38,458 nt of DNA from Microcaldota archaeon (GTDB lineage Archaea; Micrarchaeota; Micrarchaeia; Norongarragalinales; Norongarragalinaceae). This document shows, in pieces, positions 1 through 38,458 of the stretch (position 1 is its first letter; every line of letters starts with the position of its first letter). Under the pieces are notes generated by a model. The model had not been told where the DNA came from and did no database searches. It was given only the letters and a program-made list of their open reading frames with translations. The stretch lies in assembly GCA_016212375.1 (NCBI GenBank), contig JACRGH010000051.1, positions 1-38,458 of the forward strand, in the 5' to 3' direction. The position numbers and the translations under genes are program-made.

Positions 1-90
1 ACTACGCCGGCGGTTAGGGCTGGCCTTTGCCGCAGGCCGTTAAGCCTGCGGGAAGTATTGATGGAGCGATCGTGAGCGGATGAGCAATTT

Positions 91-891
91 TCAAGAAGGC
101 AGTGGCCTGCCCCCACCAACACGGCAGGGGACCACTACCGCGGCGGACAACGTTTTCCGGAACCGTTCCTTATCGACCACGGTCAGCGCCGGGTGTTCGA
201 TTTCATCGGCTTGCGCTTCCAAACCCAAGGCCCTCAAAAGCGGCGCATGAAAGTGCACGATTCGATTGCAAAGCCGGAAACGTTCTTCCTCATTGGGTGC
301 TGACAGCAAGTGCTTCAGTTCAGCCGAATCCAGGGCCGCGGCCAACAAACGAATCGGGATGCTGTGCGCATCAGTCAGTTCCAAATTGTAGGCAATGGAA
401 TTTTCCAATGACTTGCGAATCCGCTCCGAACCACGAACCCAACTCGAAAAGACTTGCCCAGCCCTTGTTAGCTTTCCCGACCACGTATTCAATAAAAGAT
501 GCAGCTTGTTCTTTGAAACGGCGTAACCTTCCTGGATGGAAGAGAGCTGGCGGACTTCCGTCAATAAACCATGGGCTGAATATAGAGGATCCCGCGGTTG
601 GAGTGGAAGCATAAACCCAACAGGGTCCCGTCGGATTGCGGATTCGATATGGCGCGAAGGACCATACATTGCCGCCCGTAAAAGTGTCTTCAACGTCATT
701 TTTTTATCGCCAAAGACCTTGAGTTGGGCATCCAACGTCAGATCTTCGGGAAAATAAGAATTCAGGATAGTGGCACTATCCTTTCCCACCTCATGCAAAG
801 TAGAGCGATTCCACAAAAGAGGGTTACCAGATTGCTCATAATGGACTTTAGCGTGCGATGAAGAAAGGATTGGCGTAAGATCTCGGACCAT
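91..891 (-). CDS. hypothetical protein, mostly alpha-helical
   Basis: About 266 residues from the ATG at 891. I do not recognise a family. The protein is soluble-looking, with no membrane segment, and is rich in helix-forming residues and Arg/Leu; the last 15 residues are Gly/Arg/Pro-rich. The frame is open to 993, but that longer version would overlap the end of the next gene upstream (968), so the internal ATG opening MVRDLTPIL is preferred. No Shine-Dalgarno sequence is evident. It is the last gene of a minus-strand run behind a membrane protein and RNase Z. That it is coding is inferred from a long open frame consistent with neighbouring genes. Confidence 0.6.
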   Translation of the reverse strand: MVRDLTPILSSSHAKVHYEQSGNPLLWNRSTLHEVGKDSATILNSYFPEDLTLDAQLKVFGDKKMTLKTLLRAAMYGPSRHIESAIRRDPVGFMLPLQPRDPLYSAHGLLTEVRQLSSIQEGYAVSKNKLHLLLNTWSGKLTRAGQVFSSWVRGSERIRKSLENSIAYNLELTDAHSIPIRLLAAALDSAELKHLLSAPNEEERFRLCNRIVHFHAPLLRALGLEAQADEIEHPALTVVDKERFRKTLSAAVVVPCRVGGGRPLPS

Positions 892-967
892 GAAGAAAAT
901 TACGCGGGAACACTTAATATTTTCTTGCACTGGAAACAAAAAATGAAACGGACGCGCTGGACAAAAA

Positions 968-1501
968 TCAACTCCCTGACGCCGCCAACCCAAATACGCC
1001 CTTGATGACTTTCAGCTTGGCAAAGTCGTGGAAAAACTCCGCCGTTCCTTCCACCACCACGGCCGTGTCGTTGATGCGCATGCCGTCAAATGGGCCCAAT
1101 TGGACGAAAATCACGGCACCGGTGCAGAAGTTGGTCTGCGGGACGCAATTGACGGACGCGTTGCCCTCCACGGCGCCATAGACATAATTGGTCGTGTTGT
1201 AAGCGATTAAGGAGGAGGCGATTTCCGCGGTCACGATGGTCAAAGCGGTGTTGCGGGAATCGTTGGCATTGATGAGGTTCATCTGGATGAGGACCGGCGT
1301 TTTGGAAAGCAAGCCTTGGAGTTGGGCCTTGGCATCGCCGGAAGCAAGAATATGGACGCCGTCCAACGTGGTGTCCGTTCCTTTGGGCAATACCTGCGCC
1401 ACGAAGAACACGGCGGCAAACACGCCCAATAAAACCAGGCCGATGACGATTTTTTCCATAGGCAGATTTTCAAGTTTCATCAAAACACCCTGAAACGACA
1501 T
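968..1501 (-). CDS. hypothetical membrane-anchored protein with exterior domain
   Basis: 177 residues. A single hydrophobic helix at about residues 16-38 (KIVIGLVLLGVFAAVFFVAQ) follows a short N-terminal tail. The remaining 135 residues are a polar beta-rich domain with several possible N-glycosylation sequons (NDS, NTT, NAS, NDT) and two Cys (in VNCVPQ and NFCTG) that could form a disulfide outside the cell. This suggests a membrane-tethered surface protein of unknown role. The start may instead be the ATG at 1480, which has an AGGGTG ribosome-binding sequence just upstream; a T-rich TATA candidate (TTTTTTATTTTC, about 1520-1533) fits transcription starting near 1500. No family recognised. 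Confidence 0.65.
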   Translation of the reverse strand: MSFQGVLMKLENLPMEKIVIGLVLLGVFAAVFFVAQVLPKGTDTTLDGVHILASGDAKAQLQGLLSKTPVLIQMNLINANDSRNTALTIVTAEIASSLIAYNTTNYVYGAVEGNASVNCVPQTNFCTGAVIFVQLGPFDGMRINDTAVVVEGTAEFFHDFAKLKVIKGVFGLAASGS

Positions 1502-1566
1502 TGAAATTCAAACAAATCCGAAAATAAAAAAAACACGGCAGCGCAAAAAAAAACCATTAACCTTGC

Positions 1567-2463
1567 TTAAACGAACCACTCCTTCCCTTCGTGCGCCAAA
1601 TCCGTGGCCTCGAAAACGGTTTTGGCCTCCGCCAAGACCGGTTCGCGCGGTTCGTACCGGTTGCCGATGTGCGTCAGGATAAGTCGCTTGACGGCGGCTT
1701 TCTTGGCCAAGGTGGCCGCCTGAAACGCCGTGCTGTGTTTGGTCTCCGCCGCTTTGTCCGCGTCCTTTTCGATAAAAGAGCAATCGTGGACCAGAACGTC
1801 CGCGCCTTTCGCCGCCTTCAGCGTGGAGGCGCAGGCCTGGGTGTCGCCGGTGAAGACCAGCTTTTTGCCGGGTTGCTTGTAGGTCACGTCGGCAAGCTTG
1901 ATGACCTGGCCGTTGATTGTGAGCTTCTTTTTCTCCGTGATTTCGGTGAAAAGCCGGCCCTTGATGCCACGGCTTCGCGCCAAATCCTCGTTGAACTTGA
2001 TTTTCTCGTTTTCCTCCAGTACATAGCCCACGGCAATGGCGGAGTGCTGGACCGGGAACGAGGACACACTAAAAAGGGCGTTCTCAAAACAGACGGCCTT
2101 TTTCTCGGCCGAAACCTCGGTGACAGGTACCGGAAAGTCCGGCCGGAAGCCCCGGATACCAAACAGCGCATCACAAAAGGCCTTGGTGCCGGGCGGACCG
2201 AAAATGGGCAACGGGTCTTTTTGCCCCGCTAGGTTGAGGGTTTGCATCAAACCGGGAAGTCCCAAGACATGATCGGCATGCAAATGCGTGAGGAAGATTG
2301 CGGAAAGGGAGCCATACGGCACGCCGAACTTCATCATCTGCCTCTGACAGCCTTCCGCACAATCAAAGAGGTAGACGCCACCGAATTTGACGGCAAAGTG
2401 GCTGGGCACATGACGTGCCGTGGGGACCGACGCGGAAGAGCCCAAACAAACCAGACGAATCAT
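1567..2463 (-). CDS. rnz: ribonuclease Z (tRNA 3'-end endonuclease)
   Basis: 298 residues, the usual length of the short form of tRNase Z, a metallo-beta-lactamase-fold zinc endonuclease that removes 3' trailers from precursor tRNAs. Visible motifs are the N-terminal FLGSS-like LVCLGSSASVPT, the zinc motif HLHADH (residues 60-65), H140 (FPVQHS), D207 in FTGDTQ, the KHST motif (about 242-245) and H265 in LTHIGNRY. All expected metal ligands are present. It is transcribed away from lonB; only 162 bp separate the two start codons. A substrate is nearby in principle: the window encodes three tRNAs, two of which also need intron removal. Confidence 0.95.
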   Translation of the reverse strand: MIRLVCLGSSASVPTARHVPSHFAVKFGGVYLFDCAEGCQRQMMKFGVPYGSLSAIFLTHLHADHVLGLPGLMQTLNLAGQKDPLPIFGPPGTKAFCDALFGIRGFRPDFPVPVTEVSAEKKAVCFENALFSVSSFPVQHSAIAVGYVLEENEKIKFNEDLARSRGIKGRLFTEITEKKKLTINGQVIKLADVTYKQPGKKLVFTGDTQACASTLKAAKGADVLVHDCSFIEKDADKAAETKHSTAFQAATLAKKAAVKRLILTHIGNRYEPREPVLAEAKTVFEATDLAHEGKEWFV

Positions 2464-2625
2464 TCAAAATCAACCAAATAGGTATTAGGGCCATACACCT
2501 CGCCGCCATTTCGAAAAAAACCAGCCGGAGCCCATTGGATTAAAAGGACGCCTCTTGGCCGTTCCGAATAGCGGTAGTAATAAACCCAGAATCAGATAAT
2601 GGCTATCCGGGGTTAAAAACGTCTC

Positions 2626-4737
2626 ATGCCTGCCAAAAAAGGGAACAAAACCAACGCCAAAACCACGACGCCCAAAAAGGGCATGAGCGCGGCTGCTACT
2701 CACTCGGATTCTGAAAACCCGAGCAACAAACGCGCAAGCTCGGAAGTCCAAGTCCCCGTCCGCCTGATTGACCAAATCGTGGGCCAGGAAAAAGCGGTCA
2801 CCATCATCAAAAAAGCCGCGGCGCAAAAACGCAACGTTTTATTGGTCGGGACGCCTGGCACCGGCAAAAGCCTCATGGCGCAGGCCATGTCCGAACTTCT
2901 GCCCGTAAGCGTATTGGAAGACATATTAGTCAAACCCAATGTCGAAAACGAAAACACGCCGAAAATCGTGGCGGTCAAAAAAGGCGAAGGCAAAAAAATC
3001 ACGCAACAGGAACGCATGCAGAACGTGGCCGGCGGCGGACAAATCAACTTGTTCGTCATGGTCTTTTTGTTCATCTCGTTTTTCTTTTTGCTTTATTTCG
3101 GCCGCCAGCAATTGGGCGACGTCATCACCGCCGCGTTGTTGTTGATGCTCGGCCTGACGGGCGTCGTCATGGTCTTAGGCGCACAATTGGGCCGCGGCCG
3201 CTTTGCCCCGGAGTTCATGCCATCCAAATTGCTAGTGGACAACAGCAAAAGCGCCACCGCACCGTTCATGGAAGCCACCGGTGCGCGGGCGGGTGCGTTG
3301 CTTGGCGATGTGCGCCATGATCCGTTCCAGACATTTTTCCCCTCCACTCAAGTCACAATGGTCACGGAAACCGGGCTGATGACCGAATCGATGGACGATG
3401 TTGTTGACGTGTTGATGTCTTACAAAGAAGATGTGCTGACCAAAGAAGGAAAAGAAAACTATGAAGCCATCCATTTGCGCCCAGGCCAACTTTCCGTTCT
3501 TGGCGCCGTGGAAGGAAAATCCACCCTGACGCCCGTATTATCCGTCAACCGATACGATTACGATGGAACGATGATCCGGTTGGTATCAAAAAGTGGCAAG
3601 GAACTCATCGTTACACCTGGACACCACGTGGCCATACGGACCGGAAACGGCATCCAATACAAGCCCGCATCGGAAGTCAACGTGGACGATTCCATCGTGC
3701 TGGGAATGACGCAGGAGTTGCTTGAACCGGATGCAATCGTCGGGACATATTCCACGGCGGACCAAAGCCAACACCAACGGTTCCATGCATATCAAGAAGC
3801 CAAGAAACAGCACCCGGATTGGGGTTACAAGCGGATTGCAAAAAGCCTCGGATTGCTTCAGCACCAAACGCGCTGGTGGCACCAAGGCAAACACACGCCC
3901 CACGCCATCGGGACGCTGGACTGGCTGACCCGCAAAGAACTGCTGCCTTTGGATGAAAGCGACCCCCGTATTCCCCGCATTGCTCGTGTGCTCGGGTCGT
4001 TGTACGGCGATGGCGGCATATTCACCAACCGCAACGCGATTTTCCTTTCCAGCGCGGAACGCGACGTAGTAGAAAAATTTGGCGACGATTTGGAATCCTT
4101 CTTCGGAATGGAAATCTCGAAGAATGCACGGATCATCGAAGGGGGCGAAAAAGGCCACTCGTGGTGCTACCAAAATACCCACCGTGGAATCATCCGGTTT
4201 TTCGAGGCCCTCGGCGCGCCAGTGGGGAACAAAACCAAAATACAACTCGTGATTCCCGCATGGATCCACAAAAACCCCACTTGGGAAGATGAGTTTTTCG
4301 GCGCGTTCTTAGCTGGCGAAATGGGCACGCCCAAAATCCACACCAAAGGCGTTTACCTGACGAGCCTCGAAGTCGGAATTACTGCAACGAAGGAAACCGA
4401 GCAAAACCGCATACTGTTCCTTGACCAAGTTACGGATTACCTGTCACGGCGCGGCATCCGGACAACATCCACGTACCGTGGAACCACCGCATCCGGAAAG
4501 ACAATCCTGCGCCTGCAAATCGAAAAGAAAGTCGAAAGCGTACTCAACCTCCTGACGCACGTCCGGCTGGCCTACAGCCCGCGCAAGGAAAAACGCATCC
4601 GTGAAGCGGTACACATCTGGATGGCCTACAAGAAAAAACGTTTCGAAGCGCTCAGCAAAAAAGGCATTGGGGCTGAAGCTGTGATGAAGACCCTGCAATT
4701 ATCCCCGCGCAGCCTGTATCAAGTTCTCAACGCATGA
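2626..4737 (+). CDS. lonB: LonB protease N-terminal part fused to N-terminal intein half with LAGLIDADG endonuclease
   Basis: 703 residues in three parts. Residues 1-235 are the start of archaeal membrane-bound LonB: an AAA+ domain with Walker A GTPGTGKS (75-82) and two membrane helices (about 141-158 and 165-187), ending at DVRHDPFQ. Residues 236-703 are an intein N-half. Its block A-like start is [11 protein letters not shown] and its block B is TPGHH (T330, H333). A helix-turn-helix lies near 398-420, with LAGLIDADG helices at about 452-463 (acid D462) and 557-567 (acid probably E565). A second helix-turn-helix-like tail (about 677-702) precedes the stop. Thr at intein position 1 is unusual; Cys, Ser or Ala are normal. 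The gene stops before Walker B and the protease domain, which lie in the next gene. By itself it could not form an active protease. Confidence 0.9.
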
Positions 4738-4859
4738 TGGGTTACACTATGGAATCAGAACGTATCACAAAAAAGGAAGAAATCCGTTTCAAAGGCAAGA
4801 TTTACAACCTGACGACGCAGACCGGCAACTTGCTAGCCAACGGAATCCTGGCCAAGAAC
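3331..4859 (+). mobile_element. LonB intein with LAGLIDADG homing endonuclease, coded in two pieces
   Basis: The element runs from codon Thr236 of the first lonB gene to Asn42 of the second. It sits between DVRHDPFQ and SGGLGTP, a conserved LonB sequence next to the nucleotide-binding site and a known intein site in this protein. It totals about 510 residues: 468 in the N-half and 42 in the C-half. The break lies after the endonuclease and before block F, where naturally split inteins usually divide. Both endonuclease acidic residues appear intact, so homing activity is possible. Trans-splicing would be needed to make LonB if the break is real; a one-base sequencing error or recent frameshift is the alternative. 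Confidence 0.85.
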
Positions 4860-6164
4860 TCCGGCGGCCTGGGCACACCCCCGCACCTCCGCGTCGAGGC
4901 GGGATTGGTCCACAAGGCCCACCGCGGCGTCCTTTTCATTGACGAAATATCCTCACTGTCCGAAAAAAGCCAGCAGGAATTGTTGACGGCCATGCAGGAA
5001 AGGAAATACGCCATTACGGGACAAAGCGAAATGTCATCCGGCGCATTGGTGCGCACCGAAGCGGTGCCCTGCGATTTTGTGTTGGTTGCCGCGGGAAACT
5101 ACGAAGACATCCAAAAAATGCACCCGGCCCTTCGCTCACGCATCCGGGGCTACGGTTACGAAGTCTACATGGAAGACACCATGACGGACACGGCTGCAAA
5201 CCGCGAAAAAATCGTGCAATTCATCGCCCAGGAAGTCACCAAGGACGGTAAGATCCCCCATTTTGATGCTGGAGCCGTGGAAGAGATTATTCAAGAGGCC
5301 CGCAAGCGCGCCGGAAGGAAGAACCGGTTGAGCCTGAAGTTGCGCGAATTGGGCGGTTTGGTGCGGGCGGCAGGCGACGTCGCGGTCGAATTAAAAGCCC
5401 CGGCCGTGACGGCGGAACACGTCAACAAAGCCAAAGGAATTGCCCAGACGCTGGAACAACAAGCCGCACACCAGGCCATTGAAATGAAGAAAGATTACCA
5501 GATTTTCAGGACGTCAGGAACGCAAGTGGGCAAAGTCAATGGATTGGCCGTGATGGGCGACTCCGGCGTGATTTTACCAATCGTGGCAGAAGTTGCCCCG
5601 GCGGCCTCCCGCGACCAAAGCCGCATCATCGCCACCGGAAAGCTTGGGGACATCGCGAAAGAAGCGGTGGAAAATGTGTCTGCTATCATCAAACGGCACA
5701 CCGGAAAAGACACGTCCAATTACGACATCCACATCCAATTTTTGCAAACCTATGAAGGCGTGGAAGGCGACTCCGCATCCATTTCCGTTGCTACCGCCGT
5801 CATCTCCGCGCTGGAGGAAGTTCCCGTCAATCAGAACATGGCCATGACCGGCTCCTTGTCAGTACGGGGCGAAGTGCTTCCCGTGGGCGGCATTACCCAA
5901 AAGGTAGAAGCGGCCATAGAAGCGGGCATCAAAACGGTCATCATCCCAGCCACAAACCTCAGCGACCTCCTACTCAAGCCGGCCCAGCAAAAGAAAATCA
6001 ACGTCATCCCCGCGGCCAACATCTACGACGTCCTCCAACACGCCCTCAAAAACAGCAAGGCCAAGAACGCGCTTCTGAAGGAAATCCAAAGCGAGTTTGA
6101 AGAGGCGTCCGGACAAGGGCATGCGAAGTTGGCCCCGGCGTTGTTGAGGGCGAAGAACCGGTAA
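4734..6164 (+). CDS. lonB: C-terminal intein half fused to LonB C-terminal part (Walker B, sensor and Ser-Lys protease)
   Basis: 476 residues in a different frame from the preceding gene, beginning with ATGATG that overlaps its TGA by 4 nt. Residues 1-42 match an intein C-terminal segment: block F/G reads [21 protein letters not shown] with terminal Asn42, followed by Ser43 as the first C-extein residue. Penultimate Lys replaces the common His; as I recall, Pyrococcus Lon inteins at this site also have Lys. Residues 43-476 resume LonB at [13 protein letters not shown], with Walker B GVLFIDE (65-71), an arginine-finger region (RSRIRGY), and the protease domain with catalytic Ser347 (EGDSAS) and Lys390 (GGITQK). 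Joining 235 and 434 extein residues gives 669, close to normal archaeal LonB length. Translational coupling from the first gene is likely. Confidence 0.9.
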
Positions 6165-6220
6165 GGCCTCAAACGAACCGAATTCGGCAAAAAACCGAGC
6201 GTAAACTACACGATAAAAAA

Positions 6221-6356
6221 AGATGAAGCGGCGGAGCCGTAACACCGCCGGGACCACAGGGGGAGAGCCCCCTATAGTCCGACGTTTCCCCGAACCCCCC
6301 AAGTCTAGACTAGCGAATCAAATAAAAAACCAAAAAGATGAAGCGGCGGAGCCGTA
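6221..6356. repeat. 21-bp direct repeat: duplicated 3' end of RNase P RNA
   Basis: The sequence agatgaagcggcggagccgt followed by a occurs at 6221-6241 and again at 6336-6356, preceded by an A-run in both copies. The second copy is the 3' strand of RNase P helix P1 plus its U-rich tail, on the minus strand. The first copy lies about 95 bp further along the RNase P transcript. There, on the minus strand, GGCGG and CCGCC can pair into a hairpin followed by TTCATC and seven Ts, which resembles a terminator. Between the copies is a perfect GGGGG/CCCCC hairpin (6260-6273). Confidence 0.75.
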
Positions 6357-6625
6357 GCCCGCTTTCTGTTGTCCACGGCATTCGACTAAGCGGCTCAAAG
6401 GCCTTGCATCCCCCAGCTTGGAGCGCGTTTCATCCGCCTGCGTCCAACGTCAGAGGACTTCATCCTACGGACGCGACGGTATCGTTTCTGTTCTCCAAGG
6501 CACGCCTTAAGCGTGGGACCTTGCAGTCCAAGGGTTCCGGTATTGCTACCGAAGATGAGCGGAGCTTCCTCAGCCACCCCGGTTTTGAATCGGGGCTACC
6601 GACAGCCATGCACTCCACCGCTTCA
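6339..6625 (-). ncRNA. rnpB: RNase P RNA (archaeal)
   Basis: About 287 nt on the minus strand. The 5' strand UGAAGCGGUGGAG (6625-6613) pairs over 13 bp with CUCCGCCGCUUCA at the 3' end (6351-6339), forming P1. Recognisable conserved blocks in order: GAGGAAGCUCC (CR-I type), GAACAGAAACGAUACCG (CR-II/III type), then AGUCGAAUGCCGUGG and ACAACAGAAAGCGGGCU (CR-IV/CR-V types). It is the catalytic RNA that trims tRNA 5' leaders. A TATA box lies 26 nt before the inferred 5' end. The terminal positions are inferred from P1 pairing and could be off by a few bases. Confidence 0.9.
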
Positions 6626-6647
6626 GTACCAATGGTGGCGAAAGGGG

Positions 6648-6655
6648 CTTAAAAA
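6648..6655 (-). promoter_or_regulatory. TATA box of RNase P RNA
   Basis: TTTTTAAG on the minus strand, centred 26 nt upstream of the P1-defined RNA 5' end (6625). This is the normal archaeal TATA-to-start distance. Confidence 0.65.
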
Positions 6656-6776
6656 CGGTCCGAAACGGCATTCCAGGCAACCAACGAGCGCGACCGAAAT
6701 AACGCAAGTGCCGAATTTTTCCAAGTTTTAGCAAACGGAGTTCAAAAACCATCGGTAGAACAAAATTCCACTCAAG

Positions 6777-6801
6777 CAATATAAATATATTGAATATATT
6801 G
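6777..6801 (+). promoter_or_regulatory. TATA box with overlapping palindrome, putative vapBC operator
   Basis: The 25-bp AT-only stretch from CAATATA to AATATATTG contains a TATA box (ataaatata) centred about 28 nt before the ATG at 6814, so the message is probably leaderless. It also holds an inverted repeat (CAATATA/TATATTG) and a tandem AATATATTG pair. Repeats that overlap the TATA box suit binding by the antitoxin complex and autorepression, as is usual for VapBC operons; this part is inference. Confidence 0.5.
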
Positions 6802-6813
6802 CATAAGAAATGC

Positions 6814-7107
6814 ATGCCCGCCATCCTAGTCAGCATCAAAAATGACGTGTGGAAGAAAATGAAAAAATATCCCGAGATCAAGTGGACGCAAGTCATGCGC
6901 GCTAGTGTGGAGGACCGGCTAGACCAAATGGAAGGCTCAATGAGCATGGAGCAAATCCGGGAATGGTTGGGACCGGAATTGATTCGGGAAATACGGAAAG
7001 AACCCCGACCTGACCCGGTCGAAATGCAAAAGAAAATAAAGGAATCCGAATGGCGGCGCCTGCAATTGTTGACACAAGCGCGTATGAACAAGGCGCGGAA
7101 GGGCTAA
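6814..7107 (+). CDS. antitoxin, VapB-like
   Basis: 97 residues. The N-terminus (MPAILVSIKNDVWKKMKKYP, then IKWTQVMRASV) resembles a ribbon-helix-helix DNA-binding unit, and the C-terminal half is charged and helical, as in antitoxins that wrap their toxin. The frame opens at a TTG at 6790, but the ATG at 6814 fits the TATA distance. Its last 58 nt overlap the following PIN-domain gene, a much larger overlap than the usual few bases. Role assigned from position before a VapC-like gene and from the N-terminal pattern. Confidence 0.7.
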   Translation: MPAILVSIKNDVWKKMKKYPEIKWTQVMRASVEDRLDQMEGSMSMEQIREWLGPELIREIRKEPRPDPVEMQKKIKESEWRRLQLLTQARMNKARKG

Positions 7108-7364
7108 TCACCGTCTTCACCCTCGTGGAACACCCCGAGGCAGACCGGCCCTACCGCAGGGCCCTATTCCCAAGCCTGTCGGATTACAAAACCGCAATCG
7201 CAATTTCCAACGTGCTTCAACGTAAAGGAATGGGCGTCGGCGCTATCGACATCCTCATCGCCAGCATGGCACTGAACCGCAACCTCGCCGTCATCACCAA
7301 AGACCGTGACTTTGAGAAAATCCAGGCCGTGGAACGCAAACTTAAGATTGAATGGGTCCAATAG
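7050..7364 (+). CDS. PIN-domain toxin, VapC-like, N-terminally shortened
   Basis: 104 residues against about 125-140 for typical VapC ribonucleases. The first catalytic Asp is in IVDTSA (D8), a conserved Glu is in TLVEHP, and the second acidic cluster is GAIDILIAS with ITKDRDFEKI near the C-terminus. The segment between DTSAYEQ and GLITVFTLVEH is about 20 residues shorter than usual, removing most of the first helix. The start also lies 58 nt inside the antitoxin gene. An internal deletion that pulled the two genes together would explain both facts. Whether it still cleaves RNA is uncertain. Confidence 0.75.
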   Translation: MAAPAIVDTSAYEQGAEGLITVFTLVEHPEADRPYRRALFPSLSDYKTAIAISNVLQRKGMGVGAIDILIASMALNRNLAVITKDRDFEKIQAVERKLKIEWVQ

Positions 7365-7409
7365 CGGCCAAACAATCGGCAACCCATGGACCACAGCCCT
7401 ATTTACGGC

Positions 7410-8591
7410 TCACGTGTGCAAAAACAAAAAGCCCACAACACCGGATAGCACCACAACCGCCGGCACGGCCCACGCCGAGTTCCACTTTTCCAAAACCAGC
7501 AAAGCGCCGGCAAAAATCAACAGGGCGGCAACGGATTTGATGGTCACGGGCAGCAACCCGATAGCCGTAGCCGCAATCAGCCCCACCACCCCTGCGGTCA
7601 GCCCGTCCAATGACGAGCGCAAGCCGGGGTGTTCCACCGCTTTTTCAAAATACGAATGGCCCACCAAAGTGAAGGCGAACGCGGGAAGAAAAATGGCAAA
7701 CGTCATCGCCAACGCGCCCCACCAGCTGCCGGTAAGGAAGCCCACGAATGTTGAAAAAATGATGAGCGGAGCCGGAAGGATGCCGGACAAGGCCAAACCA
7801 TCTAAGAACTGCGCGTGTGTGAGCCAGCCGTTAGAAAAGACGGCATCCTGCTGAAGAAAGGGAATCACCGTGTACGCCCCGCCAAAGGTCAGAAGGCCAG
7901 CCTTGAGACCGGAGAAAAACAAGTCCAAGGCGGATGCCTGGTGCGTCAATGAATTCGGTAATGGCGCCGCGGCCATGACCGGTTGCACGAATACGGTAAC
8001 CGAATAAAGTAAGAAAAGCCCGCACAAAGCCAATGCAGCCGAAATATGCTTGCGCGTTACGGCCACATACGCCAACGTCGCAACGCCCAAAGCGGCCACA
8101 AATGAGGCGCCCAACAACGTGCCGATGCAGGAGACCGCTGCAATGACCAAGAGCCACGCATCAAACAACGCATGCTTGCCGATGCGGTGGACCGCCCGGA
8201 CAATCAACGCGGTCACGGCGGGCTGGACTCCTAAGAAAACCGCGGCAAAGGCTGAGCCTGAGGCCGTCAAACCGTACGCCACATAAAGCCATGACAGGGC
8301 CAGCATCAGAATAAATCCAGGCAAGACGAAACCAAGTCCGGCCAAAAGACCACCCAGGCGGCCGCCGGCAAGCGTACCGAAATAGACGGAAAGCTCCGTG
8401 GCTTCAGGTCCTGGCAACGCCTGGTAAACCGCCAAAACCCGGTTGAACTTCCGTGCTGAAATCCACTGCTCTTTTTCGACCAACTCATGGCGGATCATGG
8501 CGATTTGCGCCACCGGCCCGCCCCAAGCCAACACGCCAAACTTAAGGAAACGGAGGAAGATTTGCCATTGCGTTAGTTTGGGAACGGCCAA
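7410..8591 (-). CDS. chrA: chromate transporter (CHR family, two-domain)
   Basis: 393 residues with about ten membrane helices. Two homologous CHR halves are visible through their signature: FLKFGVLAWGGPVAQIAMI near residue 14, and LKAGLLTFGGAYTVIPFLQQ near residue 230. The first half also has the PGPEATELSVYFG loop. The family exports chromate or related oxyanions at the cytoplasmic membrane; the natural substrate here is unknown. The start codon at 8591 is TTG, giving the expected N-terminus just before the first signature. It is divergent from the membrane gene at 8713. A weak TATA candidate (CCTAAATAC) lies near 8628-8636. Confidence 0.92.
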   Translation of the reverse strand: MAVPKLTQWQIFLRFLKFGVLAWGGPVAQIAMIRHELVEKEQWISARKFNRVLAVYQALPGPEATELSVYFGTLAGGRLGGLLAGLGFVLPGFILMLALSWLYVAYGLTASGSAFAAVFLGVQPAVTALIVRAVHRIGKHALFDAWLLVIAAVSCIGTLLGASFVAALGVATLAYVAVTRKHISAALALCGLFLLYSVTVFVQPVMAAAPLPNSLTHQASALDLFFSGLKAGLLTFGGAYTVIPFLQQDAVFSNGWLTHAQFLDGLALSGILPAPLIIFSTFVGFLTGSWWGALAMTFAIFLPAFAFTLVGHSYFEKAVEHPGLRSSLDGLTAGVVGLIAATAIGLLPVTIKSVAALLIFAGALLVLEKWNSAWAVPAVVVLSGVVGFLFLHT

Positions 8592-8712
8592 AAGAAAATC
8601 ACCGAATTGGAAAAAGTATGGGCGTCCGTGTATTTAGGCCCATGGAAAAACGGGAAAACGGCAACTCAAAAACCGGAAGTCGGTAAGCGACGGCCAACAA
8701 TGGCATTTTTCA

Positions 8713-9513
8713 ATGTCCAACGACCTTGAGCCAACCATGGACTTCTTCTGGCTCCAAGTGGCCCTCTCATTTGTCGTAGGCGGGCTGTACATCGCCGTTT
8801 GCATTTGGGCCGCGGAGCGGTTCGGCTCTCTTTGGGGCGGCATCATCATCGGATTGCCCAGCACATCGTTGGTCAGCTTCGCGTTCATCGGACTGACACA
8901 AGGGACGCAAGCGGTCGTACAGGCTATTCCCATCGTGCCCCTCGCGTTTGGAATGAACGCATTTTACGTGCTTTTGTTCGTGAAGCTGGAAGCGCGACTC
9001 GGATGGAAAGCCGCATTGGTCCTCTCGCTTCTTGCCTGGGCCGCCATCTTGCTACCGGTGACGTCATTGCATCCGGATAACCTCGCCTTTACTACAGCCG
9101 CCGGCATTGCCTGCATGGGACTGGGCGTCATTTTGGGCCGCGGCATTGCCAACCGTAAAATCGACAACACCCACACCAGCACCGCCGAATTCGCCCTTCG
9201 CGCCGCCTTTGCCGGGTTGGTCATCGCATCCGCCGTCATTTTAGCCAAGACCCAAGGACCCACCTGGGGAGGCATGATGGCCGGATTTCCCGCCGCGTTT
9301 TCAGCATCATTGATCCTTATCAGCCGCAAACACGGCAACGGTTTTGCCTCCGCCGTGGCGAAGAACATGCCGTGGGGCAATCTCGCATGCATCCCCTACC
9401 TATTGGTGGCATACATCTTGCTTCCCGTCATGGGCTTATGGGCCGGATTGGCGGCTGGATACGCCGCGTCGTTGCTGGCAGGTTTGCTGATCCAACGACT
9501 CATCCGAACTTGA
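8713..9513 (+). CDS. multi-spanning membrane protein, two-repeat, possibly DUF3147/GlpM-like
   Basis: 266 residues with about eight hydrophobic helices. Two halves carry the same signature, GSLWGGIIIGLPSTSLVSF near residue 38 and GPTWGGMMAGFPAAFSASL near residue 187, which points to an internal duplication and a pseudo-symmetric transporter or channel. The G-WGG-GFP pattern reminds me of the small DUF3147/GlpM membrane proteins, but I cannot confirm the family. It faces away from chrA, and the metallopeptidase-like gene follows 45 bp downstream on the same strand. Confidence 0.75.
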   Translation: MSNDLEPTMDFFWLQVALSFVVGGLYIAVCIWAAERFGSLWGGIIIGLPSTSLVSFAFIGLTQGTQAVVQAIPIVPLAFGMNAFYVLLFVKLEARLGWKAALVLSLLAWAAILLPVTSLHPDNLAFTTAAGIACMGLGVILGRGIANRKIDNTHTSTAEFALRAAFAGLVIASAVILAKTQGPTWGGMMAGFPAAFSASLILISRKHGNGFASAVAKNMPWGNLACIPYLLVAYILLPVMGLWAGLAAGYAASLLAGLLIQRLIRT

Positions 9514-9558
9514 AAAATCCAAACGAAAATAAGCGCGCCTGCCGTTGTTTTTCACCCG

Positions 9559-10344
9559 ATGACCGAACCGATTGCCCCATCCGCAACAGCACCAGCCGCC
9601 ACGTTACCTACAAATCCAACCACCATGACAACGGCCGCCACTGGCGACTTGCAAGAAGCCTTTTTTTCCGCCATGGCACTTTTGGGAAAAGCTGATTTCC
9701 GATTGGACGCAAAATTCAAGCGCTACGCCTCGCTCCGCGCCACGTTGGAGCGCAACGGCACGACCCTTCGCGCCAATGTCAGCGACGGCTATGCCGCCGG
9801 CGGCCGGGACGTATTGGTCGGATTGGCATTGGACCTCACGGCGCGCGTCTTCCGCATGCACGTGCCGGACAACGCCTACACCCAAGCATACTACATTTTC
9901 CGGAAGCAAAAAAGCGCATCGGACCTCAATTCAGCCCTCAAAAAAAGCCGCGGCCGCAAACGGCATCTACGAGCCCAAGGAAAATGGCACGACCTCAATG
10001 ACATCGTACTACGGATGACGCGCGAGCATGCGTTGTTGCAGACGCTGTCGGTGCCGAAAATCGGGTGGAATACAAAAGGGGGAAAACGCATATTGGGCTT
10101 TTACGACGAATCGGCGCACGAGATTTTAATCAACGAGAATCTGGACCAAAAATTAGTCCCGTTTTACGTGCTGGAATACGTAGTGTTCCATGAACTGCTG
10201 CACGCCAAGCATCCGGTGAAGCACGGCCGCGAGCGTCGTACGGTGCATACCGCAGAATTCAAGGCGGAGGAGCGCCAATACCCACTGTACAAAGAAGCCA
10301 TGGCGTGGCTTGCAAGGAACCGGGTGGACCGGGATTGGGATTAA
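9559..10344 (+). CDS. SprT/YgjP-like zinc metallopeptidase-domain protein
   Basis: 261 residues. The C-terminal domain has HELLH (residues 211-215) and a third candidate ligand H230 in VHTAEFKAEER, spaced as in SprT- and WLM/YgjP-type zincins, which are soluble metallopeptidases without transmembrane helices. The middle is basic (KKSRGRKRHLRAQGK, about 128-142), suggesting nucleic-acid or ribosome contact; several SprT-like proteins act on DNA-protein crosslinks. The first 28 residues are Ala/Thr/Pro-rich and may be untranslated, because an in-frame ATG lies at residue 23. The substrate is unknown. Confidence 0.75.
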   Translation: MTEPIAPSATAPAATLPTNPTTMTTAATGDLQEAFFSAMALLGKADFRLDAKFKRYASLRATLERNGTTLRANVSDGYAAGGRDVLVGLALDLTARVFRMHVPDNAYTQAYYIFRKQKSASDLNSALKKSRGRKRHLRAQGKWHDLNDIVLRMTREHALLQTLSVPKIGWNTKGGKRILGFYDESAHEILINENLDQKLVPFYVLEYVVFHELLHAKHPVKHGRERRTVHTAEFKAEERQYPLYKEAMAWLARNRVDRDWD

Positions 10345-10403
10345 AACCGGCAAAGTCCGAAAAACGTAACGCACTGACAGCGACAGCTTAGCCGCGGTAA
10401 TCG

Positions 10404-10411
10404 CTTTATAC
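10404..10411 (+). promoter_or_regulatory. TATA box of PEP carboxylase gene
   Basis: CTTTATAC centred 26 nt before the ATG at 10434. This spacing implies a leaderless message and supports that ATG over the one at 10425. Confidence 0.6.
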
Positions 10412-10433
10412 ACGCACCGCCACCATGGGGACC

Positions 10434-11882
10434 ATGAGCCGCAAAATCCCCCGCACCATGGGCACGCAGCATCCGGACAACGCGTCCAAGCCCTACTGGG
10501 CAAAAGACGCATTCATCGACACCCAAACCGAAGTGGAAGAGGCCTACCGCTGTTTTTCCGAGTTGGACGGCCAGGAATTCATGTGGGACTGGGAAGGCAA
10601 ACACGTGGACGAAAGCGTGGTGGAAAAGCTCTTTGAACATTACACGGAATTTTTCCAGAACCACGCCCTTGGAAAGGATATTTTTCTCACGACACGCTTG
10701 CCAAACATCTGGGAGGAAAAAGGATATCGCCTGCCGAAAGCGTTCGTCAACGTCATTTCCGCCAACCAGATGGCAACGGACGTGGGCATGAACGCACCGG
10801 TCTTATTTGAAGCCATCTTGCCGATGACCAAAACGGCGGACCAATTGCACTTTTTGCACCAACGTTTCCGCCAAGTCAAAAAAGCCTTCGACGCGCCGGA
10901 CGAATTGGAACTGATACCCCTGGTGGAAGAGACGCATTCCATCCAAGCCGTGGACGAACTACTCAAGCAATACGTCGCCACAGAAAAGCGCCACAACATC
11001 CGCGTTTTCCTTGCACGCTCCGACCCCGCACTCAATGCCGGCAACGTCGCGGCCTGCGTAAGTGTCAAGATGGGCTTGGACGCGTTACGCGGATTTTCCG
11101 AAAAAACCGGCATCAGCACCCACCCCATCCTGGGCGTGGGCAGCTTGCCGTTCCGCGGCGGCCTGAACCCGGACACCGTGGACGCCTTTTTCGCCGAGTA
11201 TCCCGGCGTGCAGACGGTGACGGTCCAATCCGCGTTCCGCTACGATTACGAGCCGCCGGAAGTGGAAAAAGCGGTCCGACAAATCAACGACAAACCCCTG
11301 CAAGCCGCACCAGAGGTACCGGAAGGCACGTCCGCAGTCGTCGACATCTTCAGCCGCGAATACCAGCACCGCGTGGAAGGCATTGCCGACACCATAAACG
11401 CCTTGGCAGCCTATGTGCCCCGCCGACGCGAGCGCCGCTTGCACGTGGGCCTGTTCGGATACGCCCGCAAGATGCAAGGCGTGAGCCTGCCAAGGGCCAT
11501 CGCGTTTTGCGCAAGCATGTACTCACTGGGCGTACCGCCGGAATTGCTCGGCGTGGGCTCAGCCCTGCAAAAGATGACGGGCAAACAGCGAGACGGGTTG
11601 TACAAAGCGTATGGCGGGTTTGAGGCCGACCTCATCCGCGCCGGCCACTATCTGAACCACGAAAATTTGCACGCCTTGGCCAGACAAGGCGCCGGATGGG
11701 CCGCCGTGGAATCCGACGTCAAATTGTTGGAAGAGCAAATCGGCAAGAAATTGGGCCCGCATGAAGACCACCATTTCATCCACCGCAACCTGACGTCTAA
11801 CGTGCGGCTGCTTCTGAAGAACAACGCCGATATCTCGCCGGAAATCGTACGAGCGGGGCAGCTGAGGAAAAGCCTCGGATAA
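10434..11882 (+). CDS. ppcA: phosphoenolpyruvate carboxylase, archaeal type
   Basis: 482 residues from ATG 10434, matching the archaeal-type PEPC, which is about half the length of bacterial and plant PEPC. Family hallmarks are the opening RTMGTQHPDNA, then FMWDWEGKHVDE, FLARSDPALNAG, ISTHPILGVGSLPFRGG with the following LNPD, and VQSAFRYDYE. It adds bicarbonate to PEP to make oxaloacetate in the cytoplasm, replenishing C4 intermediates. An in-frame ATG at 10425 would add three residues (MGT). The gene converges on the toxin-antitoxin pair at its 3' end. Confidence 0.95.
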   Translation: MSRKIPRTMGTQHPDNASKPYWAKDAFIDTQTEVEEAYRCFSELDGQEFMWDWEGKHVDESVVEKLFEHYTEFFQNHALGKDIFLTTRLPNIWEEKGYRLPKAFVNVISANQMATDVGMNAPVLFEAILPMTKTADQLHFLHQRFRQVKKAFDAPDELELIPLVEETHSIQAVDELLKQYVATEKRHNIRVFLARSDPALNAGNVAACVSVKMGLDALRGFSEKTGISTHPILGVGSLPFRGGLNPDTVDAFFAEYPGVQTVTVQSAFRYDYEPPEVEKAVRQINDKPLQAAPEVPEGTSAVVDIFSREYQHRVEGIADTINALAAYVPRRRERRLHVGLFGYARKMQGVSLPRAIAFCASMYSLGVPPELLGVGSALQKMTGKQRDGLYKAYGGFEADLIRAGHYLNHENLHALARQGAGWAAVESDVKLLEEQIGKKLGPHEDHHFIHRNLTSNVRLLLKNNADISPEIVRAGQLRKSLG

Positions 11883-11893
11883 AAACGGAAAAA

Positions 11894-12250
11894 TCAGGAA
11901 AAACCAAAAAGCCGGAGCAACTGGATGCGGGTTTCCATGGCTTTGGACGCGCCCAGAACCCCTAGTTTTTTTACGACCAACGCCTTCTCGACGGTGAAAA
12001 GCCGATAGGGTTTGATTTTGCTGTCGAAGGCAAGGAGTCCGGAGGCCAAGTCGTCTTGCGAAAAAGTCGGACAACCCGGTTCACCGTCCAAATGACTCGT
12101 AATCATGCAACAGACCAAATCATCATGGCGTCCGTTGAAATCCGACGTGGATAGGACTAACGCCGGGCGACGCTTGACCGAGCTTAGGTCCGAATAGGGA
12201 AACGGCACCAAGACGATTTGCCACTGCTCATACCGAGTTCCAGCGTTCAT
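11894..12250 (-). CDS. MazF/PemK-family endoribonuclease toxin
   Basis: 118 residues from the ATG at 12250 (another in-frame ATG is at 12259). The PemK/MazF fold is seen in QWQIVLVPFPYSDLSSVKRR followed by PALVLS, containing the Arg-Pro core of the active site, then DLVCCMITS and the C-terminal LFTVEKALVVKKLG strand region. These toxins cut single-stranded RNA at short sequences. The start overlaps the end of the AbrB-type gene by about 23 nt, the normal arrangement for a co-translated antitoxin-toxin pair. It is the last gene of the minus-strand pheS cluster. Confidence 0.9.
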   Translation of the reverse strand: MNAGTRYEQWQIVLVPFPYSDLSSVKRRPALVLSTSDFNGRHDDLVCCMITSHLDGEPGCPTFSQDDLASGLLAFDSKIKPYRLFTVEKALVVKKLGVLGASKAMETRIQLLRLFGFS

Positions 12251-12491
12251 CGTCCGCATTGCTCCAGTCTTTTGCCAAGGTCCGCTCCGAGACCAACATA
12301 TTGGCCAGCGATTCGCTTTTCTCCAGTAGCGCCAGTTTACGGATGGTGTGGGCCGCTGACTCCAAGATGATGCGTCCCCCTTTTTCCATCAAGACCAGCT
12401 GCTCGCCTTTTTTCAAGCCCAGATGCTGGCGCACCGTCTTGGGAATGCTGATTTGACCTTTGTCACTGAGAGTTACCGTAGTAAAATGCAT
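12228..12491 (-). CDS. AbrB/SpoVT-type antitoxin
   Basis: 87 residues from the ATG at 12491 (a TTG would add three). The swapped-hairpin AbrB DNA-binding domain fills the first 50 residues, with the classic VTLSDKGQISIPKTVRQHLG, then LKKGEQLVLMEKGGRIIL. The C-terminal tail (KLALLEKSESLANMLVSERT) is acidic and helical and would occupy the MazF active site. The pair is presumably autoregulated. It follows the YggS-like gene after 38 bp. Confidence 0.9.
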   Translation of the reverse strand: MHFTTVTLSDKGQISIPKTVRQHLGLKKGEQLVLMEKGGRIILESAAHTIRKLALLEKSESLANMLVSERTLAKDWSNADDERWNSV

Positions 12492-12528
12492 ACCAATCAA
12501 CCACTAAAAGTAAGAATTTTCTTATTTA

Positions 12529-13170
12529 TTATACTTCCGTTGATTGTCCCGACTCGAACAACACCAGGCCCACACGCACCATCGTGCTTCCCTCCCCAAT
12601 CGCCGTCTCAAAATCATCCGACGTGCCCATGGACAGAACCGTCAGCCCGAAATCGGCCTTAAGCGAGTCAAAAAGCGCTTTTGCTTTTTTGAAATACGGA
12701 CGCGAATCGCCGACCATCGGAACGACGACCATGAGGCCTTCGATTTTCAAATGGGAAAAAGAGCGCAAGGAAGTCAAAAATGACGCCACTTTTTCTTTAA
12801 CAGGGGGCAAACCGCTTTTTTGTGCCTCATCACCGGCGTTGATTTGCACGAGCACGCGCATGGTTTTGTTTTCGCGTTTCGCGGCGGCGTCCAGCTTTTC
12901 CGCATGCGCCAACAAATCCAGCGACTGCACCACGTCAAACAGGCGCACGATTTTGGAAATTTTGTTGGACTGCAGCGTGCCGATGAAGTGTTTCTCGCAG
13001 GGCAATAAAAAAGGTAGCCGCATTTCAGCATCCTGAAGGCGGTTTTCGCCCACCGCCATGACGCCCGCACGAATCAAGGCATTGACCGCATCCGCATCGG
13101 GCGCGTATTTGACGGCCGCGACCAGCGTGACACCAATGGGAATTTTTTTCAAAACATCCGACAAGGCCAT
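12529..13170 (-). CDS. YggS/PROSC-family pyridoxal-phosphate-binding protein
   Basis: 213 residues, a single-domain TIM barrel related to the N-terminal domain of alanine racemase and thought to buffer PLP and amino-acid pools. The PLP lysine is K21 in LVAAVKYAP. Other hallmarks are VGENRLQDA, KHFIGTLQSNKISKI, QINAGDEAQKSGL, and the phosphate-binding end SMGTSDDFETAIGEGSTMVR with VGLVLF. It follows pheT by 23 bp and is probably in the same transcript. No catalytic activity is expected. Confidence 0.93.
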   Translation of the reverse strand: MALSDVLKKIPIGVTLVAAVKYAPDADAVNALIRAGVMAVGENRLQDAEMRLPFLLPCEKHFIGTLQSNKISKIVRLFDVVQSLDLLAHAEKLDAAAKRENKTMRVLVQINAGDEAQKSGLPPVKEKVASFLTSLRSFSHLKIEGLMVVVPMVGDSRPYFKKAKALFDSLKADFGLTVLSMGTSDDFETAIGEGSTMVRVGLVLFESGQSTEV

Positions 13171-13193
13171 GATGCGATTCGGCCTCCTCGAGT

Positions 13194-14828
13194 TTAGCGC
13201 TGGCCCTTGATGAGCCGCAGTTCAAAGATTGCCGCTGGAACCTTGATGCCGTAATTATCTAACACCTGGGGCGACAACTCCCCGACGGTGCCCACGATTT
13301 CCTTGTTGCACACAATGGATGCGGCGCGGCCGTCGATAAATCGCGGGTGCGTCAGTTCCTTGAGGGAATACTCGACTTTGAAGCGGCGGCAAAGTTCATC
13401 CAACAACGATGCTACTTCCGTCAAGTTGGCCGAGGCATGAGCCGACACCAAGACGGCATTGACGTCGGTGCGCGTCCGGGTTTCAGTCGCCGCATCCCGT
13501 ACAACGACTTCACCGACTTCGAAAACATTCTGGGGATAGGACTGACGGGTGTTTTCCGACAAGGCCCCCAACACCGAAGGCAGCAACATCGAGCGCAACG
13601 ACGCATACTCCTCACTTACCGGGTTGCGGATGCGGACCACCTCGGCGTCGGCAAAAGCGCGGGCCGCTTTTTGTGGGGAAAAGAACACGTGGGTCATGAA
13701 TTCGACGAAACCGAACGAAGATAGGGAATCACGGGCCAACTGCACGGCATACGTATCGTCACTCTTGGAGCCCACGGTGAACACGGAGGGGTCCTTGACT
13801 TGGAATTGGTTGAATCCATGCGCCAAAGCCACTTCCTCGACCAAATCGACTTCGTGCAAGAAGTCCGCCCGATACCTAGGCACCAGACAATCCAACACGT
13901 CGCGACCCACGCTGACCTCGAGGCGTTGTTTGCGCAACAGCTGGACCACGGCTTTGGGCGACAGGGCGGTGCCGAGCAACTGGTTGGCCTTTTCCACACG
14001 CAGGACCATCTTTTCGGGGCGGCTGTCCGGGGTGACCAACTTCTTGCTTGCGTGATGAATTTCCACGGTTTTCACACGGCCACCCATGTCCGCAAAATCC
14101 TGGCACAAAATATTGAGGCTGGCATTGCAGGAATAGAAATCCGTGCCGGTGATGTCAATGAGGATATTCTTGGTCTTGGCGGTGACAGCCGAAAAGACGC
14201 CGTTGATGATGTCCACCAAAGACAAAATCTCGTTCTTGGAATCCACCAACATCGGATAGTGCTTGCCTTTGACCAGATGCGCATAATCCTTGCCCGTCGG
14301 GTGCTCCTTGAGAATCTGCTGGACCGTCATTTTGGCACTTGCTTTCAAAGGGTGGAACGCCGTGCTCATCGAAGCGTTTTTCAAATAAAATGGGCTTTTG
14401 AGTTTGTCCAAATCGTAAAGACCGATGGAACCTTTCTTGCGGCGGCGGCCGATGGTCAAATCCAATTTTTCCTGCACTTGGAACAGATGCTGGATGGACC
14501 CCTCGTCCAACTTGAGCCCCTCCACCACTGCGCCCACCAATACGGGCCGCAACGCCTCGGCATCCGGCTCGACAAAAAACTTGATACCGGAACTGGGCCA
14601 ATCCGCGGCTACCAATCCGGTTTCTTTTCCAAAGTAACCCTTCAACGCGCGTGCCGCACCGTACACGGACAGCAAGTCGGGCCGGTCGCCGGTAATTTCC
14701 ACGGTTATCGCATCGTCCACATTGGTCTCGACTCCGGCCTTGATGTTCGGCAACGCGTCAAGGACGTCCGATTCGGACAAACCGGTCAAGGTCAGCAGTT
14801 TTTTCTTCGGATACGACGTTGAAACCAT
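13194..14828 (-). CDS. pheT: phenylalanyl-tRNA synthetase beta subunit
   Basis: 544 residues, the length of the archaeal/eukaryotic-type beta chain, which lacks the bacterial anticodon-binding tail. It starts ATG with STSYPKKKLLTLTGLSESDV and contains ITGDRPDLLSVYGAARALKG (B1-type region), the B3/4 editing region (SKNEILSLVDIINGVFS), B5 and catalytic-like core segments (RYRADFLHEVDLVEEVALAH, VRIRNPVSEEYASLRSMLLP). It forms the alpha2-beta2 enzyme with PheS. Unusually, a GNAT-like gene separates it from pheS; 81 bp lie between that gene and this start. Confidence 0.95.
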   Translation of the reverse strand: MVSTSYPKKKLLTLTGLSESDVLDALPNIKAGVETNVDDAITVEITGDRPDLLSVYGAARALKGYFGKETGLVAADWPSSGIKFFVEPDAEALRPVLVGAVVEGLKLDEGSIQHLFQVQEKLDLTIGRRRKKGSIGLYDLDKLKSPFYLKNASMSTAFHPLKASAKMTVQQILKEHPTGKDYAHLVKGKHYPMLVDSKNEILSLVDIINGVFSAVTAKTKNILIDITGTDFYSCNASLNILCQDFADMGGRVKTVEIHHASKKLVTPDSRPEKMVLRVEKANQLLGTALSPKAVVQLLRKQRLEVSVGRDVLDCLVPRYRADFLHEVDLVEEVALAHGFNQFQVKDPSVFTVGSKSDDTYAVQLARDSLSSFGFVEFMTHVFFSPQKAARAFADAEVVRIRNPVSEEYASLRSMLLPSVLGALSENTRQSYPQNVFEVGEVVVRDAATETRTRTDVNAVLVSAHASANLTEVASLLDELCRRFKVEYSLKELTHPRFIDGRAASIVCNKEIVGTVGELSPQVLDNYGIKVPAAIFELRLIKGQR

Positions 14829-14909
14829 GGAATTTCACTTCCTCAAGAAAATATCATATGAATGTTGGACGGGATTGGACGGCAACGCGGAATTTCAACT
14901 CGGCATTTT

Positions 14910-15278
14910 TCAGTCCCAAATGATTTGGAACCGCTCCGGGTTTTCCGGATACCGGAACTCAAAATAGTCCTGTACACGGCCAGGACCTGCCAAACGGCGG
15001 GCCAACGCCGCGTCATCAAAATTGGCGAACACCACTTTTTGGACATCCTGTTTTCGGGCAAAGCCGACGGCATACGCCACCAATGCGGCACCGATTCCCT
15101 TGCCTTTGAATCCAGCTTTCGAGGCGTAAGGGGCTTTGGGGTACGGCAAAAGTACGGCCTGTTGCTTGAGAATCCGGACCTGAAGCTGGCAGGCCAACTT
15201 TCCGCCGGAATACGCGGATAGGACGAACCAATTCACGCCCCGCTTGACGGCGTCAAAAGCCAATTTCAGTTCAGCCAT
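14910..15278 (-). CDS. GNAT-like acetyltransferase-domain protein between pheS and pheT
   Basis: 122 residues from an ATG that overlaps the pheS stop by 8 nt, so it is probably translationally coupled. The segment GFKGKGIGAALVAYAVGFAR resembles the acetyl-CoA-binding motif A (Q/R-x-x-G-x-G/A), and the following QDVQKVVFANFDDAALARRLA and FEFRY suit the later strands of a GNAT fold. It is short for the family, so the N-terminal strands are reduced. The insertion into a pheST pair suggests, but does not show, a link to translation. Substrate unknown. Confidence 0.65.
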   Translation of the reverse strand: MAELKLAFDAVKRGVNWFVLSAYSGGKLACQLQVRILKQQAVLLPYPKAPYASKAGFKGKGIGAALVAYAVGFARKQDVQKVVFANFDDAALARRLAGPGRVQDYFEFRYPENPERFQIIWD

Positions 15279-16734
15279 GGCTTTTGGCCACCCCGCTTCG
15301 CAAATAACCCAAATCATGAGAAAACAAATCCCGAATGTCCGTAATACCCGTGGACACCATGGCCAATCGGTCGATGCCCAAACCCCAGGCCAAGACCGGG
15401 ACATTGATACCCAACGCCTGAGTCATTTCCGGGCGAAACATTCCTGCGCCACCAACCTCGGCCCAACCCCGTCCGGGAATTTTGGCGTACAGTTCCACGG
15501 ATGGCTCGGTGAACGGGAAATAAGAAGGTGCAAAACGCACGTCTTCGGCGCCGAAAACCTCGACGGCGAACCGTTTAAGGTAACCCAACAACTCGCGCAA
15601 CGACATGGACGGGTCCATCACGATGCCCTCGCATTGATTGAATTCGATGAAATGCTTCCAATCGATTTCGTCGGGGCGGAACACGCGGCCGATGCTGAAC
15701 ATCTTTAGAGGCGGCTTTTGACCTTTCGCCAAGGTGCGTGCCGATACGGCCGTAGTCTGAGAGCGCAGGCATAGGCGCATGGCGATTTCAGGGTCCCATT
15801 TGTAGCGCCAACCCTTCGAGCCGTCCAACCCCTCCTCGTGGGCTTTTTTGACCTGCTCCAAGGATTTGGAATCTAAAATTTCGCCACGAGCGGGGTCCTC
15901 CAAAAGGAACACATCGTGGATTTCACGCGCCGGATGATCCTGCGCCATGAACAACGCATCGAGGTTCCAAAACTCAAGCTCCACCAACGGGCCATGGGCT
16001 TCCTGGAAACCCAAGCCGATGAGCTTGTCGCGGATGCGCTGCAGGAATTCCTGGTACGGGTGTTTTTGGCCGACGGAAACGGGTGCAACGACGGTCTTGA
16101 GGTCGTACGGACGGAAAGTCTTACCCTTCCACGAACCGGTCTTGAGCATCTCGGGCGTCAGGGACGACACCACAGCGGAGCCGGAATCTGCGGAATCGCC
16201 TTTGAGCGCCGCCTTTCCAGCGGATGAAATCGTAGCAAAAACGGATTTATCAGTCAGCTCACGGGCCAATTTTCGTTGGACCAATGCGGCGGCGTCCATT
16301 ATTTTATTGCCATCGGAAAAAGACTTGAGCGCGGCTTCCACGTCGCTAACCTTGTCCATCACAGCGGAAGCTTTACCGGCATCAATCTTGAGCCAGCCAT
16401 TTTTCTTGGCCCACATCAAAGCAATGCCTTGTTCGGCAGGACCTAAAGCGGCTTTTTCAAAGGCATCCGAAAGCGCCAAGGCTTTTTTGCCCAATGCCTG
16501 GATGAGGCGTCGTTCGGGCAGTCCTTTTTCCAAATATTCGCGGCCTTCGTCCGTAAGTTCCAGGCGTTTGTCTTCGACACGGCGCAAGACCAACAAGCCG
16601 TCAGCCTCAAGTCCGGCCAGAACGCTCATGAGCGTGGCGTATGGCACGCCGGCTTTTTCAGAAAGCTGGGCCGCCGGCACGCTCTCCTTGAGTTTGGCCA
16701 AGGTTTCCAATATTTTTCGATCCAGTTCCTTCAT
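15271..16734 (-). CDS. pheS: phenylalanyl-tRNA synthetase alpha subunit
   Basis: 487 residues from the ATG at 16734, opening MKELDRKILETLAKL; the frame extends to 16791, but the extra 19 residues are unlike the family. The N-terminal winged-helix region (about 1-85), typical of archaeal PheS, precedes a class II catalytic core. Motif 2 is GRVFRPDEIDWKHFIEFNQ and motif 3 is VPVLAWGLGIDRLAM near the C-terminus; LRSQTTAVSARTL, which contacts phenylalanine and tRNA in this family, is also present. It heads the minus-strand cluster pheS, GNAT-like, pheT, YggS-like, AbrB, MazF. Confidence 0.95.
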   Translation of the reverse strand: MKELDRKILETLAKLKESVPAAQLSEKAGVPYATLMSVLAGLEADGLLVLRRVEDKRLELTDEGREYLEKGLPERRLIQALGKKALALSDAFEKAALGPAEQGIALMWAKKNGWLKIDAGKASAVMDKVSDVEAALKSFSDGNKIMDAAALVQRKLARELTDKSVFATISSAGKAALKGDSADSGSAVVSSLTPEMLKTGSWKGKTFRPYDLKTVVAPVSVGQKHPYQEFLQRIRDKLIGLGFQEAHGPLVELEFWNLDALFMAQDHPAREIHDVFLLEDPARGEILDSKSLEQVKKAHEEGLDGSKGWRYKWDPEIAMRLCLRSQTTAVSARTLAKGQKPPLKMFSIGRVFRPDEIDWKHFIEFNQCEGIVMDPSMSLRELLGYLKRFAVEVFGAEDVRFAPSYFPFTEPSVELYAKIPGRGWAEVGGAGMFRPEMTQALGINVPVLAWGLGIDRLAMVSTGITDIRDLFSHDLGYLRSGVAKSHG

Positions 16735-16931
16735 GAAAAACAAACCCGGAGTATCCGAGGAATTGCTTGAAAATCCGGTTAAACCCCACATGCCAAATGA
16801 GCGGCACCTAGGGAAAAACGAAAATTGAATCCCCGTTACTCACGGATTGCTTTAGGACGGCGCTTTCTTAAAGATTGCTTCAAAGCCGAAAACGAATCAA
16901 ACCTTAAAAGCGCAAGGCTCCTAATCGAAAC

Positions 16932-16937
16932 AGGTGG
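16932..16937 (+). promoter_or_regulatory. ribosome-binding site deciding the LemA start
   Basis: AGGTGG, complementary to the 16S 3' end (ATCACCTCCT), is spaced 8 nt before ATG 16946. The GTG at 16934 lies inside this site and is therefore unlikely to be the start. Confidence 0.6.
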
Positions 16938-16945
16938 TTTTGACA

Positions 16946-17512
16946 ATGATTGAATGGATTATCATCGGCATCGTCGTGCTGCTCGCAATAGTTGCAATCT
17001 TTTATTTCAACAAACTGACCGGCTTGAACAACCAGGCGCAGGCGGACTGGAACCAAATCGACCCGCTACTCCAACAACGCCTGGACACCATCCCGAACCT
17101 CATCACGATGGCCAAACGGGTCATGAAACAGGAAACGGAGTTGTTCACCGGATTGGCCAAGGCCAGGGAAGGCGCCATGAATGCGAAAGACATCAAAGGC
17201 AAAGTAGAGGCGAACCAGCAATTGGGCTCCCTCATTGGAACGCTGTACGCCCGTGCGGAAGCGTACCCCGAGATGAAATCCAACACCACCATGGCTACAG
17301 CGATGGAAGCCCTATCGGGAATCGAAGATAAAATCAAGTACGGCCGCCAGCGCTACGGCTACACCGTGCAGGAATACATCAACTCAACGAGCCAGATTCC
17401 GGGCGTCCTGTTCGCCGGATTATTCGGCTTTTCCAAGGACAAATGGCCCTACTTCAAGGCCGATGACGCCGCACGCAAAGCCATTGACGCGGGCAAGCTT
17501 TTGGAAGATTAA
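16946..17512 (+). CDS. lemA: LemA family membrane protein
   Basis: 188 residues. An N-terminal signal-anchor helix (IEWIIIGIVVLLAIVAIFYF) is followed by the long helical LemA domain, with the diagnostic YFNKLTGLNNQAQADWNQID, then LLQQRLDTIPNLI and GRQRYGYTVQEYI. LemA proteins lie on the membrane with the helical bundle outside. Their function is poorly defined, but they very often sit next to an M48 protease, as here with HtpX 110 bp downstream. A TATA-like ccttaaaag near 16901-16909 fits a start around 16931. Confidence 0.93.
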   Translation: MIEWIIIGIVVLLAIVAIFYFNKLTGLNNQAQADWNQIDPLLQQRLDTIPNLITMAKRVMKQETELFTGLAKAREGAMNAKDIKGKVEANQQLGSLIGTLYARAEAYPEMKSNTTMATAMEALSGIEDKIKYGRQRYGYTVQEYINSTSQIPGVLFAGLFGFSKDKWPYFKADDAARKAIDAGKLLED

Positions 17513-17548
17513 ACGCCGTTTGAAAAACAAAAAACGCGGGCCGCGCGC

Positions 17549-17558
17549 GTATAAAAAA
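17549..17558 (+). promoter_or_regulatory. TATA box of htpX
   Basis: A strong box (tataaaaaag) after a GC-rich stretch, about 70 nt before the htpX ATG. It gives a leader of roughly 45 nt, so htpX has its own promoter in addition to any readthrough from lemA. Confidence 0.55.
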
Positions 17559-17622
17559 GGCGGCACTTTTTCTTTTTTTCAAAAACCAATAAACGCAACT
17601 AAGACAACGACGCGAACGCATC

Positions 17623-18567
17623 ATGGACGAACAAAACCCCGCGATGGAATCGAATTTCCGCACCAGTTTCCAGGCCGAAATCGCGTCCAATCAGCGCAAA
17701 AGCTGGGCATTGATTGCCGTGGTGCTGGTCGTCCTTTCCGCCCTCATCTACATCATCGCCGCCGTCTACACCGGGGGCACATCGGTCGCATTCCTGATTT
17801 TCGGATTATTGTTCTCCGGCATCTACATCGGCACCACGTATTTCTACGGCGACCAAATCGTCCTGAGCACGACCGGCGCCAAGCCCATCAACGCGCGTGA
17901 CCCCAAGCATTTGTTACTCAAGAACACCGTGGAAAACCTGGCCTTTGCCGCCCGCCTGCCGAAGACCCCGGATATCTACGTGATTGAAAGCGACGCGCTG
18001 AACGCCTTTGCCACCGGCCGCGACCCACAGCATGCCTCCATCGCTGTAACGTCCGGACTTCTGAATACCATGGACCGCAACGAACTGGAAGGCGTCATCG
18101 CCCACGAAATGTCCCACATTTCCAATTACGACATCCGCTTTTCGTTGCTGGTCGCCTGCATGGTCGGACTTATCGCCATCTTAAGCCACATGTTTTTGCG
18201 CAGCATGATGTTCAGCGGCGGCAACAGTTCCGACCGCAAAGGCAACATCCTACCCCTGATTATCATCGGCGTGATCCTAGCCATTTTCGCACCCATCATC
18301 GTCCGCATGGTGCAGGCCGCCGTGTCCCGCAAGCGCGAGTCATTGGCCGACGCCTCCGGTGTCAAGCTCACCCGTTATCCGGAAGGCCTTGCATCGGCGT
18401 TGGAAAAAATAAAGAACCAGGAAAACCGGAAAGACGCGCCCAAACTCAACGTCAGCGAAGCGGAATCCCACCTCTTTTTTTCCGACCCGGTCAAAAGCCC
18501 CCTGGACGGCCTGTTTGCGACGCACCCGCCGCTAGAGGAGCGGATTAAGACGTTGCGGGCGATGTGA
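17623..18567 (+). CDS. htpX: HtpX-like membrane zinc protease (M48)
   Basis: 314 residues. Paired N-terminal membrane helices (about 29-50 and 54-75) precede the protease domain, with zinc motif HEMSH (161-165) and the third ligand E239 in RESLAD. Two further helices (about 173-195 and 208-232) lie between them, as in HtpX. It degrades misfolded membrane proteins, with the active site on the cytoplasmic face. Partner gene lemA precedes it. Confidence 0.94.
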   Translation: MDEQNPAMESNFRTSFQAEIASNQRKSWALIAVVLVVLSALIYIIAAVYTGGTSVAFLIFGLLFSGIYIGTTYFYGDQIVLSTTGAKPINARDPKHLLLKNTVENLAFAARLPKTPDIYVIESDALNAFATGRDPQHASIAVTSGLLNTMDRNELEGVIAHEMSHISNYDIRFSLLVACMVGLIAILSHMFLRSMMFSGGNSSDRKGNILPLIIIGVILAIFAPIIVRMVQAAVSRKRESLADASGVKLTRYPEGLASALEKIKNQENRKDAPKLNVSEAESHLFFSDPVKSPLDGLFATHPPLEERIKTLRAM

Positions 18568-18605
18568 GTCTCGTGCAGCTATTGCTGGATTTCAAAACCA
18601 CAATA

Positions 18606-18618
18606 AACTACATAAATG
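18606..18618 (+). promoter_or_regulatory. TATA box for the 566-residue gene
   Basis: aaactacataaat is centred about 25 nt before the ATG at 18638, implying a leaderless message and supporting that start. Confidence 0.5.
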
Positions 18619-18637
18619 AAAAGCCTGAAAGTGTCAT

Positions 18638-20338
18638 ATGGAACCCGCGGTACCATTAAAGGAAAAAATACCAGGATTGTCAAACTTCCTAAAAAGAAAA
18701 CAACGCCAAACTAGCGCCATAACCGCAATTGCAAACCTTCTTTCCCGCGATGAATGGTTCCACACCCATTTCCAAAAGAAAGCGTCGGAAGCAGGGATTA
18801 CCCTACATCCGGATACCATGCGTTTTGTTCAATCAGAACTGAATAAAGACCTCGCTCGCATCCTCCAGAATACAGATGAAAGCGGATTTACCAAAAACGC
18901 ACTAAATGTACGAAATGAAATATGGCGAAAAGTTCGCACAAGGATTGAAAGCGGGGATTTACCAGGAGAGCCAGAACTCGGACCATGGCCAAAAAGCCAT
19001 AACCAAAAAAACCGTATTCAAATCAAAGGAACGCGCGCAAAAGCGCAAGTATGGGCGGAAGCAATATCCGACCCTGACGCCTCCGAGGCCATCCATCTTT
19101 TACGGAAACACGTACAAACCAAACTGGAAACCGCACTGAATGAACTCCGATCGGATGAAAAAATTAGTGCGTTACTCCAAAAACACCCGCACTGTTCCGC
19201 CATTTTGCGACTTGGACTGCTCAGTGGTGAAATTCCGGGAACAAACGGTTCAAGCGCCGCCTGGAACATGCTTCAAAAAGCAATGGTTTCTTCGGACTTG
19301 ACAACAGAACTGGAACAACGGGTTCCATTAACCAACCAAGCCACACCATCGGCACGTAGATTACAGAAACGATTATGGGAATCCATTGAACGATGCGGTC
19401 CGAAATGCCTGACCGAACCATCCTTCAGGGTATTCGCGCACCGTATGGGGCATGAACTGCGCCTATTAGGTCGCAAGCCTGAAGAACTGGAAGGAAACCC
19501 GGCAACTGCAAAAGCATTCGCCGAACATGTGATTACTGAGTACGAACTTTTACGCGAACTTCAGGTGTCACCAACGATAATAAAAAATTACGGGCACGTG
19601 ATTTCCGCGTTCCATGCAGATTCCCTGATTAACAATGCGATCTTAGAATTCGGAACCGACGAGAAATCAAAACCCCTTGCAAAAACGGCCTTCAATTTGG
19701 TCGTTAATCGGCGTTATCCGGATATGAAGGCTGCAAAAAAGGCCTATGACGAATGTCTTGAATTTGCCAAAAACGTTTTCGGCAGCCAAAACCAATCCGC
19801 GGCCTTTGTCAGAACTGCCGCCATGGGCGTCTTTACCGGTCGGTTCAAAGATGTCAACGAATTCAAAGAAACCTACGACAATTTTCATAAGCGCTTGCAA
19901 ACAGTAAGCGGTCCAGGCCTTCAAAATGAGTACGACCGACGCAGGGCGGCGATGCAATTGGCCATTGGCAACATCCGGACGATTAAAGAAGCAGAGAATC
20001 TAGCACCGAAATATAATCAACGGGTTGGGAAAACAAGTGCAGCATTGCAAATGGAGTTACCTGCCATTAACGGCCTTGAGCGTAATGAGGCCTTTGAAAA
20101 AATGATGCCAATCATTAAAGATCTTGGACGCCGGTTTATGTATTCAGCACTTGGTCGGGAAGACGCCGAACAAACAGCCGCATTGGCAGCATTAGAATCG
20201 CTTCACCAAGGAGAACGCAACGTCGAAACAATATCGGCCCAAATGCTCCGACGGGTGTATAGAGAAGCGAGAATTTATCGTTCTTGGAAAAAAAGAATAC
20301 AGTATGAAAGAACAGGAATTGGAAACCGCATGAAATGA
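18638..20338 (+). CDS. large helical hypothetical protein with sigma-region-2-like C-terminus
   Basis: 566 residues, soluble, almost all helical and basic. No overall family recognised. The last 80 residues pattern like sigma-70 region 2: a helix EKMMPIIKDLGRRFMYSALG, then REDAEQTAALAALESL, matching the region 2.1-2.2 acidic-Q signature of the form (E)DAxQxAxLALxxA, then ISAQMLRRVYREARIYRSWK like regions 2.3-2.4. Archaea do not use sigma factors, so this may be a convergent or borrowed DNA-binding module. Sequence around the gene is visibly more AT-rich and less codon-biased than neighbours, which could mean acquisition or weak expression. It converges on the deoxyhypusine synthase gene with 15 bp between stops. 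Confidence 0.75.
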   Translation: MEPAVPLKEKIPGLSNFLKRKQRQTSAITAIANLLSRDEWFHTHFQKKASEAGITLHPDTMRFVQSELNKDLARILQNTDESGFTKNALNVRNEIWRKVRTRIESGDLPGEPELGPWPKSHNQKNRIQIKGTRAKAQVWAEAISDPDASEAIHLLRKHVQTKLETALNELRSDEKISALLQKHPHCSAILRLGLLSGEIPGTNGSSAAWNMLQKAMVSSDLTTELEQRVPLTNQATPSARRLQKRLWESIERCGPKCLTEPSFRVFAHRMGHELRLLGRKPEELEGNPATAKAFAEHVITEYELLRELQVSPTIIKNYGHVISAFHADSLINNAILEFGTDEKSKPLAKTAFNLVVNRRYPDMKAAKKAYDECLEFAKNVFGSQNQSAAFVRTAAMGVFTGRFKDVNEFKETYDNFHKRLQTVSGPGLQNEYDRRRAAMQLAIGNIRTIKEAENLAPKYNQRVGKTSAALQMELPAINGLERNEAFEKMMPIIKDLGRRFMYSALGREDAEQTAALAALESLHQGERNVETISAQMLRRVYREARIYRSWKKRIQYERTGIGNRMK

Positions 20339-20353
20339 GAGTTTTCGAACAGG

Positions 20354-21268
20354 TCAAAACCCTGCAACCGCCAGCGGGAAGTTGATCGTTGCATCCCCGT
20401 ACACGGTCACATGGGCGGCCGTTTCTTTTACTTTGCCCCACGAAACGGCTTCCTTCGGACGCGCGCCGCTCAAGGAGCCGTCGTATTCCTGGGCCGTGGT
20501 GAAGTATACTGCGGAATCCAGGCCGCCGCGAAGGAGGTTGCAGCCGATGGTGAAGTGCTTGCTGGGGCCGCCACCCAAGATGACGGCAGAGGTCTTTTCC
20601 GCGTTCAATACCAGATTGCCGACCGGTTTGAGGTCCGCCGTGGCGTCCAGCACGAACTCAGGATGGTCCTGCTTGAAAAAAAACAACTGCAAACCCAGCG
20701 CCGAGTCAATCAAGGCGGGCGAGAAAATAGGCACCTTGCGGTCGCGGCAAGCGGCCAGGATGGAATGAGGGTCTTTTGCCAAGGAAGGCACCGAAGAGAG
20801 TTCAGCAATGAACTCCGAGGGCGCCCAGACTTCTTTTTTCGCCAACATTTTTTTAAAAACGGGCTGGACTTTCTTTTCCAACGTGCCGTACGCTTTGTTT
20901 TCCACCAAGACGTTGCCGATGCGGTTGGTGCCGGATTTATGGAGCCGCACGTCATCCGCGTCAAACGACCCGGCACCATAGGGCATCCAGGATTTGATGA
21001 GGTCATGGTCGATGCTACCGCCGGACGTCACCACGGCGTCGACCCAGCCCTGGCGGATGACCTGCGCCAAGACGCCCCGCAAGCCGGACGCCACGAGGTT
21101 AGCGGTAAAGGCCAGAAAAACGGTCCGGTTTTGATCTTCGTTCATTTCCCGCATCAAGGCAACGGCGTGCGCCAAATGCGTGGCTTGGAATCCGGCGTTC
21201 TCAAAGCGTGCCAGAAGGTCGCCGACGTTTTTTGAAGATTGAAAATCGCGAATCATTTTTTTGGCCAT
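20354..21268 (-). CDS. dys: deoxyhypusine synthase
   Basis: 304 residues from ATG 21268 (an upstream in-frame start would add six). It transfers aminobutyl from spermidine to a lysine of translation factor aIF5A, the first step of hypusine formation, using NAD. Visible motifs are TANLVASGLRGVLAQVIRQG and DAVVTSGGSIDHDLI (NAD/spermidine region), FSPALIDSALGLQL, VILGGGPSKHFTIGCNLLRG, and ARPKEAVSWGKV, whose Lys (about 279) matches the catalytic enzyme-intermediate lysine of the human enzyme. It is divergent from pelota, another translation factor gene. Confidence 0.94.
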   Translation of the reverse strand: MAKKMIRDFQSSKNVGDLLARFENAGFQATHLAHAVALMREMNEDQNRTVFLAFTANLVASGLRGVLAQVIRQGWVDAVVTSGGSIDHDLIKSWMPYGAGSFDADDVRLHKSGTNRIGNVLVENKAYGTLEKKVQPVFKKMLAKKEVWAPSEFIAELSSVPSLAKDPHSILAACRDRKVPIFSPALIDSALGLQLFFFKQDHPEFVLDATADLKPVGNLVLNAEKTSAVILGGGPSKHFTIGCNLLRGGLDSAVYFTTAQEYDGSLSGARPKEAVSWGKVKETAAHVTVYGDATINFPLAVAGF

Positions 21269-21445
21269 GGACAATAACAACTCCAATTAAAACAAGGCGG
21301 CGGCACAATAAAAACAAACCCTGAAAGAGGCAAACCAAATCGAAAAAATCCGAAATGGAAGCCAAGCCAGAGGAAAGCGCGAAATGGAAAAACAAGAAAA
21401 AACCATGCCATTTTTGGGACCTAAGGTAAATACCGGGAATACATC

Positions 21446-22483
21446 ATGAAAATCGTCCACGTCAACGAAGTCGAACACGTCATCAAGCTTGAGCCGCAGT
21501 GCCCGGAAGACTTGTGGTATCTGCACAAGATTTTGGAGCCCGGAGATGGCGTGGAAGGCGTCAGCTTTAGGCGATTCAAAATCGAAGGGACGGAGGGCGA
21601 ATCGGGCGAGAAAAAAAAGGTACACGTCCTAGTGCAGGCCGAACAGATTGAATTCGCGGAAAACGCATTGAAATTGCGCGTCACTGGAAAAATTCTATCT
21701 GGGACGCCCGAGGAATTCGTCGCCAAAGGGGCCTACCACACGCTTGACATCGAAATCCACGAACGCGTCAGCCTCCACAAAATATTGTCGGTATACCATT
21801 GGTCCATCTTACAGGAAGCAAAAGCCAAGAGCCAGCACGTCAAGGCGTTTTTGGTGGTCATGGACGAACACCAGGCCACGCTTGCGGAACTTCAATTGCA
21901 AGGCCTGCGCTTCGTGGCGGAAATCCAGTTCCGCGGGACCAAAAAGGACCCCAAGGCATTTGAGGAAGCGCAAAAATCATACTTTTCAGAGTTGGCCAAA
22001 ACCATCGAGGCGCATGAAAAGATCATCATCGCAGGCCCCGGATTTGCCAAGGACAATTTCAAAAAATACGCCGAAGAAAAGCATCCGGCCCTCTTGAAAA
22101 AAACCAGTTTCGAGTACGCCTCATCCGCCGAAAAAACCGGCGTGTACGAACTACTCAAACGCGGCGTCATCGAAAAGGCCATGGGCGAGCAGCGCTTGGC
22201 CAAGGAATTCGAGCTGATGGAAAAATTCAAAGCAAGCGTAGGCCGCGAGGACCATCTGGCAGTTTACGGCTTTGCGGACGTACAGGAAGCGGTCCAAGCG
22301 GGCGCCGTGTCCGAATTGATGGTATCCGAATCCTTGATGAAAGACAAGACGGCCCAACACCTAATGGAAACCGCGCGAAAACTGGGAGCAGAATTGCACG
22401 TCTTTGAATCCGAAAGCCAGCCTGGAGGCGAGCTTAAAGGATTTGGCCTTGTCGCGCTATTACGCTACGCAATTTGGAAATGA
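21446..22483 (+). CDS. pelA: pelota/Dom34 mRNA surveillance factor
   Basis: 345 residues with the three pelota domains. An Sm-like N-terminal domain (about 1-130) contains PEDLWYLHKILEPGDGV. The central eRF1-like domain has KAFLVVMDEHQATLAELQL and lacks the GGQ peptide-release motif. The C-terminal domain (about 260-345) has VYGFADVQEAVQAGAVSELM and ends GLVALLRYAIWK. With aEF1A or ABCE1 it rescues ribosomes stalled on messages. This length and domain order are normal. Confidence 0.96.
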   Translation: MKIVHVNEVEHVIKLEPQCPEDLWYLHKILEPGDGVEGVSFRRFKIEGTEGESGEKKKVHVLVQAEQIEFAENALKLRVTGKILSGTPEEFVAKGAYHTLDIEIHERVSLHKILSVYHWSILQEAKAKSQHVKAFLVVMDEHQATLAELQLQGLRFVAEIQFRGTKKDPKAFEEAQKSYFSELAKTIEAHEKIIIAGPGFAKDNFKKYAEEKHPALLKKTSFEYASSAEKTGVYELLKRGVIEKAMGEQRLAKEFELMEKFKASVGREDHLAVYGFADVQEAVQAGAVSELMVSESLMKDKTAQHLMETARKLGAELHVFESESQPGGELKGFGLVALLRYAIWK

Positions 22484-22623
22484 CCCCACCTGCGCCCGAA
22501 AAAGAAAAACGGAAAACCCACCTCATCCCGCACCGATTACAACGTATTTTGTTTTTATCTGTGGAACGGGCATGCCCTCCGCTCGCCTTGCCTAAGGACA
22601 AAAAACCGAAAAGCACGCCGAAA

Positions 22624-22857
22624 TCATCCGACCCACGGCAGGCTCAAGCGGGCGGGGCGGTACACGAAGGCAAAGCCTAAAAACGCCAAGGTGAAAAGGG
22701 CCACGTTCGGCTCCATCAGGAACGCATAGACGGCCAAAAGGAAAAAACAAGCCGAAAGCAAATCCATGGAGACGCCTCCGCCGGATGATAAGAAAACCGG
22801 GCTTGAACGGCCCTGGGATTCGGCCACGTCCAACACGGAAAACGAGTTTGCCATCAT
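22624..22857 (-). CDS. small two-helix membrane protein
   Basis: 77 residues from tandem ATG codons at 22857/22854. After a polar N-terminus, two hydrophobic helices (MDLLSACFFLLAVYAFLM and VALFTLAFLGFAFVYRPARL) are joined by a short turn. No family recognised. It is the only sensible frame in 22.5-22.9 kb. A 28-codon Cys-rich frame (22861-22947, minus) ends 3 nt before its start, which may indicate coupling. Confidence 0.5.
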   Translation of the reverse strand: MMANSFSVLDVAESQGRSSPVFLSSGGGVSMDLLSACFFLLAVYAFLMEPNVALFTLAFLGFAFVYRPARLSLPWVG

Positions 22858-23270
22858 GAATCAGACCGGTTGGGTGAAAAGAAGTTCCGAAAGCAAGTCC
22901 CGGTGGTCCACGTCCAAGCATGCCAATCTGCAAATTTTGCAGGGCATAAACGGAAGAAACCTCCGATGTACGGTTGTGGCGCGGCGCTTGCTTTTAGAAC
23001 CGATTTGTCCGCCGGCATTGGATTCACCGGCAGCTTTGACCTCCCCATCGATTCTACGGAGAGCAACTATATAAAGTTTTTTATTTATCACACAAATGTT
23101 AAAAAAATAACAAACACATTAATTAAGCCGGATTACGTCATAGCAATACCATAAAGCAACCCGACAAAAAAGCCGAACCGATACAGGCACAAAAATCGTG
23201 CGATGCGTTCAGAACACCCATAAACAGCGCAACCGGTTTCGGCTTTGCCACGGCGTGCCGACAACACGGG
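22858..23270. other. intergenic region with TATA and long structured leader
   Basis: 413 bp without a clear gene. On the plus strand a strong TATA (ctatataaag, 23068-23077) sits in an AT-rich tract (23063-23150) and would give a leader of 170-185 nt for the ACT-domain gene, within which lies an imperfect hairpin (23169-23246). A second, weaker TATA-like cataaac occurs near 23219. On the minus strand an open frame (23091-22861) ends CKICRLACLDVDHRD, a possible metal-binding peptide, but it has no convincing start. Confidence 0.5.
23169..23246 (+). promoter_or_regulatory. long-range inverted repeat in the leader of the ACT-domain gene
   Basis: AAGCCGAACCG (23170-23180) can pair with CGGTTTCGGCTT (23234-23245) with one bulged base, enclosing about 53 nt and ending 25 nt before the ATG. 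Pairing next to a gene for a likely amino-acid-sensing protein makes regulation possible; that is inference. Confidence 0.35.
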
Positions 23271-23981
23271 ATGAAAACAACCATGACCCAAGCGAAGGAA
23301 AAGACGCCCAAATTGTCCGCCGCCATCCTCCGGACGATCCAAGCCTACGGATTCCTGAAAACACCCATTGAAATGGGACTCATCAACTATAGTGCGTTGG
23401 CCCGCAAAATCAGGCCCGCGCTTGAAAAACAACTCCAGGAACGGCTCACCGTCGAGGCCATCGCCATGGCATTGCATCGGCACGTCAAAACGGATGCCGA
23501 TTTCCAAAAACCGTCCAACCTGGCGGCCCTAGGCGTGATTGCCCAGTGCAAAGTCCACATCCTTTCCGACATGTCCACCAGCCACTACCCGTACGACCGG
23601 AAACTCCAGGAAAAACTCCACCAAGCCAAGGCAATAGTCGAACACCAAGGCGGCAACCTCTACGTCATCGAGCGGGCCAATGAAATAACCATCATCACCC
23701 AGAACCAATACCGCGCAGTTGTAAGCCGGCTGACCCACAATGCCAAAACATTGGACGATTACAGAAACGTATCGGTGCTCACGGTCCAATACCCCACCGA
23801 AGGGGTGAAACAACCCGGCGTGTTCAAGTACTTGGTCCGTGCACTCAGCGACGCGGGCGTCAACTTGCTGGGCGTATTCAGCTCCTACAGCAAAATATCG
23901 TTCGTAATAGCGGATGCCGACGCGCCCGCCGCCTACGACGGCCTCACGCGCGCGATTCAAAACGCGAATACGATGCAATAA
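23271..23981 (+). CDS. ACT-domain protein, putative regulator
   Basis: 236 residues (an ATG four codons in is equally possible). The N-terminal 70 residues look like a helix-turn-helix (INYSALARKIRPALEKQLQE, then TVEAIAMALHRHVKTD). The middle has two beta-rich stretches (KVHILSDMSTSHYPYDRKLQ; GGNLYVIERANEITIITQNQ). The C-terminal 65 residues fit an ACT domain: VSVLTVQYPTEGVKQPGVFK, then LVRALSDAGVNLLGVFSSYS and ISFVIADAD. ACT domains bind small ligands, often amino acids. It may be a ligand-responsive transcription factor, but this is not proved by sequence. Confidence 0.75.
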   Translation: MKTTMTQAKEKTPKLSAAILRTIQAYGFLKTPIEMGLINYSALARKIRPALEKQLQERLTVEAIAMALHRHVKTDADFQKPSNLAALGVIAQCKVHILSDMSTSHYPYDRKLQEKLHQAKAIVEHQGGNLYVIERANEITIITQNQYRAVVSRLTHNAKTLDDYRNVSVLTVQYPTEGVKQPGVFKYLVRALSDAGVNLLGVFSSYSKISFVIADADAPAAYDGLTRAIQNANTMQ

Positions 23982-24068
23982 ACCATCCGTGAAAAACCGA
24001 CTTCCAAAACTCAAAAATAATCGCTTACCAATACCACTCATCCAAAAACACCAAAAAAAACCACACCA

Positions 24069-24689
24069 TTGATTTCAGTGCCATCCCACCCGCCATACAC
24101 CCGCATCGGCATCGTATACGGCCATGGCGGTTTTTACGAAAACCACTGGCAGACTTGGCTGGCACGTGAGTGCGAAAAAGCGGGGCTTGAAACGCACTAC
24201 CCGGATTTGCCGGAACCAAAAAAACCAATTCTGGCGGAGTGGATTGACGCGCTCAAAAAAGACATGCCGGTAGTGGATGACAAAACCGCGCTTGTCGGCC
24301 ACTCATTGGGGTGCGCCGCCATCTTGCACTGGCTCAAAAGCCCCACAATCAAAACGGTCGGCTCCGTCATCTTGGTCGGACCTGCGGCCGAAGGCAACGT
24401 GGCCCAAAGCAAGCTGTCGTTCCTGACGCCCTTCCATCAAAACCTCGACTTGCAAGTGGTGCGGAAAAAAGCCAAACAAATCGAGTTGTTTGCTTCGGAC
24501 GAGGATATCTGGATGTCGCTTGATGATTCTAAAAAGTTGGCCCAGGAATTAGGCGCCCGATTGCACGTGTTCCACAACGCGGGACATTTGAGCATCAACC
24601 ATGGGTACACGAGCTTTCCGGAAGTGTTGGAGCTCATCGTTGGAAAAACAAATGAAAAGGCAAACCAGTCAGGGAACGAATCCCACTGA
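24069..24689 (+). CDS. alpha/beta hydrolase, RBBP9/YdeN type
   Basis: 206 residues, starting at TTG 24069 (a GTG lies four codons in). It is a compact serine-hydrolase fold: IGIVYGHGGFYENHWQTWL, nucleophile elbow GHSLG (Ser79), LFASDEDIWMSLDDS with the probable acid, and a C-terminal HNAGHLSIN whose His completes the triad. The order and length match the RBBP9/YdeN family of small hydrolases with unknown substrates. It converges on metG with 24 bp between stops. Confidence 0.88.
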   Translation: MISVPSHPPYTRIGIVYGHGGFYENHWQTWLARECEKAGLETHYPDLPEPKKPILAEWIDALKKDMPVVDDKTALVGHSLGCAAILHWLKSPTIKTVGSVILVGPAAEGNVAQSKLSFLTPFHQNLDLQVVRKKAKQIELFASDEDIWMSLDDSKKLAQELGARLHVFHNAGHLSINHGYTSFPEVLELIVGKTNEKANQSGNESH

Positions 24690-24713
24690 ACGGAATGAAG
24701 ACGCACTTTTCGA

Positions 24714-26336
24714 TTAACCGCTTTTCTTCATCTTCCCGACTTCTTCCGCCACCGCCTCATCCTCGATTCGTGCGAAAAGCGGTTTGACGTCCTGCAAAGT
24801 GGGGCCCGCTTTGAACGGCGACAAATCGGCCCAGCTTTTGGGCTTGACCCCCAATTGGGCGAAGACGTCACCGGAGGAGAACGGTAAATAGGGCGATAGT
24901 GCGAGGGCCAATGCAAAAACGGCTTTGGCACTCAAATGCAAAACCGTGTCAAGCTCGGATTGGTCCGTCAGCTTCCAGGGCGCGCGGTCGTTGAAGTATT
25001 TGTTGGATTTGGCGGCGAAGGCCATGATTTTTTCCAACGCCTCCTTCACGCCGATTTGGTCCAAATCCTTGGCCACAACATCAGAAAACGTGGAAAGCTC
25101 TTTTTCAAAGGCCGCGTCCAGTTCAGTTTTCATTCCAAGCGGAGGAATAGTACCCCCTTTTTTGACGATGAATGACAAACAGCGGTAGACAAAATTGCCG
25201 TAGGCGCCAATCAGCTCCGAATTAACTTTCGCTTGGAAGTCCGCCCAGGCAAAGTTGCCATCCACCGTGGTGTTCGGCGTGATGGTGCACAGATAGTACC
25301 GAAGCGAATCCGGGTGGAAGCGTGCCAAGACGTCCTTGACCAAGATGAACGTGCCGCGCGACTTGCTCATCTTCTCCCCTTCCACGTTGAGGTAGCCGCG
25401 CGTGGGAATCCGGGTTGGCAAGGCAAACCCGGCGGTGTCCAGCATCGCGGGCCAGAACAAGTAATGGTGGTAGACGATGTCCTTGCCAATGAAGTGCACG
25501 ATTTCATTTTTTGAATTCCACCAATCGGCAAGGTCTTTTTGGTTCGCCGTGCACCACGCCTGCGTCGCCGCGACGTAACCAATCGGAGCGTCAAACCAGA
25601 CGTAAAAGAACTGGTCCTTGCGTCCGGGAATGGGAATGCCGAAATAGGGGCCGTCGCGCGTGATGTCCCAGTCCTTCAGGCCGGAAAGCCAATTGCGCAC
25701 ATACGCGACCACGTCGGATTGCAAGTTGGTTTCGGACAAGTACCGATACAAAAAGGGCCCGCAGGCACTCAACTTGAAAAATACGTGCTCGGTTGTTTTT
25801 TTGGTCGGCACGGTTTTGCATAGCGCGCAATGCGGCTCCTTTAGATCAGCAGGCGAGTAGACTTTGCCACACTTCTCACACCCATCGCCGTATTGGTCGG
25901 CGGCGGCACAAAACGGACAAGTACCCTTGACAAAGCGGTCGGGCAAAAAGCGCTCATCTTTCGGACAATACGTCTGCTCGACCGCCTTGGTAAAGAGGAC
26001 GCCTTTTTCCTGCGCCGCGTCATAAAACCGTTTTGCCAAGACGTGATTTTCCTCGGAATGCGTCCGATGGAAGACATCAAAGGACATACCCAGTTTCTGG
26101 AAATCCTTTTCCTGACGGTCATGGTATTTCTTGACAAACGCATCCGGCTTCATCTTTTCCTTGGCGGCGTTAACTTCAATGGGCGTGCCGTGCTCATCGC
26201 TCGCACACACATAAAGAACGGGCCTGCCCTGCAAACGGCAATAACGCGCGAACACGTCCGCCGGTAAATACGTCGAGCGGATGCCGCCCAAATGGAGGTC
26301 CCCATTGGCGTATGGAAGCGCGGCCGTGATGAGCAT
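24714..26336 (-). CDS. metG: methionyl-tRNA synthetase
   Basis: 540 residues from the ATG at 26336, giving the usual start MLITAALPYANGDLHLGG with the HIGH-type HLGG. The frame stays open upstream: a GTG at 26432 would add 32 Ser/Ala/Lys-rich residues, and the open reading continues beyond without a clear start. The zinc-knuckle region has CPFC, CEKC and CALC pairs plus YCPKD. KMSKS occurs in GEKMSKSRGTF. Then comes the helical anticodon-binding domain; no C-terminal tRNA-binding EMAP domain is attached. It is divergent from the thermosome gene. Confidence 0.95.
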   Translation of the reverse strand: MLITAALPYANGDLHLGGIRSTYLPADVFARYCRLQGRPVLYVCASDEHGTPIEVNAAKEKMKPDAFVKKYHDRQEKDFQKLGMSFDVFHRTHSEENHVLAKRFYDAAQEKGVLFTKAVEQTYCPKDERFLPDRFVKGTCPFCAAADQYGDGCEKCGKVYSPADLKEPHCALCKTVPTKKTTEHVFFKLSACGPFLYRYLSETNLQSDVVAYVRNWLSGLKDWDITRDGPYFGIPIPGRKDQFFYVWFDAPIGYVAATQAWCTANQKDLADWWNSKNEIVHFIGKDIVYHHYLFWPAMLDTAGFALPTRIPTRGYLNVEGEKMSKSRGTFILVKDVLARFHPDSLRYYLCTITPNTTVDGNFAWADFQAKVNSELIGAYGNFVYRCLSFIVKKGGTIPPLGMKTELDAAFEKELSTFSDVVAKDLDQIGVKEALEKIMAFAAKSNKYFNDRAPWKLTDQSELDTVLHLSAKAVFALALALSPYLPFSSGDVFAQLGVKPKSWADLSPFKAGPTLQDVKPLFARIEDEAVAEEVGKMKKSG

Positions 26337-26767
26337 TTTCTTTGAATCGCCGGAAGCATCACTGACGCGGACGCCGGACCCGTTTGACGCAACAGCGATA
26401 GAAGCGGCCTTTGGGACTCCGGCTTTTTTCACGGATTTTGAAGCAGTCTTGGCGTTGGAAGCGTTCGTGGCAGAGGACGCGATAGGAATACACCTTGGAA
26501 TTTGGAAACGGATTGGAAACCAAAGAATGGGCCGACCAGTATAAAAAAAGGCCGAAAATAAGTCGAAAGCACCAAAACGTCCGAAAACGGACTTAAAAGG
26601 CCCATCCGCAAATTTTTAAAAGGGGGCCGCCAAGACAATAACGCTGGTTTTAAGCGAAAAATTGGGGGCTTAAGCCACAGGCTCCTATGAAGGCGGTTTT
26701 TGCAAGACACAAGAAAGCCGCTTTTATCCAACTCTTGAATACAGCAATACAATGAGGTGCACAAAGT
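26337..26767. promoter_or_regulatory. divergent metG - thermosome promoter region
   Basis: For metG (minus), the box CTTTTTTTATA at 26540-26550 would start transcription near 26519. For the thermosome (plus), cttttatcc at 26721-26729 would start near 26751, only a few bases before the ribosome-binding GAGGTG (26754-26759) and ATG 26768. A second plus candidate, aatttttaaaag, lies at 26611-26622. The stretch 26337-26510 is open in the metG frame and may encode an N-terminal extension. Confidence 0.5.
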
Positions 26768-28420
26768 ATGTCGCAAGGAAATCTGAACGGACAACAAGTA
26801 CTCTACCTGCCGGAAGGCTCCAGCCGCGTCTTGGGACGGGACGCCCAACGCACCAACATCGCCGTCGGCTACGCCGTCGCATCCGCCGTCAAATCGACAT
26901 TGGGCCCGCGCGGCATGGACAAGATGATGGTCTCCGAAATGGGCGACATCGTCATCACCAACGACGGCGCCACCATTTTGAAGGAAATGAACGTCGAGCA
27001 CCCGGCCGCCAAAATGATGGTTGAAATCGCCAAGACCCAGGACGAAGAAGTCGGCGACGGCACCACCACCGCAGTCGTCATCGCAGGCGAACTGCTCAAA
27101 AAAGCCTTGGAATTGTTGGACCAGGACGTCCATGCGTCCACCATCATTTCGGGTTACAAATCCGCCTCGGCCCAGGCCATCCAGACGCTGTACGATGTCG
27201 CGGAAAACGTGACCATGGACGACAAAGCCATGTTGCAAAAAATCGCCGCCGTTTCCATGGGCTCCAAGACCGTCGCCTCGGGAACGGCCAAAGAGACCTT
27301 GGCCAAATTGGTCGTCGACGCCGTCACGCAAGTGGCAGAGAAAAAGGACGGCAAGTGGACGGTGGACAAGGAATTCATCAAGATTGAAAAGAAACAAGGC
27401 GGCGACATCCACATGACCACCTTGATTGGCGGCGTGCTCATTGACAAGGAAGTCGTGCACCCGGCCATGCCCAAGAAACTGGAAAAAGCCAAGATTGCGT
27501 TATTGGACGCCGCGTTGGAAATCGAAAAAACCGAAACGGACGCCCGCATCAGCATCACATCGCCGGACCAGATGACCGCCTTCTTGGAACAGGAAGAAAA
27601 AATGCTCAAGGACATGGTCGAAAAAGTCGCCGCGTCCGGCTGCAACGTGCTGTTCTGCCAAAAAGGCATCGACGACGTGGCGCAACACTATTTGGCCAAG
27701 AAAGGAATCCTGGCCGCCCGCCGCGTCAAGAAATCCGACATGGAAAAACTGGCCCGTGCCACGGGTGCCCGCGTCACCACGACGTTGGAAGACATGTCCG
27801 GTGCGGATTTGGGTTTCGCCGGATTGGTTGAAGAGCGCAAAGTCGCCGGCGAGCAGATGGTCTTCGTCGAAAAATGCAAAGAGCCCAAGAGCGTCACCTT
27901 GTTGGTCCGCGGTGGCACCGAACACGTCATTGACGAGGCCGACCGTGCCTTGGTTGACGCCATCGGCGCCGTTTCCTCGGCAATCCAGGAAGGCAAATAC
28001 GTGACCGGCGGCGGCTCCATTGATATGGAACTGGCCATGCGCCTGCGCAAGCACGCCACTCAAGTGGGCGGACGCGAACAATTGGCCATCACGGCATTTG
28101 CTGAAGCCCTGGAAGTTATACCCCGCACGTTGGCGGAATCCTGCGGTTTGGACTCCATCGACACCTTGGTCGACCTGCGTGCCAAGCACGAAAAAGGCCA
28201 GAAAACGCTGGGCATCGACGTGTTGAAAGGCAAAGTCGGCGACTTGAAAGCCGCGGGCGTCTTTGAGCCCCTGAAAGTCAAGAAGCAGGCCTTGCAATCG
28301 GCATCGGAAGTCACCGAGATGATTTTGCGCATCGACGACATCATCGCCTCCCGCGGCAAGCCCGGTGGCGCCGGAAAGGGCGGCATGGGCGGCGGCGAAG
28401 GCATGGACAGGGGCATGTAA
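26768..28420 (+). CDS. thsA: thermosome subunit (group II chaperonin)
   Basis: 550 residues. Group II chaperonin hallmarks are [24 protein letters not shown], the ATPase motif [33 protein letters not shown], and [19 protein letters not shown]. It ends in a Gly/Met-rich tail ([13 protein letters not shown]) typical of these subunits. It forms a two-ring ATP-driven folding chamber in the cytoplasm. A strong Shine-Dalgarno GAGGTG precedes the ATG by 8 nt. Its codon use is strongly biased, as expected for high expression. Confidence 0.97.
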
Positions 28421-28453
28421 GCCCACGTCCGCCTAGAACGCTTGACAAAACCG

Positions 28454-28481
28454 ACGGCCTGAAAGACGGCCGTATTTTTTT
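28454..28481 (+). terminator. hairpin and T-tract after the thermosome gene
   Basis: ACGGCC and GGCCGT pair across an 8-nt loop and are followed by A and seven Ts, 34 bp after the thermosome stop. Confidence 0.6.
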
Positions 28482-28600
28482 CTTTTTCCAATAAGGGCGA
28501 AAACGCCCCGTTTTCTTTTTCTTTCAATGCTTTATTTTGACCACCGGCCTACACCTGCATCGCGCAAGCGCTTTAAACCTGCGCGAGACTAACCCCTGAT

Positions 28601-29026
28601 ATGCACGAATTGCTCGTCCAATTGCGTAAACACTTGAATCGGAGTATGAGCGCAGCCGAGCTTCCAACGATTGGCACGGCATCCCTTGGAAGCATCGGAG
28701 AGGAAAGGTTCGAAGGCACACGATGGGGCTATCCTGGAACCATCAAGGCCAAAAGTCCGGCGGGCATAAGCCAGCGAATCAAATACATCAAGGCGGCACT
28801 CCGGAAACACCGCAATGCGCTGAAAAAAAACGAACTCCACGTCAACATCCTGCACAACGAACGAACCGGACACGTAAGCATCCGCATCCACGGCCCCTCC
28901 GAGTATTTCCGGGAAGAAGCCTCGAAGTTGGAAGTCACTTGGCATACCGGAAAGCACTTCAGTGAAGCGCCGGCTTGGAAAAACCACATCAACAAGACAC
29001 AACCGAAGTCGGGACAAAGCGGTTAA
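28601..29026 (+). CDS. small hypothetical protein, member A of a tandem family
   Basis: 141 residues, no known family. An N-terminal amphipathic helix (MHELLVQLRKHLNRSM), a GT-containing linker (GTASLGSIGEERFEGTRW), a second basic helix (QRIKYIKAALRKHRNAL), then two beta-strands around LHVNILHNERTGHVSIRIHG with following P, and a basic tail. The same order appears in the next two genes. Four bp separate its stop from the next ATG, so the two are probably co-transcribed. Confidence 0.65.
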   Translation: MHELLVQLRKHLNRSMSAAELPTIGTASLGSIGEERFEGTRWGYPGTIKAKSPAGISQRIKYIKAALRKHRNALKKNELHVNILHNERTGHVSIRIHGPSEYFREEASKLEVTWHTGKHFSEAPAWKNHINKTQPKSGQSG

Positions 29027-29030
29027 CGCA

Positions 29031-29588
29031 ATGGAAACGATGCTCAAAGCGATCATGACCGCCGCTCAGCCAATTCACATAAGCACGCAAGAATTCCTGG
29101 GCGGAACACACTCGATAGCCAAAGAATTCGCTAACCACACAAAAGAGCATGTGCGTTCCAGACTAATTGACCGAAGGGGAGAATTCTACGGCGAACTGTT
29201 GCCGGGCAGGAATATCCAGGAAATCATTAAAATAGTTGCCAAAGCATTCCAAAAAAGACTCCCAAAATACAAAGACAACGAAAGTCCGGTAATCCACATT
29301 GAAGTCCACCAAAAACCGGCGAATGGAAAAACCGTAGTTGGTATCCTCATCAAAACATTGAATTTTGAACCGTTTGACCCAAAAAAACTGGAAAGCATTT
29401 GGCATGGAACACCAATGGCCATCGCGGACAGGCAAAAACAACAGATGCCGCTTGAAACAACCAAAACCGATGCTCGAAAAGAAAATAGGCCGACCCCACC
29501 GATAATCCGACCGATTAGCCCGCCTCGAAAACCCAAATCACCCAGCTCAACGGACCGACGGGGCCATTTTTTCGACGGAAGTGCCTGA
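29031..29588 (+). CDS. small hypothetical protein, member B of a tandem family
   Basis: 185 residues from the ATG at 29031; the longer frame from 28962 overlaps member A and is less likely. The order is: N-terminal helix (METMLKAIMTAAQPIH), GTHSIAKEFANHTKEHV linker, helix NIQEIIKIVAKAFQKRLPKY, paired strands SPVIHIEVHQKPANGKTVVG with ILIKTLNFEP, then a Pro/Lys-rich, low-complexity tail of about 50 residues. No family recognised; similarity to members A and C is by eye. Confidence 0.65.
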   Translation: METMLKAIMTAAQPIHISTQEFLGGTHSIAKEFANHTKEHVRSRLIDRRGEFYGELLPGRNIQEIIKIVAKAFQKRLPKYKDNESPVIHIEVHQKPANGKTVVGILIKTLNFEPFDPKKLESIWHGTPMAIADRQKQQMPLETTKTDARKENRPTPPIIRPISPPRKPKSPSSTDRRGHFFDGSA

Positions 29589-29642
29589 ACAAAGAGTGAC
29601 TAAAAAGGAAAAAAAACAATACGCCAATAAAAATGTGACACC

Positions 29643-30038
29643 ATGTCCCACGACGTTATTCAAGTCATCCGCCGAATACGTAAATACGTCGAGCACCCGC
29701 TCGTGCCCAATTCCCGCGGCACATTAAACCCAACCAACCGTCTCTTTCACAATACCGTTGAATCACATGCCCATGGCGGAAACATGCCCATCATGCCCAA
29801 CACAACCCTTTCCGCTCGCGTCGATTCAAAAACAACGGCACTACTGATCGCGCGGTTGCTTCAGAAAATGCCAAAGAAGCTCATGGGATATTATTTCGAA
29901 GTCCATTTCATCCACACAAAAGGCGACATTCCGCAAATCCATCTGAACATCCAGGGGCCCAAAATTGCACAATTGCAAGCGCAAATACATGAAGAGTGGA
30001 ACCGAGAACTGCAAGCCAAAAGAGGGCCAAAAACGTAA
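29643..30038 (+). CDS. small hypothetical protein, member C of a tandem family
   Basis: 131 residues. N-terminal helix (VIQVIRRIRKYVEHPL), RGTLNPTNRLFHNTVESHAH linker, helix KTTALLIARLLQKMPKKLM, then strands YYFEVHFIHTKGDIPQIHLN with IQGP and a final charged helix. The strand pair with a central H and the I-x-GP ending closely parallel member A. It is spaced 54 bp from member B and lies just before the convergent tRNA-Arg gene. Confidence 0.65.
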   Translation: MSHDVIQVIRRIRKYVEHPLVPNSRGTLNPTNRLFHNTVESHAHGGNMPIMPNTTLSARVDSKTTALLIARLLQKMPKKLMGYYFEVHFIHTKGDIPQIHLNIQGPKIAQLQAQIHEEWNRELQAKRGPKT

Positions 30039-30084
30039 CGGAACTTGCCATTGTGCGCGGCAGTGCCGATAGCGTTACTTAGAG

Positions 30085-30195
30085 CGGGCCCGGCGAGATT
30101 CGAACTCGCGACTTCCTGCTCACTTCAAACCGATTGAAACTCATCAAAGCGGTCTTTAGAAGGCAGGCACTCTATCCAGGCTGAGTCACGGGCCC
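30085..30195 (-). tRNA. tRNA-Arg (UCU) with 36-nt intron
   Basis: 111 nt with acceptor GGGCCCG/CGGGCCC, D arm, and T arm GCGAG-TTCGAAT-CTCGC. Anticodon stem CCTGC/GCAGG and loop C-T-TCT-A-A give anticodon UCU. An intron at 30121-30156 lies between positions 37 and 38, the standard archaeal site, leaving a 75-nt mature tRNA without encoded CCA. Confidence 0.93.
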
Positions 30196-30238
30196 AAACG
30201 CTTGAAAAAAACAAGTGCTAGAGAGTGTGCCTAAACAG

Positions 30239-30248
30239 TATTTTAAAA
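30239..30248 (+). promoter_or_regulatory. TATA box of the carbonic anhydrase gene
   Basis: tattttaaaa, about 52 nt before ATG 30296. It implies a start near 30269 and a short leader holding the ribosome-binding AAGGTG (30281-30286). Confidence 0.5.
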
Positions 30249-30295
30249 CGGCCCATGCCGTCATGATACAGAATTCAAACAAGGTGAAAACGCAA

Positions 30296-31195
30296 ATGGC
30301 CAAACTACCCAAAATCGCAGCCGCAGTCCTAATCCTCCACGGATTGGCGCAGGCGCCTGCAGGCACGCAGGAACACTGGGAAACACCGAGCGGACCGATC
30401 GACCCAGCCGCCCATACCACCCTGATGAAAACGGGGAATGTAAATTTCGTGAAAAGACACGGGCAGGAATACCGCATCGTACACTCAAAAGGACAAACCC
30501 CGTCCTTGATCGTCATGCAGTGCGCCGATTCGCGCGACGACTTGGTAACCCAGGCGGAACTTCCACCCGGGTATGTATTTGCCATGGGAACCAACGCCGG
30601 CAACATCATCAATCCAAAAGAGACCTCGCTTTTAGCCAACGTCGCGTACCACTTGAAACACCTCAAGGGCAAAAACCGCGCGTATGTGGTCATGGGCCAC
30701 TATGGCTGCGGCGGCATCAAAGGATTGGACGAATTGGAGCACTTGGAACCGGAAATCGCGGACCACCTCCGACTCGCACTTCCGGCCAAAGAATTCGTAG
30801 AAGGGCAATTACGCAATCGCAAGCTTAACGTCAGCGTGGAAACGCGCCATCGGATGATCGTCGAGGCGAACGTCCTGGCCCAAATCAAGAACCTGATGAG
30901 CATCAAACAAGTCCGCAGCGCGGTCGAATCGAAACAATTGGCCGTGATGCCCGTCATCTCGGACATCAACACCGGAGAGCTGCATTTCGGGCTCCCAACG
31001 CTGCAACAACACGGCATGTTGGAAACGGCCAAAGTGCAATTCGGCATCCAGAAATGGCTTTTGAACCAACACCGGTTGCAGGATCAACAACAAGCCCGTA
31101 TTCAGCAGCAGCCCAAACGGACACAACGAGAACGTCTTGCTCAAGTATTGCCAAAAGAGAGCCGACGAACCAATGGATTCAGGCGCAACCGCTAA
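30296..31195 (+). CDS. beta-class carbonic anhydrase, probably exported
   Basis: 299 residues from the ATG at 30296, chosen because AAGGTG precedes it by 9 nt and it yields a signal-peptide-like start (MAKLPKIAAAVLILHGLAQA). The frame opens 27 codons earlier. Beta-CA ligands are CADSR (zinc Cys with the Asp-Arg dyad) and GHYGCGG (zinc His and Cys). It interconverts CO2 and bicarbonate. The C-terminal 45 residues are Gln/Arg-rich and beyond the usual domain. An external enzyme could supply bicarbonate, the substrate of the PEP carboxylase encoded in this window; that link is inference. Confidence 0.88.
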   Translation: MAKLPKIAAAVLILHGLAQAPAGTQEHWETPSGPIDPAAHTTLMKTGNVNFVKRHGQEYRIVHSKGQTPSLIVMQCADSRDDLVTQAELPPGYVFAMGTNAGNIINPKETSLLANVAYHLKHLKGKNRAYVVMGHYGCGGIKGLDELEHLEPEIADHLRLALPAKEFVEGQLRNRKLNVSVETRHRMIVEANVLAQIKNLMSIKQVRSAVESKQLAVMPVISDINTGELHFGLPTLQQHGMLETAKVQFGIQKWLLNQHRLQDQQQARIQQQPKRTQRERLAQVLPKESRRTNGFRRNR

Positions 31196-31222
31196 CAAGC
31201 CGGCAAAAAGCAAGCACACAGC

Positions 31223-31534
31223 TCAGGTCGCGCCTAAAAACTTGCTCAACAACTGGTACACCCCTCCCCACTGGAAAGCGAATTGGACGATGCTGACCAA
31301 AAACAGTGGGATAGCGAACCACTTGATGTTTTCGTATTTGGTCCAAATCAGGTACGCAAGCGCCGCCAAAGGTGAGACGATGGCCCACAAAATAAGCACC
31401 CGGACCTCGTGATCCGTCACCAACGAGCGCGCCTCGCCTGCAACGTTGGACAGATAGGACAGGCGCTCCACGTCGTCCCCACTCAGGGTCTTTTGCTTGA
31501 CGCTGACCACTCGGGGAAGGCGGGGTTCCAACAT
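31223..31534 (-). CDS. small two-helix membrane protein
   Basis: 103 residues from the ATG at 31534. A polar, charged N-terminal half (SVKQKTLSGDDVERLSYLSN) precedes two hydrophobic helices (VLILWAIVSPLAALAYLIW and WFAIPLFLVSIVQFAF). A TATA-like CTTTTATTC about 29 nt upstream (31560-31568) implies a nearly leaderless message and supports this start over the longer frame. It converges on the carbonic anhydrase gene. No family recognised. Confidence 0.65.
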   Translation of the reverse strand: MLEPRLPRVVSVKQKTLSGDDVERLSYLSNVAGEARSLVTDHEVRVLILWAIVSPLAALAYLIWTKYENIKWFAIPLFLVSIVQFAFQWGGVYQLLSKFLGAT

Positions 31535-31759
31535 AGTACGCCTCAGTAAGTTCCGGGCGAATAAAAGCGTATTTGGGGAAGGGAGGTCCGGAAATGAACA
31601 ACCTAAAAAAAACGAGGCGAAAGTGACTACGACGAATTGATTCAGACAAAAGACGAGTCCTTCGGCGTTTTCGCTTTCAAGAAACCCTAAAAAAGCCATC
31701 CGGCCACTAATTTCTTCCGTCTTTTCATTACCTCGGCACTGAAAGTCAAAACGCAAATT

Positions 31760-31832
31760 GGGGGATTGGGGTAGCCTGGCATCCTTCGTCCTTGGGGTGG
31801 ACGTGACCTGAGTTCGAATCTCAGATCCCCCA
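31760..31832 (+). tRNA. tRNA-Pro (GGG)
   Basis: 73 nt, without an intron. Acceptor GGGGGAT/ATCCCCC and discriminator A; anticodon stem CGTCC/GGACG with loop TT-GGG-GT; T arm around GAGTTCGAATCTC. A run of six Ts follows the 3' end immediately, likely a terminator. Confidence 0.93.
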
Positions 31833-31839
31833 TTTTTTC
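31833..31839 (+). terminator. T-tract after tRNA-Pro
   Basis: TTTTTTC directly follows the discriminator base. It resembles the oligo-T terminators of archaeal RNA genes and lies in the 11 bp between tRNA-Pro and the convergent ogt stop. Confidence 0.4.
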
Positions 31840-31843
31840 TCAC

Positions 31844-32164
31844 CTATTTTTTAAGAGCAACGAATACCTTCTCAAAATCCACGACTTTGCCGTTGCGCAC
31901 GTGCACGCCTTCCTTTTCCAATAACTGAATCTTATTGCGCGAGCCCGACGCAAAACCACCCAAGCATCCGTCCGAACCCACCACGCGGTGGCAAGGCACG
32001 GTGCAGTCGCCGGTGACAAAATCGTGCGTGTTCTTGTTCAAAGCATTTCCGACTGCACGATAGGCCTTGGAGCGCAAGGCGCGGGCGAGGTCACCGTAGG
32101 TCGTGATGCGGCCTTTGGGCACTTTGGAGCAGAGGGCGTAGACACGGGAGGAAAAAGAAGCCAT
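31844..32164 (-). CDS. ogt: O6-alkylguanine-DNA alkyltransferase (short form)
   Basis: 106 residues, only the C-terminal catalytic domain of the family. The active-site PCHRVVG (acceptor C58) is present, with VPKGRITTYGDLARAL in the DNA-binding helix region and the end GGFASGSRNKIQLLEKEGV. It removes O6-alkyl groups from guanine by a one-time transfer to C58. Similar short proteins include the alkyltransferase-like group, but those lack the active Cys, which is kept here. It is divergent from the HNH gene with only 28 bp between starts. Confidence 0.92.
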   Translation of the reverse strand: MASFSSRVYALCSKVPKGRITTYGDLARALRSKAYRAVGNALNKNTHDFVTGDCTVPCHRVVGSDGCLGGFASGSRNKIQLLEKEGVHVRNGKVVDFEKVFVALKK

Positions 32165-32192
32165 AAATACAACACAACCTCATCTGAAACGC

Positions 32193-32627
32193 ATGGAAGA
32201 TATTTTCGGTACGGGTAAAGCGCTGAAACGCCAACAACGCGCAATAAAGAACCAATTAGCATTCAAACCAATAAAAATCGATACTAGTGCGGCGCTAAAT
32301 CCATGGGGACAAAAACCGGGCCCTGAAAGGGACAGTAGAAGAGCATTTACAAAAACACAGAGGAACGAAATCCTATACCAACAAGACAGCAAATGCGCGG
32401 TTTGCGGAGATAAACTAGATCCGCGCGATATTGAATTAGACCATAAAAAACCATGGGCCGCAAAGGGAAGAACAATTACTGAAAACGGCCGCGCCTTATG
32501 CGGATTTTGTCACAACAAAGTCACGCATAAACAAACACTAAAAAAAATAGACAAAAAACCGAAAAACAAACCATCAGCCAATTTAGGATTTGGCCAATCC
32601 GCCTTTAAGCTCGATAATTCTTGGTAA
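32193..32627 (+). CDS. HNH endonuclease
   Basis: 144 residues. An HNH zinc-finger nuclease core runs from about 60 to 110: CAVC (68-71), IELDHKKPWAAKGR with D83-H84, TENGRALC with N98, and CGFCHNK. The two Cys pairs bind the structural zinc and the metal-dependent site cuts DNA. The first 50 residues are basic and the C-terminus is Lys-rich. The sequence is AT-richer than its neighbours. It ends about 70 bp from the 23S processing stem; a link with the rRNA inserts is possible but unproved. Confidence 0.88.
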   Translation: MEDIFGTGKALKRQQRAIKNQLAFKPIKIDTSAALNPWGQKPGPERDSRRAFTKTQRNEILYQQDSKCAVCGDKLDPRDIELDHKKPWAAKGRTITENGRALCGFCHNKVTHKQTLKKIDKKPKNKPSANLGFGQSAFKLDNSW

Positions 32628-32694
32628 AGATGCTCCGCTAGACCCTTTTCAAAATAAAAAAAAATTCGAATCAAGCGCGGAAAGTGTATTTTTC

Positions 32695-32717
32695 GAGCGG
32701 TTGAAGACAGAGAACGA
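32695..32717 (-). other. 23S pre-rRNA processing stem, 3' strand
   Basis: On the plus strand, gagcggttgaagacagagaa (continuing cga) nearly equals the complement of the 5' strand at 36011-36033, giving a stem of about 23 bp with few mismatches around 23S. Confidence 0.75.
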
Positions 32718-32966
32718 GATCCATACCGGCGTTAGTCACCGAGGAATCAAAAGTTGGCCTTTAGTAACGGTTCGCTGAAACCATCGCCGAAGCTTTGGCC
32801 TTACACGTCCGTCCTATCAAACCCGTCTGCTACGGGCGACCTAAGCAGTCTCGTTTTGGGAATGGCTTCGCCCTTAGATGCTTTCAGGACTTATCCAAAA
32901 GAGCGTGGCTACCCGGCGTCCTTGTAAAGAACCGGTAAACTAGAGGCTCCGATTCCCCGTTCTTCG

Positions 32967-33142
32967 AGTAGACTTTCCATCTCGAAAAAACGGAGCGTAA
33001 AGTTCCATCTCTCTTAAGCCGTTTCCTCCAGGCTGAACTCCGCACAACTGTTGACATTCTTTCATCCGATAAAGTCGGAATGCCATCCGTTGGCGTATCA
33101 AAACAACGCGTTAGGATAACGCGCGTCGCCTGTAGAAAACGT
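32967..33142 (-). other. insertion in the 23S sarcin-ricin loop, possible intron
   Basis: In RNA sense, the 5' flank GGUUCCCUAAGUAC stops matching at 33143 and matching resumes with AACGGGGAAUC at about 32960. The flanks still form helix 95 (GGUUCCCU with GGGGAAUC). A 4-bp AGUA/UACU helix and an inner UUUUC/GGAAA helix look like a bulge-helix-bulge, but the standard cuts do not regenerate the GAGA loop. Boundaries are approximate; no reading frame of note lies inside. Confidence 0.55.
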
Positions 33143-33324
33143 GTACTTAGGGAACCTTACCCTCAGACTGCAATGCACTCCTAGGAGATGCCACCGAACT
33201 GTCTCGCAACGTTCTGAACCCAACTAACGTGGGTCTTTAATGGATGAACAACCCAACCCTTGGCGGCTCCTGCACCGCCAGGATGACCCGAGCCGATAGC
33301 GATGTACCAAACCGCGTGGTCGAT

Positions 33325-33483
33325 ATGTACGGACTTTTTCTTTCCCGTTGGAAAGAAAACCTCCACTAAAAGAAAGAACGGATTGGTACCAAGTTTGGCT
33401 TTCCTTTCTTTCCCTAGCTTGAACTCAAAAGAATCTTTTCTTTCGGTTTGAGGCTCTTCTTCATATGACTGAAGAAAAGGTCA
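33325..33483 (-). other. 23S rRNA intron in helix 89 (159 nt, bulge-helix-bulge)
   Basis: It splits GAGAGUUCAU from AUCGACC, near E. coli 2477/2478. Intron ends pair as GACCUUUUCUU with AAGAAAAAGUC (one mismatch). Next to this are GUUC/GUAC and 3-nt bulges AUU and AUA; cutting each after its second base restores GAGUUCAUAUCGACC exactly. No endonuclease ORF is present. Confidence 0.85.
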
Positions 33484-36010
33484 ATGAACTCTCGCACGCG
33501 ACAAGCCTGTTACCCCCGGGGTAGCTTGTCTGTCAGAACAGGGTCCCATAAACGGACACACTGTTGTTCGTTAAGCCCCACTTTCGTGCCGGCGGCCCAT
33601 TTTGTTAGGACCACCATCAGTCCGACGTTTGTCTTTAACCCTCTACATCCGATTTCTGACCGGATTGAGTCGAACTTTGGGCGCCTTTGTTATTTTATCG
33701 AAGGCGTACCGCCCCAGTCAAACCGCCCACCTGCCGCTGTCCTCCCCCGAAAGAGAGTAAGCAACGCAGTCAAAAAGTAGCAGTGTCACACTTTCGCCTA
33801 TCCGGCCCCCGGAAGGACCGGCCTAACGGCTACTGCTTACGCTTTGACCTTCCAACCGTGTCGCAACAACAGGCTGCGGTTAAGCTCCACGGGGTCTTCG
33901 TTTCCCCCTAGGAATCCCCGGCATGTTCACCGAGTAGTAGGTTCACCAGGTTCAAGACAGGGACAGTGGGACGCGCGTTACGCCATTCATGCAAGCCGCC
34001 AATTAAGCGGCGAGGTATTACGCTACCTTAAGAGAGTCAGAGTTACTCCCGCTCTTTACCAGTCCTTTGCTCCCTTGAAAAGGAGTTTGAGATACTAGCA
34101 GTGAGCAGGCGTCGGCCTCTGTACACAGCGTTTCCACGTCGCAGAGACCTATGTTTTTGGTAAACAGTCGACGTCCCCTTGTTACTGAGACCTACGAATC
34201 CTCCGCAGATAAATCTCCGGAAAAAATGTAGGCACCCCTTCTACCGAAGGCACGGGGCTAACTTGCCGATTTCCCTTGTCTTGATTCTCCTGACACGCCT
34301 GAGCTTTTTCTGCTAGGGGCACCTGTACTGGTTCTTGGTACGGTCAAATCTGATCGAACATATACCCTTTTCATGGACTTTGGGATTCAAACCAACCTTG
34401 CGGCCATTCGCCATTTGCGCCAATGCTCCTCGCAACGAGACTTCTTGGCGGTATTTGGCTTGGACAGAATACATCTGCTGGATTTATCCCCAAGTGTGGG
34501 ATGTATGCCTTGCGTTGCCGCGTCTACAGAAATGGTAGGCGAATGTTAACGCCTTTCCCTTTCCCCTACACGGTTACGTTACGGGTTAGGACCGACTAAC
34601 TCTGGGCCGACAAACGTTGCCCAGAAACCCTTGCCCTTCCGGCGTCCAGGATTCTCACCTGGAATAGCTGCTACTAGCACCAAGATCTTCATTACAACCC
34701 GGTCCCCAGGAATTTACACCCCTGGTTCTACCCCGGCCGTACGCCCATCTACTCAATTCGTACCTTTCAGGTACAATGCCCACGTATCGGTGACTGGCTT
34801 GAGTCCCGACAGTTTACGATGCTCTGAATCTCAATGGATCCGCTGTTACGCGTTGTTTAAAGGATGGCAGCTTCTGTTCCTACCTCTCCACTGTCTACGA
34901 TTCGAAACATCTTGAGTTTACACTTAGCCAGTACTTTGGGACCTTAACGTGAGTACGGGTCGTTCCCCCCTCGTGACGCGCGCTTAACTCGCGCCACCAA
35001 CTCCCACCGTCTACGGCAGCATGCTCTTCGGAGTTTGACAAGGTGGTGAGGCCTTTCGGCCCCGCTCCACCAAATCGGTGGCTCTACAACATGCTAGCCT
35101 CGGGTGAGGCTGAACTGCGGTTCACTTCGATGGGAACCCGCTATCGCCAAGCTCGAATGACCTATCATCCCTAAGCGCAAGTCACCCCAATGGTTAGACC
35201 AATACGGGTGTCGGGCCTTCACCGTCCGGATGGACGGCTGCACCCTGCTCGCGTTTAAATCGCTTTGGCTTCGGGTCTTAAGACAGTGACTGACCGCCCA
35301 TGAAGACGGCTCCCCTGGACCCTTGCGGATTTGCGGGATATTTGCTTTCGCTGTGCGCAATGCTTGCCACGGCCTTAAACTCCTTGGCTCTTGCTTCAAG
35401 AAGGATGACACAACACTGATTGTCCTTGCGGACCCTTTGGTGCCGTGTCTTCGCTGTCACTATCCAATTTCAGGCACTTTGAACTGCGCTTTCGCGCTGC
35501 TTTTCAGTTTTCCCTCGCGGTACTCTGTTCGCTATCGGTCTTGGGGTATATTTAGCGTTGGAAGTTTATACTCCCGCCTTTATGCGCCCAAACAAGGACA
35601 CATTACTCTGGAACGTTCTCCACGCCTGCACGACTTCGCCTACCGGGCTATCACCGTCTATGACGGAGTTTTCCAACTCACTTCGGCTCGTCGACTTGCG
35701 TTAAAAAAAACGCCCAAACACCACATCTCTACTTGCCTTGCGGCAAGGATTCGGTTTGCGCTATTGCGCGTTCGGTCGCCCTACTGACGCAATCTCTATT
35801 GATTTCTTTTCCTCTTCCTACTAAGATATTTCAATTCAGAAGGTTTCCGCCTCTCTCGAGGCCATTCGGGGATCCCCGGTTCGCCGGATGCATGCTCCTC
35901 GCCGGGGCTTATCGCAGCTTGCCACGCCCTTCTTCGGTACCCAAGCCCAACCATCCACTGGATAGTGTGTAGCTTTACTACTCCTCGTGAACTAATGCCA
36001 ATTATGCATT

Positions 36011-36033
36011 TCGTTCTCTGCCTACAACCGCTT
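36011..36033 (-). other. 23S pre-rRNA processing stem, 5' strand
   Basis: Plus-strand tcgttctctgcctacaaccg (continuing ctt) pairs with 32695-32717 across the whole 23S gene, the usual archaeal substrate for the splicing endonuclease. Confidence 0.75.
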
Positions 36034-36309
36034 CACGAAAACACCCCTCTTGAGCGAAGCGATGGTTGAAACCATCGCATCCACCTTAAAGAGGAAATCC
36101 ACGCTCGATTTCAGACCTCTTCCCCAAGCGGGTGAAGGTTCGTCCAAAACTGCAAAAAGCAACTCTTTGCCGCTTTTCTTTTGCCCAAAACGGATTTGAA
36201 CCCGTTATTGGCATTTGATATTTTGATTTCATGCGGGTTTTGATTCGCGCACATGAAGGTTTTCTTTTCCATAGGCCGGTTTTTCTTTTGTGAAAAGAAA
36301 AACGGGCCA
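36034..36309 (-). other. rRNA spacer between tRNA-Ala and 23S
   Basis: 276 nt of internal transcribed spacer. It holds a perfect inverted repeat, TTTTTCTTTT and AAAAGAAAAA (about 36279-36301), close to the tRNA 3' end. No gene, promoter or 5S rRNA is visible. Confidence 0.6.
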
Positions 36310-36405
36310 TGGACTCGGCGGGATTCGAACCCGCGGCCTCGTGATATTTTGGAACGCGCATCGCGTTCTTGCAAATCACGCGCGCTACCACTGCGCCACG
36401 AGCCC
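36310..36405 (-). tRNA. tRNA-Ala (UGC) with 24-nt intron, in the rRNA operon
   Basis: 96 nt with acceptor GGGCTCG/CGAGTCC, discriminator A, anticodon stem CGTGA/TCACG and anticodon TGC. An intron at 36346-36369 lies between positions 37 and 38 and folds as a GAACGC/GCGTTC hairpin. Mature length is 72 nt. A tRNA-Ala in the 16S-23S spacer is common in euryarchaea. Confidence 0.93.
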
Positions 36406-36449
36406 GCCTGGGTGCTCAACCGGCGTTTGTGGGCCGATTGACCCGGAAC

Positions 36450-36475
36450 AAAAAAAAGCCCGACAAACCATCGGG
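36450..36475 (-). terminator. hairpin and T8 between 16S and tRNA-Ala
   Basis: In the transcribed direction GCCCGA pairs with TCGGGC over a 6-nt loop and is followed by eight Ts. It has the form of an intrinsic terminator or attenuator inside the rRNA operon. Confidence 0.5.
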
Positions 36476-36567
36476 CCTATTTCCGTCCACTGGCTCATTT
36501 GTGCCCAGTGATGAAATATTTGCAGGCATTGAAAATTGCAGAGAACTTAAAGGAAAGTTCCCTCCAA

Positions 36568-36579
36568 AAGTTGGGTTCT
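36568..36579 (-). other. 16S pre-rRNA processing stem, 3' strand
   Basis: In RNA sense AGAACCCAACUU, a perfect 12-bp complement of AAGUUGGGUUCU at 38254-38265 upstream of 16S. Confidence 0.8.
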
Positions 36580-36587
36580 CCCAACCG

Positions 36588-38203
<1,616 letters not shown>

Positions 38204-38458
38204 AAATCGGCCACCCTCTTGGGAGAAGATGGACCGATCGTACTTGGGTCGCAAGAACCCAACTTAACTGCTTTCAAGGCCTGCATCCAACCTGAATGAA
38301 TTACCCCTCGACGGGGCATTTTGTTCAAGTGATCATTTCGCGCTACCGTCTGACAAAGCGAACCCTCATTGACAGAATGCTCTGGGTCCGCACGGAACGG
38401 TAGCATAAGAACGCGTCTTCGACATGAAAACGCGCTTTCTAATCTTCTCGAATCCCCT
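38204..38458 (-). promoter_or_regulatory. rRNA operon leader
   Basis: It contains the 5' strand of the 16S processing stem (38254-38265) and a long inverted pair CTACCGT/ACGGTAG (about 38345-38404). A weak TATA-like TTCTTATGC lies near 38403-38412 on the minus strand; the real promoter may be beyond the window edge. Confidence 0.45.

Follow-up and report, generated by a model that had tools for sequence, protein, structure and literature searches.

Small genes after a thermosome gene in a Micrarchaeota genome appear to belong to an apparently undescribed, fast-diverging protein family

Three small genes with hardly any mutual similarity lie side by side after a thermosome gene in an archaeal genome, and the locus raises the question of whether they form one protein family, how they came to their place, and what their products may do. 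The window, that is, the whole 38,458-nucleotide stretch analysed here, is contig C38 of the draft genome G000 (1.34 Mb in 75 contigs, 82% complete). Genes A (28601..29026, +; 141 aa, pI 10.2), B (29031..29588, +; 185 aa, pI 10.0) and C (29643..30038, +; 131 aa, pI 10.3) are consecutive on the + strand, as the first-pass annotation had described them. B begins 4 nt past the stop of A, and its start is most likely the inner ATG at 29031 and not the start of the open reading frame (ORF) at 28962, as this ATG fits the gene layout. Codon bias was positive in the claimed frame only (0.158, 0.096 and 0.094 per codon for A, B and C, respectively) and negative in the other five. A, B and C are real genes. 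By eye, none of the three proteins shows a secretion signal.

The locus is anchored upstream by the thermosome (archaeal chaperonin) gene (26768..28420, +), which has orthologues in two sister species. The name thermosome was assigned from the sequence and is presumed. Among the best 80 of 545 confirmed stretches, its three nearest named records were Candidatus Micrarchaeota genomes labelled as groundwater isolates. The downstream anchor is an intron-containing tRNA gene (30085..30195, −), missed by ARAGORN and detected by Rfam (RF00005, 53.6 bits), which is apparently a tRNA-Arg(UCU) when the anticodon and the intron are read by eye. The next protein gene encodes carbonic anhydrase (30299..31195, +; PF00484, E=1.7e-24), and this gene is found downstream in the sister genome G002 as well. 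The gene names ATP-citrate lyase and isocitrate dehydrogenase are likewise presumed. The window also carries an archaeal RNase P RNA gene detected by Rfam (6343-6621, −), 23S and 16S rRNA genes (32742-35982 and 36590-38201, both −) with a tRNA between them (36310-36405, −), and a gene for a small HNH protein near the rRNA genes (32193-32627, +; PF01844, E=5.6e-9). ARAGORN reported a tRNA-Pro at 31759-31833 (+), which was absent from the Rfam list at the gathering score; this stretch is 99% identical in G002 and 95% identical in G001.

The proposal that the three proteins are diverged paralogues of one small-protein family was examined with members collected from relatives. With A as the only query, a paralogue was detected in the same genome, D on contig C64 (E=5.7e-4), an alignment equalled by none of 2000 shuffles. 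Genes E (G002) and F (G001) were picked by their position after the thermosome gene, and H by its position beside the aconitase gene. A profile of six cores (A, B, C, D, E and F) then led to genes in G001 and G008, a second profile led to another gene in G008, and gene I (contig C41, G000) was added by a class-wide search (E 0.0015). When a profile of seven members from outside the window was used to score A, B and C against 2674 six-frame ORFs, A was recovered with E=2.3e-6, C with E=1.3e-3 and B with E=3, the best non-member standing at 3.9. The addition of E to this profile gave 2.4e-7 for A, only 0.18 for C and 3.7 for B. Against the 2674 ORFs, a four-member profile built from other loci recovered F (5e-9), D (6e-8), H (3e-5), A (4e-5) and C (7e-4); the best non-member stood at 0.85, and B was absent from the list. 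As several members had been found with profiles holding A, B and C, these tests and the held-out tests below are not independent for A and C; the scores of F, E and H, found by position, are a cleaner test, which E fails by profile alone.

Held-out tests gave E values of 4.2e-8 and 5.9e-8 for A and 0.011 and 0.14 for C. The best non-member listed there (L007:4364-4648) is a truncated copy of C and was disregarded. With C held out of the full set, L020 of G008 (E 0.12) scored level with C (0.14). The test restricted to the cores was weaker, as C was third with E 0.79, B 18th and E 66th in ranks that count non-members, and neither B nor E was recovered by profile search alone. In profile-profile comparison, A and C were scored by profiles without them and 400 control ORFs by a ten-member profile; none of the controls reached A or C, one reached B, three reached E and 11 reached L020. 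The alignment of B in this comparison kept register over the whole span between the G-x-L strand and the Trp described below. Pairwise, the local alignment of A and B was reached by seven of 2000 shuffles and the global one by 94 of 2000, and no relation was detectable for A-C or B-C in the shuffle-tested alignments. C and L022 of G001 aligned over the full length (pairwise E 0.018).

Judged by these sequence profiles, A clearly belongs to the family and C fairly clearly so. B is only probably a member, as suggested by its local alignment with A, the in-register profile comparison and a low-confidence model, and the kinship proposed for the trio thus stands for A and C and is only probable for B. 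The supported genes number ten, namely A, C, D, H and I in G000, F, L019 and L022 in G001, and L015 and L035 in G008, with B (G000) and E (G002) as two probable ones. L020, alike by eye, was left out of the count because 11 of the 400 controls score as high.

In their shared layout, the members open with an N-terminal helix and a linker, which varies in length and carries a loose F patch; a strand, a helix, two strands and a helix ending in Trp follow. The helix, F-containing linker, helix and two strands had been noticed in the first reading of the trio, which missed the strand before the basic helix and the C-terminal Trp helix. The F-x-x-T patch given there as a motif is not a fixed one, as the F patch recurs loosely and at a varying distance from the core; the I-x-GP run is present in A and C and, among the three, absent from B; the Pro/Lys-rich tail of B is indeed there. 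The strand before the basic helix carries G-x-L/I/V in most members, with Gly in 10 of 12 rows and Ala in its place in C. The first of the two strands ends in His in nine of 13 rows, which is the best polar column. The Trp at the end of the C-terminal helix is found in all 11 rows with a residue there (L020 included) and forms the sole fully identical column, a count favoured by the cutting of the cores at the Trp by eye. H is without the Trp, and L035 is interrupted before its position. The core-ending Trp is W114 in A, W124 in B (core at about residues 51-127, the Pro/Lys-rich tail following it) and W119 in C (core from about residue 54).

Structure prediction was applied to A and B, and both models are of low confidence, with pLDDT below 50 over the Trp-bearing helix or part of it. 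The AlphaFold2 model of A, made with four rows, had a mean pLDDT of 54.8 (67-75 over residues 51-100 and lower outside them, with 42 in the block 111-120) and placed a helix at 2-15, a strand at 43-49, helices at 53-69 and 71-76, strands at 80-86 and 91-97, and a helix at 101-115 holding W114. The model of B, predicted from its sequence alone with no alignment, had a mean pLDDT of 51.9, below 40 in the last helix, with a strand at 14-16, a helix at 25-36, strands at 41-46 and 52-56, a helix at 62-76, strands at 87-97 and 100-110, and a helix at 117-124. The two predictions did not yield unrelated folds: starting at the strand that precedes the basic helix, they run through the same order of elements as far as the last helix, and B has one extra strand ahead of this part.

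The position of the genes was compared among related genomes. The place after the thermosome gene is occupied by A, B and C in G000, by one gene, E, in G002 and by one gene, F, in G001. The place before the aconitase gene is occupied by one gene each in G000 (H), G001 (L022) and G008 (L015) and by none in G002. There, an empty site of 152 nt (L054, G002:C1) separates the aconitase gene from that for geranylgeranyl reductase, compared with 634 nt with H in G000. At the thermosome locus, core identity was 11-21% for members of different species and 7-19% within the trio, while the thermosomes of G002 and G001 are 95% and 82% identical to that of G000. At the aconitase locus, core identity was 19% for H-L022, 21% for L022-L015 and 8% for H-L015, while the aconitases of G000, G002 and G008 are 78%, 79% and 68% identical to that of G001. 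The genes hold their places at two loci across species, and at one of them across genera, while their sequences diverge far beyond those of their neighbours.

An old local duplication had been suggested as the origin of the trio. Core identity within the trio is very low (A-B 19%, A-C 15%, B-C 7%), and A is nearest to D, on another contig, with 30% core identity over 69 columns. The tree resolved no branch and neither recovered nor rejected a clade of A, B and C (p-AU 0.314); its terminal branches have a median length of 1.28 changes per column. With A nearest to D and the tree in this state, a local duplication is at most a possible origin of the trio.

The genes stand singly or in a short run beside housekeeping genes, mostly in the same orientation. 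Where Pfam was run, the neighbours were geranylgeranyl reductase and aconitase at the locus of H, L022 and L015, transketolase with D about 84 nt downstream, GAPDH with L019 18 nt downstream, and triosephosphate isomerase with L035 about 355 nt downstream. H begins inside the stop codon of the gene before it (TGATG), and L022 starts 3 nt after the one before it. Genes for a PIN protein and an Rpb7-like subunit adjoin I in divergent orientation. A central-carbon enzyme adjoins four of six loci, which is given here purely as an observation. As read by eye, the member L035:1348-1785 (G008:C104) is broken close to its C-terminus by a short segment that has inverted ends and is apparently a small mobile element; a transposase-like ORF lies downstream of the interruption, and intact members are present elsewhere.

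Members were found in four Micrarchaeota genomes of two genera, clearly in G000, G001 and G008 and by position in G002. Among 60 relatives searched with A alone, only its own genome was matched, and A gave no match in viral contigs or in the first genome scan. The wider searches took in 29 genomes of the order, 295 of the class and 11 of the family. The search of the 295 class genomes gave no further clear member; besides G000, G001 and G008, weak matches occurred in 11 genomes (E from 1.5e-4 to 0.135), three of which were inspected, and the ORFs at L066 (the best of these matches), L067 and L069 were unlike members by eye. L017 was rejected as a repetitive stretch with stops and L030 as not member-like. 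After the thermosome gene, seven other genomes of the family had no recognisable member, and among the best 80 of 545 confirmed thermosome stretches in named genomes a member was present only in JACQQD010000008.1, which probably corresponds to G001. Two small orphan ORFs near housekeeping genes (L040:6603-6944 and L041:4244-4567) have a family-like layout by eye and were reported by no profile search run.

No credible match was obtained in Pfam, NCBIfam, PHROGs, PADLOC or the PDB sequences for the members scanned, not every member having been run in every library. The best E was 0.075 against the PDB sequences, PHROGs gave a single match (E 0.043) for one of nine members, and the PADLOC-DB defence models gave no family for any of nine members, a set that includes A and C but leaves out B. 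Foldseek with the model of A reached a best E of 0.13 against the PDB, and a second structural comparison reached a best Z of 6.0 for A and 5.9 for B, which is not credible for models this weak. In a viral structure library, the best row for A was an uncharacterised Bodo saltans virus protein (E 0.016, rmsd 7.3), not credible either. Absence from these structural match lists excludes no fold. No account of the family was found in the part of the literature that was searched. The family appears to be undescribed, although lineage-restricted, fast-evolving families are known as a kind.

Several known folds were compared with the models. The de novo protein Peak6 (6mrs), a ferredoxin-like alpha/beta plait, aligned with the model of A (Z 5.8, 2.9 Å over 72) and that of B (Z 5.3, 3.2 Å over 73); these Z values are at background level for models of mean pLDDT 52-55, and there is no sequence relation. 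Five of the six elements of the ferredoxin-like order beta-alpha-beta-beta-alpha-beta occur in sequence in the weak models of A and B, the final strand not being seen. The strand-helix-strand-strand-helix core of the A model aligned with the KEOPS subunit Pcc1 (Z 4.7, 2.5 Å over 59 of 75), yet this Z is within the range of unrelated rows, Pcc1 was not among the rows shown for B, and no PDB chain matched by sequence. The A model likewise has the strand-helix-helix-strand-strand-helix order of a type I KH domain, together with a superficial I-x-G-P-x-E run, but no GxxG was seen by eye between two helices in the core alignment. KH (PF00013) was tried on account of these two likenesses and was rejected, as both profile and profile-profile comparison stayed at noise. 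When 18 KH domains from relatives were made into a profile, the highest-placed of the 13 family sequences were L020 and L035, the 100th and 151st of 3037 reported rows; the core-KH score of 9.99 was exceeded by the reversed control (11.21) and by 8 or more of 60 column-shuffled ones; and Pfam scans of A, B, C, D, E, F, L015, L019 and L022 gave no KH_1 match up to E=1. The family profile also touched the helix and hairpin of the palm domain in a GGDEF protein (PF00990) of G008, but E=0.0285 is at chance level, and no GGDEF domain appeared in the scans of the nine members (E up to 1), so membership there was rejected.

What the proteins may do was considered from these features. Our preferred reading, held tentatively and at somewhat less than even confidence, is that the fast-diverging, lineage-restricted family represented by A, B and C consists of small proteins, soluble-looking and with a single domain, that serve as non-enzymatic binding or adaptor proteins, with a partner that changes or is specific to each paralogue. 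The fold and the Trp would be kept as a scaffold, and the surface would change because the bound partner changes or differs for each paralogue; this partner may be protein, RNA or DNA. The absence of an invariant polar residue, together with the kept hydrophobic frame and Trp, points to a role in binding and not in catalysis. A narrower possibility, raised in the first-pass annotation and which we consider unlikely, is a nucleic-acid-binding module that would hold on to RNA or DNA, perhaps the transcripts of the neighbours, through a basic helix and a hairpin. The pI is 9.2 or more in 10 of 13 sequences (L020 among them) and 10.0-10.3 in A, B and C, both B and L015 carry C-terminal Lys/Pro-rich tails, and small alpha/beta domains of such element order are common among RNA binders. 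The structural rows would also agree with it in kind, since they include tRNA-bound Pcc1 of KEOPS (Z 4.7) and KH domains (Foldseek E 0.19 and 0.84), but all are at background level. Moreover, I, H and E are not basic (pI 6.8, 8.0 and 8.1), the comparison with KH gave noise, and Pfam, NCBIfam and the PDB sequences offered no credible match.

Fast divergence can also mean weak constraint, and the genes might be loosely constrained small ORFs riding on the transcription of their neighbours and drifting with little or no fitness role. The long terminal branches (1.28 changes per column in the median), the lack of a gene at the aconitase locus of G002 and the disrupted copy in G008 are as such drift would leave them. 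We nevertheless regard it as rather improbable: the frames stay open over 120-185 codons, A, B and C have in-frame codon bias, the Trp and the element order are kept despite saturation, and the aconitase place is kept across two genera. A similarly low probability is given to genes of an arms race under positive selection, serving a small archaeon, perhaps a symbiont, in defence, counter-defence or the interaction with its host. Gene number does differ at fixed loci along with extreme divergence, and, as read by eye, a small mobile element appears to have interrupted one member; yet the genes adjoin housekeeping genes, PADLOC assigned none of nine members, PHROGs gave its one match at E 0.043 among nine, and the secretion signal looked for by eye in A, B and C was not seen. 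Most specific, and very improbable in our estimate, is a genus-level adaptor family whose paralogues would each be dedicated to the housekeeping enzyme or complex of the adjoining gene (thermosome, aconitase, transketolase, GAPDH or triosephosphate isomerase), with place and fold kept and the surface rewritten far faster than the enzyme.

If such a link to the neighbouring enzymes were functional, these proteins would be regulators dedicated to their own locus, an unusual kind, in a small-genome archaeon. Many archaeal genomes hold orphan genes without detectable relatives. Here, synteny and iterated profiles joined a set of such orphans into one family that is placed stably while its sequence saturates within one archaeal family, and the family may serve as a test bed for the way in which orphan genes come about by divergence and not out of non-coding DNA.
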